Counted from the stretch's first letter, positions 1-64,000 are shown. The stretch is DNA of 64,000 nt from Verrucomicrobiaceae bacterium (GCA_027486655.1 JAIXOR010000072.1:1-64000); one strand, 5' to 3'. Translations and numbers: made by a program. The notes: a model not told the origin generated them from the letters alone.

Positions 1-3000
1 CCCTCCGCCCAACCCAGCCGCATCCTCGGCAACCTCAAGGCCGACGGACAAGTCTACCTCATCAACCCCAACGGCGTCATCTTCGGCGCCGGATCCAGCG
101 TCAACGCCCGCGGCCTGACCGTCTCCTCGCTGCCCATCAACACCAACCTCATCGCCCGCGGCCTCCTCAACAACCCCGACTCCCAGTTCCTCTTCTCCGC
201 CCTCCCCGTCCCAGGCGGCTCCGGCGGCACACCGAACTTCACGCCTCCCGCCGCGCCCGCCGGGGGCTATGGCGATGTGGTCGTGGAACAAGGCGCGGTC
301 TTGAAGAGCCCCGCGGGTGCCGGTGGCAATGGCGGCCGCATCATGCTGGTGGGTCCGAATGTCGAGAACCACGGCACGATTTCCACCTCCTCCGGACAAA
401 CCCTCCTCGCCGCAGGCCTTCAAGTGGGCGTCGCCGCACACGACAATGCGGACCCAAGCCTGCGCGGTCTCGATGCCTGGGTGGGAGCCGTCGATGAAAA
501 CTCCGGAAACATCATCCAGGGCGGACTGATCGAAGCCTACACGGGATCCGTGCTCGCCGTCGGCCGGAACATCCGCCAGGCCGGCGTCATCGATTCCAGC
601 ACCTCGGTCAACCTGAACGGCCGCATCGATCTGAAAGCCAGCTACGGAGCTGTCGCCAATCCCAACTTCGACAGCACCACCGACCCCGGCGCGGGCGGGC
701 CGATGTTCTTCAACCAGTTCACCGGCACCGTGACGATGGGCGAGGGGTCCTCCACGCGCATCCTACCGGATTATGCATCCAAGAAGACCGTTCCCGGCAT
801 CGGCTTGCCGGAAACCTCCCAAGTCAACATCGAGGCACTCAGCATCCATTTTGAAAAGAATGCCGTGCTCTTCGCTCCGAACGGCGAGGTTTCGATGCGC
901 GCCGGCCTCTGGCCTTACAAGGATGAGGATGGAAACCGCAGCATTCTCAACGCCGCAGGCAGCGCCGAGGCAGGTCTGCCCAACTACCACACCGGCTCCA
1001 CGCAGCGCTTCTTCTTCAGCGAGGGCGACATTCGCTTCGAATCCTCATCCTCGGTCAGCGTGGCAGGCAGCGTGGATGTCTTCATTCCACTCACCCACAG
1101 CATCCTCGAAGTCCAATTGCGCGGACCGGAACTCGCCGACTCGCCCTTGCAGCGGGACGGTGACATCCGCGGTAAAACCCTCACCGTCGATATCCGGAAA
1201 ACCGGAACCTTCAAAGGCAAATACTGGCTCGGAACTCCCCTCGGCGATGTGTCAGGTCTTGCCGGATTGATCGAACGCAACGCGGCCCAACTCACCACCT
1301 CGGGCGGCGACATCACCCTGCAGGCCGGTTCCTCGGTGAGCCTCGGTGGCGGATCCTCGCTGGATGTCTCCGGTGGCTTCGGCAAACACGAAGGTGGCGT
1401 CGTGCGCACCAGCCTGCTGGTCTCCAACGGCAGACTGGTTCCCATCGAGAACGCCACGCCCGATCTCAAGTACGATGGCATCGTCGATGCGAACTCGTCC
1501 TACATCGACCCGAAGTGGGGCGTCTCATCCGAGCAGGCAAAGCCGTTTCTCCAGGGCGTCCGGCAGGAGTCCTATCTCGAAGGTGCTGCCGCCGGCACGC
1601 TCTCCATCACCGCGCCTTCCATGGTGCTTGATGGCGAACTCCGCGGCCTTTCCATCACCGGACCGCGCCAGTTGTCCACTCCGCCCGTCCAGGGAACCCT
1701 CAACCTTGTCTTCGAGTCCGAGAAACGCATCGATTTCTCCGGCAACACCCAGTTCATCCGCCATTCACCCGCCGCGCCGGATCTCACGTTCGCAGGGCCG
1801 GGCACCGCTCAGCCGGTTTCTCTAACAGGCCGACCGCAGCTGCTCCTTTCCACGAAACTGTTCGGACCCCGTGGCTTCGGGCATCTCTCGATCCGCAATC
1901 CTGATGGCAACATCATCCTGCCGGAGTCGGTCGATCTTTCCGGATCGCCCTCCGGCTCGCTTTCCCTCTCCGCCGCAAACCTCAACCTGCTCGGAGACAT
2001 CATCACGCCCGGCGGATCGGTCTCGCTCAACACGTTCAACCTCTCCCCATCCGCCGCCGAGGAATACCGCATCTTCAATCCCACCGGCAGTGCCCCGCTC
2101 CCGGCACCATCCACGGACCGCGGGTCCCTGGTCCTCGGTGGCAAGGCTTCGATTCTCACCGCGGGTGCCTTCATCGATGACACGGCATCCCTCACGAATC
2201 CCGTTGGCGGCGGTGTGATTCAGGGTGGGACGGTTTCCATCCAATCCTGGCAGGCGGATCTCGCCGAGGGCTCCCTCATCGATGTTTCCGGCGGGGCCTT
2301 TGTCTCCGCGGCCGGGAAGATCTCCTACGGCAAGGGCGGCTCGATCTCGATTCTCACCGGCAGGGACGCCTCGTTCTCCGCAGTCACCGGAGGCGGTCTT
2401 TCGCTTGGCTCCACCCTGCGCGGATTCTCGGGAAGCACCGGTGGCACCCTCGCCCTCCAGGCGGGCCTCGTCCGCATCGGCGGCGATGCCTTGGATGGTG
2501 CGCTCAACCTCGATGCGGAGTTTTTCCAAAGCGGTGGATTCACGAAGTATTCCCTAACAGGAATTGGCAAGGCGACCGGGGAGGATGCCGATGGCATGGA
2601 AACCTACGCCCCCGCCATCCAGATCGCATCCGGCACCCGGATCCGTCCGCTGGCGGAGACACTCGTCGCCGTTTCGGATCCGGAAAACGGCGGATTCGTC
2701 CTGCGCCGCCAGACGCTTCAGCAAGGCCTGCGCCCCGCCGTCGGGCTTTCGTTCTCCGCGGGCAATTCCGATGATCCCTTCACTCTCGATTCTCTGGAGA
2801 TCCGCGGTGACATCGTGATGGGCGAGGGTGCCCTCATCACCACCGATGCCGGAGCCTCGGTTTCCTTCAACGCGGGAACGGTGGCGATCCACGGCGGCAT
2901 CATTGCTCCGGGAGGAAACATATCCATTCAGGGCGCTTCCGCCTTCCCGCTCACGGCGGCACAACGCCTTCGCGTCAATTCGGCACTCGCCACCGTCCAT

Positions 3001-6000
3001 CTTTCCAAGACCTCGTATCTTTCGACGGCTGGCACGACCCTCAGGTTTGCCGATGCCTTCGGCCGCCGCATCGGCACGGTCTTTTCCGGAGGTGACATCC
3101 GCATCGCCGGCAACATCGTTGCGGAGTCGGGCTCCGCGCTCGACGTCTCGGGGACATCGGCCGTGCTCGATCTGGATCCATCCAGGGTTTCATCCGCCTT
3201 GCTCGACGGTGATCCGGGTTCGGTCCCGAACTCGGCCGGATTGATCACAGTGCGCAGCCGCATCGACAGCGATGCGGGCACCATCCGCATGGATGGCGCG
3301 CAGATGCTCTTCTCTGATGCCAAACTCACCGGCAAAACCGGCGGATCCTCCGCCACCGGGGGATCGCTTTCGATTTCGTCCGGTCGTTTCTATCAGGAGG
3401 GTCAGGTCAGGACCGGGGCGGATGTGAACCTGATCGTGAGGCAGTCCGGCGATGTGCTGACGGCCGGCGCAAACGGAGTGGGGCGGTCCGCATCGTTGAT
3501 CGGTGATATGGCGGATCCGGGTGCCGGATTCTTCGCTCTGGATCGCTTCAAGGAGGGTGGCTTCGCCTCGCTTTCGCTGGGTGGCAACTACGATGCCACC
3601 GCCTCGCCCATTCCCTTCGGCGGCAATGTCGATTTCCGCGGACCCATCGAGCTCGTGATGCCGGGAACGCTGCGCCTCGCGGCAGGTGGAGTCGTCCGCG
3701 CGGACGGGGTGGTTGACCTGACAAGCTCCTACCTGCACGTGGGTCAGGATTTCCGGGAACCCGCGCATCCGGATGATGTCTTCAACCCGTTCTACCGGGA
3801 TCCGGCCGCTCCTTCCGCGATCCATCAGTTCGCTCCCACCACCGGCACCGGCGAGTTGCGCTTTCATGCGGGGCTCATCGATGTGGGCACGCTCTCGCTT
3901 CAGAACATCGGCAAGGCCGCCATCTCCGCCATTCAGGGCGACATCCGTGGAAACGGCACGCTTTCGCTGGCAGGCGAACTGATTCTCGAAGCCGCGCGGG
4001 TGCACACCACCACACTTTCGGACTTCAGCATATTTGCCTATGACTCCTCATCCGGAGAGGGCCGCATCGAGGTCCGGAAGGCCGGTGAAACCCCGGCTCC
4101 GCTCTCGGCCGGTGGATCGATCGGGCTGTTCGCCTCATCGATCCAACAAGGCGGGGTGATCCACGCGCCGCTGGGCACCATCCGTCTCGGATGGAGTGGC
4201 GATCCCGCGGACGCGCCGGTCGATTCGATCGCCGGAGGAACCATCGCCTTCCCCATCACCCGCGAGGTGGTTCTGGGGGAGGACAGTCTCACATCGGTCT
4301 CCGCCAAGGGCTTGGAAGTGCCGTTCGGGATCAGTCCGGACGGCCTCACCTGGATCGATCCACGCGGCGTGAATGTCACGCTCTCCGGCCTGCCCCGCAA
4401 GTCGGTGAAACTGGATGGCGGATCCGTGGTGATGGCCGGATCCTCGGTGATCGATGTCCGTGGTGGCGGCGATCTTTTCTCCACGCGCTGGGTTCCGGGC
4501 AACGGTGGCAGCGTGGATCTGTTAGGGTCTCCCTCCGGAGAATGGGGTGGGGGAACCCGCTACGAGCCGGGCGACCTCGTCACCTACAAGGGCGAGACCT
4601 GGTCCGCCCGCGTCCGCCATGCGGGCCAAACCCCGGGTGCCAACGTCTATTGGACGAAGGTTGCTCCATCCTTTGCCATCGTTCCCACCTACGCGTCTTC
4701 CTACGCACCCCACAATCCGTACAACTCCGGGGCGAACTCCGCCGCACTCGCTGGCAATCCCGGTTATGTCGAGTCCTCGCTCAAGGCGGGTGATGTGATC
4801 ACGCTCGAAGACAGTTCGCTGCTCCCGGCCGGCACTTACACGCTGCTCCCGCGTGCCTATGCGAATCTCAAGGGGGCGCTGCTCGTCACCCTCGCCGATA
4901 CCGGCAGTGTGGGTTCCTTCACCACGCCGGAAGGCGCGGCCTATGTGTCGGGGTTTGTTTCCAACCGATTCAATCCGACCCCGGACGTCACCACGCTGCG
5001 TTCGCGTTTCGAAGTGGCGCCCGCTGCGGTGGTTGCCGGCCGGGCGTCCTATTCGATCTATCGTGCGGGCACCTTCATGCCGGCCGCGGGAGGAAAGCAG
5101 CCGCTGCCCGGGGATGCAGGGAATCTTTCGATCCACGGAGGGTCCGCACTGTCCCTGGAAGGGATCCTTCGCGCCCAGGCCGCCGGGCGAGGTGCGATGG
5201 TCGATGTCAGCACCTCGGCAAACCTCTATCTAACAGCCAATGGCGGGGCATCCACCGCGGGACTCGTTTTCCTGAATGCGAACGTGCTCAGCTCGTGGGG
5301 CGCCGAAAGCCTTCTGATCGGTGGTTTGAGAGTGGGCGAGGGCGAATCCGGCACGCGGGTGGACGTCAGGACCCCATCGATCACCGTGGATAACGCCGGT
5401 TCACCCCTCACGGGAAGCGACGTGATTCTTGCCGCGGACGGAAGCATCACCCTGGCAGAGGGCGCCCGCATCCTCTCTAACGGAGATTCGGGCGTCGCCT
5501 CCCCCGCACTGGAGTTGAGTGGAGACGGTTCGCTGGTCCGGGTGAGCGACGATCCCGCGGCCGCGCTGGTCCGCGACGGTGTGACCGGTTCAAGCGGAGC
5601 CTCATTGATCGTGGGGGCCTCGGCAGTCATTCGCGGCGGCTCGGTGACTCTGGATTCCAGCAAGGCGATGACTGTTTCTCCCGACGCGGTTCTCCGCGGT
5701 GAGGTGATCAACCTGTCGGCCGGGCAGATCAGCGTGGTGTTCGATGGAGCCACCGGGTTTCTCGATGGATCGGTGGTGGACAATCATCTCGCCCTCGCAG
5801 GCAGCACGCTCGAAAACCTGCGGGATGCCAGTGAGCTGCGTCTTTCGAGCTACAGCAGCATTGATTTCTACGGAGGAGGCAAGCTGGGTGGCGGTTCGCT
5901 GGAGTCGCTCACGCTCTCGACCGGGGCGATGCGCGGATTCCGGCAAGGCATCGGCGCGGTCACACTGGATGCCGCGGACGTGCGCTTCGAAAACCCGCTT

Positions 6001-9000
6001 GCCGCGACCGCTCCCGCCGAGGCCCCCACGTTCGGAGGAAGGCTCAAGGTATCCGCGGACACGCTGACCTTCGGCGCGAACGACTTCAAGGTTTCGGGAT
6101 TCGACGAGGTGGAGCTTTCCGCCGGGAAACGCATCGCATTCGAAGGCAAGGGCTCGTTCTCGACCGTGGGCGAACTGACCACGGACACTCCCCTCATCTC
6201 GGGCAGCACGGCTGCGGTCTATCGGATCGCTGCGCAGGGTGCCGTTTCACTTCTCAACTCGGGCGGAGAGCCCTCCGGAACCAGCGGTTTGGGTGCGAGC
6301 CTGTTCATCCAAGGCTCTTCCATCCTCGCGAATACCGACATTGCACTGCCAAGCGGCAGCCTCACGCTCGCCGCCAGCGACGGGCCAATCGAGATCGGCG
6401 GACGTCTCTCGGTCGATGGCAGCTCGGCCACCTTCGGGAAACTCACCCGCCAAAGCGATGCGGGCACGATCACGCTTCAATCCACGACCTCCGATGTGAT
6501 TCTTTCCCGCGGTGGGGAACTGTCGCTCTCCGCTTCCAAGGATGGCGGCAAGGCGGGGCATCTCTCGATTTCCACACCGGTCGGCACCTTCATCAACCAG
6601 GGCAAGCTTTCCGGCAAGGGATCGGGATCCTTCACGCTGGATGCCGGATATCTGTCCGAAACCGGAAAAGGATCCTTCGACGGCATCGCGAACGCTCTGG
6701 ATCAAGGAGGCTTCGACGCTTCGCGGAACTTCCGTGTCCGCAGTGGCGATGTGGTGATTGAAGGAGATCACAAGAGTCATGACTTTTCGCTGTCCACCGA
6801 TCTGGGCAGCATCACCCTGTATGGCTCGATCGACGCCTCGGGCAAAACCGGCGGGAACATCTCGTTGTCCGCCTGGTTCAATCTCACGCTTGCCGATGGT
6901 TCCTCGCTCGATGCCAGTGGCGTGGATTTCAACAATGCCGGCAAGGGTGGAGCCATCGTTCTCGAAGCCGGGACCCAGCGCGACGGATTCGCCAACACAC
7001 TGGGTGTGCTGGACGTGCAGTCGGGCTCATCGATCCGACTTGGAGTCGATGCCTACCGGGAGGGCTCGTGGCGGGATGTCGGATCCAGCGCCTACCATGG
7101 GAAGTTCAACGGCACCCTTCACCTTCGCGCACCCCGGACGGAGGGGAACAATGACCTCAACATCGCGGCGATAGCCGGTGATATCCAAGGGGCTTCTTCG
7201 ATCATCGCGGAGGGTTATAAAACCTACACTCCGGCGGGTGGTGTTCTTGATATCGCGCTGCGGAATGCGATTCACCAGGATTCCCTCGGTTTCCTCGGCG
7301 CTGCCGGCACCGGCAATGCGAACGAAGCCGTCATTCTCGACCGCCTGCTCAACGGACGAAGTGCGGATTCGGATTTTGCCCGCTCCCTCGTCCTCAGCGC
7401 CGGCGTGGAAATCGTCAATCCAGGCGGCGATCTGGTTCTTGGCTTGGCCAACAACGGCACGGCCGGAAGCACCAACCCCGAAGCCCTGGCGGGGGCGGAT
7501 TGGGACCTATCGGGTTTCCGCTATGGCTCGCGGGGCGCGGCAGGCGTTCTTACCATGCGGGCCTCCGGAGACCTCGTGTTCAACAACTCGCTCAGCGATG
7601 GATTCACGCCACTCTCCGCTTCCGATCCCACGCTTTGGGAAAAAGGTCACTCCACGCTCTGGCTCGCCAGCCTGAGCACGATTCGTGAAGAACTCCCGGT
7701 AAACGCCCAGTCATGGTCTTATCGACTCACCGCCGGGGCCGATGTCAATGCAAGCGACTTCCGCAGCGTGATGCCCATCCCGTCGCTGGACAAGTCCCAG
7801 CCTGACAAGGGATCGATTCTGGTGGGTGAGTTTCATGGCACCGTGCCGAATTCCAGCTCTTCCGGGCTCTCCGCAGGCATTGGCACGGAAGGCCAGACGG
7901 CTGACACCATCCGCATCTCTACAACAACCACGGACCTTGGTAACCGATTTGAAGTGATCCGCACCGGCACGGGAAACATCACGCTCAACGCCGGCCGCGA
8001 CGTGCAGCTTCGCAATCCGTTCTCAACCATCTACACCGCCGGCGTCGCCCTGCCGGATCCCGGAACCGTGGCGAATGCGGACGACTTCGTGGTGCCGGTC
8101 ATTCCCACTTCCGAGACCCGCCATCCAAGCCAGAGCGGTGGTGTCGGTGTCACGCTTGGTGCCGTCCAGCAACTCACCCAGCCCGCATGGTCGATGGCTG
8201 GAGGAAACATCTCGATCCACGCAGGCAACACCATCGGCCGCTTCACGATGGTCGACGGCGTCCTGACCGTCGATTCCTCCAGGCAGCTTCCTAACAACTG
8301 GCTCTATCGTCGCGGTCATGTGGACTCTTCCACCGGTCTGTTCGCCGCCGAGTCCGGCTTTGGCGATCGCCCCGGGGTGCAATCCGCAGACGACATTCAC
8401 GACACCGCTCCCTCGACGACCTGGTGGATCGACTTCAGCAACTTTTTCCAGGGAGTCGGCGCGCTCGGAGGCGGCAACGTGGATCTTCATGCTTCGAACG
8501 ACGTGGTGAACGTTGATGCCGTGGCTCCCACCAACGCACGGATGCCGGGGCGGGTGAGAAATCCGGATTTCGTGCCCGGATCCACCACCGAAGCGGAGTT
8601 TCTCAACCTGAGTCCGGATGTATCCGCCCTTCATGAGCTGGGCGGAGGCGACGTGACCGTCACCGCTGGCCGCAATATCGATGGCGGCATTTACTATGTC
8701 GAACGCGGCAAGGGCACTCTCTTCGCGGGCGGGGCCATCACCACCAATAGCTCCCGTTCGCCGTCGCTTGGGTTGCTCGATGGATCGGCTCCGTTTGATT
8801 CGCTTACCTGGCTTCCCACCACCCTGTTTGTCGGCAAGTCCCATTTCGACGTCGCGGCGCGGGGAGACGTGCTTCTGGGACCGGTGACCAACCCGTTCCT
8901 GCTGCCTCAGGGCATCAACAATCGTTTCTGGTACAAGACCTACTTCCAGACCTATTCGGCGGATTCCGGTGCGGATGTCGCGTCCTACGGTGGATCGGTA

Positions 9001-11097
9001 ACCCATCGTCATGCGGTGAACCTCCCGGACGGTGCTTCCGCCCGGACGGTGCTCGATACCTGGATGGGCACTCAGAATCTATTCACTGGTGACAACACCG
9101 CATTCAACTCATCTAACTTCCAGCCTTGGCTCCGTCTGGCCGAGCTTGACCTTTCCACCTTTGCGGAAGCCTTCGAGCTCGGGGCCCCGAATCTTCGCAG
9201 CACCTCCTTCAGCGGTGACCTGAATTTGGTTGGTAATCTCACCCTATTCCCGTCAGCAACAGGCGATCTGGAACTTGTGGCTTCCGGCGGCATTTCCGGC
9301 CTCCAGCAGACCGGGCCGGGAAGTCTCAATGGGAAAACCTATCAGGTTTGGACCTACGCGAACTTCAATCTTTCAGACGCGAATCCAGACTCGATTCCGG
9401 GAGTCGGATCGCCGCTTGCCTATCAGACGGCGGTTGAGGCCGATCGGGGTTCCCTGGCCCTGAGTTCGGCGGATATTCTCCAGTCCGTTTCTCTTGCCCT
9501 GCGGGAAACCGGCTCCACCACCGGCCTTGCCGCCGCCAGTGCCGTCAAGGAGGCCTTGCATGACTCCGGTATTCTCCATCGTGACGATCCGAATCCGGTC
9601 CGCATCCACGCCTCAGGCGGTGATGTCACCGGGCTCACGTTGTTCTCACCGAAGGAAACCCTGATTTCCGCCGAGAACGACATCTCCGATGTTTCGTTTC
9701 ACATCCAGAATACGGCAAAGGACGATGTTTCGATCGTCTCCGCAGGCGGCGATATCCTTCCCTTCAGCGAGAACTCGCCGATCCGGACGATCGCTTCCGA
9801 CGCGGATCTTGGAAACCTCATTGGGGATCCTCGTCAGGCGACTGTGGCTGGCGGTTCCACCAACGCCATGGCGGGTGACATCCAGATCAACGGTCCCGGT
9901 GTTCTCGAAGTGCTGGCGGGCGGTGACATTGATCTCGGGACAGGTGCGAACTTCACCGACGGCACGGGTGTCGGCATCACCAGCCTGGGCAATCTGAGGA
10001 ATCCCTATCTGCCCTTCGCCGGTGCGGATCTCATCGTGCTCGCCGGGACATCCGCTGCCGATGGCCAGGGACCTGCGTCCGGTTTGTCCGATAGCACGTT
10101 GGATTTCACCGCCTTCATCGATGAGTACTTCTCCGATCCCAAGGTGATCCGTGATTCGGAGTATCTCAAGAAGCTGGGTTACGAAGGCGACTTCGAGGAT
10201 CTCGACGAGGAGCAGCAGTCGATCGCCTCGTTCGGCCGGTTCTATCAGCTTCTGCGGGATGCGGGCAGGAAGTTCGCCAAGGAAGGAAACTACAAGTCAG
10301 GCTATCAGGCGATCCGCACGCTTTTCGGAAAGGACAAGCCGGATGGAGATATCTTCACCCGTGCCCGCGAGATCCGCACGGTCACCGGTGGCTCGATCAG
10401 CCTTGCCGCTCCAGGCGGCGGGATCACGATGGCCTCGTCGATTTTCGGCAATCCTCTCACTCCACCCGGCATTGTCACCGAGTATGGCGGGAATGTGTCC
10501 ACGTTCACCGATGGAAGCGTCGATATCGGCCAGGCCCGCGTGTTCACCCTTCGCGGAGGGGATATCACCATGTGGGCATCCACGGGGAACATCGCCGCGG
10601 GAACCTCTCCGAAGACGGTGGTCACCGCTCCTCCCACACGGGTGGTGATTGATGTCTCCAGTGCCGATGTCCAAACCGACCTCGGTGGTCTTGCAACCGG
10701 TGGAGGGATCGGTGTGCTTGCCGCCGTGGAGGGCGTCAAGGCGGGCAACGTGGACCTCATTGCGCCGAAAGGAACCATCGACGCCGGTGATGCGGGCATC
10801 CGGGTGACAGGCAATCTCAACATCTCCGCCCAAGTCGTCCTGAACTCGTCGAACATCTCCGCGGGAGGAAGTGTCAGCGGTGCCGCGCCATCGGCAGTCA
10901 GTGCGCCATCGGTGGCTACCACGGTGGCGGCATCCAACACCAGTGCTGCCGCGGGAACGTCCGTGCCGAAGAACGAGCCACCGCCGCCGGCCGAGGAGAA
11001 ACCGGTTGTCGAGGAAAAGCCCTCGTTGTTCACCGTGGAAGTCCTCGGGTATGGAACCGGTGAGGGTGATGAAGAGGATGAAGAGCCTGCACCCTGA
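1..11097 (+). CDS. Filamentous haemagglutinin-like secreted exoprotein (5' end outside window)
   Basis: A single reading frame is open from base 1 to the stop at 11097, about 3,700 residues, so the first in-frame ATG at 277 is internal. The first codons encode the two-partner-secretion (TPS/haemagglutination activity) signature: SRILGNLKADGQ, then LINPNGVIFGAGSSVN at about 58-105, with the hallmark NPNG. The body is a long series of short glycine/serine/aspartate-rich repeats typical of a right-handed beta-helix. Around 4550-4665 lies a short module rich in Trp and Tyr that resembles a CBM5/12 chitin-binding domain. From about 7,700 on, phrases such as IRTGTGNITLNAGRDV and IYTAG resemble the DUF3739 region of this family. 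The C-terminus is proline/glutamate-rich and acidic. By family knowledge it is exported and stays at or leaves the cell surface; a TpsB-type transporter is not in the window. Confidence 0.85.
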   Translation, partial: PSAQPSRILGNLKADGQVYLINPNGVIFGAGSSVNARGLTVSSLPINTNLIARGLLNNPDSQFLFSALPVPGGSGGTPNFTPPAAPAGGYGDVVVEQGAVLKSPAGAGGNGGRIMLVGPNVENHGTISTSSGQTLLAAGLQVGVAAHDNADPSLRGLDAWVGAVDENSGNIIQGGLIEAYTGSVLAVGRNIRQAGVIDSSTSVNLNGRIDLKASYGAVANPNFDSTTDPGAGGPMFFNQFTGTVTMGEGSSTRILPDYASKKTVPGIGLPETSQVNIEALSIHFEKNAVLFAPNGEVSMRAGLWPYKDEDGNRSILNAAGSAEAGLPNYHTGSTQRFFFSEGDIRFESSSSVSVAGSVDVFIPLTHSILEVQLRGPELADSPLQRDGDIRGKTLTVDIRKTGTFKGKYWLGTPLGDVSGLAGLIERNAAQLTTSGGDITLQAGSSVSLGGGSSLDVSGGFGKHEGGVVRTSLLVSNGRLVPIENATPDLKYDGIVDANSSYIDPKWGVSSEQAKPFLQGVRQESYLEGAAAGTLSITAPSMVLDGELRGLSITGPRQLSTPPVQGTLNLVFESEKRIDFSGNTQFIRHSPAAPDLTFAGPGTAQPVSLTGRPQLLLSTKLFGPRGFGHLSIRNPDGNIILPESVDLSGSPSGSLSLSAANLNLLGDIITPGGSVSLNTFNLSPSAAEEYRIFNPTGSAPLPAPSTDRGSLVLGGKASILTAGAFIDDTASLTNPVGGGVIQGGTVSIQSWQADLAEGSLIDVSGGAFVSAAGKISYGKGGSISILTGRDASFSAVTGGGLSLGSTLRGFSGSTGGTLALQAGLVRIGGDALDGALNLDAEFFQSGGFTKYSLTGIGKATGEDADGMETYAPAIQIASGTRIRPLAETLVAVSDPENGGFVLRRQTLQQGLRPAVGLSFSAGNSDDPFTLDSLEIRGDIVMGEGALITTDAGASVSFNAGTVAIHGGIIAPGGNISIQGASAFPLTAAQRLRVNSALATVHLSKTSYLSTAGTTLRFADAFGRRIGTVFSGGDIRIAGNIVAESGSALDVSGTSAVLDLDPSRVSSALLDGDPGSVPNSAGLITVRSRIDSDAGTIRMDGAQMLFSDAKLTGKTGGSSATGGSLSISSGRFYQEGQVRTGADVNLIVRQSGDVLTAGANGVGRSASLIGDMADPGAGFFALDRFKEGGFASLSLGGNYDATASPIPFGGNVDFRGPIELVMPGTLRLAAGGVVRADGVVDLTSSYLHVGQDFREPAHPDDVFNPFYRDPAAPSAIHQFAPTTGTGELRFHAGLIDVGTLSLQNIGKAAISAIQGDIRGNGTLSLAGELILEAARVHTTTLSDFSIFAYDSSSGEGRIEVRKAGETPAPLSAGGSIGLFASSIQQGGVIHAPLGTIRLGWSGDPADAPVDSIAGGTIAFPITREVVLGEDSLTSVSAKGLEVPFGISPDGLTWIDPRGVNVTLSGLPRKSVKLDGGSVVMAGSSVIDVRGGGDLFSTRWVPGNGGSVDLLGSPSGEWGGGTRYEPGDLVTYKGETWSARVRHAGQTPGANVYWTKVAPSFAIVPTYASSYAPHNPYNSGANSAALAGNPGYVESSLKAGDVITLEDSSLLPAGTYTLLPRAYANLKGALLVTLADTGSVGSFTTPEGAAYVSGFVSNRFNPTPDVTTLRSRFEVAPAAVVAGRASYSIYRAGTFMPAAGGKQPLPGDAGNLSIHGGSALSLEGILRAQAAGRGAMVDVSTSANLYLTANGGASTAGLVFLNANVLSSWGAESLLIGGLRVGEGESGTRVDVRTPSITVDNAGSPLTGSDVILAADGSITLAEGARILSNGDSGVASPALELSGDGSLVRVSDDPAAALVRDGVTGSSGASLIVGASAVIRGGSVTLDSSKAMTVSPDAVLRGEVINLSAGQISVVFDGATGFLDGSVVDNHLALAGSTLENLRDASELRLSSYSSIDFYGGGKLGGGSLESLTLSTGAMRGFRQGIGAVTLDAADVRFENPLAATAPAEAPTFGGRLKVSADTLTFGANDFKVSGFDEVELSAGKRIAFEGKGSFSTVGELTTDTPLISGSTAAVYRIAAQGAVSLLNSGGEPSGTSGLGASLFIQGSSILANTDIALPSGSLTLAASDGPIEIGGRLSVDGSSATFGKLTRQSDAGTITLQSTTSDVILSRGGELSLSASKDGGKAGHLSISTPVGTFINQGKLSGKGSGSFTLDAGYLSETGKGSFDGIANALDQGGFDASRNFRVRSGDVVIEGDHKSHDFSLSTDLGSITLYGSIDASGKTGGNISLSAWFNLTLADGSSLDASGVDFNNAGKGGAIVLEAGTQRDGFANTLGVLDVQSGSSIRLGVDAYREGSWRDVGSSAYHGKFNGTLHLRAPRTEGNNDLNIAAIAGDIQGASSIIAEGYKTYTPAGGVLDIALRNAIHQDSLGFLGAAGTGNANEAVILDRLLNGRSADSDFARSLVLSAGVEIVNPGGDLVLGLANNGTAGSTNPEALAGADWDLSGFRYGSRGAAGVLTMRASGDLVFNNSLSDGFTPLSASDPTLWEKGHSTLWLASLSTIREELPVNAQSWSYRLTAGADVNASDFRSVMPIPSLDKSQPDKGSILVGEFHGTVPNSSSSGLSAGIGTEGQTADTIRISTTTTDLGNRFEVIRTGTGNITLNAGRDVQLRNPFSTIYTAGVALPDPGTVANADDFVVPVIPTSETRHPSQSGGVGVTLGAVQQLTQPAWSMAGGNISIHAGNTIGRFTMVDGVLTVDSSRQLPNNWLYRRGHVDSSTGLFAAESGFGDRPGVQSADDIHDTAPSTTWWIDFSNFFQGVGALGGGNVDLHASNDVVNVDAVAPTNARMPGRVRNPDFVPGSTTEAEFLNLSPDVSALHELGGGDVTVTAGRNIDGGIYYVERGKGTLFAGGAITTNSSRSPSLGLLDGSAPFDSLTWLPTTLFVGKSHFDVAARGDVLLGPVTNPFLLPQGINNRFWYKTYFQTYSADSGADVASYGGSVTHRHAVNLPDGASARTVLDTWMGTQNLFTGDNTAFNSSNFQPWLRLAELDLSTFAEAFELGAPNLRSTSFSGDLNLVGNLTLFPSATGDLELVASGGISGLQQTGPGSLNGKTYQVWTYANFNLSDANPDSIPGVGSPLAYQTAVEADRGSLALSSADILQSVSLALRETGSTTGLAAASAVKEALHDSGILHRDDPNPVRIHASGGDVTGLTLFSPKETLISAENDISDVSFHIQNTAKDDVSIVSAGGDILPFSENSPIRTIASDADLGNLIGDPRQATVAGGSTNAMAGDIQINGPGVLEVLAGGDIDLGTGANFTDGTGVGITSLGNLRNPYLPFAGADLIVLAGTSAADGQGPASGLSDSTLDFTAFIDEYFSDPKVIRDSEYLKKLGYEGDFEDLDEEQQSIASFGRFYQLLRDAGRKFAKEGNYKSGYQAIRTLFGKDKPDGDIFTRAREIRTVTGGSISLAAPGGGITMASSIFGNPLTPPGIVTEYGGNVSTFTDGSVDIGQARVFTLRGGDITMWASTGNIAAGTSPKTVVTAPPTRVVIDVSSADVQTDLGGLATGGGIGVLAAVEGVKAGNVDLIAPKGTIDAGDAGIRVTGNLNISAQVVLNSSNISAGGSVSGAAPSAVSAPSVATTVAASNTSAAAGTSVPKNEPPPPAEEKPVVEEKPSLFTVEVLGYGTGEGDEEDEEPAP

Positions 11098-11118
11098 TAG
11101 AGGGATCAATCTGCTTTC

Positions 11119-12027
11119 ATGATCATGAAAAAATCACCCTCATTGTTCATCATCGCCTCGATGCTTCTATCCGGACTCACCGTTCTTCCTTGTGCGGCGG
11201 GTGAGGATCCGGCCGTGCTTCAAGCCCGGGTGGACGAGGGAGATGCGGAGGCCATGTTCAAACTGGGTCGTGCCTGTCTGCATGGCGATGGAGTTCGCAA
11301 GGATTTGAAGAAGTCCTTTGAACTGATGTCCGCTTCGGCCGGAAAAGGTCATGCGGACGCGATGGGTGCGGTCGGCTACTTTCACGCCAACGGCCTGGTC
11401 GTATCGAAGGACGCTGAAGAGGCCGCGCGTTGGTTCCGCAAAGGGGCGGAGAAGGGATCCGCAAAGGCCCGGCTGAATCTTGGAAAGGATTTGCTCAAAC
11501 GTTCCGAAGGCTCGGGTGGAGATTCCGCCGCACTTCGTGAGGAGGGCTTGCGGTGGATCCGCATGGCCGCGGATCAAGGATTGCCGGAGGCTGCCTATTC
11601 CTATGGTTTGATCTTCTATTTCGGCGATCATGGTCAGAATCAGGACTACAAACTCGCGAGCGCCTATCTCAAGACCGCAGCGGAAGCCGGCAATCCGGAT
11701 GCCCGCAACATCCTGGGAGCGATTCACGAGAATGGCCAGGGCACCGAGGTAAACGAGGAGGAGGCCAAGCGCTGGTATCGACTGGCTGCCTTTCAAGGGC
11801 ACGCAAAAGCCCAGGCCAATCTCGGCCGGCTCACGGGGCCCACCCTTCAGGATTCCGAGTCCCGCGTGGAAGCCCTTGCCTGGTTGATCCTAGCGGCTTC
11901 GCAGAACGAAATCACCGCCGTGAAGCTTCTGCGGGACGTTCCGCCCTCGCTCAAGCCGGGGGACATGAACAAGGCGAAGGAGCGTGCGGCCCTCTATCGG
12001 GCGAAGGTTTCCAAAACCGGAAGCTGA
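11119..12027 (+). CDS. Exported Sel1-repeat (TPR-like) protein
   Basis: 302 residues beginning with an uncleaved-looking MIMKKSPS n-region, a hydrophobic stretch and a likely cleavage after CAAG or CAA. The mature part is a run of about five or six Sel1 repeats of roughly 36 residues, with recurrent motifs such as AMFKLGRACLHGDGV, AARWFRKGAEKGSAKARLNLG and AKRWYRLAAFQGHAKAQANLG. Sel1 repeats form helical solenoids that act as protein-binding adaptors; nothing catalytic is visible. It starts 21 bases after the exoprotein stop and is probably cotranscribed, so it may assist that protein's export or assembly (inference). A weak GAGGGA lies at 11100-11105. ATG at 11125 is an alternative start. 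Confidence 0.85.
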   Translation: MIMKKSPSLFIIASMLLSGLTVLPCAAGEDPAVLQARVDEGDAEAMFKLGRACLHGDGVRKDLKKSFELMSASAGKGHADAMGAVGYFHANGLVVSKDAEEAARWFRKGAEKGSAKARLNLGKDLLKRSEGSGGDSAALREEGLRWIRMAADQGLPEAAYSYGLIFYFGDHGQNQDYKLASAYLKTAAEAGNPDARNILGAIHENGQGTEVNEEEAKRWYRLAAFQGHAKAQANLGRLTGPTLQDSESRVEALAWLILAASQNEITAVKLLRDVPPSLKPGDMNKAKERAALYRAKVSKTGS

Positions 12028-12030
12028 AAC

Positions 12031-12765
12031 TCATTCCGGTGTCGGCAGCTGCGACTCAAGCACGGCATTCATGCTCATCCGGTTGTAGGCGTCGTCACCA
12101 AACAGGGCCCGATAGATTTCGTTGGCACGATCCCTGGCACGGTCGACTGCGGAGCCCTTTCCGATGACATAGGTGCCGTCCGGATCCTGACCGACGTGCT
12201 CGCCTTGCACGGCTGCCTTGGCGAGATCTTGATAGAACGTGTCCACAATCGAGTTCATCGCATCCTTGATCGGCTGCGGGGTGAGGTTTGCAGGATCCGC
12301 CCGCTCCTCATTCAGGGTGAGGATCACGGCAGGAAGCTGGACGTCATCGGCGAGGCGCACGGCGGGCAGGGGGATCTCGACGAGCACGTCGTCCGCCATT
12401 CCGGGTGTTTCGTTTCCGGAAACGGAGTCGGATTCATTGTGCTTTGAGTCATTGCTCTCAAGCGGTGTCGTCCGGGGAGAGGCACCGGGGCTTGTCCGGG
12501 GTCCGGGCTTTGCGACGCTGTGTTGCGGGCTGAAGTCGTCCGGCTGAGGAACCGGGGTTTTTGCCTCGGGCATGAGGGCCGGGCCGGCATTCGGCTGCGA
12601 GGGCGAGCTCGGGTCCTGTGTGGCTGTGGTTCTTTCGCTGGAATTCCTGCGGGACATTACCGAGGACATGGCCAGTCCCTCGGTGGGGCCGGGCTGCCGG
12701 ATCAGGATCACCAATCCGACGATGAGGATGCCTGCGGCTGATAGATGCATCAAGGAAGGGCGCAT
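12031..12765 (-). CDS. Unrecognised membrane-anchored protein
   Basis: 244 residues from the ATG at 12765. A longer frame from a TTG at 12819 exists but begins inside a strong hairpin, so the ATG is preferred. Residues about 7-22 form one transmembrane or signal-anchor segment (LSAAGILIVGLVILI). A long, low-complexity Ser/Pro/Thr/Asn-rich linker follows, then a compact C-terminal part of about 110 residues with motifs LPAVILTLNEERADP, IVDTFYQDLA and YRALFGDDAYNRMS. No catalytic motif is apparent and I do not recognise the family. It is convergent with the Sel1 gene, with stop codons 3 bases apart. Confidence 0.7.
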   Translation of the reverse strand: MRPSLMHLSAAGILIVGLVILIRQPGPTEGLAMSSVMSRRNSSERTTATQDPSSPSQPNAGPALMPEAKTPVPQPDDFSPQHSVAKPGPRTSPGASPRTTPLESNDSKHNESDSVSGNETPGMADDVLVEIPLPAVRLADDVQLPAVILTLNEERADPANLTPQPIKDAMNSIVDTFYQDLAKAAVQGEHVGQDPDGTYVIGKGSAVDRARDRANEIYRALFGDDAYNRMSMNAVLESQLPTPE

Positions 12766-12800
12766 GATCGGTATCAATCTGGAAACGGATTCAGGAAGAA

Positions 12801-12830
12801 CCCGGTGCCACCTGGACAAGTGGCACCGGG
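12801..12830 (-). terminator. Strong hairpin downstream of the PstS-like gene
   Basis: A perfect 11-base inverted repeat, CCCGGTGCCAC at 12801-12811 and GTGGCACCGGG at 12820-12830, with an 8-base loop. It lies about 75 bases beyond the stop of the minus-strand PstS-like gene and before the next minus-strand gene. No clear U-run follows, so it may be a terminator or an RNA-stabilising hairpin. Confidence 0.6.
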
Positions 12831-12905
12831 TGATGAGGAAGCTTCACGAAAGGCGGTGGGTGGGAGATGAAGCCGGTCACACCGCCCGCGTGGAGCGATG
12901 ATGGA

Positions 12906-14225
12906 TCAGGGAGCCACCGTGCCACCGTCGCTCGGGCGGCCGACGGCCATGTCTCCGAGGGCGATGCCCGCAGCGGCGAGGTTGTTGGGGATATCGGCCT
13001 TGATGCCGTTGTAAACGGTCACCGCGTCACCGGAGGTGAGGGCGTTGCGGCGATACATCTGCTGATAGCTCCATGCGGTGTAGGCACCGTTGGTGACCTT
13101 GGCCTTGTCGGCTACGGTGAGTGAGGATCCCGAGGCGGCGACACCGTCGAGTTTGACGCCGTTGAAGGCACAGAACACGGCACCGTTGCCACGGGCGGTG
13201 GCGGCATCGTTCACCGAGAGGAAGGTGACGAGGTCGGCGCGAACCGGAGCTCCGAAGGCATCGTCGCCGTTTTCGTCAAGAACGGTCACGGAGGCACCGG
13301 TCTTGCCCATGTCGGTGCGGAGCGTGCTGCCGCTGCTGTAGCCACCGTTGCCGGCGACATCCTGGCCCCAGACATTCGAGGCGTTGGCGGCATTCTGCCC
13401 CGGAAGAGACGGAGTGTTCAGTCCACCAGCCGGAACGAGCTGAATGGTGGTGAGAGCCGTCGAGGTCGATTGGTTGGTGACGTATTGTTTCACCACCTTG
13501 GAGACGCCGAAGCCGGACTCCGCCAGATAAGCGGTGCGGGTGCCCGAGCCGTCGTTACGGCCGGTGACAAAAACATTGGTGGTGTCCGCCGCATTGCCGG
13601 TGAACATGCTGAGCGGTTGGAAACCGGAACCGAGCAGCGCGCGGAACTGCTGCGAGGTCACGTTGGTGACGGTGGAGCCCTCGTTGGTGAGCATCGTGAA
13701 GACGACCACACCGCAGGCGGGGCTGGCGGGCTGAAGGCTCACCGAGGCGTAGGGAGTCACCGACTTGCCCACGTCCGAGAAAGCGATGTCCGAGACGGCC
13801 GTGGCAGCGCCAGTCGTGCCTTGGCTTGCGAGTTCGCCACCCGTGGTGGCGACGGCGGTCACGCTGTCGAGAAGGGAGGGTTGATAGTAGGTGGGAGGCG
13901 TCGGATCGCTGACTCCTGCGACGGCGCGGATGCCCTCCACCGAGCCGGTGAAGCAGCAGCGGATGGTGGTGGTGCCGGAGACGCCCGGGAAGGTGCCGAT
14001 GAAGATGGCGCGGGTGGCGCCCGGAGCGGCGGTATTCAGGTTTCCTGCCGCTTGGTCATGGGCGTATTTGAAGGGTTGGCCGGAAGCTGCAAAGCGTGCC
14101 TTGATGGCCAGGAGTGCTGCAGCACGGAAAGCCGTGGCACCGGTGATGTTGACGGTCACGTCGGCCTGAGAGGCGGTGGCGAGGGCGAGCAGCGAAAGGC
14201 CCGAGATGAGTTTGGTTGGTTTCAT
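12906..14225 (-). CDS. PstS-like periplasmic substrate-binding protein
   Basis: 439 residues from the ATG at 14225, chosen because it gives a normal signal peptide (MKPTKLISGLSLLALATASQA). The frame opens 17 codons earlier but would then overlap the next gene. The mature part has phosphate-binding-protein-like features: VNITGATAFRAAALLAI near the start, a FTMLTNEGSTVTNVT...QFRALL segment, and GRNDGSGTRTAYL, which resembles the anion-binding loop of PstS proteins. It is longer than classical PstS (about 270-350 residues), and its ligand cannot be fixed from sequence. No permease or ATPase genes adjoin it; the pst operon is 12 kb away. The leader is C/A-rich without a Shine-Dalgarno site. Confidence 0.65.
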   Translation of the reverse strand: MKPTKLISGLSLLALATASQADVTVNITGATAFRAAALLAIKARFAASGQPFKYAHDQAAGNLNTAAPGATRAIFIGTFPGVSGTTTIRCCFTGSVEGIRAVAGVSDPTPPTYYQPSLLDSVTAVATTGGELASQGTTGAATAVSDIAFSDVGKSVTPYASVSLQPASPACGVVVFTMLTNEGSTVTNVTSQQFRALLGSGFQPLSMFTGNAADTTNVFVTGRNDGSGTRTAYLAESGFGVSKVVKQYVTNQSTSTALTTIQLVPAGGLNTPSLPGQNAANASNVWGQDVAGNGGYSSGSTLRTDMGKTGASVTVLDENGDDAFGAPVRADLVTFLSVNDAATARGNGAVFCAFNGVKLDGVAASGSSLTVADKAKVTNGAYTAWSYQQMYRRNALTSGDAVTVYNGIKADIPNNLAAAGIALGDMAVGRPSDGGTVAP

Positions 14226-14268
14226 AGGTTGGATGTGTGTTTGGTTTCGGATGGGAGATGTTACGAGA

Positions 14269-15171
14269 TCAAGCATTGCGACGGCGGCGGGTTACGAGGG
14301 CTCCTGCGGCGAGGCCGGAAAGGAGGATCGAAGAGGGTTCCGGCACGGCGAGGAAGGAGACCGAACCGTCGGTGCCAACGGTGACGGTGCCTTCGTAGGA
14401 ACCGACCCGAAGGCCACCTGCGACTTGTCCGGACACGTTGTTGCGGGCAAGAACCCGGTAGAGATCCAGAGCGAATTCGACTTGTCCGACACCGACGAAC
14501 GTCCCGAAGGCACTGCTGCCTCCTTGTTGTTGGATACCGCCGTTGAGGGCTCCGCCCATGGCGGGTTCCTGGATCGTGACCGGAGGAACGCCTGCCGATG
14601 TCAGCGGGTTCTGCTCATCGATCTGCGAGATGTCGACGGTTGCGATCGCTACGGCTGTCGTGAAGCTGTTTTCCAGCACATTGTTCTGAGTCTGGATGCC
14701 GGAGGCGGCGGTGGTCATGTTGGTGTTGCCCGCTGCGGTGAGGTCCCAGCCGACGGAATCGGCCTGGCCGACAGTGGCAACGGAGTTGCGAGCACTGGAG
14801 ATGTAGAGCGTGCGATACGGGTCGCCGTTCGGAGCCGCGGTGGTGTTGGTGGAGTTGGTGCTGAACACACCGGCGAGACCGGCATAAATTCCGGTGTCGG
14901 ACTGCCAACCTGCACCGAAGGCGCTGGTCAGGGTGCTGTTCAGGTTGAGGATGTCGGTCTGTGTCGCTGCGTCAGGTCCTGCTGCAGCGCCCCGATAGAG
15001 AGTGGCCGCACTCCCGAGGTTAGCGTAAACGGTGTTGGAGCTTCCCTGCTTCTGGAAGAAAAGGACGAGATCCCCCGGGGCGTAGAAGCTGTTGGCAGCC
15101 TGGGTTCCCGTGATCGCCAAAGCGGATCCGGTCGCCAAGCATGCAGCGAGCTTTTTGAAATGAGGTTTCAT
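14269..15171 (-). CDS. PEP-CTERM surface protein, paralogue 1 of a three-gene family
   Basis: 300 residues. Signal peptide to about residue 25 (SALAITGTQA), then a domain of about 240 residues that begins YAPGDLVLFFQKQGSSNTVYANLG and contains NGDPYRTLYIS and DQNPL-like and EFALDLYRVLA motifs. The C-terminus is a PEP-CTERM signal: VPEPSSILL, a short hydrophobic helix and RRRR. By family knowledge PEP-CTERM tails are processed by an exosortase and the protein goes to the envelope or matrix; no exosortase is in this window. The same N-terminal domain occurs in the two genes to the right with different C-termini. It is divergent from paralogue 2 across a 308-base gap. Confidence 0.85.
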   Translation of the reverse strand: MKPHFKKLAACLATGSALAITGTQAANSFYAPGDLVLFFQKQGSSNTVYANLGSAATLYRGAAAGPDAATQTDILNLNSTLTSAFGAGWQSDTGIYAGLAGVFSTNSTNTTAAPNGDPYRTLYISSARNSVATVGQADSVGWDLTAAGNTNMTTAASGIQTQNNVLENSFTTAVAIATVDISQIDEQNPLTSAGVPPVTIQEPAMGGALNGGIQQQGGSSAFGTFVGVGQVEFALDLYRVLARNNVSGQVAGGLRVGSYEGTVTVGTDGSVSFLAVPEPSSILLSGLAAGALVTRRRRNA

Positions 15172-15479
15172 GAAGTGGTGGTGGTGTGGTTTCGTGGTGT
15201 TGACGAATCGATTTCTTTTGGAAAGTCCCGCAGATCAAGTCGGCGTGACGGGGCCGAACTTGGGCTTTGTTTTACTTCTGGATATGGGATCAGTGTGAAC
15301 ATTTCGTCACAGCGTGGATCATCAATCTAACAAAGAAGACGTGTGTCTTGTGGTGACGAATTCGTTGCAAAGGCGCGTTTGTCGGTGTGGCGAGGGTCCC
15401 TAGCTTCGCGCCGACCGGGCTTACCACATGCTCGGCCAGGTCCGGTCCGTCGCCGTAGGACGAAACTCATCCCAAACAA
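15172..15479. promoter_or_regulatory. Divergent promoter region between paralogues 1 and 2
   Basis: 308 bases without a gene. It contains the palindrome TGTGA-N8-TCACA at 15294-15311 and an 8-base inverted repeat TTCGTCAC (15303-15310) / GTGACGAA (15353-15360). The same TTCGTCACA sequence recurs in front of the phosphate porin at about 33.8-34.0 kb. The final 20 bases before each start codon are C/A-rich with no Shine-Dalgarno site. I could not assign -35/-10 boxes with confidence. Confidence 0.45.
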
Positions 15480-16718
15480 ATGAAACGAAAACTCGCCATC
15501 GTCATCGCAGGAGCCTCAGTGCTCACCGCCAGTCCTTTTGTCGCAGCCCAAAATGCCAATTACGCGCCGGGGGATCTCGTCCTTTTCTTCCAGAAGGAGG
15601 GAAGCACCAATACTGTGTATGTGAATCTCGGTGCTGCTGCCACCCAGTTCCGAGGAGCCGCTGCTGGTCCCGACGCTCCGACACGGATTGAATTTCTGGA
15701 CATTCAGAGCACGCTGGTGGCGGCTTTCGGCGCTGGTTGGGCGAGCGATGCGACTCTTTATGCTGGACTTGCCGGGGTTTTCAGCACCAACTCCACGAAT
15801 AGTACGGCGGCCCCGAATGGCGATCCCTATCGGACGCTGTACATTTCCCGTCCGCGGGATTCCGCAGGCACTCCCGGTGTGGTCGGCTCCTCGGTCTGGG
15901 ATCTTGCCGCCGCTGGGAACAGCAATATGACCACGGCTGCTTCCGGCATTCAGAGTCAGAACAACGTTCTAGAGAATAGCTTCTCGGCCGCAGTGGCCAT
16001 TGCTGCTACTGATGTTTCGCAGATTGATGACCAGAATCCGCTGGTTTCCGCGGGTGTTCCCCCGGTTACCATTCAGGGTGCCGCCATGGGCGGTGCCTTG
16101 GACGGTGGTATTCAGCAAAAGGGATCCGCATCCGTGTTCGGGGCCATGGGTGCCGCGGGCAATGTCGAATTCGCACTGGATCTGAACCGCGTTCTCGCCC
16201 GTAACACGGTTTCTGGCCAGGTTGCTGGCGACCTTCGTATTGGATCTTTTGAGGGAACCGTGACCGTGGGAACCAATGGCAAGGTATCGTTCCTTGCCTC
16301 GGACTTCGCTGGTTGGGCCTTGGCATACCCGGCTCTCGATACTCCTGCCAAGCGGGCTGCGGGTGCGGATCCGGATAATGACGGAGTTGAAAACATCATG
16401 GAGTATGTGCTCGGAGGTAATCCGGCTTCCGGAGCTGGCAATCCTTCGCCTTCGGTGGTGGCGACTGGAAATGACTTCGTGTTCAGCTTCCCGCGCCGCG
16501 ACGATTCCGAGTCCCAGGTTTCGCTGGTCTTCGAGTATGGTTCCAGTCTCGGTTCGTGGACCACGGTGCCGGTGGGTGCTGGCAACTCCTCGAGCGGAGC
16601 AGCCAGCGTGGCGGTCTCCGAGAATGGCGCTGCGGCCGATACCGTGACCATCACGATTCCCAAATCCTCGGTTCCGGGCGGCAGCCTCTTTGGCCGCGTC
16701 AAGGCATCTGGCTTCTGA
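15480..16718 (+). CDS. Exported surface protein, paralogue 2, with 'ADPDNDG' C-terminal module
   Basis: 412 residues. Signal peptide MKRKLAIVIAGASVLTASPFVAAQ, then the shared family domain (about residues 28-275) starting YAPGDLVLFFQKEGSTNTVYVNLG. The PEP-CTERM tail of paralogue 1 is replaced by a segment DFAGWALAYPALDTPAKRAAGADPDNDGVENIMEYVLGGNP and about 90 residues of beta-rich sequence ending in LFGRVKASGF. The acidic DPDNDG stretch resembles thrombospondin type 3-like calcium loops; this C-terminal module is common in verrucomicrobial secreted proteins and also occurs in the protease at 39395-41002. Function unknown. The start is preceded by a C/A-rich leader ending CCCAAACAA. A terminator-like hairpin follows at 16746. 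Confidence 0.85.
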   Translation: MKRKLAIVIAGASVLTASPFVAAQNANYAPGDLVLFFQKEGSTNTVYVNLGAAATQFRGAAAGPDAPTRIEFLDIQSTLVAAFGAGWASDATLYAGLAGVFSTNSTNSTAAPNGDPYRTLYISRPRDSAGTPGVVGSSVWDLAAAGNSNMTTAASGIQSQNNVLENSFSAAVAIAATDVSQIDDQNPLVSAGVPPVTIQGAAMGGALDGGIQQKGSASVFGAMGAAGNVEFALDLNRVLARNTVSGQVAGDLRIGSFEGTVTVGTNGKVSFLASDFAGWALAYPALDTPAKRAAGADPDNDGVENIMEYVLGGNPASGAGNPSPSVVATGNDFVFSFPRRDDSESQVSLVFEYGSSLGSWTTVPVGAGNSSSGAASVAVSENGAAADTVTITIPKSSVPGGSLFGRVKASGF

Positions 16719-16745
16719 TTTCTTTGCATTGGATTCGCTTCATGG

Positions 16746-16783
16746 CCCGGCCTCTCCGTTTGCGAGGGGCCGGGTTTCTTTTT
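16746..16783 (+). terminator. Probable rho-independent terminator after paralogue 2
   Basis: CCCGGCC at 16746-16752 pairs with GGCCGGG at 16768-16774, with further pairing possible inside the loop, followed by TTTCTTTTT. It lies 28 bases after the stop codon of paralogue 2. Confidence 0.75.
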
Positions 16784-16926
16784 GCGGAGGGCGCTTCGTC
16801 AATGTGTCAATTTCGTCAGATTAATAGATTTCACGGCTGACTTTGGTCCGACCATCCATCGGCAGGACGCGTCGTTCGCCCATGAGGGGCCCGTTCGTTT
16901 TTTCGACAAACAAACCACCATTCCCA

Positions 16927-18822
16927 GTGAAACACATCCCAAGAATCCTCTCTTCATCCGCCGCCGTGATGGGGCTGGCGTGGGCTCCTTTGCATGCCCA
17001 GAATGAAAACCACGCTCCCGGCGACCTGGTTCTCACCTTTCAAAAGGAAGGTGGCACGGACACCGTTTATGCGAATCTTGGCAACGCCGCGACCCTGTTC
17101 CGCAAAGCCGCGGCCGGGCCTCAGGATGGTGAGAACATGGTTCACTTGTTAGATATCGGAGATGAACTGGTGCAGGCCTTTGGCGAAAACTGGGCGAGCG
17201 ATTCCGGGATCTACGCCGGAGCGGCCGCTGTTTGGGGCACGAGCAACACCAATGCCATCACCCTACAGAACGGTGATCCGCACCGTACTCTTTACATCAC
17301 CCGCTCCCGTGACGGTGTCGGCACGATCGGTGAAGCGAACTCCTCCGGATGGGATCTTTCCCTCGCGGGCAACAGCGCGATGACCACCGCGGCGAGCGGC
17401 ATCCTTTCCCAGAATCTCGTGCTCGAAACCCAGTATTCCACGGCGGTGGCGGTGGCTCCTGTCGCTGTTTCACAGATTGACGACCAGAACCCCTTCACGG
17501 CTCCGGGCATCCAGGGGCCAGCGATGTCGGGCTCGCTTGACGGCGGCATCCAGCAGGCCGGTGCGAGTGGAAGTTTCGGCACCATGGGGCCTGCTGGCAC
17601 CGTTGAGTTCGCGCTCGATCTCTACCGCGTGCTGGCCATCAACAGTGCATCCGGTCAGGTGGCTGGGGATGTGAGACAGGGGTCCTTCGAGGGCACGCTC
17701 ACCGTGGACGCCAGCGGCCGGGTTTCCTTCATCGTTCAGGAAACCGCACCCGCGCCGGAGATCGACATGAAACTGGGTGACACCAGCGTCACGGACGGCG
17801 AATTCACCCAGGATTACGGCACGGTTTCCACCACTTCGGACGGGCTTTCCCAGACCTTCACCATCCTGAACAACGGCAATGCGCCGCTCACGGGCATTTC
17901 CGTTTCGAAGAGCGGTGATCATGTGGCGGACTTCGTGGTGAGTGCTCCCGGGAGCACCACGGTGGCTGCGGGTGGCTCGACGAGCTTCACCGTGATCTTC
18001 AAGCCCACGGTTGCCGGCGCGCGGCAGGCGACGATCCGGGTGGCGAGCAATGATGCCGATGAGAATCCCTTTGATATCGATGTCATGGGTACCGGCGTGG
18101 TGCTGAAGCCGGAGATTGCCGTCACCACGGCTCTCGGTGCCGACCTCAAGGATGGTGACGCGAGTCTTGCCTTCGGCAGCGTGAACGTGGGCCGCACCGG
18201 CTCCTCGCAGATCCTGATCATCAAAAACCTTGGCAACTCGCCGCTGACGGGCATCCAGGTCGCGAAGAGCGGTGGCGAGGCGGCCGACTTCGTGGTTACC
18301 GGTCCCGCGCTCAACACACTTCCCGCAGGGGCCTCCACGACCGTTTCGGTGGCATTCCGGCCCAAGGCCGGTGGCACGCGCAAGGCGGCGCTTCAGATCC
18401 GCAGCAATGACGCCAACGAGAGCCCATTCGACATCGCCCTTTCCGGCAAGGGTGTGGTGCCCGCTCCCGAGATCGACATCCAGCAGCCTGTGGGAACAAG
18501 CCTCACCGATGGCAAGGGCAGCAAGGGCATGGGCAGCGCCGTGGTCGGCAAAACCGGGCGCACGCTCACCTTCACGATCCGCAACCGCGGCAATGCGACC
18601 CTGAGCGGTCTGGAGTTCAGCAAGGCCGGAAGTCACCCCAAGGACTTCGTTCTGGAGAAGCCTGCGAAGACCACGGTGGCCGACGGTTCCTCGCTGACTT
18701 TCAAGGTCACCTTCAAGCCTCTTGCCAAGGGGGCTCGCTCGGCGGAGATCCGCGTGAGCAGCAACGATGCGAATGAAAGCCCCTTCAACATCGTGGTGAA
18801 GGGCGAGGGTCTGGCTCCCTGA
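16927..18822 (+). CDS. Exported surface protein, paralogue 3, with three ASH-type repeats
   Basis: 631 residues from the GTG at 16927, which yields a signal peptide MKHIPRILSSSAAVMGLAWAPLHAQ; the frame is open from a TTG at 16843, but those 28 codons look non-coding. The shared family domain (HAPGDLVLTFQKEGG to about residue 270) is followed by three tandem copies of about 115 residues. Each has a PEI(D/A) entry, a LTGI/LSGLE core with (F/K)(A/S)SNDA(D/N)E(N/S)PF and a terminal G(T/K/E)G. These are ASH/'choice-of-anchor D'-type immunoglobulin-like repeats, usually structural surface modules. The leader CAAACAAACCACC is C/A-rich without a Shine-Dalgarno site. Function otherwise unknown. Confidence 0.85.
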   Translation: MKHIPRILSSSAAVMGLAWAPLHAQNENHAPGDLVLTFQKEGGTDTVYANLGNAATLFRKAAAGPQDGENMVHLLDIGDELVQAFGENWASDSGIYAGAAAVWGTSNTNAITLQNGDPHRTLYITRSRDGVGTIGEANSSGWDLSLAGNSAMTTAASGILSQNLVLETQYSTAVAVAPVAVSQIDDQNPFTAPGIQGPAMSGSLDGGIQQAGASGSFGTMGPAGTVEFALDLYRVLAINSASGQVAGDVRQGSFEGTLTVDASGRVSFIVQETAPAPEIDMKLGDTSVTDGEFTQDYGTVSTTSDGLSQTFTILNNGNAPLTGISVSKSGDHVADFVVSAPGSTTVAAGGSTSFTVIFKPTVAGARQATIRVASNDADENPFDIDVMGTGVVLKPEIAVTTALGADLKDGDASLAFGSVNVGRTGSSQILIIKNLGNSPLTGIQVAKSGGEAADFVVTGPALNTLPAGASTTVSVAFRPKAGGTRKAALQIRSNDANESPFDIALSGKGVVPAPEIDIQQPVGTSLTDGKGSKGMGSAVVGKTGRTLTFTIRNRGNATLSGLEFSKAGSHPKDFVLEKPAKTTVADGSSLTFKVTFKPLAKGARSAEIRVSSNDANESPFNIVVKGEGLAP

Positions 18823-18850
18823 TCCCTGCGTTCTCCTTCCCTCTCTAACG

Positions 18851-18886
18851 AAAAAACCCTTCCGGCTGGTGCCGGGAGGGTTTTTT
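18851..18886. terminator. Bidirectional rho-independent terminator
   Basis: A nearly perfect 16-base inverted repeat with a TGGT loop: AAAAAACCCTTCCGGC at 18851-18866 and GCCGGGAGGGTTTTTT at 18871-18886, with one G-U pair. A-run and T-run flank it, so it can end transcription of the plus-strand ASH-repeat gene and of minus-strand topB, which converge here. Confidence 0.92.
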
Positions 18887-18912
18887 CGTGTCCGGGAGAC
18901 GGGCCTTGCGGG

Positions 18913-21456
18913 TCAGTCGTCCTTGGATTTCGCCGCCTTTTTCGCCGCCTTCTTGGCCGGGCGGGGCGGGAAATCGAAGCCGATCTTGCCTTCCTTCGGA
19001 TCGAAGGTGAGGTGGGCGTCGAACTTGCGCTTGGTCCGGTTTGAGACAAAGCCCTTGATCACGTCGGTCTTGCCGGTGGTGATCATCTTCATCACCTGGT
19101 CCACGGTGATGTCGTGGTGGAGGATGGACTTGCCGATGCGGATGCCGTTGGGCTCCTTCTTGGTGGTGATCTCCGGGATGTGATAGGCCTTCTCACTCTG
19201 ATAGACCTTGACCGTGCGACCGTCCGCCAGGTTGGCCTCGCCGATGATCTGTTCCTCGGTGAGCTCGATGGCGGCGTCCTTGTCCTCATTGTCGAAGACG
19301 AAGTTCACCTTGAACTTGGCGTCGAGTTCCAGCGCGGCGTCGAAGGGTTTGTTGAACTTCGATTTGAATCCGGTGAGCGGGCCGACGAAGCGTTTGGTGA
19401 AAAGCTCGACCGCCTCGGCTTCCGAGAGGAGGCGTCCGGCGATGTGTTTCTTGGCCTTGAACTTGCATTCCGGCTGGCGGCACTCGTAGGTGGCGTCCGT
19501 TTGGCGCAGGCCGCTTGCTCCGCAGATCGGGCAGGGCACCTTGAGGTCGGGGAAGCTTTGGTTCTTCGCGTCGTCCGCCAGCTTGCGGGCCTTGGCGACG
19601 ATTTCGTTGGTGTAGGAGATGATCTCCTTCATGAAGGCCTCGCGGCGGAGCTGGCCTTGTTCCATCTGGCGGAGTTTGTATTCCCAATCACCGGTGAGGC
19701 GGGGCGAGTAGAGTCCCTCGATCTCCATTTCGCGGACGAGCTGGATGAGGCGCATGCCGCTGCCGGTGACGTGGAGGTCCCTGCCGTCGCGGGCGAGGTA
19801 TTTCTGGGCGATGAGTCCCTCGATGGTGGCGGCGCGGGTGGCGGGTGTGCCGAGTCCGCGCTCGGACATGGCCTCGGCGAGGGCCTCGTCATCGATGAGC
19901 TTGCCCGCGCCTTCCATGGCGGAGAGCAGGGTGGATTCGGTGAATCTGGCAGGGGGCTTGGTTTCCTCGTGCAGCACCTCGATGTGCTCGACCGAGGCCG
20001 TCTCGCCGGCGTTGACGGGGACGAGTTCGTCCTTGCCGGAAGCGACGCCCGGGCGGCGGCCGTAGACTTCAAGCCAGCCGGGTTTGATGAGCACCTTGCC
20101 ATCGGTGCGGAAGGTGTCGGTGACGGAGGCGTGGGAAATGCGGGTGAGGCGGGTGGTCTGCTCGAACTCGGCAGAGGGATAGAACACGGCGATGAAGCGC
20201 TTCACGATCATGTCGAAGACCTTCTGCTCGGTATCGCTGAGTTTGGCGGTCTTGCCGGTGGGGATGATGGCGAAGTGGTCGGAGACCTTCTTGTTGTCGA
20301 AGACGCGGCGTGACTTATGGAGGCGCGGACCGTTGTCCGAGGATCCGGAAAGCACGGCCTTGGCGAACCTAGCCACGTCCAGATCGCTGTCGGCGATGTC
20401 GCGCATGGTTTCACGGACGTTTGCCGTGTAGTCTTCCGGAAGGTAGCGGGAGTCCGTCCGCGGGTAGGTGATCACCTTGTGTTTCTCATAGAGCGCCTGG
20501 GCGATCTGTAGGGTGCCTTTGGCGGAGAAGGGCGCCTCGCGTTGGAGTGTGGTGAGGTCGTACAGCTGTGGCGAGATCTGGGACTGGGCTTTCTTTTCCT
20601 CGGAAACGATGCCGGACTTGCCTTCGCAGCGGGCCTTGATCGCATCGGCCTCGGCCTGGTCCCAAATGCGTTCGGGTTTCGAGAGCGGGGCGTTTTCGTC
20701 CTTTTTCCACGACTCGTTGATCCACTTGCCGGGATACTCGCCGGACTCCACGGAAAACCCGGCGTGCACTTCGAAGTACGGGGTTGGCTTGAACGCGCGG
20801 ATCTCCTCCTCGCGTGCGGCAAGGATGGCCAGGGTGGGGGTCTGCACGCGGCCGGCGGCGGTGATGTTGAATCCGCCGTGGCGCGAGTTGAAGCAAGTGA
20901 AGGCGCGGGTGGCGTTCAGTCCGACGAGCCAGTCCGACTCGGAGCGGCAGCGTGCGGCGTCGGCCAGCGGCTGCATCTGTTCCTCGCTGCGGAGGTTTTC
21001 CCAGGCTTCGAGAATCGCGTTGTTGGTCATCGATTGCATCCAGAGCCGGCGGGTGGGCTTCTGGAGTTTGCCGATGTCCATGATGTAGCGGAAGATCAGC
21101 TCGCCCTCGCGGCCGGCGTCGCAGGCGTTGACGATGAGGTCGATGTCCTTGCGTTTGGCGAGCTTGAGGACCTGTTTGAGGCGGGCCTCGGAATCCGGGA
21201 TGGGGTCCAGTTCGAAATTGTCCGGGATGGCGGGCAGCACCTGGAAGTTCCAAGGCAGTTTCTTGCCATTGGGGCCCATGGGCATGCGCAGCTCGACCAG
21301 GTGGCCGACGGCCGAGGTGATCACCGCGTCGTCGTTTTCGAAATACACATCGCGACCGGAACCCTGTTTCTCGAACTTGCCGAGCGGCTTGGCCAGCGCG
21401 CGGCTGAGATCGGTCATGACGCTGGGTTTCTCGGCGATGATGAGTGTTTTTCCCAT
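18913..21456 (-). CDS. topB: DNA topoisomerase III (type IA)
   Basis: 847 residues from the ATG at 21456 ([21 protein letters not shown]); the frame stays open further upstream but homology begins here. The Toprim domain carries [14 protein letters not shown], the metal-binding glutamate/aspartate region. [10 protein letters not shown] and the active-site tyrosine in [15 protein letters not shown] (about residue 330) follow, as expected of type IA enzymes that pass single strands through a transient break. Near residue 640 there is one zinc-ribbon-like cluster CPICG...CRQPEC, then an additional C-terminal region and a lysine/alanine-rich tail ([15 protein letters not shown]). It is longer than E. 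coli TopB (653 residues) because of this C-terminal extension. The leader shows 7-base periodicity. Confidence 0.95.
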
Positions 21457-21512
21457 GGTAAATGCAGTCCGGGGTAAGGGTGCGGGGTCAGGGACTAGGC
21501 TTGGAAGGGCGG
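21457..21512 (-). repeat. 7-base periodic leader in front of topB
   Basis: Counting in sevens from the start codon, plus-strand units read GGGGTAA, GGGTGCG and GGGTCAG in succession (21471-21491) and nearly every neighbouring unit also begins with G. On the mRNA this gives a C-rich, G-poor leader with no Shine-Dalgarno site. Confidence 0.55.
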
Positions 21513-21659
21513 ATTTGGCAAGCGGATTGAGGGGGCGGGCACGATTCACCGTTTTCCCGGGGCCGCGGTTTCCGAATGGCCATCCCGCGCGGAAGCTGCT
21601 TGATTCCTCCATGGCACAAGGTGCTGGCGCGCATCGTGCTGGCATGCGGCTGAACCCCC

Positions 21660-22628
21660 ATGGACCCGTTTGGACGATCGATCGACTACCTCCGCATTTC
21701 GGTGACGGACCGGTGCAACGAGCGCTGCCTCTATTGCATGCCGGAGGGCTACAAGGGATGGGCGAAACGGGCGGAGCATCTGGGCGTGGATGAGATCGTC
21801 CGCGTGGTGGAAAGCGCGACGCGGCTGGGCTTCCGGAAGTTCCGCCTGACCGGGGGCGAGCCATTGGTGCGCTCCGACATCGTCGAGATCACACGCCGGA
21901 TTTGGGATCTGCCGGGGGTGCAGACGCTCGGGCTCTCGACCAATGGCCTGCTGCTCGCCGGGTTGGCCGTGCCGCTCCGCAGGGCGGGCCTGCGTTCGGT
22001 GAACATCAGCCTGGATACTCTGGATCCGGCGGCCTACCGCCGGCTCACCGGAGGGAATCTGGAAGGGGCCCTTGCCGGGATCGAGGCCGCTCTGGATGCC
22101 GGGTTCGAGGTGGTGAAGCTCAACTGCGTGTTGCTCCGCGGCATCAACGAGGAGCAGATCGTGCCCCTGGCGCGCTTCGGCGCGGAGCGTGGCATGCCGG
22201 TTCGCTTCATCGAGCTCATGCCATTGGCGCCCGGCGGGCCTGTCAATGACGGGCACTTTTTCCCGGTGGCCGAGGCCCGGGCTCGTCTTGCCGCCGATGA
22301 GGCGCTGGATCCGGTCTCCGAGCGACCCGGCCACGGACCGGCCCGCTATCTGCGCGGCCGGGTGAGCGGTGCGTTGGTCGGATTCATCGGATCGGTGACC
22401 TGCGCGGACTTCTGCAAGGACTGCAACAAGCTGCGTCTCACTGCGGATGGGAAACTGCGTCCCTGTCTCGGACGCCATGGCGAGATCGATCTCGCATCCG
22501 CCCTCCGAGCCGATGGCGGGGCTGGCATCGACGAGGCGATTCGTGAAGCCATCGCCAACAAACCGGAAAACCACTCGTTTGGCGGGGACTTCGAGGTGAA
22601 GAGGCCGATGACGGCGATCGGCGGATGA
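21660..22628 (+). CDS. moaA: GTP 3',8-cyclase MoaA (molybdenum cofactor step 1)
   Basis: 322 residues. A radical-SAM enzyme that, with MoaC, turns GTP into cyclic pyranopterin monophosphate. The SAM [4Fe-4S] cluster motif CNERCLYC lies at about residues 19-26, followed by LTGGEP. The second cluster is supplied by [23 protein letters not shown] near residue 250-275, and the chain ends in the conserved GG (TAIGG). Length fits the family (about 325-340). It is the first gene of a six-gene operon; its last bases overlap moeA by ATGA. It is divergent from topB across about 200 bases. No Moco riboswitch could be recognised in that gap. Confidence 0.96.
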
Positions 22629-23833
22629 AACCCGAAACACCGGCCATGGCGATTTCCTTCCGCGACGCGCTCGATTTGCTGCTGGGGCAGGTGCCGATGG
22701 CTCCTCTGGAACGTGTGCGGCTGGATGAGGCGGCAGGGCGGGTGCTGAGGCAGGAGGTGAGGGCCGACCGGGATTTTCCTCCCTTCCACCGGGTGATGAT
22801 GGATGGTTTTGCGTTGAAGGCCTCGGGATTGGCGGTGGGTCGGCGTTTCCGTGTCGGCGGCTCGGCCGCTGCGGGGATGGCGGTGCTTTCCCTCCCCGGT
22901 GAGGTGGACGTCTGCATCGAGGTGATGACGGGAGCTCCCTTGCCGGAAGGAGCGGACTGCATCGTGCCGGTGGAGGAAGTGCGGCGTGTGGATCCGGATC
23001 ACATCGTGGTGGACCCGGCGTGGGTGTCGCCTCCAGGCGGGTTCATTCACCGCATGGGCAGCGATGCGGCCTGCGGTTCCCTGCTTTTACGTCCCGGAAT
23101 GCGCATGGGATCGAGGGAAATCGGTGTGGCCGCCTCCTGTGGGGCTGCGTGGCTGGAGGTATCCGCACGACCCGGCATCGCCGTGGTGGCCACCGGTGAC
23201 GAACTGGTCGAGGTCGGGCAAATCCCCGAGCCCTGGCAGATCCGGCAGTCCAATGCCCATGCGCTTCGCGGTGCGCTGGAACGTGCGGGCTATCCACCGG
23301 CCACGGCCTGCCGGATGGGGGATGACGCCGGGCCTGCACGGGATCTGTTAGCCGGGATTCTGGAGGGCCATGAGTGGCTTGTTCTAACCGGTGCGGTGTC
23401 CAAGGGTGCCCGGGATTTCATCCCCGCGCTGCTCGATTTGTTAGGCTGCAAGTGCGTGTTTCACGGCGTCCTGCAGCGGCCCGGCAAGCCCGCCGGTTGT
23501 TGGATGGGACCGCGCGGCCAGGTGATCCTGGCCTTGCCTGGCAATCCGGTCTCCGCGATTACCGGCCTCCATGCCTTTGTGCTTCCCGCGCTCGATCGTG
23601 CGTCCGGTTTGTCACCCGAGGGTCGGCGCCGGGTCGTGCCGGAAGATCGGTGGCAGGCGCTCGACGGGATGACCCGTCATCTGCCGGTGAGCCTTGCCGC
23701 CGATGGTCGTGCGCGGTCCGCTCCTGTGGGCAACAGCGGGGATTTCATCGGCTTGCTGGCGAGCGATGGCTTCGTCACGATCCCTCCGCGCGGTGAAGCC
23801 GCCGCCGCGCTGCCATTCACCCCCTGGTTCTGA
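22625..23833 (+). CDS. moeA: Molybdopterin molybdenumtransferase MoeA
   Basis: 402 residues. MoeA inserts molybdate into adenylylated molybdopterin. Visible family motifs are DFPPFHRVMMDGFAL near residue 55, the VEVMTGAPLPEGADCIVPVEE segment, VATGDELVEVG, TGAVSKGARDF and the substrate-site LPGNPVSA. The start ATG overlaps the moaA stop (ATGA at 22625-22628), implying coupled translation; an internal start (MAISFRDAL) is possible 8 codons in. The adenylylating partner MogA/MoaB is absent from the cluster and must be encoded elsewhere. Confidence 0.95.
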   Translation: MKPETPAMAISFRDALDLLLGQVPMAPLERVRLDEAAGRVLRQEVRADRDFPPFHRVMMDGFALKASGLAVGRRFRVGGSAAAGMAVLSLPGEVDVCIEVMTGAPLPEGADCIVPVEEVRRVDPDHIVVDPAWVSPPGGFIHRMGSDAACGSLLLRPGMRMGSREIGVAASCGAAWLEVSARPGIAVVATGDELVEVGQIPEPWQIRQSNAHALRGALERAGYPPATACRMGDDAGPARDLLAGILEGHEWLVLTGAVSKGARDFIPALLDLLGCKCVFHGVLQRPGKPAGCWMGPRGQVILALPGNPVSAITGLHAFVLPALDRASGLSPEGRRRVVPEDRWQALDGMTRHLPVSLAADGRARSAPVGNSGDFIGLLASDGFVTIPPRGEAAAALPFTPWF

Positions 23834-23840
23834 AACCCCC

Positions 23841-24335
23841 ATGTCTTCCAACAAATCCGAAGTTTTCACCCATGTCCGGGATGGCATGCCATCGATGGTC
23901 GATGTTTCCGGAAAGACACCCGTGAAACGATGTGCCGTGGCCGGCGCGCGGGTCGAACTCGGGGCGGACGTGATGGCTCGCTTCGAGGAGAACGACCTCC
24001 GCGGCCCCAAGGGCCCGGTCCTTCAAACGGCCGTGATCGCGGGCACCATGGCCGTGAAGAAAACCGCGGATCTCATCCCGTTTTGTCATCCATTGCCGGT
24101 CGAGCACTGTGCCTTTATCCTCACACCGGACGAGACCGGCGTGCTCATCCGCTGCGAGGTGGCCACCACCGGCAGGACCGGAGTGGAGATGGAGGCGATG
24201 ACCGGTGCCAGCGTGGCGGCGCTTTGCATCTATGACATGTGCAAGGCCCTGAACAAAGGCATCCGGATCCAAGAGGTGAAACTGCTCACCAAGACCGGTG
24301 GCAAGTCCGGGGACTATCACGCGGAACTCCCATGA
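23841..24335 (+). CDS. moaC: Cyclic pyranopterin monophosphate synthase MoaC
   Basis: 164 residues from the ATG 7 bases after the moeA stop. The frame is open further upstream inside moeA, but MSSNKSEVFTHVRDGMPSMVDVSGK is the natural N-terminus. Catalytic-region motifs are KKTADLIPFCHPLPVEH and TGVEMEAMTGASVAALCIYDMCKAL. The C-terminal KTGGKSGDY is also characteristic. It completes the first cofactor step with MoaA. Its stop overlaps the mobA start by ATGA. Confidence 0.96.
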   Translation: MSSNKSEVFTHVRDGMPSMVDVSGKTPVKRCAVAGARVELGADVMARFEENDLRGPKGPVLQTAVIAGTMAVKKTADLIPFCHPLPVEHCAFILTPDETGVLIRCEVATTGRTGVEMEAMTGASVAALCIYDMCKALNKGIRIQEVKLLTKTGGKSGDYHAELP

Positions 24336-24934
24336 AACCGCCGCGACCGCTCCATGGACTTGTGCTCGCCGGCGGACGCAGCTCCCGGATGGGGGTGGAC
24401 AAAGCGGCGCTCGTCCATCCCGACGGTCGGCCGCTCGCGAAACGGACTTGCGACCTGCTCGTGCAGTCCGGCTGTGATGCCGTCTGGCTTTCCCTGCGCC
24501 ACGACCAGGACCCGCCACCGGGTTTCGAGGCGGATCATGGCATGCGATGCGTGCGCGACCCCGAGGGCCGGAGCGAGGGGCCGCTGGCCGGCATGCTTGC
24601 CGCGATGAGGGCCGCGCCGGATGCCGACTGGCTTGTGCTGGCCTGCGACCTGCCGCGCCTCGATGAGGAAACGATCCGTTTCCTGCTTGCCTCGCGCCTG
24701 CCCGGCGAGGCCTTGCTTTCCTATCGCAGCGAATCGGACGGCTTGCCGGAACCCCTGTGCGCGTTCTACGCAGCGGACTCGTTTCCAATTCTGGAAGCTT
24801 GCCACGCCGAGGGCATCCGCTGCCCGCGCAAGGTGCTCATTCGCTCCCGCTGCCGCCTCATCGATCCGGTCACCCCGCGGGCGCTGGACAATGCGAACAC
24901 GCCGGAAGACTGGCGCTCCGCCCTCATGCCATGA
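24332..24934 (+). CDS. mobA: Molybdenum cofactor guanylyltransferase MobA
   Basis: 200 residues. The nucleotide-binding signature LVLAGGRSSRMGVDKAAL lies at residues about 10-27 and LVLACDLPRLDEETI gives the metal-binding aspartate near residue 100. MobA attaches GMP to Mo-molybdopterin, so the host is likely to make (bis-)MGD enzymes of the DMSO-reductase type; none is in the window. The start codon overlaps the moaC stop and the stop overlaps the moaD start, both as ATGA. Confidence 0.92.
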   Translation: MKPPRPLHGLVLAGGRSSRMGVDKAALVHPDGRPLAKRTCDLLVQSGCDAVWLSLRHDQDPPPGFEADHGMRCVRDPEGRSEGPLAGMLAAMRAAPDADWLVLACDLPRLDEETIRFLLASRLPGEALLSYRSESDGLPEPLCAFYAADSFPILEACHAEGIRCPRKVLIRSRCRLIDPVTPRALDNANTPEDWRSALMP

Positions 24935-25170
24935 TCTATCAAGTCAGCTACTACGGCATGCTCGCCGAGCGTCGGGGACTTGCCTCGGAGGCGCTTGAGT
25001 CCGCCTGCACCACGCCGCGCGCCCTCTATCAGGAAATCGACGCCCGCCATCCGCTCGGGCTTGCCCAAGGCGATCTGCGCGCCGCGGTGAACGATGAGTT
25101 TGTCTGCTGGGACCACCCGCTCGTCGAGGGCGATCACCTTGCCTTCCTTCCACCGATGTCCGGGGGCTGA
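24931..25170 (+). CDS. moaD: Molybdopterin synthase sulfur carrier MoaD
   Basis: 79 residues with the ubiquitin-like sulfur-carrier fold pattern (VSYYGMLAERRG at the start) and the required Gly-Gly C-terminus (LPPMSGG), which becomes a thiocarboxylate. The activating MoeB is not in the cluster. The start overlaps the mobA stop; 9 bases separate it from the MoaE-MOSC gene, its large-subunit partner. Confidence 0.93.
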   Translation: MIYQVSYYGMLAERRGLASEALESACTTPRALYQEIDARHPLGLAQGDLRAAVNDEFVCWDHPLVEGDHLAFLPPMSGG

Positions 25171-25179
25171 ACTGCCGTC

Positions 25180-26118
25180 ATGAATCCGATGCTCCGTTTC
25201 TCCATATCCGATCAGGCGATTGATCCCGCCGCACTTCAGGCTTTCCTGCATGATCCGGCGGCGGGGGCGGAGGTTTGTTTCGACGGGCGTGTGAGAAATC
25301 ACAACGAAGGCCGGGCGGTGGGCAGCCTGGAGTATCAGGCGTATCCGGCGCTGGCGGAGAAGACCGGACTGAGGATCCTGGAAGAAGAAGCGGCGAGACA
25401 CGGGATTCTGCGGGGGATCGCCGTGCAGCGCACCGGTCGTCTGGAGATCGGTGAGTCCGCCGTGTGGGTGGGAGTGGCCTCGGCGCATCGCGGGGCGGCA
25501 TTTGATGCGGCGCGTGCGATCATGGAACGCCTGAAATACGAACTTCCCGTGTGGAAAAAGGAAATCTATCAGGACGGCCGGGTCGAGTGGGTGGGGCCGG
25601 ATTCCAAATCCGCCGAGACCGGGCGGGATCGCGAGGATTGCCCGGACTGGGCCGCGCGCCTGGAAGCCATCTGGATTTCCCCGGGCCATGATTTCCGCGG
25701 CCACCCATGGGGCGATCGCGGTGGGCATGGCATCGAGTCGCTGGGCGAAGTCGCTTGCGTGGCGGGCATGGGCCTGAAGGGCGACCGGTATTTCGGTTTC
25801 AAGCCGGACTTCAAAGGCCAGGTCACCTTCCTGTCCGCGGAGGCGGTGGACGCGGTGAGGGAGAGGTTCGGCATTCCGGATCTATCCAGCGGAGTGTTTC
25901 GCCGGAATCTGATCGTGCGCGGGGTGGACCTTTCGCAGTGGGTGGGAAAGCGCTTTCGCTTCCAGGGTCTGGTGTTCGAGGGCAGCGAGGAATGCCGTCC
26001 CTGCCCGTGGATGGACCAGGTCGCCGGTGCCGGGGCGGAGGAGTTCATGAAATCCGGATTCCGCGGCGGCCTGAGGGCACGCATCCGGACGAGTGGTACC
26101 CTGCGGGTTCAGTCCTGA
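25180..26118 (+). CDS. Fused MoaE (molybdopterin synthase large subunit) and MOSC domain protein
   Basis: 312 residues. Residues about 5-135 are MoaE: FDGRVRNHNEGRAVGSLEYQAY, VGVASAHRGAAFDAARAIMERLKYELPVWKKE and IYQDG...W, the parts that bind precursor Z and MoaD. Residues about 155-305 are a MOSC domain with GLKGDRYFG, EAVDAVRERFG, GVFRRNLIVRGVDL and the ECRPC cysteine. MOSC domains are found in molybdenum-cofactor sulfurases and in YiiM-type proteins and are thought to carry sulfur or bind Moco. The fusion joins cofactor synthesis with a possible handling or sulfuration step (inference). The stop overlaps the converging phoU stop by 10 bases. Confidence 0.92.
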   Translation: MNPMLRFSISDQAIDPAALQAFLHDPAAGAEVCFDGRVRNHNEGRAVGSLEYQAYPALAEKTGLRILEEEAARHGILRGIAVQRTGRLEIGESAVWVGVASAHRGAAFDAARAIMERLKYELPVWKKEIYQDGRVEWVGPDSKSAETGRDREDCPDWAARLEAIWISPGHDFRGHPWGDRGGHGIESLGEVACVAGMGLKGDRYFGFKPDFKGQVTFLSAEAVDAVRERFGIPDLSSGVFRRNLIVRGVDLSQWVGKRFRFQGLVFEGSEECRPCPWMDQVAGAGAEEFMKSGFRGGLRARIRTSGTLRVQS

Positions 26119-26810
26119 GATTCGCCAGCCTCCGGGCTCTTGCGGTGCTCATGGCGGATATCCCGCGCCTCGCTGAGGAACACGGAGTCCTCGCCGATAT
26201 TCACGGAGAGGTCGCCGATGCGTTCGAGCGAACGCGCGACGAAGATGAGGTGCAGCAGGTTCTCGGCGCGCGGGCCTGCATTTTCGAGGCGTCCGCTGAG
26301 CATGGCGATGACCTGTTTGTGCTCGGCATCCAGCGCGGCGTCCGCCGGCTTGAGTCCCTGGCCGAGCTCCGGATTGGCATCGGTGTAGGCGAGCAGCGCG
26401 TCGCGCAGGAGCTTCTCCGCCTTGGTGTAGAGCGGCTCGATGATGGTGGTCTCGATGGCTTCGCTCGACTTGCAGATCTTCTTGGCGCGCTTGGCGATGT
26501 TGACGGCGTGATCCGAGATGCGCTCCAGGTTGTGGGCCATCTTCATCGAGGTGATGACGAGGCGCAGATCGGTGGCCACCGGGTGGAAGCGCAACAGGAT
26601 GTCCATGCCGATCTGGTCGATCTTCATTTCCAGTTCATCGACCTCCGTGTCGTCTCCGATGACGCTGCGGGCGAGGTCGATGTCGCGGTTGAGCAGGGCG
26701 TTGACCGAGCGTTCGAGGTTCTGCCGTGTGAGGCTCGCCATGAGCAGGACGCTGTCCTTCAGGGCGTTCATCGTTTTGTCGAGCTCGTGGAAAATGTGCT
26801 GCTGGTTCAT
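26109..26810 (-). CDS. phoU: Phosphate signalling complex protein PhoU
   Basis: 233 residues from the ATG at 26810 (MNQQHIFHELDKTMNALKD); an ATG at 26819 is possible, and the longer open frame upstream is non-coding. Two PhoU repeats of three helices each are visible. Both carry the metal-binding pattern: MAHNLERISDHAVNIAK near residue 85-100 and ARSLERIGDLSVNIGED near 200-215. PhoU links Pst transporter state to the PhoR/PhoB system; no phoRB is in the window. It is last in the pst operon. Length is typical. Confidence 0.93.
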   Translation of the reverse strand: MNQQHIFHELDKTMNALKDSVLLMASLTRQNLERSVNALLNRDIDLARSVIGDDTEVDELEMKIDQIGMDILLRFHPVATDLRLVITSMKMAHNLERISDHAVNIAKRAKKICKSSEAIETTIIEPLYTKAEKLLRDALLAYTDANPELGQGLKPADAALDAEHKQVIAMLSGRLENAGPRAENLLHLIFVARSLERIGDLSVNIGEDSVFLSEARDIRHEHRKSPEAGESQD

Positions 26811-26883
26811 GGGAGGCATGGGAGGCGAAGGGTGGATCCGTTGCGGGGGATCGTGGAATTGGGGATCGGGGTGGTGGCCATTC
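26811..26883 (-). repeat. 7-base periodic spacer in front of phoU
   Basis: 73 bases between pstB and phoU. In heptamers counted from the phoU start, the plus strand shows GTGGATC, GGGGATC and GTGGAAT in the same phase (26832, 26846, 26853). The mRNA strand is C-rich with no Shine-Dalgarno site. Confidence 0.5.
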
Positions 26884-27687
26884 TCAGCCGAAGCGGCCGC
26901 TGATGTATTCTTCGGTCTTGCGGACGCGCGGATTGGAAAAGATGCGCTTGGTGTCCGAATATTCAACCAGTTCACCCATGTAAAAGAAGGCGGTGCGGTC
27001 GGACACGCGGGCCGCCTGCTGCATGTTGTGGGTGACGATGACGAAGGTGTAGTCGTTCTTGAGCTGCCAGACGAGCTCCTCGACCTTGGCGGTGGCGATC
27101 GGGTCGAGGGCGCTGCAGGGCTCGTCCATCAACACGACGAGCGGTTTCACCGCGATCGTGCGGGCGATGCAGAGGCGCTGCTGCTGGCCGCCGGAAAGTC
27201 CGAGGGCGGACTCCTGGAGGCGGTCCTTCACTTCGTCCCAAAGGGCGGCGGAGCGCAGGCTTTCCTCAACGGCCTGGTCGATGACCTGCTTGTCCTTGAC
27301 GCCCCGCATGCGCAGGCCGAAGGCGACGTTTTCGTAAATCGACTTCGGGAAGGGGTTGGATTTCTGGAACACCATGCCGACGTCCCGGCGGAGCTTCACC
27401 ACATCCACGGAGGGGTCATGGATGTTGATGTCCTCGATGTGGATGGAGCCCTTGGTCACGCGGGTGCCCGGGATCTCGTCGTTCATCCGGTTGATGCAGC
27501 GGAGAAGCGTGGACTTGCCGCAACCCGAGGGACCAATGAAGGCGGTGACCTCGTGCTTGTGGAGATCCAGTGTGATGTCCTTGAGGGCCTGCGAGGAGCC
27601 GTAGTTGAAACAAAGGTCGCGGATGGCGACGGAGACCTCCGCGGACGGGGCGGGGGAGGACGGCTTGGGATCGAGAGTCGCTTGCAT
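26884..27687 (-). CDS. pstB: Phosphate ABC transporter ATPase PstB (second copy in operon)
   Basis: 267 residues from the ATG at 27687, which follows a short leader; the open frame continues upstream only as noise across the neighbouring pstB. Walker [20 protein letters not shown], signature [13 protein letters not shown], Walker [15 protein letters not shown] and the H-loop IVTHNMQQA are all present, so it should be an active ATPase. It differs from the upstream pstB by an Ala/Ser/Pro-rich N-terminal extension of about 20 residues. Two PstB proteins may pair as a heterodimer or be alternates. Confidence 0.94.
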
Positions 27688-27707
27688 GGTCGGGTGGGTT
27701 GCCGGTT
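27688..27707 (-). repeat. Short 7-base periodic leader in front of second pstB
   Basis: The 20-base spacer reads on the mRNA strand as AACC-led units (AACCGGC then AACCCAC) just before the start codon, with no Shine-Dalgarno site. Confidence 0.4.
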
Positions 27708-28484
27708 TCAGCCGAAGGATCCGGTGATGTAGGCCTCGGTTTGCTTTTCGCGCGGCTTCTCGAAGATCTGCATGGTGGGGCCGTATTCGACGAGGTTCCC
27801 CAGATACATGAAGGCGGTGCGGTCCGAGCAGCGGGTAGCCTGGGACATGTTGTGGGTGACGATGACGATGGTGAACTTCTCCTTGAGCGAGGTGATCAGC
27901 TCCTCGATCTTGAGGGTGGCGAGCGGATCGAGAGCGGCGCAGGGCTCGTCCATCAGCACGATGTCCGGTTCGGTGGCGATCACGCGGGCAATGCAGAGCC
28001 GCTGTTGCTGGCCTCCGGAAAGTCCGAAGGCGGAGGTGTGGAGGCGGTCCTTCACCTCGTCCCAAAGCGCGGCGCTGCGGAGGGCGTTCTCGGCGGCGGC
28101 GTCGAGATCGGATTTCTTCTTCACGCCGGCGATCCGCAGTCCGTAGACCACATTTTCATAGATCGATTTGGCAAAGGGGTTGTATTTCTGGAAGACCATG
28201 CCGACGCGCCGGCGAAGCTCCTGGAGGTGGATGTCCGGCCGGTGGATGTCGATGCCATGCACGAGGATCGATCCCTGGGTGACCCTGGCCGAGGGGATGC
28301 GGTCGTTGATGCGGTTGATGCAGCGGATCAGGGTGGACTTGCCGCAGCCGGAAGGGCCGATGAAGGCGGTGACCTGGCGCGCGGGGATGTCCATGGTTAC
28401 GTCATGAAGCACCTGCTTTTCGCCGTAGGCGAAGCGGAGGTTCTCGATGCGGACCGCGGCGGTTTCTGTCGATTCGCTTACCAT
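27708..28484 (-). CDS. pstB: Phosphate ABC transporter ATPase PstB (first copy in operon)
   Basis: 258 residues. Walker [36 protein letters not shown], Walker [14 protein letters not shown] and [10 protein letters not shown] identify a complete PstB. The start overlaps the pstA stop by 7 bases, suggesting coupled translation. It hydrolyses ATP at the cytoplasmic face to drive phosphate import through PstA/PstC. Confidence 0.94.
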
Positions 28485-29605
28485 TTGAGTTTCCTGCGGA
28501 TTCTGGCGCGGAGCACCATGGAGACGATGGAGAGGGTGGCCACGAGGATGAGGAACACGAGCACGGAGCCATACTGGGCCCGCTGGGTGTATTCCGAGCT
28601 CGGGATGCGGGCTGCGAGGGTGTAGATGTGATAGGGCAGTGCCTGGACCTGGGATGAGAGGATGCCGAAGGGATTCGAGAGCCCCTCCCAGGGCAGGTCA
28701 TCCTTGGCGGCGACGGCCGCGGTGAACATGATGGGCGCGGTTTCTCCGGCGACGCGGGTGATGGCCAGCAGGGACGAGGTGAGGATGCCGGGCAATGAGT
28801 AGGGGAGCACGCACTTGCGGATGGTCTGCCAGCGGGTGCCACCCATCGCCAGTGAGGCGTCCCGGAAGCCCTGGGGCACGGCCCGGAGCGATTCTTCGGA
28901 CGCGGTGATGATGACCGGCAGGATCATGCAGGCGAGGGTGGCGCAACCGGCCATCAGCGAGGAGTTCCATCCTTGGAAACTGATCGCATAGTTTCCAATC
29001 ATCAGCGGAATGACCAGCAGCGAGCGATCCGAGGGGTCCGAGGTGAGGACCGGCACGGCGAGCACGAAGACGGAGAAACCGAAGAGCCCGAAGACGATGG
29101 ACGGGATGCCCGCGAGGTTGAGGATGGCCAGGCGCACCGCGTGGATGAAGGGGCTTTGTTTGGCGTATTCCGCCAGATAGATCGCGGCGCTGACTCCGAA
29201 GAAGAGGGCGAGCAGGATCGATCCGATGGTGAGCAGGGCGGTTCCGACGATGGGACCGGCGATGCCGCCGCCGGAGTAGGAGAAGGTCTGCTCGTTGTAG
29301 AGGTTCTCTCCCTGGTGCTCGGCGACGTAGCGGCTGTAGGCCGAGGCCGCCAGTTGGTGGCGGGTGCCCTGGGCGTCATCGAAGACGTGCAGCGTCTCGT
29401 TCTTCGCGGTCAGGAACTCGAGGTCGACGAAAGGAAACTTGGGTGAGAGGATGGCGGGCGCTCCATCGACGATGATCCTGGTGAAAAGCAGGACGGCGAT
29501 GAGCACGATGAGGTAGGTGGTGCCCGCCAGCAAGGAGCGGATGAGGACCTCCTTGATGTGGCCCTTCGGACGTCCTTTGCGGATCAGTTTTTCCGGATCG
29601 AACAT
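28478..29605 (-). CDS. pstA: Phosphate ABC transporter permease PstA
   Basis: 375 residues. One membrane segment near residues 30-48 ([17 protein letters not shown]), then a periplasmic stretch of about 85 residues that is longer than in typical PstA (about 280-300 residues in total), then the permease core from about residue 130 with the ATPase-contact EAA-type loop [28 protein letters not shown]. It forms the channel with PstC. Three bases separate it from the pstC stop. Confidence 0.93.
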
Positions 29606-29608
29606 GGA

Positions 29609-31516
29609 TTACTTGGTGGCGCGGTTCACGAAGCGGTGGGCGGTGGCGTTGATGCCGAGGACCACGACGAACAGGAGGATGCCCACGACGAAGAGCGCGC
29701 GGTAATGGACGCTGCCGAGGGGGACCTCCCCGAGTTCCTGGGCGATGATGCCGGTGAGTGTGTGGGACGGCTGGAAGAACACGCCGAAACCCGCGGAGAA
29801 GTCGGGGATCTTGATCCGGTTTCCGGCGACGAGGAGGACGACCATGGTCTCGCCGATCACGCGGCCGAGGCCGAGCAAGACCGCGGCGAGGATGCCGGAG
29901 AAGGCGGCGGGGATGATCACCCGGAAGGTCGTCTGGATGCCGGAGGCCCCGAGCGCTTCGGAAGCCTCGGCGTAGGCGGAGGGCACGTTGTTGAGCGCAT
30001 CCTCGGCCAGCGAGAAGATGGTGGGGATGCTCATCAGCGCGAGGAGGCAACCGGCGGTGAAGATGTTGAGGCGTTCCTCGATCGGGAAACCGGGCACCCA
30101 CTGCAGCGAGTCCATCACCGAAAGCTCGCGCAGCACCGTGCCGAAGACCAGGATGCCGATGAAACCGAGCACGACCGAGGGGATCGCCTGGATGAATTCG
30201 ATGACCGGCTTGACGATCGCCTGCTCGCGCGGCGAGGCGAACTGGTTGACGTAAATGGCGGAACCAATGCCGACGGGAATGGCGATGGTGAGGGCGACGA
30301 GCGCGATCATCAGTGATCCGGTGGCCAGCGGCAGGATGCCATAGAAATCCTGCCATTCTCCGCCGGTGATCCAGTCGCGGCCGGTCAGGAAGGAAACCAC
30401 CGCCGCCGAGAGCGGGACCGGCGTGGTGTGCGTCCAGGAGGAGATTTTCGCAGGCGCGGCGGAGAGATCGGAGAGAAAGACCGGCCAGGCTTTCTTCGCC
30501 GTCCGCAGGAGGCGGTCCGCCTCGCCTTGGGCCAGCGATTTGGGAAGCTGCGGCAGGATGGCGGCCGAGGATTTGGCGAGTTCCTCGTGGAGGCGGATGC
30601 AGTCCGGCTTGCGCTCCATCAGGCTGGCCATGGGCGTTTCCGTGTCGGGCTTTTCCGCAAGGGCTGCCTTGGCTTCGGCGAGGAGTTTTTCGCGCTCCGC
30701 GGGGTCGTCGACATTGTTGGCGGCGGCGAGCAGGGTGCGGCGGTCTTTTTCGAGGATGTCCGCGTTTTGCAGGGCCTCCTTGGTGGAAGTGACGGATTCG
30801 GTCATTTCCATGATGGCGGACCCGAGATCGGCGCTGGCGGATTCGAACGAGTCAATCGTGGCGCGGAATGCCTGGAGCGGCTCCGCGTGCCTGGCCTGCG
30901 TGCTGGCCAGTTCCTCGGCGAGGCGGGTGACCAGGGCGGGATCGTCGGTGGCTTGAGGCGTGCGGGTGCGCAGCGCGGAAATGATTTCCTCACGTTCCTT
31001 GGCCGAGAGATGGGGAGTGGCGGGCAGGTTGGCCAGGGCCTTGGCGCGTTGTTTTTCGTAGTTTTCGCGCAAAACCGCCAGCATGGCGGGCTGGGCCTCC
31101 TGGCCTTCCTGGGTGCTGTTGAGAATCAGCTCCTTGGTGGGCCCTGTCTGATCGGTGTAGGCGTTGAAAAGCGCCGCAGCCTCTTCAGAGCGCCGCAGTT
31201 GCTGGTAGCTTCTGCCGTTGATTTCCGCGTAGTAGGCGCGGTTGAGAAGGCTCACCAACTGCTCGTGGGCGGTGAGGTTCTTGCGGGAGATGTCGACAAA
31301 TTCGAGGCCCGCGATGCGGTAGGTTTCCAGCTCCCGGCGGTATCCAGGGAAGAAGCCAAGTCCCTCCTTGAGCAGGAAAACGATGATCAGGACGAGGATG
31401 ACGATGGTCAACCCGGCATTGGACGCGAAGAAGTAGCGGATGAGACGCTCGAAGGAAAACCCCTGTTTCCGGAAGCGGTGGGATTTCGGGACGTTTCGGT
31501 TTGCGTCATCAGGCAT
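29609..31516 (-). CDS. pstC: Phosphate ABC transporter permease PstC with a large extracytoplasmic insert
   Basis: 635 residues, about twice the usual 300-320. Residues 34-52 form the first membrane helix (LTIVILVLIIVFLLKEGLGF). About 310 mostly helical, charged residues follow (about 60-370; rich in Glu, Ala, Lys and Gln, coiled-coil-like), then the permease core from about 385 (GILPLATGSLMIALVALTIAIPVGIG) with the loop EDALNNVPSAYAEASEALGAS. The insert sits where a periplasmic loop belongs, so it should face the periplasm, where PstS docks (inference). I do not recognise the insert. The reading frame is unbroken. Confidence 0.92.
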   Translation of the reverse strand: MPDDANRNVPKSHRFRKQGFSFERLIRYFFASNAGLTIVILVLIIVFLLKEGLGFFPGYRRELETYRIAGLEFVDISRKNLTAHEQLVSLLNRAYYAEINGRSYQQLRRSEEAAALFNAYTDQTGPTKELILNSTQEGQEAQPAMLAVLRENYEKQRAKALANLPATPHLSAKEREEIISALRTRTPQATDDPALVTRLAEELASTQARHAEPLQAFRATIDSFESASADLGSAIMEMTESVTSTKEALQNADILEKDRRTLLAAANNVDDPAEREKLLAEAKAALAEKPDTETPMASLMERKPDCIRLHEELAKSSAAILPQLPKSLAQGEADRLLRTAKKAWPVFLSDLSAAPAKISSWTHTTPVPLSAAVVSFLTGRDWITGGEWQDFYGILPLATGSLMIALVALTIAIPVGIGSAIYVNQFASPREQAIVKPVIEFIQAIPSVVLGFIGILVFGTVLRELSVMDSLQWVPGFPIEERLNIFTAGCLLALMSIPTIFSLAEDALNNVPSAYAEASEALGASGIQTTFRVIIPAAFSGILAAVLLGLGRVIGETMVVLLVAGNRIKIPDFSAGFGVFFQPSHTLTGIIAQELGEVPLGSVHYRALFVVGILLFVVVLGINATAHRFVNRATK

Positions 31517-31551
31517 GGGCGGTGGGGCGGAGTGGAATCGGGATGAGACGG
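31517..31551 (-). repeat. 7-base periodic leader in front of pstC
   Basis: Units counted from the start codon begin GGGCGGT and GGGGCGG on the plus strand and continue purine-rich in the same phase; the mRNA strand is C/T-rich without a Shine-Dalgarno site. The periodicity is weaker than in the nuo spacers. Confidence 0.35.
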
Positions 31552-31560
31552 TTTGGCAAG

Positions 31561-31599
31561 CAAATGGGCATCGCCGGCCGAAGCTACGATGCCCATTTG
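31561..31599 (-). promoter_or_regulatory. Hairpin between pstS and pstC
   Basis: A perfect 13-base inverted repeat, CAAATGGGCATCG at 31561-31573 and CGATGCCCATTTG at 31587-31599, with a 13-base loop, between the pstS stop and the pstC start. No U-run follows. By analogy with other binding-protein operons it probably protects upstream mRNA or causes partial termination, so that more PstS and porin are made than permease (inference). Confidence 0.7.
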
Positions 31600-31631
31600 A
31601 GCAACAACCGAAAAAATGGAACCCTCAGGGC

Positions 31632-32432
31632 TCAGTTCGGAATGAATCCAACCTTCTGAACGATCGCCTGACCGGCGGAGGACTCGATGAATTCCATGAA
31701 CGCGGCAGCCTCGGGGGTCGGCTTGTCAGGAGCATAGAGGTAGCACAGGCGGGAGTAGGCGTAGGTCTTGGCATTCTGGGCCACCGGCTGGATGCCGTCG
31801 ATGGACAGGGCCTTGGTGCCGGGGGTCTTCGAGTAGGCAAGACCGACGTATCCGATGCCGTTCTTGTTCTTGGCCACTTCCTGGGCGATCTGCTCGTTGC
31901 CGGCCATCTTCAGGGAGGTGGAGGGGTAGTCGCGGCCGCCCATGGCGAGCTTCTGCCAGTCCTTGTAGGTGCCGGAGGAGGTGTTCCGGGTGTAGATCGA
32001 GATCTTGCCGGGGGTGCCGCCGATTTCCGACCAGTCCTTGATCTGGCCGGTGAAGATCTTGGAGATCTGGGCCTTGGTCAGGTTGGAAACCGGGCAGTTC
32101 TTGTTCACGATGACGACAAGCATGTCGTGGCAGATCGGGTGCTCCTTGATGTAAACACCCTTGGTTTTGCAGAAGGTGCGCTCGTCGTCCTTCACCTTGC
32201 GGGAGGACATGCCGATCTGCGCCGTGCCGTTGGCAAGGGCGGGGAAGGCGGTGGTGGAGCCTTCGGCGGCGATCTCGAACTTCACGCCCTTGTTACCGGC
32301 GGCCTTGAAGGCCTCGGCAAGCTGCGGGATGAGTTTCGCGCCGAGGGTGTCACTGCCCTTGATGCTGAGGGTCTGCGCTCCGGCCATGGAAATCATGGCG
32401 GCCGTGGCGAGGATGGTGGTGATGGATTTCAT
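31632..32432 (-). CDS. pstS: Phosphate ABC transporter substrate-binding protein PstS
   Basis: 266 residues with a signal peptide MKSITTILATAAMISMAGAQ. Phosphate-binding-protein motifs: IKGSDTLGAKLIPQLAEAF, EGSTTAFPALANGTAQIGMSSR, IVNKNCPVSNLTKAQI, and IYTRNTSSGTYKDWQKLAM, which contributes the S/T-G-T anion site. It is the periplasmic receptor delivering phosphate to PstCAB. It lies between the porin and pstC and ends before the intercistronic hairpin. Confidence 0.95.
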   Translation of the reverse strand: MKSITTILATAAMISMAGAQTLSIKGSDTLGAKLIPQLAEAFKAAGNKGVKFEIAAEGSTTAFPALANGTAQIGMSSRKVKDDERTFCKTKGVYIKEHPICHDMLVVIVNKNCPVSNLTKAQISKIFTGQIKDWSEIGGTPGKISIYTRNTSSGTYKDWQKLAMGGRDYPSTSLKMAGNEQIAQEVAKNKNGIGYVGLAYSKTPGTKALSIDGIQPVAQNAKTYAYSRLCYLYAPDKPTPEAAAFMEFIESSAGQAIVQKVGFIPN

Positions 32433-32473
32433 GTCTGCTGTGTTCGTGGTTCTTCGTTGGAATGGGAAGGAAA
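32433..32473 (-). repeat. 7-base periodic leader in front of pstS
   Basis: In the 41-base porin-pstS spacer three consecutive heptamers on the mRNA strand share AAC at the same position (AACGAAG, AACCACG, AACACAG). No Shine-Dalgarno site is present. Confidence 0.55.
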
Positions 32474-33799
32474 TCAGAAGGTCATGCGGAGGCCGGAAAG
32501 GAAGGTGCAGCCATCGTAGCTGCCGCCGCCCATTTGCGCGTACTCCATGCCGGCCATGAGCTTGAGCTTGTGGCTGTAGATGTAGTAGTTAAGACCAAGG
32601 TAGTGCGCGGTGTAGGTGTTGCCGTATTCGTCATCGCCGGAGGCAAGGCGGTCATAGCGGCTGGGCACGCGGATCCCGTCGGCATCGGCAGCCGAGATGA
32701 ACTGGAAGCGGTAGACGGCCTGGAGTTGGTCTGCGATGAAGTAGCTCGGGGTCCAGGTGAAGCCCAGGATGTCGGATTGGGCGATCGGCACATCCACGCC
32801 TTGATCCGCGGTTCCGGTGAAGCCGAAGCCATACATGAGCTCGGTGATCATGCCGAAGCGGCCCTGGCTCATGTCGTTGGTGAGCGCGATGGAATCGGTG
32901 AACGCCGGGGAGGCGTTGAACGAGAAGTTGGGATCGATTTTCCCGTCCTTGTAGCCGGGTTCGCTGTTGTGCATGTAGGTGAAGGTCGTCACGCACGATT
33001 CAAGACCGGTCTGCTCGGCGAAGTCGTATCCGAGCTTGCCGATGGTGAGAATGCCGCCGTCACCGGATTCCGCGAACTCCGCGACGCGGGCGTTGGAGTA
33101 GGCTCCGACTTCGTACTGCCAGGCACCGCCGATGCCCTTGCCGAAGGACCAGATGCCCGTCAGCTCGCCGGGGGTGAGGAGATTGGAAGCCACGCTCCGC
33201 TCGAAGGTGACGATCTCGGTGGAGGAGATTTCCTGATCGCGCGAGAAGCGGACCTGCTTCTTGCCGATGGAAAGGTTGAAGGCGTCCGAAGGAGCGTAGG
33301 TCAGGCCACCTTCCTGGAAGCTCTTGTAGAAGGTGGTGTCGCCACCAGGGCCGTCCTGGCCGTCGACGTCGATGTTGAAGCTGGCGTCCAGTTTCCAGTT
33401 TTGGAAGAACTTCGACTTGAAGCCGATCCGCGCGCGGCGGGCTTCGATGTCGTTGCCCCAGACGATTTCATCGTTGCCGGCGTCTTTGAAGTCGGAGGTG
33501 TTGAAGCTGTCTCCGCCACCGGCGTAGCCGTAGATGGACTGGAGTTGGAGACGTCCGGTGAGTTGGAAAAGCTGGACGATCGGATCGTCGTCGTTTTTGT
33601 AGAGAGTCGCCACGGACCATGCGCGGTCCCATTCGGTATCGCCGGAAAGCTTGCCCACCAGAAGACCGGTGGCGCTGCTGGAGGAACCGGCCTCAGCGGC
33701 GGCGGTATCCACTGGGGCTTCGTTTCCGGCTTGGACCGGGAGGCAGCCAAGCACGCTGGTGGCGAGCATGGCACGGCGGATGGATTTCATGGATTGCAT
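32474..33799 (-). CDS. Phosphate-selective porin (OprO/OprP family)
   Basis: 441 residues; signal peptide region MKSIRRAMLATSVLGCLPVQA, reached from ATG 33799 or from ATG 33790. Family-typical features are LTGRLQLQSIYGY, the arginine-rich ARRARIGFKSKFFQNWKLDASFNID, LTYAPSDAFNLSIGKKQVRFSRDQEISS and a C-terminal strand ending in Phe (LSGLRMTF). These fit a 16-strand outer-membrane porin of the OprP type, which binds phosphate or polyphosphate. It is the first gene of the pst operon, giving phosphate a route across the outer membrane. Confidence 0.9.
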   Translation of the reverse strand: MQSMKSIRRAMLATSVLGCLPVQAGNEAPVDTAAAEAGSSSSATGLLVGKLSGDTEWDRAWSVATLYKNDDDPIVQLFQLTGRLQLQSIYGYAGGGDSFNTSDFKDAGNDEIVWGNDIEARRARIGFKSKFFQNWKLDASFNIDVDGQDGPGGDTTFYKSFQEGGLTYAPSDAFNLSIGKKQVRFSRDQEISSTEIVTFERSVASNLLTPGELTGIWSFGKGIGGAWQYEVGAYSNARVAEFAESGDGGILTIGKLGYDFAEQTGLESCVTTFTYMHNSEPGYKDGKIDPNFSFNASPAFTDSIALTNDMSQGRFGMITELMYGFGFTGTADQGVDVPIAQSDILGFTWTPSYFIADQLQAVYRFQFISAADADGIRVPSRYDRLASGDDEYGNTYTAHYLGLNYYIYSHKLKLMAGMEYAQMGGGSYDGCTFLSGLRMTF

Positions 33800-34088
33800 G
33801 GTGTGGTTGGCTTGCGCCCGAAGCGCTAGGCGGGTTATGGAACGTTTTCGTCACACGGGAAGGGGGTCTTTGTGACACAAATGTCACATTCGGGGGTGGA
33901 TTGACCGCTCAAAAGCCGGGAAATGGGCGGGTTTAGAGGCTTGTTTGATTCGTAAGTCTCTTAATATAAGCGATCTCTGAAATTGTGACGAAAAATCAGG
34001 AGCGTGCGGCTCTTTGTGACAATTCCGCCTCGTTCGGAGAATCGGGACGACCCTTCCTCCTGGCGCTCGGTGGGGCCGGATGAAATCG
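33800..34088. promoter_or_regulatory. Upstream region of the pst operon with repeated TGTGAC boxes
   Basis: 289 bases without a gene. It holds a palindrome TGTGACA-CAAA-TGTCACA at 33871-33888 (also readable as TGTGA-N8-TCACA), plus TTCGTCACA at 33847-33855, TTGTGACGAA at 33983-33992 and TTGTGACAATT at 34014-34024. An AT-rich TTAATATAAG at 33961-33970 could contribute to a promoter. Because the operon is a phosphate operon, these boxes are candidates for PhoB or a similar regulator; the plus-strand sequence around 33871 partly matches the enterobacterial Pho box. Confidence 0.5.
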
Positions 34089-36170
34089 TTAGAAACGGCG
34101 GGTCAGTGAGATCCGGAAGGTCCGCGGCTCCGCGGGATGCAGGTGGATGTCCTCCACGCCGCCCGCAGGCTCGCCGGGGAGTCGGGAGGCATAGAAATAC
34201 TCGATGTCGTTGTCGTCCCGTCCGAGCAGGTTCAGGCAATCCACGGCCACCTCCCAATCGTTTTTCCGGTAACCGACGCGCCCGTTGACCTGCCAGCTCG
34301 GGCGCGAATCCACGCTGCCATCCTCAATCAAGGGCCGCGGGCTGAAGTAGCGCGACCTCAAGCTGCCGAAAAACCCTTCCTCCTTCCCGATCGTGATGCC
34401 GGTGTCCAGCGTGAGCGGCACCGCACCGGGGATCTCGTCATCGGTCCCCACATCCAGCAGCCTTCCTTCGCTCACCGTGACCTCGTTGTCGACCATCAGC
34501 CAGTCGTTGGGCCGCCAGTAGGTGGACCACTCCACACCGAATCGCTCGGTGGCGGGGCCGGCTTCCGAGGTGCCCGCATCGCCGACGTAGAGCAGCTCGG
34601 AATCGCTGTGCAGGTAGAAGAATGCCAGCGTGCTCACCACGTCCTGCACGGCCTCGGTTCTTGCGCCGAGTTCGAAGCCGTAAGTGCGCACCAGCGGGTC
34701 CACTTTGTCCGCGGCGAGCCCGGTCGCCGGATCGATCGTGATGGTGGTCCCGCGAGCATCGTTCGAGTGGAATCCCATCCCGGCGTTGGCGTAGAACTCG
34801 GTGTCCGCCCATGGTCCGAAGATCAGGCTGAGCTTGGGTGAAACAATCGCATCCGTTTCATCGCCGGAGTTCGCCGGGTTGTCGCTCTCCACATCGAAAT
34901 AGAATCCGTCCGCCCGCAGTCCGGGCTCGATGCGGAACCACTCGTTCACCTGATGCCTCGCCGTGGCATACACTCCGGCCGTGGCTTCATAGACATCGTC
35001 CACCCGCGTGGTGCCGATCCGCTCCGTCGCGTTGGTCTGATAGAGGCCGATCCCATCGATGAGGTCGTGGCGTGTCTGGAAACCGATGGTCAAAAGGTTC
35101 TTGTCGCCATAGTCCCACTCGCGCCGGACTTCACCGCCGAAGAACCAGCGGTCTTCCTGTTGTTCGAACTGGTCGCCATTCACCGGATCGTTGAGGAAGT
35201 AGGTGAAGTTGGAAAACAGATCGAGATCGTACTTCCCGGCGTAAGCGTCTGCGTGGATCCGGCCGTTGGAAAGCTCGCGATCCCAGGCTCCCATCAGGCT
35301 GTAGCGGCTGGATTCACCGCGCACGGTGTCATCGATGTTTCCGAGGCGGTCGATGCCGCCGCTTTCGATCAGGCGCTTCGGGATTTGATCCGTGGAGTCC
35401 CACTCTCCATCATAGCCCATCGCAGTGAGGCGGAAGGTGTCCTGTCCGGATTGGTGGAAGTATTTGAGAAAACCGTTGATGCGTTGGGAATTCCCTTCCC
35501 GCTCCCAAGGACCGTCGTAGTCGTTGTATTCGAGCGCATAGGTGAGTCCGGATTTGTCGGCGGGAGGAGCGATGGCCTTTGATCCCGGGGTTGGCGCGCT
35601 CAGATCAATCGTGTCCGCGATCAGGCCTCGGAAGTAATGGTTTTCACCCATGCCCACCGATGCGATGCCCTGGGGCAGCAGGTCAAAGAAGCGGAACTTC
35701 GCGGCGCCGGCCGTGCTCAGGTCGCCGAGTTGGCCGAAGAACGGGCCTTTCCAATAGTCGAGTTGTTCAACGAGCTCCGGGATGATCGGATTGAGATCCG
35801 CATATCCCTGGCCGTGGGCGTGAGTCACGAAGTTCACCGGCTGTCCGTCCATGGAGACGGAAAAATCCGTGCCATGATCGAGATTGAAACCCCGGACGAA
35901 ATACTGGTTCGCCTTGCCGTCTCCGGAATGCTGGGTGATGACCACACCGGGCACCACTTCTAACAATTCGCCGCGTCGCAGGTAGGGGCGCTCGCCGAGT
36001 TCCCTGGAGTTGGCCTGTCCCTTGGAAGCGGTTGCCGCCTCGCCGATCAGGCTCTCGGCCTTGCCTGTGACCACAAGCGGGTCCAGCAAGTTGTCCGGTG
36101 CTTCTTCTGCGAGGGTCCGGGTGAGGAAAAGAAGAGGCGCGATGTGGTGCAGGGGAAGGGTTTTCTTCAT
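34089..36170 (-). CDS. TonB-dependent outer-membrane receptor
   Basis: 693 residues from the ATG at 36170, which starts a signal peptide (MKKTLPLHHIAPLLFLTRTLA); the upstream open frame is non-coding. A TonB-box/plug region follows: LLDPLVVTGKAES, then ELGERPYLRRGELLEVVPGVVITQHSG and YFVRGFNLDHGTDFSVSMDGQPVN. The plug includes an HAHGQGYADLNPIIPE motif that is unusually His-rich. The 22-strand barrel region ends in FRISLTRRF with terminal Phe. The ligand is not shown by sequence; gene neighbours hint at a metal. It is divergent from the CPMCK-motif gene and tail-to-head with the pst operon. Confidence 0.9.
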   Translation of the reverse strand: MKKTLPLHHIAPLLFLTRTLAEEAPDNLLDPLVVTGKAESLIGEAATASKGQANSRELGERPYLRRGELLEVVPGVVITQHSGDGKANQYFVRGFNLDHGTDFSVSMDGQPVNFVTHAHGQGYADLNPIIPELVEQLDYWKGPFFGQLGDLSTAGAAKFRFFDLLPQGIASVGMGENHYFRGLIADTIDLSAPTPGSKAIAPPADKSGLTYALEYNDYDGPWEREGNSQRINGFLKYFHQSGQDTFRLTAMGYDGEWDSTDQIPKRLIESGGIDRLGNIDDTVRGESSRYSLMGAWDRELSNGRIHADAYAGKYDLDLFSNFTYFLNDPVNGDQFEQQEDRWFFGGEVRREWDYGDKNLLTIGFQTRHDLIDGIGLYQTNATERIGTTRVDDVYEATAGVYATARHQVNEWFRIEPGLRADGFYFDVESDNPANSGDETDAIVSPKLSLIFGPWADTEFYANAGMGFHSNDARGTTITIDPATGLAADKVDPLVRTYGFELGARTEAVQDVVSTLAFFYLHSDSELLYVGDAGTSEAGPATERFGVEWSTYWRPNDWLMVDNEVTVSEGRLLDVGTDDEIPGAVPLTLDTGITIGKEEGFFGSLRSRYFSPRPLIEDGSVDSRPSWQVNGRVGYRKNDWEVAVDCLNLLGRDDNDIEYFYASRLPGEPAGGVEDIHLHPAEPRTFRISLTRRF

Positions 36171-36243
36171 CGGGGATGGGGATGCAGACCCGCAACTTAT
36201 CCGGGTCACACGTTCCTGCAAGTTGGGGATGGTGAATCTTTGA

Positions 36244-36693
36244 ATGAAGAATTTTCCCTTCTTATGGCTTGACCCGAATGCCGAGCCCGCGATGTTTCGC
36301 GCGATGCGCCAGCTGCTCAAACGCGTGAGCCGCTTCCTGCTGATCGGAACCCTCTTCGTTTCGCTCGGCGGGCACTTCGCGTTGTTGCAGACCTTCGCGT
36401 GGGGCACGATGCTCATGAGTTATTCGAAGAATGCCAGCTTCGGCGAGGCGGCTCGGAAAACCTTCGATGGCGAGCATCCCTGCCCGATGTGCAAACTGGT
36501 GAAACAGAGCAAGGAGCGGGAAAAAGAGAAGGTCCTGGTGAAGGCGGAAGCCAAACTGGACGTGGTGCTGCCCGTTCCTGTCCGCCTCAAGACCCCATGG
36601 GGCGCGCCGGCATCCGCCGATGTGCCCGACTATGCAGGCAGGCCCGTTTCCCTGCCCGGGGTGGTGCTTTTGCAGCCGCCCCGCCTGGCTTGA
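36244..36693 (+). CDS. Small single-pass membrane protein with HPCPMCK motif
   Basis: 149 residues, or 133 if the ATG at 36292 (MFRAMRQLLKRVSRF) is used. One transmembrane segment (FLLIGTLFVSLGGHFALLQTFAW) is followed by TFDGEHPCPMCKLVKQSKEREKEK, a Cys-x-x-Cys pair next to histidine, then a short basic/charged stretch and a hydrophobic-proline tail. Small membrane proteins with a C-P-[LM]-C signature occur beside metal-related TonB receptors in other bacteria (DUF2946-like); whether this one belongs to that family needs a profile search. It is divergent from the receptor gene, 73 bases apart. Confidence 0.7.
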   Translation: MKNFPFLWLDPNAEPAMFRAMRQLLKRVSRFLLIGTLFVSLGGHFALLQTFAWGTMLMSYSKNASFGEAARKTFDGEHPCPMCKLVKQSKEREKEKVLVKAEAKLDVVLPVPVRLKTPWGAPASADVPDYAGRPVSLPGVVLLQPPRLA

Positions 36694-36850
36694 TCGCATG
36701 ATGGATCCGCGCTCGCGAACCGGTTTGCCGCTCGATCGGTGAACCGCGCCTGCCGCGGAACATGAACCGCATGCCTGGGCTCTCTCCTTCCCGGAGATCA
36801 TGCCTGCGCGAGAACGTCCCGGCTCGATCCTTCGATGATCTTGGCTGCGG

Positions 36851-37549
36851 ATGTGCCCTCGCGGAATCCGATCCAGTCCGAATCCATTGAAACCTGCCAG
36901 AACCGGCCGGGGTTACTCCCTGGTGGAATTGTTGGTCGCGCTCCTGTTAGTCGCGATTCTTGCCTCGATTGTCGTACCTGTCGCCCGCTCGTTCATCTCC
37001 CGCGGACGATCCGCAAACTGTGCCTCGAACCTGCGTCAGATCGGCATGGCCGTGATGATGTATGCCTCGGACAATCACATGCGGCTGCCCGTCACCTCCC
37101 ACCAACGTTCGGCGGGGGGCAGGTCGTGGACGCTCACCCTCCAGCCTTATGCATCCGGCACCCTGAGTTTCAAGTGCCCTGCGGATCCGGACCGCAAGCG
37201 GGTCTATACCTACACCATCAATGACTATCTCACCCCCAATCCGGCGGGTGCGCCGGATATGGATTACTCGCGCCTTGCCTCCATTCCGAGGCCGGCGGAG
37301 ACCCTGATGTTTGGCGAGGCGACTGCGTCCTATCGGAGTATCGATCACTTTCACTTCACTGACTACCGCGGCGGAGTGATGCCGCCCGAGGTGTTCGAAT
37401 CCCAGGTGTCCACAAGCGCCCACTTGAAGCATGCGAACCACCTGTTTGCCGATGGTCACGTGGAAACCTTGTCCCGCCTCGAAGCCCTGCGCCGTGTGGC
37501 CGCACCGAATTCCGTCTTCATCGATCCGACCGCAGGCAAAACCCCGTGA
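36851..37549 (+). CDS. Type II pseudopilin-like (prepilin N-terminal methylation) protein
   Basis: 232 residues. After a short basic leader, the prepilin cleavage site GRG|YSLVELLVALLLVAILASIVVP is clear, with Glu at +5. The globular part has the cysteine-containing NLRQIGMAVMMYASDNHMRLP and a C-terminal H-x9-DG-like HANHLFADGHVETL, features of the DUF1559/H-x9-DG pseudopilin-like proteins abundant in Planctomycetes and Verrucomicrobia. Their role is unclear. It is followed 11 bases later by the histidine-rich secreted protein and is probably in the same transcript. Confidence 0.85.
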   Translation: MCPRGIRSSPNPLKPARTGRGYSLVELLVALLLVAILASIVVPVARSFISRGRSANCASNLRQIGMAVMMYASDNHMRLPVTSHQRSAGGRSWTLTLQPYASGTLSFKCPADPDRKRVYTYTINDYLTPNPAGAPDMDYSRLASIPRPAETLMFGEATASYRSIDHFHFTDYRGGVMPPEVFESQVSTSAHLKHANHLFADGHVETLSRLEALRRVAAPNSVFIDPTAGKTP

Positions 37550-37560
37550 AACCAATCCTC

Positions 37561-38484
37561 ATGAAAATCAAACCGATACTCCACTGCACCATCCTTCTGC
37601 TGGGGGCCTCCCTGGCAAGCGCCCACGACCACTTCGCCGCTGGAGTGGATGATCTCAACTCGAATGGCCAACCCGATCCGGGCGAGCCCTTGAAGCTGCA
37701 TGGTCCCGCCTTTTCCAACAAGGTGTTCCATCTGCTTCCCCGGCCGGCGGGTCAGCGGCCTGCCATCAAATGTGGTGGGCATTACGCCTTGGACGAGGGA
37801 GCCCGCACCTTGTTTCCCAACGATGGCTTCTCGTTCACCGCACTCTCGGACGGGCAGGTGGAGGCGGAGGAAGAAAACCACGCGCACACCGGGGCTTGGA
37901 TCTGGATGGAAATCCTTTCCGTGGATGGCCCTGCCGGCGCGGCCTTCGGCTTCTGGGAGGCGGGCCGCTCCACCGTGGCGGACACGCCGACGCGCTCGTT
38001 CATCACCGGTGCTCCCACCGGCGCATTCCGCTTCATCCTCAGCGGGGGAATCGATTCCGCCGATGAGGATCCCCAAGGGCACATTCATGGCCGGGCGTGG
38101 ACGGCGGACAAGCCCGGAATCTATCAGATCACGATGCGTCTCGTTGACCGGAGCACCAGCGGTCCCGGTGGTGGTCCCTGGCATGCCCCCGGCGCGCCCT
38201 TTGTATTCCGCTTTGAGGCGGGGCCCGATTTCCAACCCTCTCTCAGCCGCTCATCCGGCACATCCACCCTCACCTGGCCGAGCCGCATGGGCATTTGGGA
38301 GCCGTTTCAAACCGGCATCCTTTTCCGCGTCCTTCGCTCCACCGATCCGGCGGCAGGCTGGACGTCGATCGGTCAGGTCACCGGCACCACTGCCGCCACG
38401 ATTTCGTTCACCGATCCATCTCCTCCCGCAGGCCGGGCCTTTTACCGCCTGTCCTATGACTGGGCGGAACCCGTCCAGCCGTGA
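37561..38484 (+). CDS. Secreted histidine-rich protein with predicted N-terminal histidine
   Basis: 307 residues from the ATG at 37561 (a GTG at 37546 adds five). The signal peptide MKIKPILHCTILLLGASLASA would be cut before HDHFAAGVDDLNSNGQPDPGEP, making His the first mature residue. Further histidine groups (NHAHTGAW, GHIHGRAW, GPWHAPG) are spread across a beta-rich domain of about 200 residues. The end (about 85 residues, with LFRVLRSTDPAAGW and AFYRLSYDW) resembles the C-terminal beta module of other secreted proteins in the window. An N-terminal His with further His residues suggests copper or another divalent metal (inference from CopC/histidine-brace precedents). Confidence 0.75.
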   Translation: MKIKPILHCTILLLGASLASAHDHFAAGVDDLNSNGQPDPGEPLKLHGPAFSNKVFHLLPRPAGQRPAIKCGGHYALDEGARTLFPNDGFSFTALSDGQVEAEEENHAHTGAWIWMEILSVDGPAGAAFGFWEAGRSTVADTPTRSFITGAPTGAFRFILSGGIDSADEDPQGHIHGRAWTADKPGIYQITMRLVDRSTSGPGGGPWHAPGAPFVFRFEAGPDFQPSLSRSSGTSTLTWPSRMGIWEPFQTGILFRVLRSTDPAAGWTSIGQVTGTTAATISFTDPSPPAGRAFYRLSYDWAEPVQP

Positions 38485-38537
38485 ACCTTGAATCTCCCCC
38501 ATACCAACCAACCAGAAACCAAACCAAAGACACCCCC
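38485..38537 (+). repeat. C/A-rich 7-base periodic leader in front of the PEP-CTERM gene
   Basis: The 53-base spacer is nearly G-free in its last 40 bases. In sevens from the start codon it includes AACCAGA followed by AACCAAA. No Shine-Dalgarno site. Confidence 0.45.
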
Positions 38538-39362
38538 ATGAAGCCTATGAGAACCTCACTCTTCGCCATCGGAGCCATCGCCTTGGCGCCGTCCTTGCAA
38601 GCCCACACCAGCTACGGCGGCACCGCTCGGGACCTCGGGCCTGTCACGGGCTCGGTGAGCGGATCCATCAGCGGATTCAATCCTTTGTCTCCGTATTTCA
38701 AGACGATCAACACCGCACAGACGGTGACCTCCAACTTCGGCTGGGCGAATGCCACCGATGCGGACTTCGGCGATGCCCACCACATCAAGGCCTACCGCTT
38801 CACCCTCGCCGAAGCGGGCTGGGCAACCATTTCCGTGGCGGCCAATGCCTCGCGGGGCACCGGGACCGTTCCTTTCATGCCCGCGTTCTCGCTCTATACC
38901 GGTCTGCTTCACACCAGCGGTGGATCGGACTACGACACCTCCGGCATCACGCTGGCCTATCTGGCCACACTTGGAAACCCGCAGCCGCGCGAAGGTGCGT
39001 TCAATGCCCTTGGGGATTGGAAGATGGGCAACGACGCAAGTCTGCCCGATGCATTCGGAAACTATAACTTCAGCGAATTGAGCTCACTCACTTATGTGGC
39101 GAATGCGGCGGACGGCACTTCCACAAACTACGGCAGTGCACCCGGCATCCATGGCGACGGGCTGGCGAACGGCTTTGTCACCCGCTCGCTCTGGCTCACT
39201 CCGGGCACCTACTCGCTGATGGTGGGTGGGGCTGACATCGGCGGCTCGGATGTCTCCGGCACCTATGGCATCGATGTTTCGCTTTCGGTGATTCCCGAGC
39301 CCTCATCGATGGCTCTCACCGGTTTCGCCGGTCTCCTGCTGCTCCGGCGCAGGAGGGCTTGA
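38538..39362 (+). CDS. PEP-CTERM protein with predicted N-terminal histidine
   Basis: 274 residues from the ATG at 38538 (the GTG at 38481 would run through a non-coding leader). The signal peptide MKPMRTSLFAIGAIALAPSLQA is predicted to be cut before HTSYGGTARDLG, again exposing His. Further histidines occur in FGDAHHIKAYRF. The C-terminus carries the exosortase signal IPEPSSMALTGFAGLLLLRRRRA. It resembles the group of PEP-CTERM proteins encoded near metal uptake genes (some cyanobacterial ones are Zur-regulated), but I cannot confirm membership. It is last in the plus-strand set of four genes. Confidence 0.8.
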   Translation: MKPMRTSLFAIGAIALAPSLQAHTSYGGTARDLGPVTGSVSGSISGFNPLSPYFKTINTAQTVTSNFGWANATDADFGDAHHIKAYRFTLAEAGWATISVAANASRGTGTVPFMPAFSLYTGLLHTSGGSDYDTSGITLAYLATLGNPQPREGAFNALGDWKMGNDASLPDAFGNYNFSELSSLTYVANAADGTSTNYGSAPGIHGDGLANGFVTRSLWLTPGTYSLMVGGADIGGSDVSGTYGIDVSLSVIPEPSSMALTGFAGLLLLRRRRA

Positions 39363-39394
39363 AGCGTCCAACCTCCCTGAGACGCGCCGCTTCT

Positions 39395-41002
39395 TCATTC
39401 GTCCAGTTCCACCCTTACGCGGAAGAAGCGGCGTTCCGAATCGAGCGGGACGGAAAGGGTGATCGATTCAAATCCAGCCTCGGCAGGAGACAGGGCTGAG
39501 GTTGTAACGGTGGAGCCTGCGCGAGGCTCCTGGATCCATGAACCGCCAGCGGCGGACGGGCTGCTTTCGAACTGATAGAAAATCCCGCGTGCCGACGCGT
39601 CGCTGCGGCGGCGATGGGTGATGTGGAGTGTGTTGCCGACCCGTGTGCAGGAGGGAGCCAGCCGGTTTCCTGCGGAGGATAAGCCGGAAGCGGCCGCCGG
39701 ATCGCCGCCGACGGCATACTCGATGAGATTCGAAAGTCCGTCGTGATCGGGATCCTCGCCGGGGGCCGGGTTTGCCAGGCTGCTGCTCCACGAGGCATAG
39801 GACTCGACGAGGGCCAGGGTGAATGTGACGGGAACTTCGGTGGCTCCATCCCAGCGCAGACTTGCATGCACCTGAATCTCCGGAACATCCGGCAGCGAGT
39901 TCCACTCAAGCGTGAGTGGACTTTGCAAAGCGGCACCCAGGCCTCCGCGGCGGCAGCGCCAGGTGTTGCCTGCGAGTGCCTCTTGGATCATCGAACCGGC
40001 AATGCCACTCGGCGGGTGGGCGGATTGCAGGGTGAGCTGCACGTTGTGCGCATCCACGATGCCTGCATTGGTGATCGATAGCGGCACATTTCCAGGCATG
40101 AGCCTGCGCAAGGTCGGGCCGGTATGATGCTGGACTTGCAGGGTGGTGGCCTGCGGAATCGCACGGGTCATGTGAAAGCCCTTGCTCTCCATCATCGAGT
40201 CGAGCTGCGGCAGATAGGCCGGGATGAACGAAAGGTAGTTTCTGGAAACATTCGCCGGAAGGCCGCCCCAGCCCTGGGGATCCCGTCCGGAGGCGGTGCC
40301 GATGAGCGCGGGCATCCCTCCTTCCATCATGAAGGCCGGCGCTCCGGAGTCCCCTCCCTGATAGTCGCATTCGCGGGGCAGCCCCGCATCGTGATTGAAG
40401 TCGAACCAGGCAAAGCGCGTCGTGTCGAATCCCGGATCGTTCACCAGAGTGGTGAATCCACCGATGCTGGTGGTTCCAGCGCGCACGAAGCTGCCGAAAA
40501 CCACCGCCTGTCGGCCGCTGTAGGCACTCTCCGAAGCAAGATTGAGCACGGGGAAGGGCTTGATCCCGGTGGCGGCGTCCACCTCGCTGGCCAGGGTGCA
40601 GAGCATCAGATCGGTGGTCTGGCCCAGTGAGTTGATCACCGGTATCTGGCTTTCGATCGGATAGAGATGCTGTTGTCCGTCGGTCCCGAGAAATGCGATG
40701 TCCCAATCCGCGCCGAGGGGATAGTGGGTGGCGTAGACAAAATGCCGTGGCGAGACGAGGGCCATCTGGCGGGTCCAGTCGGTCGGATGCGCGGGCCAGC
40801 CGATGCCAAGGAAGAGATTGGCGGGAGCGTGGATGAAGTCCGGATTGGTGGCCGGCACCTGGGGATAGATCGGTGCGCCCGGGAAGTTGAGCAGCCGGTT
40901 GTCGAGAGTGGACGAGTAATCACGCACGTGCAGCGCGTCCAGCGGAGCGTTGGAAACAAGGAACAGCGCCAGCAGGGCGCGGATGGAGCAGGGGGGACGC
41001 AC
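39395..41002 (-). CDS. Secreted trypsin-like serine protease with C-terminal DPDHDG module
   Basis: 535 residues from the GTG at 41002, which opens a signal peptide (RPPCSIRALLALFLVSNAPLDA); the longer frame upstream is anti-sense noise over the neighbouring lipoprotein. The likely triad is His in HFVYATHYPLG, Asp in GQTTDLMLCTLA and Ser in YQGGDSGAPAFM, the chymotrypsin-fold order. After a middle region of beta-rich repeats comes the module DPDHDGLSNLIEYAVGGDP and about 90 residues ending FFRVRVELDE, as in the paralogue at 15480-16718. It is probably surface-attached or secreted. Confidence 0.85.
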   Translation of the reverse strand: MRPPCSIRALLALFLVSNAPLDALHVRDYSSTLDNRLLNFPGAPIYPQVPATNPDFIHAPANLFLGIGWPAHPTDWTRQMALVSPRHFVYATHYPLGADWDIAFLGTDGQQHLYPIESQIPVINSLGQTTDLMLCTLASEVDAATGIKPFPVLNLASESAYSGRQAVVFGSFVRAGTTSIGGFTTLVNDPGFDTTRFAWFDFNHDAGLPRECDYQGGDSGAPAFMMEGGMPALIGTASGRDPQGWGGLPANVSRNYLSFIPAYLPQLDSMMESKGFHMTRAIPQATTLQVQHHTGPTLRRLMPGNVPLSITNAGIVDAHNVQLTLQSAHPPSGIAGSMIQEALAGNTWRCRRGGLGAALQSPLTLEWNSLPDVPEIQVHASLRWDGATEVPVTFTLALVESYASWSSSLANPAPGEDPDHDGLSNLIEYAVGGDPAAASGLSSAGNRLAPSCTRVGNTLHITHRRRSDASARGIFYQFESSPSAAGGSWIQEPRAGSTVTTSALSPAEAGFESITLSVPLDSERRFFRVRVELDE

Positions 41003-41103
41003 TCGCGGTCGTCCTAGCCGGTTCTGCAGGAAATGGCGAGGATTTAGCCACGAATCACGGGTTTTACGGATTGATTCGTCCTTACGGGAGGATAGTCCGG
41101 AGC

Positions 41104-41790
41104 ATGTCGATTTTCCGGTGGCTGGTGGTTTCCTTGGGCGGAGTGCTTCTGGTTTCGTGCGCGGGATCGGCGGATCGGCAGGAAGCGCTGGCGATTGCGG
41201 ATCGATATACCCGCGTGGAGTGGATGCCGGAGGCCAGGCACGTGCGCCACGGGCAGGACTCGGCGGGCATTCCCGTGCACACACCGGATCGTTCGACGCC
41301 CTGGCCGGGAGACAAGCGCGGCTGGTGGAGGCCCGGGGTTCCCGCCAAGGGCATGCCCTATCAGTGGGGAGGCTTCGATACGCCGGAGTCCTTTCTTCAA
41401 AAACTCCGCGAGGGAAAAAAGGCGGGCGATATCGGCGATGCAGCGAAACGGAAACTCGGTGATGCCGGCACCAGCGCCGAATCCTGTGGCATCGATTGCT
41501 CGGGATTCGTTTCCCGCTGCTGGAAGCTGCCAAGGCCTTACTCCACCCGTGAACTGCCATCCATTTGCCAACCCTTGAAATCATGGAGCCACCTCAAGCC
41601 CGGCGACATTCTTCTCAACGACCGCCACGTGGTGCTCTTCGCCGGATGGCTCTCGGAAGGTGAAATCATCGCCGGTTACGAAGCCGGACCCAAACCGGTC
41701 TGGCGCGTGAACTCGTGCGGCATTCCCGTCGAGGTGCTGGTCAAGGACGGCTACGCCCCATGGCGCTATCGGCACATGGGCGTTTTGTGA
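41104..41790 (+). CDS. NlpC/P60-like cell-wall hydrolase lipoprotein
   Basis: 228 residues. The lipobox LLVSC follows a hydrophobic helix ([14 protein letters not shown]), so Cys19 should be lipidated. The catalytic core appears as [15 protein letters not shown] (nucleophile Cys in DCSGF) and [20 protein letters not shown] (His), as in NlpC/P60 peptidoglycan peptidases. A GGGAGG lies 12 bases before the start, one of the few Shine-Dalgarno-like sites here. Its stop codon sits at the breakpoint with the inverted hsdR fragment, so the true native 3' end could have been slightly altered. Confidence 0.85.
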
Positions 41791-42455
41791 ATGCGGGTGC
41801 CGCGACCTATGATCTGCTTGAACTCGGTCATGGAGCCAATTTCACGATCGATGACAATGAGGCGGCAGGTCTGGGCATCCACGCCGGTGGAGAGAAGGCG
41901 AGAGGTGGTGACGATCACCGGATAGGGGCTCTCGGGATCGATGAAGTTGTCGAGCTGCTCGACGCCGGCTTTGTCATTGCCGGTGATGCGCATGACGTAA
42001 CGCGAGTCCTTTTGCACGAGCGCCTTATTTTCATCGATCAATGCGGCCCGCATGCGGAGGGCGTGCTCGGTGTCCACGCAGAAGACCATGGTTTTCTGAT
42101 AGGGATCCCCCGACTCTTTCAGATAACGGGTGATGGTCTTGGCGACGAGCTTGGTGCGGTCGTCGATGATGATGTTCCTGTCGAAGTCCTTTTGATTGTA
42201 GATCCGGTCCTCGATCTCATCGCCATCGACATCGGTTTTCCCTGGCTCCGGTCGATAGCCTTCGAGGTCTTTATCAAGATGGACTTTCACCACCTTGTAA
42301 GGCGCGAGGAAACCATCGGAGATGCCTTGTTTGAGCGAGTAGGTATAAAGCGGGTCGCCGAAATAACCGATATTGGAAACATATTCGGTTTCCTTGGGAG
42401 TGGCGGTGAGGCCGATCTGGGTGGCATTGGAGAAATGTTCGAGAATTTCCCGCCA
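41788..42455 (-). pseudogene. hsdR: Inverted internal fragment of type I restriction subunit HsdR
   Basis: On the minus strand this stretch reads without interruption as about 220 residues of the HsdR motor: [35 protein letters not shown], then [52 protein letters not shown] and [13 protein letters not shown], covering the later helicase motifs. It stops abruptly after GRGTRIH at the left and begins abruptly at W-R-E-I-L at the right. It is oriented opposite to the next hsdR fragment, which continues exactly where this one ends. There is no start codon of its own, and the N-terminal endonuclease half is missing. Confidence 0.9.
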
Positions 42456-43260
42456 AGACGCGGAAAAGTTCTACTTCACGCTCATCGACTTCCGCCAAGC
42501 CACCAACCACTTCGCTGATCCCGAATTTGATGGCGATCCGGTCCAGATTTACGTTCCTGAGGACAATTCCCCCATCTCCCCGCCCGATCCTGACGAAGGA
42601 AAAGTCGGCGAGGATGTCCGTGATCCGGAAGGCGAACCAACTGAAATCCTTGTCCAGCCCCCCGCGCCGCCAGGGCAAGGCCGCACTGGCCCGGAACCTC
42701 GGACCAAGATCCGCATCGACGGCGTGCCAGTGCAAATCCTCGCCGAGCGCGTGGAATACATGGACGAACACGGCAAGCTCGTCACCGAGTCACTCCGCGA
42801 CTACTCCCGCAAGACCATCCTCAAGGAATACTCCTCGTTGGATGAATTCCTCCGCACCTGGAATGCAGCCGAGCGGAAAAAAGCCATCCTCGATGAAATG
42901 GAATCCCATGGCCTCGCTCTCGACATTCTCGGACAGGAAGTAAATCCTGATCTCGATGCCTTCGATCTCATCTGCCACGTCGCCTTCGGCCAACCGCCAC
43001 TGACCCGCAAACAACGTGCCGCCAAGGCGCGGAAGGATATCTTCAGCAAACACGGCGAGGAAGCCCGCGCCATCCTCCAAGCCCTGCTCGACCGCTACGC
43101 CGACCACGGCATCCTCGACATCGAAGATACCGAGGTTCTCTACCAGAAACCCTTCAATGAGATTGGCAAACCCCTCGAAATTGCCGGACTCTTCGGCGGT
43201 CCCGCCGGTTACCAGAAAGCCCTCCGCGAACTCGAACAATCCCTCTACTCCGCCGCCTGA
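42456..43260 (+). pseudogene. hsdR: 3' fragment of type I restriction subunit HsdR
   Basis: Begins at [27 protein letters not shown], the sequence that should follow GRGTRIH in HsdR, and runs to the stop at 43260 as the HsdR C-terminal region (HsdM-contact part) with PLTRKQRAAKARKDIF and YQKALRELEQSLY. The first in-frame ATG at 42373 lies in the antisense of the inverted piece, so any translated product would carry a meaningless N-terminus. Three bases separate its stop from the hsdM start, the normal operon order. Without the motor N-terminus and nuclease it cannot restrict. Confidence 0.9.
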
Positions 43261-43263
43261 CCC

Positions 43264-45735
43264 ATGTCCCTCACTGCCACCATCAAGTCCATCCAGAATG
43301 AAATGCGCAAAGACGAGGGCGTCGGCGGCGACGACCAGCGTATCGAGCAACTCGCGTGGATGCTTTTTCTCAAGATCTACGACGCCAAGGAAGCTGAGTG
43401 GGAATTCACCGACAGGAAATACAAATCTCCCGTCCCGGAGAAATTGAAATGGCGGAACTGGGCTGCCGACCCCGAGGGCATGACCGGCGAGGCGCTGCTC
43501 GACTTCGTCAACAACACCCTCTTCCCCGGCCTGCAAAACCTCGCCGTCGGCAAAGAAGATGGCCGCGCCCGCATTGTCCGCGAAGTCTTCGAGGGCGGCT
43601 ACAACTTCATGCGCAGCGGCCAACAGCTCCGCAAGATCATCAACAAGCTGGAGGAAATCGACTTCAACAGCCTCAAGGAGCGCCAGCACTTCGGCGACAT
43701 CTACGAGAAGATCCTCAGCGACCTCCAGTCCGCCGGAAACTCCGGCGAGTTCTACACCCCACGCGCCGTCACCCAGTTCATGGCGGACCGCATCGACCCG
43801 AGACCCGGCGAAACCTTGCTCGACCCCGCTTGCGGCACCGGCGGCTTCCTCACTTGCGCCATCAACCACATGCGCAAGCACCATGTGAAGGGCGTCAAGG
43901 ACGAGCGCGCGCTCCAGTCGTGCCTCCGTGGCGTCGAGAAAAAGCACATGCCGCACCTCCTGTGCATGACCAACCTGCTGCTCCACGACATCGCGGATCC
44001 CGGCTTCGTCCGCCATGACAATACCCTGGCCCGGCCCTACACCAGTTGGACCAAGGACGAGCGCGTGGACATCGTGCTCACCAACCCGCCCTTCGGTGGC
44101 AAGGAAACCGACGGCATCGAGACGAACTTCCCGAAAGCCTACCAGACCCGCGAAACCGCCGATCTTTTCCTCGCCCTCATCATCCGCCTGCTCAAGCCCG
44201 GCGGCCGTTGCGCCATCGTGCTGCCGGACGGCACGCTCTTCGGCGAGGGCGTGAAAACCCGGCTCAAGGAAGCCCTGCTCACCGAGTGCGATCTCCACAC
44301 CATCGTCCGCCTGTCGGGCGGGATGACTCCTTCAAAAGCGAAACCTGAATTCTGGGACGGTCAAATCAACTGGTTTTCATCGAAGGATGTGAAACCTGAC
44401 GAGCTCATCACATCTGAACTAAAAATCACGCGAGAAGGTGTGGATTCGACGAGCCTTCAACTCTATTCGCCCGGTTGTCTGGTCATGGTCGCGCGGAGCG
44501 GAATCTTAAAGCACACTTTCCCTGTTTCAATACTACGCGTTGAAGGCACGGTTAACCAAGATTTGAAGGTTCTCTCTCCATTCATCGGTGGCCTTGAGCG
44601 GTATCTCCAGATCATGCTGCGCGGATTCAACGGCTTCATTATAAATTCGCTCGTTAAAACTGGAATGACGGTTCAAAGCCTGAAGTTCGATGAGTTCATA
44701 ATTCAGCCTTTCCCCCTCCCACCCCTCGCCGAGCAAAAGCGCATCGTCGCCAAGGTGGATGAGTTGATGGCCTTGTGTGATCGGCTGGAGACGGAGCAGC
44801 AGGAACGCCAGGAAAAACACGCCGCACTCGCCCGCGCCTCGCTGGCCCGCTTTGCCGAAGCCCCCACCCCGGCCAACCTCAATCTCCTCTTCCACAAATC
44901 CTACGACATCGCCCCCGCCGATCTTCGCAAAACAATCCTCACGCTCGCGGTGCAGGGGAAACTTGTGAAGCAGGATCCGAAGGATGAACCGGCTGGAAAA
45001 TTGCTCGAACGGATCGACAAGGCACCAAAGCGTTTGATGCGCACGAGATCAACAGAGGAGGGTGAAGGGGATACTTCTTCAGACATTAAGCCCTTGTTCG
45101 ATCTGCCGAACGGTTGGGAGTGGGCACAATTTCGTCGGCTGCCGTTGTTCGCCTCTGTCGGAATTGATCGTGGGCGTTCTCTGCAAGGTCAGGACAAGGC
45201 GTATGGCTATTTCAAGATGAACAACATCCGCAATTCGGGTGGCATCGACCTGTCAGACCTTACCCGCGTCGATGCGACGGATCAAGAAGTCGAAACATTT
45301 GCGCTAACCGACGGAGACTTCCTTTTCAACACCAGGAATAGTAGAGAACTGGTTGGGAAAACGTGCGTCTATCGGGCACCATCCGCCGATACAGTCCTCT
45401 ACAACAACAACATCCTCCGCGCGAAATTCATCGAAGGATTCTCTCCAGACTTTCTCGATTACTGGTTCCGCAGTCCTCAAGGTAACCAGGAACTGGAGAA
45501 ACTGAAATCCAACACAACAAACGTGTGTGCCATTTACCAAGGGAAACTCTCCGGCTTTCCATGCCCCATCCCACCTCTCGCCGAACAACGCCGGATCGTG
45601 GCCAAAGTGGATGAACTGATGGCCTTGGTGGACGCCTTGGAAACCCAGCTCGCCACGGCCCGCACCTCCGCCACCCATCTCCTCGAAGCTCTAGTGATGG
45701 ATTTATCTAACAATAAAACAAATGTCCAAGATTAA
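43264..45735 (+). CDS. Type I methyltransferase HsdM joined in frame to specificity subunit HsdS
   Basis: 823 residues in one frame. Residues 1-about 351 are HsdM: the N-terminal helical domain, SAM-binding LLDPACGTGGF and the catalytic NPPF in VLTNPPFGGKE. At about 44311-44330 the text passes from CDLHTIVRL (HsdM) to SGGMTPSKAKPEFWDG, the start of an HsdS target-recognition domain. The rest is HsdS with two recognition domains and both conserved helices (PPLAEQKRIVAKVDEL near 480, PPLAEQRRIVAKVDEL near 775). The HsdM C-terminus and HsdS N-terminus are thus missing. The first recognition domain is AT-rich unlike hsdM. It may be an orphan methylase or a decayed product of deletion. Confidence 0.88.
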   Translation: MSLTATIKSIQNEMRKDEGVGGDDQRIEQLAWMLFLKIYDAKEAEWEFTDRKYKSPVPEKLKWRNWAADPEGMTGEALLDFVNNTLFPGLQNLAVGKEDGRARIVREVFEGGYNFMRSGQQLRKIINKLEEIDFNSLKERQHFGDIYEKILSDLQSAGNSGEFYTPRAVTQFMADRIDPRPGETLLDPACGTGGFLTCAINHMRKHHVKGVKDERALQSCLRGVEKKHMPHLLCMTNLLLHDIADPGFVRHDNTLARPYTSWTKDERVDIVLTNPPFGGKETDGIETNFPKAYQTRETADLFLALIIRLLKPGGRCAIVLPDGTLFGEGVKTRLKEALLTECDLHTIVRLSGGMTPSKAKPEFWDGQINWFSSKDVKPDELITSELKITREGVDSTSLQLYSPGCLVMVARSGILKHTFPVSILRVEGTVNQDLKVLSPFIGGLERYLQIMLRGFNGFIINSLVKTGMTVQSLKFDEFIIQPFPLPPLAEQKRIVAKVDELMALCDRLETEQQERQEKHAALARASLARFAEAPTPANLNLLFHKSYDIAPADLRKTILTLAVQGKLVKQDPKDEPAGKLLERIDKAPKRLMRTRSTEEGEGDTSSDIKPLFDLPNGWEWAQFRRLPLFASVGIDRGRSLQGQDKAYGYFKMNNIRNSGGIDLSDLTRVDATDQEVETFALTDGDFLFNTRNSRELVGKTCVYRAPSADTVLYNNNILRAKFIEGFSPDFLDYWFRSPQGNQELEKLKSNTTNVCAIYQGKLSGFPCPIPPLAEQRRIVAKVDELMALVDALETQLATARTSATHLLEALVMDLSNNKTNVQD

Positions 45736-46474
45736 AGATGGGATCATAGACGCCGAATGGTCTGACTGTCTCCGGCGCTTACGTGACGCACGGGCTTTGG
45801 TTTTGCGTGACGCGGAGTCATTCCATGAAGCCGCAATTACACTCGAACGAGTCGGGCAAGTGCTAAGCGGGAGAATAAAGAACGGACTCGGTTCTTATCG
45901 AAGTGAGCTTCTGGAACTCGCTAGCTCGGCTTGCTCTATTGAGCCTCCGGAGTTGCAACGTCTGTTCGAGATCGTTCGTGAATCGCGCAACATGGCGGTG
46001 CATGATGGCGCTTGGGCTAGGCATCTAAATAGCCGCCTCGTCGACTTCATGTTAATTTTAGAACAAGCGATTATGGAAAAATTGCAATGTGCGTCTGACC
46101 TTATGGTGCGTCAGCCTCTAACTGCCGAGCTATGGCATTTGGTATCTCAGGTCCGTCAAGCGATGTTGTCAAACTCGTATTCAAGCCTGCCTATCTTTTT
46201 TGAGGACCGTTGGCATATCCTCACAGATCAGGCAATCATGGATTATATTTATAGAGCCAGCGATAAGAGAGATAAGAAAGAACGCCTGTCGGCTAAACTT
46301 GAAACGGCAATTCAAACTGGTGAGATTAAACTTTTGGATGCATCATGTTTCAACCCGGAAGCCAAATTGGTAGACATTGTTCCTAGAATGGTTGTTGGAC
46401 CAGGCTTGATTGTCGAGGATAGAGACGAAAGTAAGCGACTTGTCGGTATTCTTACGCCTTTCGATGTATTGTGA
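45722..46474 (+). CDS. Unrecognised protein following the type I locus, possible CBS-like end
   Basis: 250 residues; the start overlaps the hsdS stop by 14 bases. The N-terminal 100 residues are helical with VRESRNMAVHDGAWARH, reminiscent of HEPN/abortive-type helical domains. The C-terminal part ends GLIVEDRDESKRLVGILTPFDVL, similar to the end of a CBS motif. Codon use is markedly AT-rich compared with neighbours (TTA, ATA and AAA codons frequent), indicating recent acquisition with the restriction locus. It is probably a defence-associated accessory gene (inference); no function can be named. Confidence 0.75.
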   Translation: MSKIKDGIIDAEWSDCLRRLRDARALVLRDAESFHEAAITLERVGQVLSGRIKNGLGSYRSELLELASSACSIEPPELQRLFEIVRESRNMAVHDGAWARHLNSRLVDFMLILEQAIMEKLQCASDLMVRQPLTAELWHLVSQVRQAMLSNSYSSLPIFFEDRWHILTDQAIMDYIYRASDKRDKKERLSAKLETAIQTGEIKLLDASCFNPEAKLVDIVPRMVVGPGLIVEDRDESKRLVGILTPFDVL

Positions 46475-46612
46475 CTTCGCAACAAGCCAACTCGATCGAC
46501 TGCTTGCCTTCAAATATGCGGATGTCATAAGTTTACGCAGGGGAGTTGCTTGCTACGGCTATGCGATCGCCGGACTATAGTATCAGAATCAGGATGACTA
46601 ACAGGTTATAAA
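46475..46612. other. AT-rich non-coding stretch in island
   Basis: About 140 bases with mixed AT-rich composition after the CBS-like gene. I see no gene, repeat or hairpin in it; it includes one CTAACAG at 46600-46606 shortly before the remnant gene. Confidence 0.4.
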
Positions 46613-46786
46613 ATGAAAATGCCCATCCAACACGCCATCTGGAAAGTCGGGATCAAGCCCGAGCCGCTGACTGTTTCAAAACTCGCGACCGAGAAGCACT
46701 TGGAGGACATGATCGTGGAATGTCCCGCGATCCTCTCCGGGGAGTGGATGTTGATCGGGCGGCAGGAGAAGACGCAGTTTCCGTGA
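46613..46786 (+). pseudogene. Truncated N-terminus of a nuclease-like (DUF91/NucS-type) protein
   Basis: 57 residues from the ATG at 46613 to a stop at 46784: MPIQHAIWKVGIKPEPLTVSKL, then EKHLEDMIVECPAILSGEWMLIGRQEKTQFP. This matches the start of a family of predicted nucleases where GRQE is normally followed by a G-rich segment and a D...EhK catalytic core. That core is missing here, so the gene is broken. GC content returns to that of the host. It marks decay at the right end of the island. Confidence 0.65.
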
Positions 46787-47091
46787 ATGGAACTCGCACA
46801 ACATCCCCTGAAACGGTCACCGAAAATGAAATCGTCGATGGGGATCTCGCATCATCCCATCGGGAAGGGCTCGCCCACTGAAACAGGTCATCGTCTTCAA
46901 CCTGGATTGGGAGCCTTGCTCATCCACGAGTTCAAGGTGGACGGAGAAGAAGAGTTTGAAACGCCAAGGCGCGGAGAGCGCCAAGGGACGAGGGATGGGA
47001 TGCGCGAGCCCTATGGGTGAGGGGAGTTGGCCCCAGGGTCGGGATTTTGAACCACCGATTGCAGGGACCGATTTTCAGAAGGGGGATGCAT
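46787..47091. other. Probably non-coding remnant region
   Basis: 305 bases between the truncated nuclease-like gene and the esterase stop. A 77-codon open frame exists (46787-47020) but has no recognisable features. A GCGCC-type short hairpin with CGCCAAGGCGCGGAGAGCGCC lies at about 46962-46983. The right flank of the damaged island probably lies here. Confidence 0.35.
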
Positions 47092-48411
47092 TCAGTGAGC
47101 CGCGTCGATGGCGCGTTTTCCGGCGAGGAGGGCTTCGCGGGAGGAGAGGATGGACACGTGGTCCTCGTCGAATCCGCGGGTTTCGATGGCGTCGGCCACC
47201 GCTTCCGGGCGGAGCTGGCTGGCCACGCTCACCGTGCCATCGTTTTCCGCAGGGAGGACGGGAGAGCGTTTGGCGTGGTGGCTGTAGAACAAATGATGAT
47301 TCACGCGGCCCTTGAGGCGTTGGTCGAAGAGTTCATCGAGGAATGGCGAGCCCTTGGCCATGTCACGCCACGAGGGTACCACCTTGGGGGCGAACTTCAC
47401 TCCCATCTCAGCCGCCTCGTGGCCGCCCCAGGGGCTGGAGTAGGTGATGAAGTTCCGGATGTAGGAGTTTCCGCCTTCGAGGACGTTGCGCTGGATGAAA
47501 CGCCGGGAAACCAAGCCACCCATGCTGTGCGCGACGACGTGCAGACGGCGGAACTCATAGCGGTCGTGAAGATGACGGATGCTGCGGTCCAGGGCGATCG
47601 CCGCGTTTTCGAGGCGCATGCCGGAGGGATAGACATAGAACCATGCCTGGTGGCGGCTGCGGTCGAGCTTGTCCATGGCCAAGCGGAAGTCCTGGGGGGA
47701 TCCCGCCGCGCCGTGGACGAAAAGCACCGGTGTGCGTGAGGGATCAAAAGGCTCGACGAAGTAAACACCGAGCCCGTCGCGGATGGCGGAGGTGGCGGGG
47801 GTCCACAGCCCGTCCGGCCCGCGGGTGGCGGCGAATCTCGGGTCGTCGAGATCGGCGACTTCTCCCATGGCGAACTGGATTCCCTTTTGGCTGATCACAT
47901 CCCGGACGTCCTTGCCTGCAAGTTTCTGTTGGACCGCTGCGGCGAGTCCATCGGGAAGGCGCTCCTTGGTGGAGAGGCTTCCCTGGATCCGCGCGATTTT
48001 CTGGTCCGCGTTGAGAACCGCGGCGGCCGCTTGTCCGTCCGGCCCGCGCAGCACCCAGAGCGGTTCGCCGGGTTGATAGATTCCGTCGCGATTCGTGTCC
48101 GCATAACAAAGGACATGCTGGTTCACCGGACTCTTCACGATGAACATGAACCCGCCGCCAGCGGTTAGATCGACGCGATCGCCGGAGAAGACCTTGTTTT
48201 CATCGCGATCCCACTCGATCACGGCGGCCCGGACCGGGCATGTGAAGTCATCGGCGTTCTCGATGATCGCGGAGATGCGGTATTCGTTCTCGACGAGTTT
48301 CAGATCGCGGCCGAGTTTCCGGAAGTTGCCGCAGGAGCTTGTTAGAAAAGCCGAGCCCGCGAGCAGCAGGAGTCCGAGCGTCCGGAGGAGGAGGGGAGGC
48401 ACCGCGATCAT
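47092..48411 (-). CDS. Lipoprotein alpha/beta-hydrolase (lipase/esterase-like)
   Basis: 439 residues. The signal region ends in a lipobox (AFLTSSC), so the protein is probably anchored by Cys27. The N-terminal 190 residues form a beta-rich domain (SAIIENADDFTCPVRAAVIEWD) with a DTNRDGIYQPGEP loop. The hydrolase part from about residue 215 has the oxyanion entry VLFVHGAAGSPQDF, nucleophile elbow VVAHSMGGLVSR (Gly-His-Ser-Met-Gly) and a late ENDGTVSV plus DEDHVSIL giving possible acid and His. Substrate unknown; PGAP1/lipase-like folds act on esters. Confidence 0.85.
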   Translation of the reverse strand: MIAVPPLLLRTLGLLLLAGSAFLTSSCGNFRKLGRDLKLVENEYRISAIIENADDFTCPVRAAVIEWDRDENKVFSGDRVDLTAGGGFMFIVKSPVNQHVLCYADTNRDGIYQPGEPLWVLRGPDGQAAAAVLNADQKIARIQGSLSTKERLPDGLAAAVQQKLAGKDVRDVISQKGIQFAMGEVADLDDPRFAATRGPDGLWTPATSAIRDGLGVYFVEPFDPSRTPVLFVHGAAGSPQDFRLAMDKLDRSRHQAWFYVYPSGMRLENAAIALDRSIRHLHDRYEFRRLHVVAHSMGGLVSRRFIQRNVLEGGNSYIRNFITYSSPWGGHEAAEMGVKFAPKVVPSWRDMAKGSPFLDELFDQRLKGRVNHHLFYSHHAKRSPVLPAENDGTVSVASQLRPEAVADAIETRGFDEDHVSILSSREALLAGKRAIDAAH

Positions 48412-48475
48412 GGCAAAGAGGATTCACCAGAAGCCCCCCGGGCTGTAAAGACGCAAGCGTGGAATGGGAGGCGGC

Positions 48476-49330
48476 TCAAGGACCGCCGCGCACAAACGAC
48501 TTGGTCGCCTTGAGGCGGATGGGGAGATTCACCGTGGTGGACTCGCCGGGTTTCCTCGAGCGGGTGGTCACCATGCCTTTGAGTTCGAGTTTTTCATCGA
48601 GCATCGTGTCCAGATCGACGGTCACCTCGCCGGTGAGCTCGACGGTGGCGGACACCTCGCTGCCGTCCGCCTTGTAATCGGCGCCGGTGCTGCGGACCGA
48701 GACATCGAGGAGGGCATAGCGTCCGGTGAGGCCGCTGCGAACCTGGCGGAGCCGCATGGTGCCGATCGTCTGGGCATTCTTGAGGTCCTTGCCGATGATC
48801 ATCTTCACCCAGGCGGGATCGAATTCCCAGGAGTCGCCAACCTTGACTTCGCGAGCCGGATACCAGTCGCGTTTGAGATAGACGGTGAGTTCCTCGATTT
48901 CCTGGCGGATGCGGGTCAGCGGGATGGATCCATCCAGATCGAACTTCCAATCGCCCTTGGGGGACTTGGTCATGGCGAACATCTTGCCGGAGAGCGGGCT
49001 TTCATCGGTGGCTTTCTCATCCTTGCCATCGATGCGCGTGCGGGTCTCCGTCACGATGGAGCCGACCCGGACCATGCCGCGGCGCGAGCCATCGGCCGCC
49101 GGTTCGCGAAAGGTCCAGAACAGCTCGCGGTCGCGGGTGATCTGGAGGGTTCCGCTGGTGTTTTTGCCTGCGGTGTTTTGTTGGATGGTGCCGCCGGGGG
49201 TCTCCGAGTGGGTGACGAGACGGACGCTCTGCCCGGGCTGGGCGCGCACGGGTCCGAAGGTGACGGCGGTGGCCGAATGACTCAGGGGGGCGCTGGCCAG
49301 AACGGCCGCTGCGGCGAGGAAGACTCTCAT
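48476..49330 (-). CDS. Exported protein of unknown function
   Basis: 284 residues from the ATG at 49330, giving a signal peptide MRVFLAAAAVLASAPLSHSA. The mature protein is predicted all-beta with TVELTGEVTVDLDTMLDEKLELKGMVTTRS near the end, and shows no catalytic motif. Short phrases (KMFAMTKSPKGDWKFDLDG, GDSWEFDP) suggest a lipocalin- or clamp-like fold, but I do not recognise the family. It lies between the esterase and apbE, all on the minus strand; 47 bases from apbE. Confidence 0.7.
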   Translation of the reverse strand: MRVFLAAAAVLASAPLSHSATAVTFGPVRAQPGQSVRLVTHSETPGGTIQQNTAGKNTSGTLQITRDRELFWTFREPAADGSRRGMVRVGSIVTETRTRIDGKDEKATDESPLSGKMFAMTKSPKGDWKFDLDGSIPLTRIRQEIEELTVYLKRDWYPAREVKVGDSWEFDPAWVKMIIGKDLKNAQTIGTMRLRQVRSGLTGRYALLDVSVRSTGADYKADGSEVSATVELTGEVTVDLDTMLDEKLELKGMVTTRSRKPGESTTVNLPIRLKATKSFVRGGP

Positions 49331-49377
49331 GAAGCGAGAATTCCCGGCACGCGGGCATGGGTCAATTCCAAAGCTTT

Positions 49378-50184
49378 TCAGTTCCCCGGAGTCGCTGCCG
49401 TGTCCGAGGGCCATTGCCAGGTCACGCGCAGTCCGGCAGGGAAATCCTTGAACTCCGGCCCCAGGACAAAAAGCGCGGTGGCCCAGGCGTCCGCCGTGGC
49501 GCAGTCTGCGGCGATCACCGAAACCGAAGAAGGTCCGCGGACCACAGGCCGGCCGCTGCGGGGGTCGATGATGTGATTCGGCTGGTGATAGTTGCCGCTG
49601 GTGGCGATGGCCTGGTTTTTCAGGGTCACGCGGCGTTGGGTGAAACGCCTCACCGGGTCCGGATTCTCGATGTCCACCTGCCAATTGCCGTCGCCTGTTA
49701 GAACCTCTCCGCCGAGTTCGAATACAAAATCATCGAGGCCGAGCGCGCGCAGTTTTTCGCCCACGCGATCGACGGCGAAGCCCTTGCCTATTGCCGAGAG
49801 ATCCATCCCGGTTCCCGGAGGGCCGCAACCGGCTGCATGCACCTGGGCGAGCACTGCGGGGTCGAACGCGCCACCGCTGGCATCGCGGATCTCCCGGGCC
49901 GGGCCTAGCACGCGGAGCAGATCGTCACTCGGCGCCGCGCCGCGGTTGAAGCGGCTGAGGTCGGAGTCCTCGCGCCAGGAGCTGAGCACTTGTTCCCAGT
50001 GGGAAAGCACGTCGGACACTTCCTGGCGAAGACGCTCCGGTGGCTTTCCCCGCCAGGCGAGGGTCCAGGTGGTGCCCATGGATTGGCCGGTGAGCGGGGA
50101 CTCCAGTCGGGGTGGAAGACTTTTCCAGGCCATCACCCCGAGAACGGCGGCAAAGCCGAGCGCGATCGCAAGAGCACGTTTCAT
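49378..50184 (-). CDS. apbE: FAD:protein FMN transferase (ApbE)
   Basis: 268 residues from the ATG at 50184, which overlaps the stop of the NosR-like gene (ATGA). An N-terminal membrane/signal segment (RALAIALGFAAVLGVMAW) places it outside the cytoplasm. Family motifs are QSMGTTWTLAW, MDLSAIGKGFAVDRV (FAD-site), SGNYHQPNHIIDPRSGRP and CATADAWATALFVLG. It moves FMN from FAD to Thr in the S-G-A-[ST]-x-T motifs of its partner, which sits directly upstream. Shorter than average for the family but complete at both ends. Confidence 0.92.
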   Translation of the reverse strand: MKRALAIALGFAAVLGVMAWKSLPPRLESPLTGQSMGTTWTLAWRGKPPERLRQEVSDVLSHWEQVLSSWREDSDLSRFNRGAAPSDDLLRVLGPAREIRDASGGAFDPAVLAQVHAAGCGPPGTGMDLSAIGKGFAVDRVGEKLRALGLDDFVFELGGEVLTGDGNWQVDIENPDPVRRFTQRRVTLKNQAIATSGNYHQPNHIIDPRSGRPVVRGPSSVSVIAADCATADAWATALFVLGPEFKDFPAGLRVTWQWPSDTAATPGN

Positions 50185-51839
50185 GTGGCCAGGTGGTGGA
50201 TCCATGCGGTGGCGACAAGGGCGGCCGCCAGCGCATCGCGGCGGGTCAGGTCTGCGGGCGAGTGGCTGAGAAACTTGAACACCGCGCCGGTCGGGCAGCC
50301 GTAGTGGCAATACGCCTGGGGCAGGAACAAGGCGGCGATCCAGCCGATCGTGAGAATGAGGGCGGGCAGCAGTGCATGAAATCCGGCGCTCCAGATTTCG
50401 AAAGGCTCCAGCATGGCGAAGGGAAAATCGCTGCCGATCAGTGCAAGCACCCAGATGGCGATCAGGGTGAGCCATGGCAGGCGGCGCAGGGCGTGATGAA
50501 GGCGTGGAGGAAGCGCGTAGCGGCGCTTGCGCATGCTTCCTAACAGAACCTGCGCCGCGCCGTGCGGACAGATCCGGCTGCAATACACGTTCTTCCCGGT
50601 GAGAGCCGGCACCAGCAGGGCCACGGCAGTGAGCAGCAGCAGCGGGAGTCCGGTGGATGGCTGGATGCCGTTGCGCCCCCATCCGATCCATTGGTCCTGG
50701 CCCACCATCCATCCCAGCGTGAGCCCGGCGGCCACCGAGAGGATGGCGAAGGCGGTGCGTGTGCGTGCCCCGCCGCTCCGCTTGCTCAGGCCGAGCACCA
50801 CTCCCAGCGTGATCCAGATCGATCCGACGATCCACGACGCGGGAATGCTGCGGCGGACCGGCTCCGCCTGATGACGCCGCAGCATTTCCCGAACGGTCTG
50901 GGTGACGGCTTCCGTCGTGACGCTCGCACCGCTCACGACCAGCGTGCCGGGGCTGGTGTCTGTTAGAATCTCGGCCGTCGTTCGTCCGGCGAAGGGATCG
51001 GCAAACTTCAACTCGTCCGCCACGTCGTCGGTGTAGGGGGAATTGTCCCGGCTATCGAGGAGGGCGACGCCCAGGACCTTGTCCTCCTGGAGGGCGATGA
51101 TGACGTCCGAGACCCCATTGAAGCCCCGCGCCCCCACGCCCATGCGGCTGCTGCGCAGGATCAGGCCGGACGGGGTTTTCCCGGTGAACACTCGGCTGAC
51201 ACCGGGGTGATCGCCGGGCTCGATCCGGTCCGCCTTGGGAAACCATCGTGCGGCCATCGCTGGATCGACGGTTCGTGTGAACCATTGATCGAGCCCGCTT
51301 GCGCCGAAACGTGCGGCCACGCCGCGGGCCATCGCTTCGCTGGTGAGTGTGGCACCGCTCACGACGCGAGGGGAGCCGAGATCGCCGAGTGAGGCATCCT
51401 GGCGACCGTTCCACTGGCTCCAGAACTCGGTGTCCGCGAGGATCTTCTCGACGTGGCCGATCGTATCCTCACTGCGGATCAAGCGGACGCCCCGGGTTTT
51501 TCCCGCCGTGTCGAGCACGACCAACAACTCCGAGGGGCCGTTGTAGCCGTGGATCGAAGCGGCTTGTGGAAACGTGCTGCCCGCCCAGCCGAGGGAGTTC
51601 CCGGTGGCGTCCAGCAGTTCGTGAAGGCCGTCGTTTTCCCTGCCGAGAGACACCGCTTCCGGGGTGATCGTGCGGGCGGTGGATAGAATGGTCTCGCGGC
51701 CGGCTCCCGTGGGTGCGGCTCCGCGCGGGGCGAGCGCCATCACCGCGGCGGCGAGCAGGGACAAGCGGAACAGGCCGACCGCCGACCGCCGGAATGCGCG
51801 CTTAGGGGCGGCCGGCTTCGAGGGCTTTGCGCAGCTCAT
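50181..51839 (-). CDS. NosR-like membrane flavoprotein with two FMN-binding domains and 4Fe-4S-type cysteines
   Basis: About 552 residues from ATG 51839; ATG 51848 and the frame start at 51890 are alternatives, all overlapping the upstream gene. After a signal/anchor (RLSLLAAAVMALAPRG) come two FMN-binding domains. Each has a flavinylation motif: SGATLTSEA (near 51.35 kb) and SGASVTTEAV (near 50.92 kb). About four or five membrane helices and two cysteine motifs, CSRICPHGAAQ and CHYGCPTGAVF, follow as in NosR/NapH-type proteins. With ApbE it forms a post-translationally flavinylated electron carrier at the membrane exterior; donors are unknown. Confidence 0.85.
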   Translation of the reverse strand: MSCAKPSKPAAPKRAFRRSAVGLFRLSLLAAAVMALAPRGAAPTGAGRETILSTARTITPEAVSLGRENDGLHELLDATGNSLGWAGSTFPQAASIHGYNGPSELLVVLDTAGKTRGVRLIRSEDTIGHVEKILADTEFWSQWNGRQDASLGDLGSPRVVSGATLTSEAMARGVAARFGASGLDQWFTRTVDPAMAARWFPKADRIEPGDHPGVSRVFTGKTPSGLILRSSRMGVGARGFNGVSDVIIALQEDKVLGVALLDSRDNSPYTDDVADELKFADPFAGRTTAEILTDTSPGTLVVSGASVTTEAVTQTVREMLRRHQAEPVRRSIPASWIVGSIWITLGVVLGLSKRSGGARTRTAFAILSVAAGLTLGWMVGQDQWIGWGRNGIQPSTGLPLLLLTAVALLVPALTGKNVYCSRICPHGAAQVLLGSMRKRRYALPPRLHHALRRLPWLTLIAIWVLALIGSDFPFAMLEPFEIWSAGFHALLPALILTIGWIAALFLPQAYCHYGCPTGAVFKFLSHSPADLTRRDALAAALVATAWIHHLAT

Positions 51840-53631
51840 CGAGGTCATGGTAGCGGGTGCTTCCGGGCATGCGCCAGAGGGTTTTCGCATCGTCGAGATG
51901 TTTGGAATACACCTCGCGCGGCGAGCAACCGCGAAGGGTGGCGAGTGCGGCGGCGCGTCCGACGGCCACGCCCATCATGCCGATGGTGTTCATGACGCGG
52001 ATGGTGCCGAGCGCCTCGCGTTCCACGCTGATGTTGCGGCCGGCCATGAAAAGGTTGGGCACGTTTCTCGAATAGAAGCAGCGGTAGGGGATCGGGTAAC
52101 CGACCGAACGATCCACACCCTTGCCATGGTTGGCGCGGGCGATGAAGGGATGCTCGGGAAGCGCGTGGATGTATTCCTCCTGCGGGTAGTGGAGATCGAT
52201 GCTCCAGGTGGTGCGCACCAGCGCGTCCGGAAACTCCTTTTTGCCGATGATGTCCTGGCCTGTTAGAACGACATCGCCGAGCAGTTGCTGGGTTTCCCGG
52301 GTGCCGCCGATGTAGGCGAGCCAGGAGAGCCTTGCCTTGGCATGGGCATCGGGATCGCGCTCCGCATAGGCCTTGCGGTTCTTGATGGCGCTCCACGCGC
52401 TGAGGGAGGCGACGAGGTTCCAGTCGCGCGTGATTTCCAGCTCGCGGACCGGGTGTTTGTCGAAGCCGCTTTCCCAGAACCATTCGGCGTGGCCGCGGCG
52501 GGGGTAGGGGAAGCTCTTGGCATCAAACTCCAGCATCCAGGGTTGGTGCGGGAAGGAAACTTCGGCTCCGGTGTTTTCCCACATCCACATGTTGCTCATG
52601 CCCATGCGGCCTTTTGCGGTCATGGTGCGGTCCGCATTCGCCCACTCGCCGATGAAGCCGTGGCCGGTGCAGTCGGCGAAAAAGCGTCCGCTGATGCGCT
52701 TGGTCTTGCCGGTTTCCACTTCGATGGTGCGGATCGCCGCGATGGCATCCTGTTTCATCTCCAGTCCGTAGGCATGATGACCGAGCAGCAGGGTGATGTT
52801 CTTTTCCGCACGGACGGCTTTCTCCTTCTTGTCATCGACGAACTGCTCGGGCGGTGCCGGTGAGGCCTTGGCCCGGTCCTGGATTTCCCGGATGATGTCG
52901 GCCAGCGCGAATTCGTTGGGTGGTAGTTCACCTTTGGCCCACACCCGGATCTCGGACGAGCCGTTGCCGCCGAGCACCGGGCGGTTCTGGATCAGCGCGA
53001 CCCGCGCGCCCATTCTCGCGGCGGAGATGGAGGCCCCGAGACCGCCATAGCCGCCACCAACGACGACGAGGTCGAATCCTTCCAGGTCCTCGCCCTCGCC
53101 GGGGGCACCGCGGAAGTTCCAGCTCTTGCGGTCTGAGATGTGATTGTGCTCCGGAGGGGTGAAGGCGGGATCGTTGCTCAGCAGGATCGCATCGACACGG
53201 CCGTTGAAACCGGTGAGGTCGTGCAGGGCGAGTGTGGTCTCACCGGTTTTGAGATCCACCTGTCCGGCGGGCTGCCACGTCCAGGTGCTGGGGCCGCTGC
53301 CGAGGGATTCACCGGATTTCGTGCCATTCACCATCAGTTCGAAGGCACCTGCACCGGATGGGCGGCCGAGGCGTTTGGTCCAATCGAGCGTGCGCACCCA
53401 GATCCGATAGCTGCCGGCTTGTTCGATCTGGACGGTGGTCGATGCGTCCGCCACGGGTCCGCCGAGACCGTGGGCGATGAGATAGGGGGAGCCCATGCTT
53501 TCAATGAACTGGGTGTCCACGCCCCAGCCGCCCTTGTTGGAAAACTGCTCGGCTTCCACCAGCAGGGTTTCCGAGAGGCCGTGGAGCGAAAGAGCAAGAC
53601 CGATGAAGGCAATCGAACAGGGGGTTTTCAT
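51802..53631 (-). CDS. Secreted FAD-dependent oxidoreductase with N-terminal beta (carbohydrate-binding-like) domain
   Basis: 609 residues. A signal peptide MKTPCSIAFIGLALSLHGLS is followed by a beta domain of about 150 residues (VEAEQFSNKGGWGVDTQF, QIEQAGSYRIWVRTLDW) like the domains placed before catalytic modules of polysaccharide enzymes. A Rossmann FAD site FDLVVVGGGYGGLGASISAARMGARVALIQ begins near residue 185, and the FAD_oxidored signature GGNGSSEIRVW follows. ISGRFFADCTGHGFIGEWANADRTM contains the second dinucleotide contact. The substrate is unknown; sugars or glycosides are possible. It overlaps the NosR-like gene and is probably cotranscribed with it and apbE. Confidence 0.85.
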   Translation of the reverse strand: MKTPCSIAFIGLALSLHGLSETLLVEAEQFSNKGGWGVDTQFIESMGSPYLIAHGLGGPVADASTTVQIEQAGSYRIWVRTLDWTKRLGRPSGAGAFELMVNGTKSGESLGSGPSTWTWQPAGQVDLKTGETTLALHDLTGFNGRVDAILLSNDPAFTPPEHNHISDRKSWNFRGAPGEGEDLEGFDLVVVGGGYGGLGASISAARMGARVALIQNRPVLGGNGSSEIRVWAKGELPPNEFALADIIREIQDRAKASPAPPEQFVDDKKEKAVRAEKNITLLLGHHAYGLEMKQDAIAAIRTIEVETGKTKRISGRFFADCTGHGFIGEWANADRTMTAKGRMGMSNMWMWENTGAEVSFPHQPWMLEFDAKSFPYPRRGHAEWFWESGFDKHPVRELEITRDWNLVASLSAWSAIKNRKAYAERDPDAHAKARLSWLAYIGGTRETQQLLGDVVLTGQDIIGKKEFPDALVRTTWSIDLHYPQEEYIHALPEHPFIARANHGKGVDRSVGYPIPYRCFYSRNVPNLFMAGRNISVEREALGTIRVMNTIGMMGVAVGRAAALATLRGCSPREVYSKHLDDAKTLWRMPGSTRYHDLDELRKALEAGRP

Positions 53632-53728
53632 GACGCGATGTTACCCGTCCGGGTGATGGGATCTTTCAATAGAGTAACGGATTTGCGCAGGCGGATCCGT
53701 GGCCATGCCGCGCTCCGTTGATAGTGGA

Positions 53729-54805
53729 TCATTCGCCGGATTTCACGCAGCGGAATCCCGCGTGGCTGGTGGGCGTATGAGTGTCTCCCTTGCCACGGGT
53801 CCCGACCATGTAGCGGGTGCAGTATTGGTCGGTGCAGAGGAAGGAGCCACCGCGTTGCGAGCGTTTCGGCACGTTGGGTTCGGCGGGGTCCCATGAGCTT
53901 GCGGGGCCCTTCGGATTTGCAATCGGAGCATTGCCGGCAGCCCGCGCCATCGCCGGGTAGGCATCCGCGCGATACCAATCGGCCACCCATTCCCAGACGT
54001 TGCCCGCCATGTCGTGCAGGCCGTATCGGTTGGCGGGAAACGAGGCGACGGGGGCGGTTCCGGCAAATCCATCCAGTGCCTCATCCTTCACGGGAAAGCG
54101 CCCTTGCCAGGTGTTGGCCATGAACTTGCCATCGGGCTTGAATTCATCCCCCCAGGCGTAGGTTTTTCCGCTGAGTCCACCGCGTGCGGCGAATTCCCAC
54201 TCGGCCTCGGTGGGCAATCGTTTGCCAGCCCACTTCGCATAAGCGACGGCATCCGGCCAAGCGATGTGGACCACGGGATGATGGTCGCGGCCCTTGAGGT
54301 CGGAACCCGGGCCTTCGGGGTGCCGCCAGTTCGCACCTTTGATGTACGTCCACCACTGAAGATGATCGCGAAGCGGGACCTCGCCGGGGGTCGGTCGGAA
54401 AACCACGGCTCCGGCCACCAGTGCTTCCGGCGGGGCATCTGGAAACTCTTCCTTGGTGGGGGCGATCTCCGCGATGGTCCGGTAGCCGGTGGCTTGGATG
54501 AACTTCCCGAAGGCCTCGTTGGTCACCTCCGTGCGATCCATCCAGAATCCCGCCAGTTTGACACGAACGGTTGGCTGGGCGTCTCTCACTGTTTCGGGAG
54601 AGCAGGTTCCGGTGGCCGCTTCGCCGCTGCCCATGGCAAACTCCCCGCCTGGCACCCACACCATTCCTTCCGGGGCTTTGCCCGGTGGGGGTGAGCCCGA
54701 TTCCACGGTGGTCTGCAATTCCGATGCGCCAAGCACCGGGACGACGGAGCAAAGGGCGAGCCCAAGCGCAAGCGGCGCCGGGAATGACGGGAAAGTGCGA
54801 ATCAT
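53729..54805 (-). CDS. Formylglycine-generating enzyme-like protein (SUMF1 family), exported
   Basis: 358 residues from the ATG at 54805 with signal peptide MIRTFPSFPAPLALGLALCSVVPVLG. The FGE-sulfatase fold is indicated by MVWVPGGEFAMGS, AWPDAVAYAKWAGKRLPTEAEWEFAARGG, GLHDMAGNVWEWVADWY and the C-terminal RGGSFLCTDQYCTRYMVGTRG...GFRC. The pair C-x4-C in FLCTDQYC matches the copper-binding active-site cysteines of true FGE, unlike the many homologues that lack them, so oxidation of sulfatase Cys/Ser to formylglycine is possible. No sulfatase is in the window. Confidence 0.88.
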   Translation of the reverse strand: MIRTFPSFPAPLALGLALCSVVPVLGASELQTTVESGSPPPGKAPEGMVWVPGGEFAMGSGEAATGTCSPETVRDAQPTVRVKLAGFWMDRTEVTNEAFGKFIQATGYRTIAEIAPTKEEFPDAPPEALVAGAVVFRPTPGEVPLRDHLQWWTYIKGANWRHPEGPGSDLKGRDHHPVVHIAWPDAVAYAKWAGKRLPTEAEWEFAARGGLSGKTYAWGDEFKPDGKFMANTWQGRFPVKDEALDGFAGTAPVASFPANRYGLHDMAGNVWEWVADWYRADAYPAMARAAGNAPIANPKGPASSWDPAEPNVPKRSQRGGSFLCTDQYCTRYMVGTRGKGDTHTPTSHAGFRCVKSGE

Positions 54806-54904
54806 GGGGCCAAGGTGGCGTTGAAATACGCGCCGTCTACCGCTGGTTTTCATCCGGGCCGATCCACAAACCCGCAGGTTGCCAGTGCGGGATGGGGCTT
54901 CCGC

Positions 54905-56386
54905 TTACTTCAACAGGGCGAGAATCGGCTGCGGCCAGATGCCGAACACGAGAGTGGCGATCGTGAGCACGGCGACGCAGGCTTTCGAGATGAGCGGCAA
55001 AGTGACGTGAGCTTTCTGGCCGGGCTGCACCCACCACATGGCGCGGACCACGTTGAGGTAGTAGTAGAATCCGGCGGCCGCGGCGATGAAAGCCACGCCG
55101 ATCGCCGCCCAGAGGCCGGCGTTCACCGCGAGTTGGAAGACGAGGAACTTGCCGATGAATCCTGCGGTGAGCGGGACACCCGCCAGTGCGGCCAGCAGCA
55201 CCGTGAGCGCGAGGGCCAGCGTCGGATTGGTCTGCCCCAGGCCGTTGAAGTCAGTGATCGACTCGCCATCCCGCTGGATGCGCACCTGGGCGAGGATGAA
55301 GAACACGCCCAGAGTCATGAGCAGGTAGGTGGCGAGATAAACCGAGACCACCTGTGCGGAGCCGAGTCCGTTGTCAGTGCCCGGTGCTCCGCTGGCCAGG
55401 GCGAGCAGCAGGAATCCGGCGTGCGCGATGGACGAGTAGCCGAGCAGCCTCTTGAAATTCGTCTGGGGAATGGCGGCAAGGTTGCCGAACAGCAGGGTGG
55501 CGATCGAAAGGACGCCGATCAGCTTGAGCACAGGTCCGCGCGTCAGTTCGCTGGAGAGGAAGGGCTCCAGGAAATGAATCATCAGGATGAAACCCGAGGC
55601 CTTCGAACCCACCGAGAGAAACGCGGTGGTGGGGGTGGGCGCACCCTGATAGACGTCTGGAATCCAGACCTGCATGGGGACCGCGCCGATCTTGAATCCA
55701 AGGCCGACCATCACCAGGGCGATGCCGAAGAGCAGGCCGGTGAGGGGAATCGAGGCCGAACGTCCGTCCTCAAGCATGCCTGCGATGAGATCCAGGTCCA
55801 TGGTTCCCGTGCTGCCATAGACCCAGGCGATGCCATACACGAGGAATCCGGTGCTCAGCGCGCCGAGGATCAGGTATTTCACACCGGCCTCCAGCGAGCC
55901 GACGTTGCGGCGCATGAAGGCGACCAGGATGTAGAAGGTGACGGTGACCAGCTCGAGCGCGACAAAGGCCCCTGCGAGGTCCTTGGCGGATGCCAGCCAC
56001 ATCATGCCGGAGCATGCGAGGACCGGCAGCGCGTAAAACTCACCCGTGCCGTTTTCGGATCCCGGATGATCGGTGTAGCGCGCGAGGATCTTGCGGTAAT
56101 CGATGGCCAGCAGGACGACCAGAATCGTCGTCACCAGGGCAAAGACCTTGTAGAAGCGGGAGAGCGGGTCGAACTGATAGAAATTCCAAAGCGTCCACTT
56201 CGCCCAGCCGGATCCGGGCGAGGCATCGGGACCGATGGCAAAAGGCGTGAATGCGAGGATGAACACAAGGCCGATGGCGGCGGCGACTCCGACCCATGCC
56301 TTGCTCTTCGAGGAAACGAAGGCTTCGGCCAGGAGCAGCAGGAGCCCCAGCGTGACGGTCAGTGCTTCGAGGTAGTAGGCGGGCAT
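54905..56386 (-). CDS. nuoN: NADH-quinone oxidoreductase subunit N
   Basis: 493 residues, about 14 membrane helices. Antiporter-like core motifs are visible: LACSGMMWLASAKDLAGAFVALELVTVTFYILVAF (conserved Glu in the helix before) and KIGAVPMQVWIPDVYQGAPTPTTAFLSVGSKASGF with the channel Lys; QTNFKRLLGYSSIAHAGFLLL follows. It is one of three proton-pumping antiporter-like subunits of complex I. It is the last of the nuo genes in the window, preceded by a 52-base spacer with 7-base repeats. Confidence 0.96.
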   Translation of the reverse strand: MPAYYLEALTVTLGLLLLLAEAFVSSKSKAWVGVAAAIGLVFILAFTPFAIGPDASPGSGWAKWTLWNFYQFDPLSRFYKVFALVTTILVVLLAIDYRKILARYTDHPGSENGTGEFYALPVLACSGMMWLASAKDLAGAFVALELVTVTFYILVAFMRRNVGSLEAGVKYLILGALSTGFLVYGIAWVYGSTGTMDLDLIAGMLEDGRSASIPLTGLLFGIALVMVGLGFKIGAVPMQVWIPDVYQGAPTPTTAFLSVGSKASGFILMIHFLEPFLSSELTRGPVLKLIGVLSIATLLFGNLAAIPQTNFKRLLGYSSIAHAGFLLLALASGAPGTDNGLGSAQVVSVYLATYLLMTLGVFFILAQVRIQRDGESITDFNGLGQTNPTLALALTVLLAALAGVPLTAGFIGKFLVFQLAVNAGLWAAIGVAFIAAAAGFYYYLNVVRAMWWVQPGQKAHVTLPLISKACVAVLTIATLVFGIWPQPILALLK

Positions 56387-56438
56387 GGAGAAAGGTTGCT
56401 AGTGTTCAGTTTTCAGTTTTCAGGGAAGAAAGCTGAGA
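56387..56438 (-). repeat. 7-base tandem repeat in front of nuoN
   Basis: Counting in sevens from the start codon, plus-strand units AGTGTTC, AGTTTTC, AGTTTTC stand in succession at 56401-56421, flanked by degenerate units. On the mRNA this reads as GAAAACT/GAACACT repeats, G-poor, with no Shine-Dalgarno site. It fills the entire spacer between nuoM and nuoN. Confidence 0.8.
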
Positions 56439-57872
56439 TCACTTCAGGAGATTGAGGAGAAGGTTCGGATAGAGACCCACGGCGAAAAGCGCGAGGATGA
56501 GCAGCAGCGCGGGGATGCGGTCGGCCAGGCTGAGGTCTGCGGCGGATTCCGTGGATTTCACCGCCGGGCCCTGGAAGATGTTCCGGTAGGCGCGGAGCAT
56601 GTAAACGGCGGAGATGACCACGCCCCAGATCGACAGGATGCAGGCGATCTGCACCGGGCCGAGGCCCTTGGTGGGATCGTAGCCCTTGAACGCGGAAAGG
56701 AACACGAGCACCTCACCGGAGAAGTTGGCCAGTCCCGGCAGGCCGATGGAGGCCATGGCGGCGATGCCGAAGAGGAAGGCAAGGGTGGGCGCGGACTTGG
56801 CCAGGCCGCCGAGGTCCTGGAGATCGATCGAACCGGTGCTGCGCTCGATGCGGTCGGTGAGGCCGAAGAGCAGGGCGATCGAGACACCGTGGGCGAACAT
56901 CAGGAGCACGGCCGCGGGTTTGGCCAGCGGGTTTTCCGGGAAGGCGACGAGCGCGGCGATGGCGAGGAAGATGTAGCCCATGTGCATCACCGAAGAATTG
57001 CCGAGCATCCCGTCGAGGCGCTTTTGCGAGATCGTCACGAATCCGCACCACAGGATGTTTCCTAACAGAAGAACGAGCAGCGGGGTGAGCCAGGCGTTCA
57101 TGCCCTCCGGCACGAGCGGGACCGCGAGGCGGAGCAGGCCGTAGAGACCGAACTTCTTGAGCACGCCGGCATGCAGCATGGCGACGGGAGCCGGTGCGCT
57201 GGCATAGGCCGGAGCGGCCCAGGAGTGGAATGGAAAGAGCGAGACGAGCGTGCCGAATCCGACGATGAGCAGCGCGGCGATGCCCTTCTGGGCGGCGGGA
57301 TCGATGGTGCCTGCGGCCTTGACCATCTGGCCCATGTTGAAGGTGCCCGTGAGGTTGGCCAGCCAGACGAGACCGGCGAGCAGGACGATCGACCCGAGGC
57401 CGAGGTAGATGGTGATTTTCCAGGCCACCTCCTTGCGGTCTCCGCGGCCGAGCATGCCGATCATCAGGAAGGTCGGGATCAACGCGAGCTCGTGGAAGGC
57501 GTAGAAGAAAAACAGGTCGGTGGCGGCAAAGGCACCGAGAGCCCCGGCGGAGATCAGCAGGGAGGATCCGAAGTAGAGTTTCTCCCGGCCTTCCGGTGCC
57601 TTGCCGGAGAGGACTGCGGCGAGCGTGACGATCACCGTGAGCAGCACCATCACCGCGCTCATGCCGTCAGGGAAGCCGAAGGCGAGGTTCATCGCCGGCT
57701 TGGCGAGCACGGGAATCGAGAAGTCCCAGCACCCGCATTTCCAGGTGAATGCGGCATAGGTGCCGAGCACGAGGTTGACCGCGGCGGCGGCGATCGCGGT
57801 GAGCCGTGCGGGCGCGCCCAGAAGGATCGCGATGAAGGCGACGACGGGAAGAAAGACGATCAGGGCGAGCAT
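56439..57872 (-). CDS. nuoM: NADH-quinone oxidoreductase subunit M
   Basis: 477 residues, multi-helix. Identifying segments are FFYAFHELALIPTFLMIGMLG (with the essential Glu in HELAL), FHSWAAPAYASAPAPVAMLHAGVLKKFGLYGLLRLAVPLVP (channel Lys) and RLDGMLGNSSVMHMGYIFLAI. Antiporter-like, a proton channel in the membrane arm of complex I. Four bases separate it from the nuoL stop. Good family length (about 480-510). Confidence 0.96.
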   Translation of the reverse strand: MLALIVFLPVVAFIAILLGAPARLTAIAAAAVNLVLGTYAAFTWKCGCWDFSIPVLAKPAMNLAFGFPDGMSAVMVLLTVIVTLAAVLSGKAPEGREKLYFGSSLLISAGALGAFAATDLFFFYAFHELALIPTFLMIGMLGRGDRKEVAWKITIYLGLGSIVLLAGLVWLANLTGTFNMGQMVKAAGTIDPAAQKGIAALLIVGFGTLVSLFPFHSWAAPAYASAPAPVAMLHAGVLKKFGLYGLLRLAVPLVPEGMNAWLTPLLVLLLGNILWCGFVTISQKRLDGMLGNSSVMHMGYIFLAIAALVAFPENPLAKPAAVLLMFAHGVSIALLFGLTDRIERSTGSIDLQDLGGLAKSAPTLAFLFGIAAMASIGLPGLANFSGEVLVFLSAFKGYDPTKGLGPVQIACILSIWGVVISAVYMLRAYRNIFQGPAVKSTESAADLSLADRIPALLLILALFAVGLYPNLLLNLLK

Positions 57873-57876
57873 GGGA

Positions 57877-59724
57877 TCAAAGGAAAACGGTGAAGTAGAT
57901 GACGAGGATCACGCCGAGGCCGAAGGCGTAGGCATAGCCCTGGAGTTGGCCGGATTGGAGTTTCCGGAACAAGCCGCCGAGGCTGGCTGCGCCGCGGCTC
58001 AGTCCGCCGACGAGCAGACCGTTGATGAGCAGTTCGTCGAAGAAGTGGATGATCGCCGCAAAGGCGTCCTGGAAATAGCGGACGAGCACGCGGTCGTAGA
58101 AACCGTCGACGTAGAATCGGTTGCGGAAGAGCGGGATGGAAACCGGATCCTTGTCTTTACCTTTGTAGAAGAGGAAACCGGCGATCAATCCGAGCACGAG
58201 CGAAGCGATGGACGCGCCGAGGATGATGCCATGACCTTCGGTGTGGCCATGGGCGTTCGCCCGGGGATCGATGGCGCTGAGTGCACCGGTGAGCCATGCG
58301 GAGCCGATGGCCATGCCGGCGAGGAGGACCAGCGGCACAAACATCAAGGGGCCCACTTCGTGAGCGTGATCGGCGTTTTCCGAACGGGGCTTGCCAAGGA
58401 AGGCGACAACGAAGGCCCGGGTCATGTAGAAGGTGGTGAGAAACGCGACGAACACCGCGATGCCGAAGAGCGCTTTGTTTTTGCCGAAGGCGGCAGCGAG
58501 GATCTCCTCCTTTGAGTAGAAGCCCGAGGTCACGAAGGGCACGGCGATGAGCGCCGCGGTGCCGATGGCGAAGGTGATGCCGGTGATGGGCATCTTCTTG
58601 AGGAGGCCACCCATTTTCCAGATGTCCTGCTCGTGGTGGCAGGCATAAATCACCGCTCCGGAACCGAGGAAGAGCAGCGCCTTGAACCAGGCGTGCGTGA
58701 ACAGGTGGAACATGCCGGCCTCGCCATGAACGAGACCCACGGCCATGACCATGTATCCGAGCTGCGAGAGGGTGGAGTAGGCGAGCACGCGCTTGATGTC
58801 ATCCTGCTGTGTGGCCATCAGCGCGGCGACCAGTGCGGTGATGCCACCGGTCCAGGCGATCACGTTGCTGGCGAAAAGCCCCTCGAAGACATCCGCCCCG
58901 AGGGAGAGTTGCACGCGGAACAGCATGTAAACCCCGGCAGCCACCATCGTCGCGGCATGGATGAGGGCGGAAACCGGGGTGGGGCCTTCCATGGCGTCCG
59001 GCAGCCAGACATGCAGGGGGAGCTGGGCGGACTTGCCGACCGCTCCGCAGAAGATGCAGAGCACGGCCGTGGAGAGGATGACGCTGAAAGCCGCGGAATT
59101 CTGGGTGAAGTAGGCGGCGTTTTCGGTTCCGAACGATGCGAGTCCTGATTTCATCGCATCGAACGAGAGGGTGCCGGTGATGCCCCACAGCATGAGGATG
59201 CCGATCAGGAAACCGAAATCGCCCACGCGGTTGCAGAGGAAGGCCTTCTTCGCGGCGTCCGCTGCGGAGTCTTTCTGATACCAGTGGCCGATGAGCAGGA
59301 AGGAACTCAGGCCGACCAGCTCCCAGAAGATGAAGGTCATGATGAAATTGTCCGCGAGCACGATGCCCGTCATCGAGAACATGAACAGGGAAAGGCCGGT
59401 GAAGTAGCGGTTGCGGGCCTCGTCCTCCTTCATGTAGGCCAGCGAGAACAGGTGGACCAGCGTGCCGATGCCGGTGACTACGATCATCATGCCGGTGGAA
59501 AGCGCGTCGAGCCGGATGCCGATGTTGATGTGGAAGTCGCCGATGCTTGCCCAGTGGATGGGATCCGGCGAAGTGGTTTTTCCGAGCAGAAGAAACGAAA
59601 GAACCAGCGTGGCCAAGGCCGAGGCGGTGGAAACCAACGGCACCAGCGGGGATTTCCGCAGGACAAGTTGGTTCGCCGCGGCGGCGACGAGCGGCAGGAA
59701 GAGAAGGATCCAGGCGAGGGTCAT
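57877..59724 (-). CDS. nuoL: NADH-quinone oxidoreductase subunit L
   Basis: 615 residues, the largest membrane-arm subunit. Visible are FIFWELVGLSSFLLIGHWYQKD, CIFCGAVGKSAQLPLHVWLPDAMEGPTPVSALIHAATMVAAGVYMLFRV (the Lys/His proton path), DIKRVLAYSTLSQLGYMVMAVGL, and a C-terminal part with the lateral helix (HFFDELLINGLLVGGLSRGAASLGGLF). Length fits NuoL (about 610-650). It is preceded by a 43-base spacer made of heptamers. Confidence 0.97.
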   Translation of the reverse strand: MTLAWILLFLPLVAAAANQLVLRKSPLVPLVSTASALATLVLSFLLLGKTTSPDPIHWASIGDFHINIGIRLDALSTGMMIVVTGIGTLVHLFSLAYMKEDEARNRYFTGLSLFMFSMTGIVLADNFIMTFIFWELVGLSSFLLIGHWYQKDSAADAAKKAFLCNRVGDFGFLIGILMLWGITGTLSFDAMKSGLASFGTENAAYFTQNSAAFSVILSTAVLCIFCGAVGKSAQLPLHVWLPDAMEGPTPVSALIHAATMVAAGVYMLFRVQLSLGADVFEGLFASNVIAWTGGITALVAALMATQQDDIKRVLAYSTLSQLGYMVMAVGLVHGEAGMFHLFTHAWFKALLFLGSGAVIYACHHEQDIWKMGGLLKKMPITGITFAIGTAALIAVPFVTSGFYSKEEILAAAFGKNKALFGIAVFVAFLTTFYMTRAFVVAFLGKPRSENADHAHEVGPLMFVPLVLLAGMAIGSAWLTGALSAIDPRANAHGHTEGHGIILGASIASLVLGLIAGFLFYKGKDKDPVSIPLFRNRFYVDGFYDRVLVRYFQDAFAAIIHFFDELLINGLLVGGLSRGAASLGGLFRKLQSGQLQGYAYAFGLGVILVIYFTVFL

Positions 59725-59767
59725 AGGGAGTGGAAAGTGATCGGTGAACGGTGATCCGTGTCAGGGC
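59725..59767 (-). repeat. 7-base tandem repeat in front of nuoL
   Basis: Read in sevens from the start codon, five consecutive plus-strand units end in GT (for example GATCGGT, GAACGGT, GATCCGT at 59739-59759); on the mRNA each begins with AC. The unit occupies the whole nuoK-nuoL spacer. No Shine-Dalgarno site. Confidence 0.85.
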
Positions 59768-60085
59768 TCAGCCTTTCAGGCTCGCGAGTTCGTCGGTATG
59801 GATGGTCTGGCGGGCGCGGTAGAGGGCGACGATGATGGCAAGTCCCACCGCGACCTCGGCGGCGGCCACGGTGATCACGAAGAACACGAGCATCTGGCCC
59901 TTGTAGTCCGGCAGCCCGTTCACGGTGTTGAACCGGGAGAAGGCGACGAGGCTGAGGTTGGCCGCACTGAGCATCAGTTCGAGGCACATGAAGACGACGA
60001 TGATGTTCCGGCGCAGCACCACTCCGGCGAGGCCGATGGCGAAAAGCAGCCCGGAGACAAGGAGGTAGTCGTTTAACGAAGCCAT
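59768..60085 (-). CDS. nuoK: NADH-quinone oxidoreductase subunit K
   Basis: 105 residues, three membrane helices: [43 protein letters not shown] (with the conserved membrane Glu) and [26 protein letters not shown] (second conserved Glu). Typical length of the family (about 100-110). Part of the hydrophilic-to-membrane connection in complex I. Confidence 0.96.
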
Positions 60086-60119
60086 GGGATGAATGAGCGG
60101 AATGGGTGTCTGCGGGCGG
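60086..60119 (-). repeat. G-poor leader in front of nuoK, weak 7-base phase
   Basis: 34 bases between nuoJ and nuoK, C/A/T-rich on the mRNA with no Shine-Dalgarno site. Units of seven can be placed but show less sequence repetition than the nuoJ, nuoL and nuoN spacers. Confidence 0.3.
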
Positions 60120-60680
60120 TTACTCCGCCTGTTTCTTGGAAAGGGCGACCACGCCCACCGTGGCGACGAGCAGAAGCACGCCGAGGATCTGGAGCGGAAG
60201 ATTGTATCCGGTGAAGAGTGTCTGGCCGATCAGCTGCACGTCGGGAAGCCGGCCATCCTTGAGAGCGGTGGCGATTCCGCCCTGGCTGAAATGGGTGGCG
60301 GCTCCGGCCAGGGTGGCGGCATCAAGCGGAGGGGCCACCTTGTCCGGTGTGTTCGAAAGGATCCCGATCAACTGGACCAGGAAGGCGATCACCAGGGAAA
60401 GACCCGCGGCGAGCGGGGCGAAGCCCTTGGCGCGCTTCTGCTCGTCCGTTAGATCCAGCAGCATGATGATGAACAGGAACAGGACCATCACCGCACCCGT
60501 GTAGACAAGGATCTGGATCACCCCGACGAAGAAGGCACTCAGGCCGATGAAGAGCCCTGCCAGGCCGACGAAGCAGGTGACGACCGACATCGCGCTGGAG
60601 ACCGGGTTGCGGAAGGCGATGACCGCACAGCCGCCGATGAGCATGATGGTCGAGAACAACCAGAAGAGGTAGGAGGGCAT
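60120..60680 (-). CDS. nuoJ: NADH-quinone oxidoreductase subunit J
   Basis: 186 residues with five predicted membrane helices. The family segment [32 protein letters not shown] (conserved Tyr/Glu-less helix with YTGAVMVLF) identifies it. It ends [11 protein letters not shown] 57-base heptamer-repeat spacer separates it from nuoI upstream. Confidence 0.95.
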
Positions 60681-60737
60681 GGAGGAAGGAGGAATCGTGG
60701 AAGGTTTTACCGATGACCGGGGACGGCGGACTGAGGA
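60681..60737 (-). repeat. 7-base tandem repeat in front of nuoJ
   Basis: Counted from the start codon, the spacer on the plus strand runs as two identical units GGAGGAA, GGAGGAA, then degenerate units, then ACCGATG, ACCGGGG, ACGGCGG, ACTGAGG at 60709-60736. Each of the last four begins with AC in the same phase, ending exactly at the nuoI stop. On the mRNA the units next to the start read TTCCTCC, opposite in sense to a Shine-Dalgarno site. Confidence 0.85.
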
Positions 60738-61304
60738 CTACTTCAGCTCATTCCATTTGTTGACGAGTCCGGTGCGCACGCCGCCGATTTCGTAGAGCTT
60801 CTTTTTGTCGTGAACCATGTCGGCGCGCTTCAGGCCGGTGATGAGGTAATCCTTGCGGAGGAAGATGGCCTGCTCCGGGCAGACTTCCTCGCACATGCCG
60901 CAGTAGATGCAGCGGATCATGTCGATATCGAACTCGGCCGGGCGTTTCTCGACCTTGGCCCAGGGGTCGTCGGAGGGGATTTCACCGGGCTTGATCCGGA
61001 TCGCCTTGGGCGGGCAGATGAATTCGCAGAGCTGGCAGGAAACGCAGCGTTCGCGCCCCTGTTCGTCGGTGACCAGGGCCGGCGCACCGCGGTAGTAGTC
61101 CGGGAAATGCGAGTCCCAGCGCTGCTCGGGGAACTGCATGGTCACCCCGAGACCGGAGGATTCGAGGGACTTGGCTCCCATCGAGCGGCCGCGCAGCGAT
61201 TTGACCGCATGGGTCATGGTCAGGAAGAACCCTTTGATGAGAGCTCCGAAGTAAACCTTTTCTCCGAAGTTGAGTTTGGGGCGCTGGAGTTTGACGACGG
61301 CCAT
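60738..61304 (-). CDS. nuoI: NADH-quinone oxidoreductase subunit I (two 4Fe-4S ferredoxin)
   Basis: 188 residues. Two classical cluster motifs, CVSCQLCEFICPPKAI and CIYCGMCEEVCPEQAI, give clusters N6a/N6b that pass electrons from NuoG to NuoB. An N-terminal hydrophobic/basic region (GALIKGFFLTMTHAVKSL) anchors it to the membrane arm. Length fits the family. Confidence 0.97.
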   Translation of the reverse strand: MAVVKLQRPKLNFGEKVYFGALIKGFFLTMTHAVKSLRGRSMGAKSLESSGLGVTMQFPEQRWDSHFPDYYRGAPALVTDEQGRERCVSCQLCEFICPPKAIRIKPGEIPSDDPWAKVEKRPAEFDIDMIRCIYCGMCEEVCPEQAIFLRKDYLITGLKRADMVHDKKKLYEIGGVRTGLVNKWNELK

Positions 61305-61347
61305 GAGGTGAGTGGGGAAGTGGGGATTCGGGATCTGGATTCGGCTG
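61305..61347 (-). repeat. 7-base periodic leader in front of nuoI
   Basis: 43-base spacer. Plus-strand units AGTGGGG, ATTCGGG, ATCTGGA, TTCGGCT lie in one phase at 61319-61346, giving CCGAATC/CCCACTT-type units on the mRNA. No Shine-Dalgarno site. Confidence 0.6.
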
Positions 61348-62607
61348 TCAGAGGCGGAGTGGCTTCGGGCGTTCTTCGGAGACCTTGGCCACCCAGATCA
61401 CGGCGCCGGTGAGGGCGACGAGCAGGACGGCGCCGGTGCCGATGATGGCCGCGGTGAGCTCCGGTGCGGCGATGATGAGGGCGGCAAGGAACACATTGAT
61501 GAGGGCGGCCTCGAAGAAGATGACCCAGCCGAGCTTCATCAACTGGTCGTAGCGGAAGCGCGGCACCGTCCAGCGGACGAGGATGAAGAACAGGATGAAG
61601 GCCACCAGTTTCGCCACGAAGACACCGAGGTGGATGAGCCCGCCGATCTGGAACTCGCCGATTTTCAGGTCGTTGATGAATTTGTCGGCACCGAAGCCCA
61701 CCGACCAGCCGCCGAGGAAGAGCGTGATGATGAGCGCCGAGCCAATGACCATGGCCGCGTATTCACCCATGAAGAACAGCGCGAACTTCATCGAGGAGTA
61801 TTCGGTGTGGTAACCACCGACGAGCTCGGTCTCGCACTCCGGCAGGTCGAAGGGCATCCGGTTGGTTTCCGCGAAGATCGAGATGGTGAAGATGATGAAC
61901 GAGATGAAGGCGGGGATCCAGAACAGGGCGGTCTGCATGTCCGGCAGGGAAATCTGGCCGTTTTTCCAGAAAGGAAGGAGCAGCCAGCCGTTCTCGGCCT
62001 GGTGCTGGACGATCCGGCCGAGGTTCAGCTCGCCGAAGTAAAGAAGCACCGGAATGATCGAGAGTCCCAGCGAGATCTCGTAGGAGATCATCTGTGCGGT
62101 GGAGCGCACACCGCCGATGAAGGGAAACTTCGAGTTCGACGACCAGCCCGCCAGCGTGATGCCGTAGACCGAGAGCGAAGAGACGGCGAAAACAAACAGC
62201 GGACCGACATCGAGATCCGCAATGACCAGTTTTTCCGTGTGCCCGAAAATCGTGATCGGCGAACCGAAGGGCACCACACACACGGTGATCAGCGCCGGGA
62301 TCACGGTCAGCGCGGGAGCCATCCAGTAAAACGCCGTGCGCACATGGGCCGGGGTGAAGTCCTCCTTGAGAAAGAGCTTCAGGCCGTCCGCCACCGGCTG
62401 CACGAGTCCGAAGAAATGAAAGTCCTTCTTGAAGCCGAGCAGCGAGAGCGGAATGCCCACGCGGTTCGGACCCACGCGGTCCTGGATGACGGCGGAAAAG
62501 CGGCGCTCGAAGTAAACCGAAACGGGAACGAGCGGCAGCACGACGACGAATGTCAGCGCGACGACCTTGACGAGGATGATGGCGAGCTGGATGAGGAGTT
62601 CCGGCAT
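61348..62607 (-). CDS. nuoH: NADH-quinone oxidoreductase subunit H
   Basis: 419 residues, about eight or nine membrane helices. Quinone-site and family motifs: PVSVYFERRFSAVIQDRVGPNRVG, GWSSNSKFPFIGGVRSTAQMISYEISLGLSIIPVLL, AETNRMPFDLPECETELVGGYHTEYSSMKFALFFMGEY. It is longer than E. coli NuoH (325) because of an additional C-terminal helix region. It forms the quinone chamber with NuoB/D. Confidence 0.97.
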   Translation of the reverse strand: MPELLIQLAIILVKVVALTFVVVLPLVPVSVYFERRFSAVIQDRVGPNRVGIPLSLLGFKKDFHFFGLVQPVADGLKLFLKEDFTPAHVRTAFYWMAPALTVIPALITVCVVPFGSPITIFGHTEKLVIADLDVGPLFVFAVSSLSVYGITLAGWSSNSKFPFIGGVRSTAQMISYEISLGLSIIPVLLYFGELNLGRIVQHQAENGWLLLPFWKNGQISLPDMQTALFWIPAFISFIIFTISIFAETNRMPFDLPECETELVGGYHTEYSSMKFALFFMGEYAAMVIGSALIITLFLGGWSVGFGADKFINDLKIGEFQIGGLIHLGVFVAKLVAFILFFILVRWTVPRFRYDQLMKLGWVIFFEAALINVFLAALIIAAPELTAAIIGTGAVLLVALTGAVIWVAKVSEERPKPLRL

Positions 62608-62639
62608 GGAGAGTCGGTGGTGAGAAATGGAATCAGCGG
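62608..62639 (-). repeat. Short G-poor leader in front of nuoH
   Basis: 32-base nuoG-nuoH spacer, C/T/A-rich on the mRNA without Shine-Dalgarno. Heptamer phasing is possible (units ending CTCTCC and CACCG) but weak. Confidence 0.3.
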
Positions 62640-64000
62640 TCAGCCATTGATGCGTCCGGCGGCTTTGGCGGCTCTTTCATTGGCAAGCAGGGGAATCTGG
62701 TGGCCGGTTTCGAGCAGCGGGACTCCCTGATGGCCGATCTTCGACAGGCTGAGGTCCGCCAAGGGGGCAATCGCGGAGGCCATCGCCTTGAAAATGTCTT
62801 CGATCAGATGGGCCTCGTTGCGCTCGCCGCTCAGGGCGAGGATCAGGTCGCGGAGCACTTCCCAATCGTCGCGGACCTGGCCGGGCGGCTCGACCGCGCG
62901 GTTGAGCCGCTGGAGGCGACCCGACAGGTTGACCATCGACCCCCGCTTTTCGGCGAAGGCGGCGGTGGGCAGCACCAGATGGGCGGCTTGGGCGGTCGGG
63001 TTGGCCAGCAGGTGGCTTTGGATGAGGCAATCGAGACCGGCGAGGTCCGAGGATTCGAATCCGGCATCGCTCAAAAGGTCCTCGCCCAGGGCGATGAGCA
63101 CCTTGATCCGTCCCGAGCGCACGTCCTCGCGGATGCCGTCCAGAGCGGCGAAGGGATCGTCGAGCCCCAGCACCAGCTTGGCTCCGGTGCTGTTCGGGTT
63201 GCGGTCCGCGGCGATGAGCAGCGCGTCCGGCTCGGCAAACCGCGGAACCAGTGACAAGCGCTGGGTGCCGATTTCAGCTGCCAGCGTACGGGTGAGGAAT
63301 AGCTCTTCGTTGGTCATCCGCCCGGAGGCGATGATGGCGATTTGATCCGCCGGGTGGGCTTTGATTGCTGCCGCGGCGGACTCGAAGGCTTCCTTCCAGG
63401 AGATCACCACGTGCTGGCCGCCCTCTTTCTTCATCGGCTCGGTGATCCGGCTCTCCCCGTCGATGTAGTGGAAATTCAAACGATGCGAATCCGGCATCCA
63501 GCAGGAGTTCACCTCGTCGTTCTGGCGCGGAGTGATCCGGTGAATCCGGTTCCCACGGGTCCAAACGGTGATGTTGGTGCCCGTGCCGCAGTTGACGTCG
63601 ATGGTCGGGGTTTCCTTCAGGAACCAGACGCGCATCTGGAAGCGGAAGTCATTGGATGTCAACGCACCCACCGGGCAAATGTCCGCGGTGTTGAGCGAGT
63701 AGTTGGAATCGAGAAGCCGGCCCGGGTGAACCGTCAGGGTGGTGTGTGTGCCCCGCTGGGTGAAACCAAGCACCGGATCTCCCGCCACCTCGTCCATGAA
63801 GCGGATGCAGCGGCTGCACATGATACAGCGCTCGTCGTCCAGGCGGATGCGCGGACCGATGTCCACGTTCTTCGGCTTTTTCACCTTCATGTCCACAAAG
63901 CGGGACACACCGCGGCCGTGTTCGACCGATTGCTCCTGGAGCCTGCACTCGCCGGCCTGATCGCAGATCGGGCAGTCCAGCGGGTGGTTGATCAAAAGGA
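62640..64000 (-). CDS. nuoG: NADH-quinone oxidoreductase subunit G (5' end beyond right edge)
   Basis: About 453 residues present; the frame stays open to the last base of the window. The visible part starts INHPLDCPICDQAGECRLQ (cluster with the C-x2-C-x5-C/His ligands), then CIMCSRCIRF...CPVGAL (N4 [4Fe-4S]) and a molybdopterin-oxidoreductase-like domain with VNCGTGTNITVWTRGNRIHRITPR, which has no molybdenum ligand pattern. The N-terminal [2Fe-2S] domain is lost at the edge. It is shorter than E. coli NuoG (908), like several short NuoG forms. Upstream nuoA-F must lie to the right. Confidence 0.93.
   Translation of the reverse strand, partial: LLINHPLDCPICDQAGECRLQEQSVEHGRGVSRFVDMKVKKPKNVDIGPRIRLDDERCIMCSRCIRFMDEVAGDPVLGFTQRGTHTTLTVHPGRLLDSNYSLNTADICPVGALTSNDFRFQMRVWFLKETPTIDVNCGTGTNITVWTRGNRIHRITPRQNDEVNSCWMPDSHRLNFHYIDGESRITEPMKKEGGQHVVISWKEAFESAAAAIKAHPADQIAIIASGRMTNEELFLTRTLAAEIGTQRLSLVPRFAEPDALLIAADRNPNSTGAKLVLGLDDPFAALDGIREDVRSGRIKVLIALGEDLLSDAGFESSDLAGLDCLIQSHLLANPTAQAAHLVLPTAAFAEKRGSMVNLSGRLQRLNRAVEPPGQVRDDWEVLRDLILALSGERNEAHLIEDIFKAMASAIAPLADLSLSKIGHQGVPLLETGHQIPLLANERAAKAAGRING

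Follow-up and report, generated by a model that had tools for sequence, protein, structure and literature searches.

ZepA (All3515) of Anabaena is a Zur-regulated, exported zinc-supplying protein with a histidine as its first mature residue (His1) and a PEP-CTERM end, and it has also been reported among the zinc genes of PVC bacteria including Luteolibacter (PMC10957091). Surface-anchored proteins that are repressed by zinc and Zur are likewise encoded in the troA anchored-repeat transporter cluster of C. diphtheriae (PMC6711530), and the 9-1-9 arrangement is one of the known forms of the Zur box (PMC6103462). For DUF1559 proteins, our literature search found no paper that connects them with zinc and Zur.

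In the present study we analysed a locus within a stretch of 64,000 nucleotides from a Verrucomicrobiaceae bacterium (GCA_027486655.1 JAIXOR010000072.1:1-64000), hereafter the window. The first-pass annotation had proposed that a TonB receptor and four plus-strand genes form an envelope system for acquiring or buffering copper or zinc. We estimate at roughly one half the probability that the four plus-strand genes, as judged from sequence, make up an accessory module at the cell surface, of the zinc-limitation type.

The locus and its products

The ORF check of the window recovered all five ORFs of the first-pass annotation, and Pfam and NCBIfam matches supported the types predicted for the receptor, the pseudopilin and the PEP-CTERM protein. 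The features are as follows.

34089..36170, minus strand: TonB-dependent receptor, stop at 34089, probable start at 36170; Pfam Plug 1.8e-11; divergent neighbour
36191..36223, plus strand: partial operator match, CGCAACTTATCCG-N14-GCAAGT, left halves only of the C23-ZigA-Znu tandem operator
36244..36693, plus strand: ORF of the CPMCK small membrane protein; probable start is the ATG at 36292, where the relatives' alignment begins
36851..37549, plus strand: pseudopilin of DUF1559 type; Pfam N_methyl, DUF1559/SBP_bac_10
37561..38484, plus strand: HDH secreted protein; signal peptide, predicted mature start HDHFAAG, GHIHGR motif, C-terminal FN3-like domain
38538..39362, plus strand: PEP-CTERM surface protein; predicted mature start HTSYGGTARDLG; TIGR02595, partial FxDxF-family match

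A promoter scan at the cassette locus showed no sigma-70-like promoter. Convergent with the PEP-CTERM gene lies a 729-residue ORF (39395-41584) with no Pfam match; the N-terminal part of this longest ORF appears spurious.

The CPMCK protein, which belongs to no Pfam or NCBIfam family, has a single N-terminal hydrophobic helix, an invariant PCxxC and a C-terminal PPPR, and an alignment of ten sequences holds G26, G27, Q33, A36, W37, T57, F58, G60, P63, C64, C67 and P130 invariant. The Cys pair that had been read as a soft-metal motif is therefore indeed conserved among relatives. The PPPR end is retained even in variants without the Cys pair. The pseudopilin falls within the pilin-like families N_methyl (25.3 bits against a cut-off of 21.2) and IV_pilin_GFxxxE (24.2 against 16.3); its conserved motifs are HQR, DHFHF and a C-terminal H...DGHVE, with H84, D165, H166, H168, H191 and H203 invariant in an alignment of ten sequences. 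The PEP-CTERM protein scores 19.4 bits with TIGR02595 (cut-off 16), which places it in the PEP-CTERM class, and its C-terminal end reads VIPEPSSMALTGFAGLLLLRRRRA. Its AlphaFold2 model was too poor (pLDDT 53) and was set aside.

Relatives of the HDH protein were collected from the genus, from GTDB representatives and from the phylum. Among them His24 of the precursor (mature residue 3) is invariant and His22 (mature residue 1) is kept in nearly all, while GHxHxR, in the window version GHIHGR, is invariant as well; the histidines of the mature window protein include His1, His3, His153 and His155. With the choice-of-anchor M model (NF038134) the window protein scores 22.8 bits (7.9e-5), below the curated cut-off of 55. 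Eight of the 11 HDH relatives match choice_anch_M weakly (best E 7.9e-5); hhalign gives E = 0.0018 at a probability of 15% for this domain and no match for HDH against PEP-anchored choice_anch_M proteins.

AlphaFold2, run on 15 mature HDH sequences, yielded a model (pLDDT 79, pTM 0.77) with the N-terminal residues within an ordered strand, and a fold search of this model found residues 201-286, the last ~85, to be FN3-like. Matches in the PDB were generic Ig/FN3 matches only, none with a Foldseek E < 0.001, and outside the FN3-like end the search gave nothing specific. A likeness to CopC-type and histidine-brace proteins, as drawn in the first-pass annotation, would rest on the predicted N-terminal histidine; no CopC or LPMO-like chain is among the matches listed (Foldseek, VIA-align), in a comparison that tested the N-terminal domain little.

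Predicted N-terminal histidines

Cleavage sites were predicted by a hand-set (-3,-1) weight rule, a rule of thumb that serves as an approximation and is not SignalP. By this rule the top site lies directly before HDHFAAG and HTSYGG in the two window proteins, as the first-pass annotation had expected, and cleavage before histidine likewise ranks first for 9 of 11 HDH and 6 of 8 PEP-CTERM precursors. The first mature histidine is kept in all PEP-CTERM relatives read, the edges of some rows lying just inside that residue. The HDH and PEP-CTERM proteins are hence exported-type proteins with a conserved histidine at the predicted mature N-terminus, and the PEP-CTERM protein, described earlier as holding the system at the surface, is itself one of the two proteins that start with histidine.

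Among 203 other predicted secreted proteins of the same loci, His at +1 occurs in 11, of which three are unlabelled HDH or PEP-CTERM relatives, four form a family with the start HHG[QR][DE]F and two are TonB relatives. Once HDH and PEP-CTERM relatives, families of CPMCK operons and TonB relatives are set aside, the background is only ~1%, and therefore the N-terminal histidine of the HDH and PEP-CTERM proteins is beyond chance.

The HHG[QR][DE]F proteins (L102:12841-13881, L125:8598-9971, L126:5475-6374 and L222:15079-16000) are a third predicted secreted family of CPMCK operons, and their genes neighbour those of a beta-propeller/CCP_MauG-like protein and of PEP-CTERM proteins. The two TonB relatives (L189:5870-7936 and L190:5799-7862) have the predicted mature starts HSDSVLGM and HDGVLGAM. 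A far-reaching reading, which we regard as rather doubtful, would see here a metal-capture module that is widespread in Verrucomicrobia and new to the literature. Its secreted proteins, though unrelated, would all expose an unblocked histidine at the N-terminus (H-x-H, H-x-x-Y, HHG) as a common metal-binding device and be served by a dedicated pseudopilin and CPMCK protein.

Pseudopilins and PEP-CTERM proteins are surface-structure families, and the H-x9-DG pilin end is a general feature of pilins, so that the four genes might build a pseudopilus or PEP-CTERM matrix with no metal role at all. We consider this very improbable in view of the N-terminal histidine conserved in two unrelated product families, of PCxxC and GHxHGR, and of the adjacency to ZigA-Znu operons described below.

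Conservation across Verrucomicrobia

The order CPMCK, pseudopilin, HDH, PEP-CTERM, or a slight variant of it, recurs in ~15 other loci from several families, and the histidines are kept among relatives that are mostly 42-65% identical. The four genes lie on one strand in G002, G014, G053, G021, G042, G039, G357 and G387; in G420 the set is present and CPMCK was not detected. The family f9 (G182, G237, G349) has the order CPMCK, PEP-CTERM, pseudopilin, HDH, with the mature HDH starts HSHVDV and HDHIEV. The cassette was also found in metagenome-assembled genomes named Chthoniobacteraceae, Prosthecobacter (contig cut) and Terrimicrobiaceae, the last with two HDH genes that each have a PEP-CTERM-like end. 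Tandem HDH genes with PEP-CTERM-like ends on both occur at L035:2115-2990 and 3052-3786, where a separate PEP-CTERM gene was not detected. No plasmid relatives of the cassette were found. The flanking genes differ between genomes (glyS, rsuA-like, argS and others); therefore the four-gene set is conserved by itself, and its members are passed on together.

The joint conservation that the first-pass annotation had proposed to check for the five proteins accordingly stands for the four plus-strand genes, which recur together, and fails for the receptor, which is absent beside most copies. The receptor plug holds THAHGQGYADLN, and HAHGQGY is present in the window receptor and in 17/17 relatives in which this stretch was read. 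A receptor flanks the cassette only in the window and, as last gene, in two of the three f9 genomes (L113, L114), and its presence in the genus shows no correlation with the cassette (2/8 vs 18/65, Fisher p = 1). We therefore take the receptor as a loosely tied neighbour with a history of CPMCK-type partnership and have dropped it as a fixed member. In the genus, genes orthologous to the window receptor gene stand between one for a CPMCK variant that has lost the Cys pair and one for a HupE/UreJ protein, in a single operon. This conserved operon, with PPPR in the CPMCK variant and HAHGQGY in the receptor, is seen at L184:5103-8349 and similarly at L175, L179, L180, L182, L187 and L188.

Zinc operons and their operator

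C23, ZnuA, COG0523 proteins, an ABC ATPase and an ABC-3 permease are encoded in the ZigA operons of the genus. In two genomes, G040 and G016, the ZigA operon ends in a pseudopilin, followed in G040 by a choice_anch_M protein, and the same pseudopilin/choice_anch_M pair stands after ZigA on contig C125 of G053. A pseudopilin located after ZigA in a Znu operon shares 31% identity (1e-22) with that of the window. In G005, CPMCK is clustered with ZigA (608.8 bits vs 600), a TonB receptor, a pseudopilin and a choice_anch_M PEP-CTERM protein; in G014 the cassette and ZigA-pilin-choice_anch_M meet tail to tail; and in G053 the cassette and C23 are divergent, with two boxes between them that have PWM scores of 25.4 and 18.9 (0/300 shuffles). 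That contigs C125 and C46 of G053 adjoin inside C23 is plausible; their ends show no exact overlap, and we have not adopted the join. In the window genome no ZigA was found, and the ZnuABC genes lie at another place than the cassette. The genome encodes three Fur-family proteins, which are candidates for Zur.

C23 (L173:7065-7676, L095:12891-13484, L038:1-265) is a protein of ~200 residues with no Pfam or NCBIfam match, encoded by the first gene of ZigA-Znu operons. The C23 promoters share the 9-1-9 palindrome AACGCAAGT-N-ACTTGCGTT, often in tandem, and in G060 the exact operator stands upstream of C23-COG0523-WD40-ZnuA-ATPase-ABC3-COG0523-ZigA. At 36191-36223 the window agrees with the left halves of the tandem operator in 18/18 specified bases (0 mismatches; 0.04 matches are expected per window at <=3 mismatches), and elsewhere in the genus this 18-base pattern is exact only in G005, G053 and G060, at zinc genes. 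In the stretch that the first-pass annotation had proposed to check for a Zur/Fur/CueR-like site, left halves of this operator are present; the right halves are lost, and as a palindrome the site reaches only PWM 5.0 (p ~0.12). We regard this putative operator remnant as a suggestive link to zinc. A PWM scan showed no significant zinc box upstream of most other cassettes, nor upstream of TonB operons.

The last result also bears on a reading in which CPMCK would accompany TonB and redox operons in general, the cassette would serve another substrate or several metals, and its adjacency to zinc genes in two genomes would be incidental. Of 99 related genomes, 73 have CPMCK, and in 36 further loci a TonB receptor gene was the first or second gene after CPMCK 24 times; several of these loci have PepSY_TM, cytochrome c, SCO1/SenC or HMA genes nearby, and both zinc box and zinc neighbours are missing at most cassettes. 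We nevertheless judge this reading quite unlikely, given that the pair of pseudopilin and secreted protein recurs in Znu-ZigA operons and that clusters of histidines are conserved in three of the products.

Copper handling deserves to be weighed at the same point. ATCUN-like N-terminal H-x-H, and His1 of CopC and histidine-brace proteins, bind Cu(II), and N-terminal H-x-H would suit Cu(II) as well as Zn(II). The HDH protein might thus bind Cu(II) through its free N-terminal H-x-H, which nearly all relatives have, with CPMCK as the Cu(I)-thiol partner; a CusF_Ec gene directly after HDH in G237 (L112) points the same way, as do the SCO1/SenC, cytochrome c or HMA genes that adjoin CPMCK in L104, L106, L118 and L123. 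Elsewhere, too, CPMCK stands first in SCO1/cytochrome c and HMA operons. Set against this are the closest gene pairs (pseudopilin and choice_anch_M), which belong to ZigA-Znu operons with a shared operator, and the fold comparison given above, with its little-tested N-terminal domain. Moreover, the zinc exoprotein ZepA also begins with His1 (PMC10957091), and therefore an N-terminal histidine is not specific to copper. On balance we hold a copper function to be unlikely.

Discussion

Zinc is favoured because pseudopilin relatives, in pairs with choice-of-anchor-M proteins, end ZnuABC-ZigA operons with a palindromic operator. The earlier proposal of an envelope system for acquiring or buffering copper or zinc agrees with the N-terminal histidines, the Cys pair and the metal-gene context; this context probably supports zinc better than copper, and the receptor is not a constant part. 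The cassette would then probably be a variant of envelope metal acquisition. In such a zinc-limitation module, a shortage of zinc would induce the cassette genes, and the HDH protein (through its N-terminal H-x-H and GHxHGR) and the PEP-CTERM protein would be the zinc-binding components outside the inner membrane. The pseudopilin may help to position or move these two proteins in the envelope, CPMCK, with its PCxxC, could act as metal or thiol partner at the inner membrane, and inward transport of the metal might fall to a TonB receptor, which in the window would be the divergent one.

Extracellular zinc-supplying proteins, exemplified by ZepA, have been described only recently, and the cassette would represent a second such set of proteins. 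Furthermore, the accompanying genes for a pseudopilin and a membrane protein, joined in some loci by one for a TonB receptor, make partners of surface metal capture testable. The palindrome AACGCAAGT-N-ACTTGCGTT is a candidate Zur box for the phylum, none of this form having been found in the literature searched, and the CPMCK family may be a useful marker for operons of metal uptake and of TonB receptors.

Among known systems, ZepA resembles the cassette proteins in signal peptide, predicted mature His1 and PEP-CTERM end. In their mature form, HDH and the PEP-CTERM protein lack the ZepA motif H-X2-9-H-[FY]-H (PMC10957091), which sets them apart by motif description, so that HDH was rejected as a ZepA member; the cassette, in addition, brings a pseudopilin and a CPMCK protein. 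The troA cluster of C. diphtheriae likewise combines metal ABC transporter genes with zinc-regulated surface-anchored proteins of unknown function (PMC6711530), but these are Gram-positive surface proteins, and pseudopilin, CPMCK and PEP-CTERM proteins are not reported there. CopC and histidine-brace proteins share with the HDH and PEP-CTERM proteins the N-terminal histidine predicted after cleavage, whereas no sequence match was found, and no such fold is among the Foldseek and VIA-align matches listed. With the choice-of-anchor M domains (NF038134, TIGR03773, TIGR03769) the likeness is one of alignment, HDH aligning to the HxH-containing C-terminal half, and of gene order, the pseudopilin preceding the secreted protein as in ZigA-Znu operons; the domain, however, has HxHxxWxF where HDH, scoring under the cut-off, has GHxHGR. 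Closest in context are the ZigA (COG0523)-ZnuABC operons of the same genus, which have pseudopilin relatives at their ends and a conserved operator, and from which the window cassette differs in carrying neither transporter nor GTPase genes.
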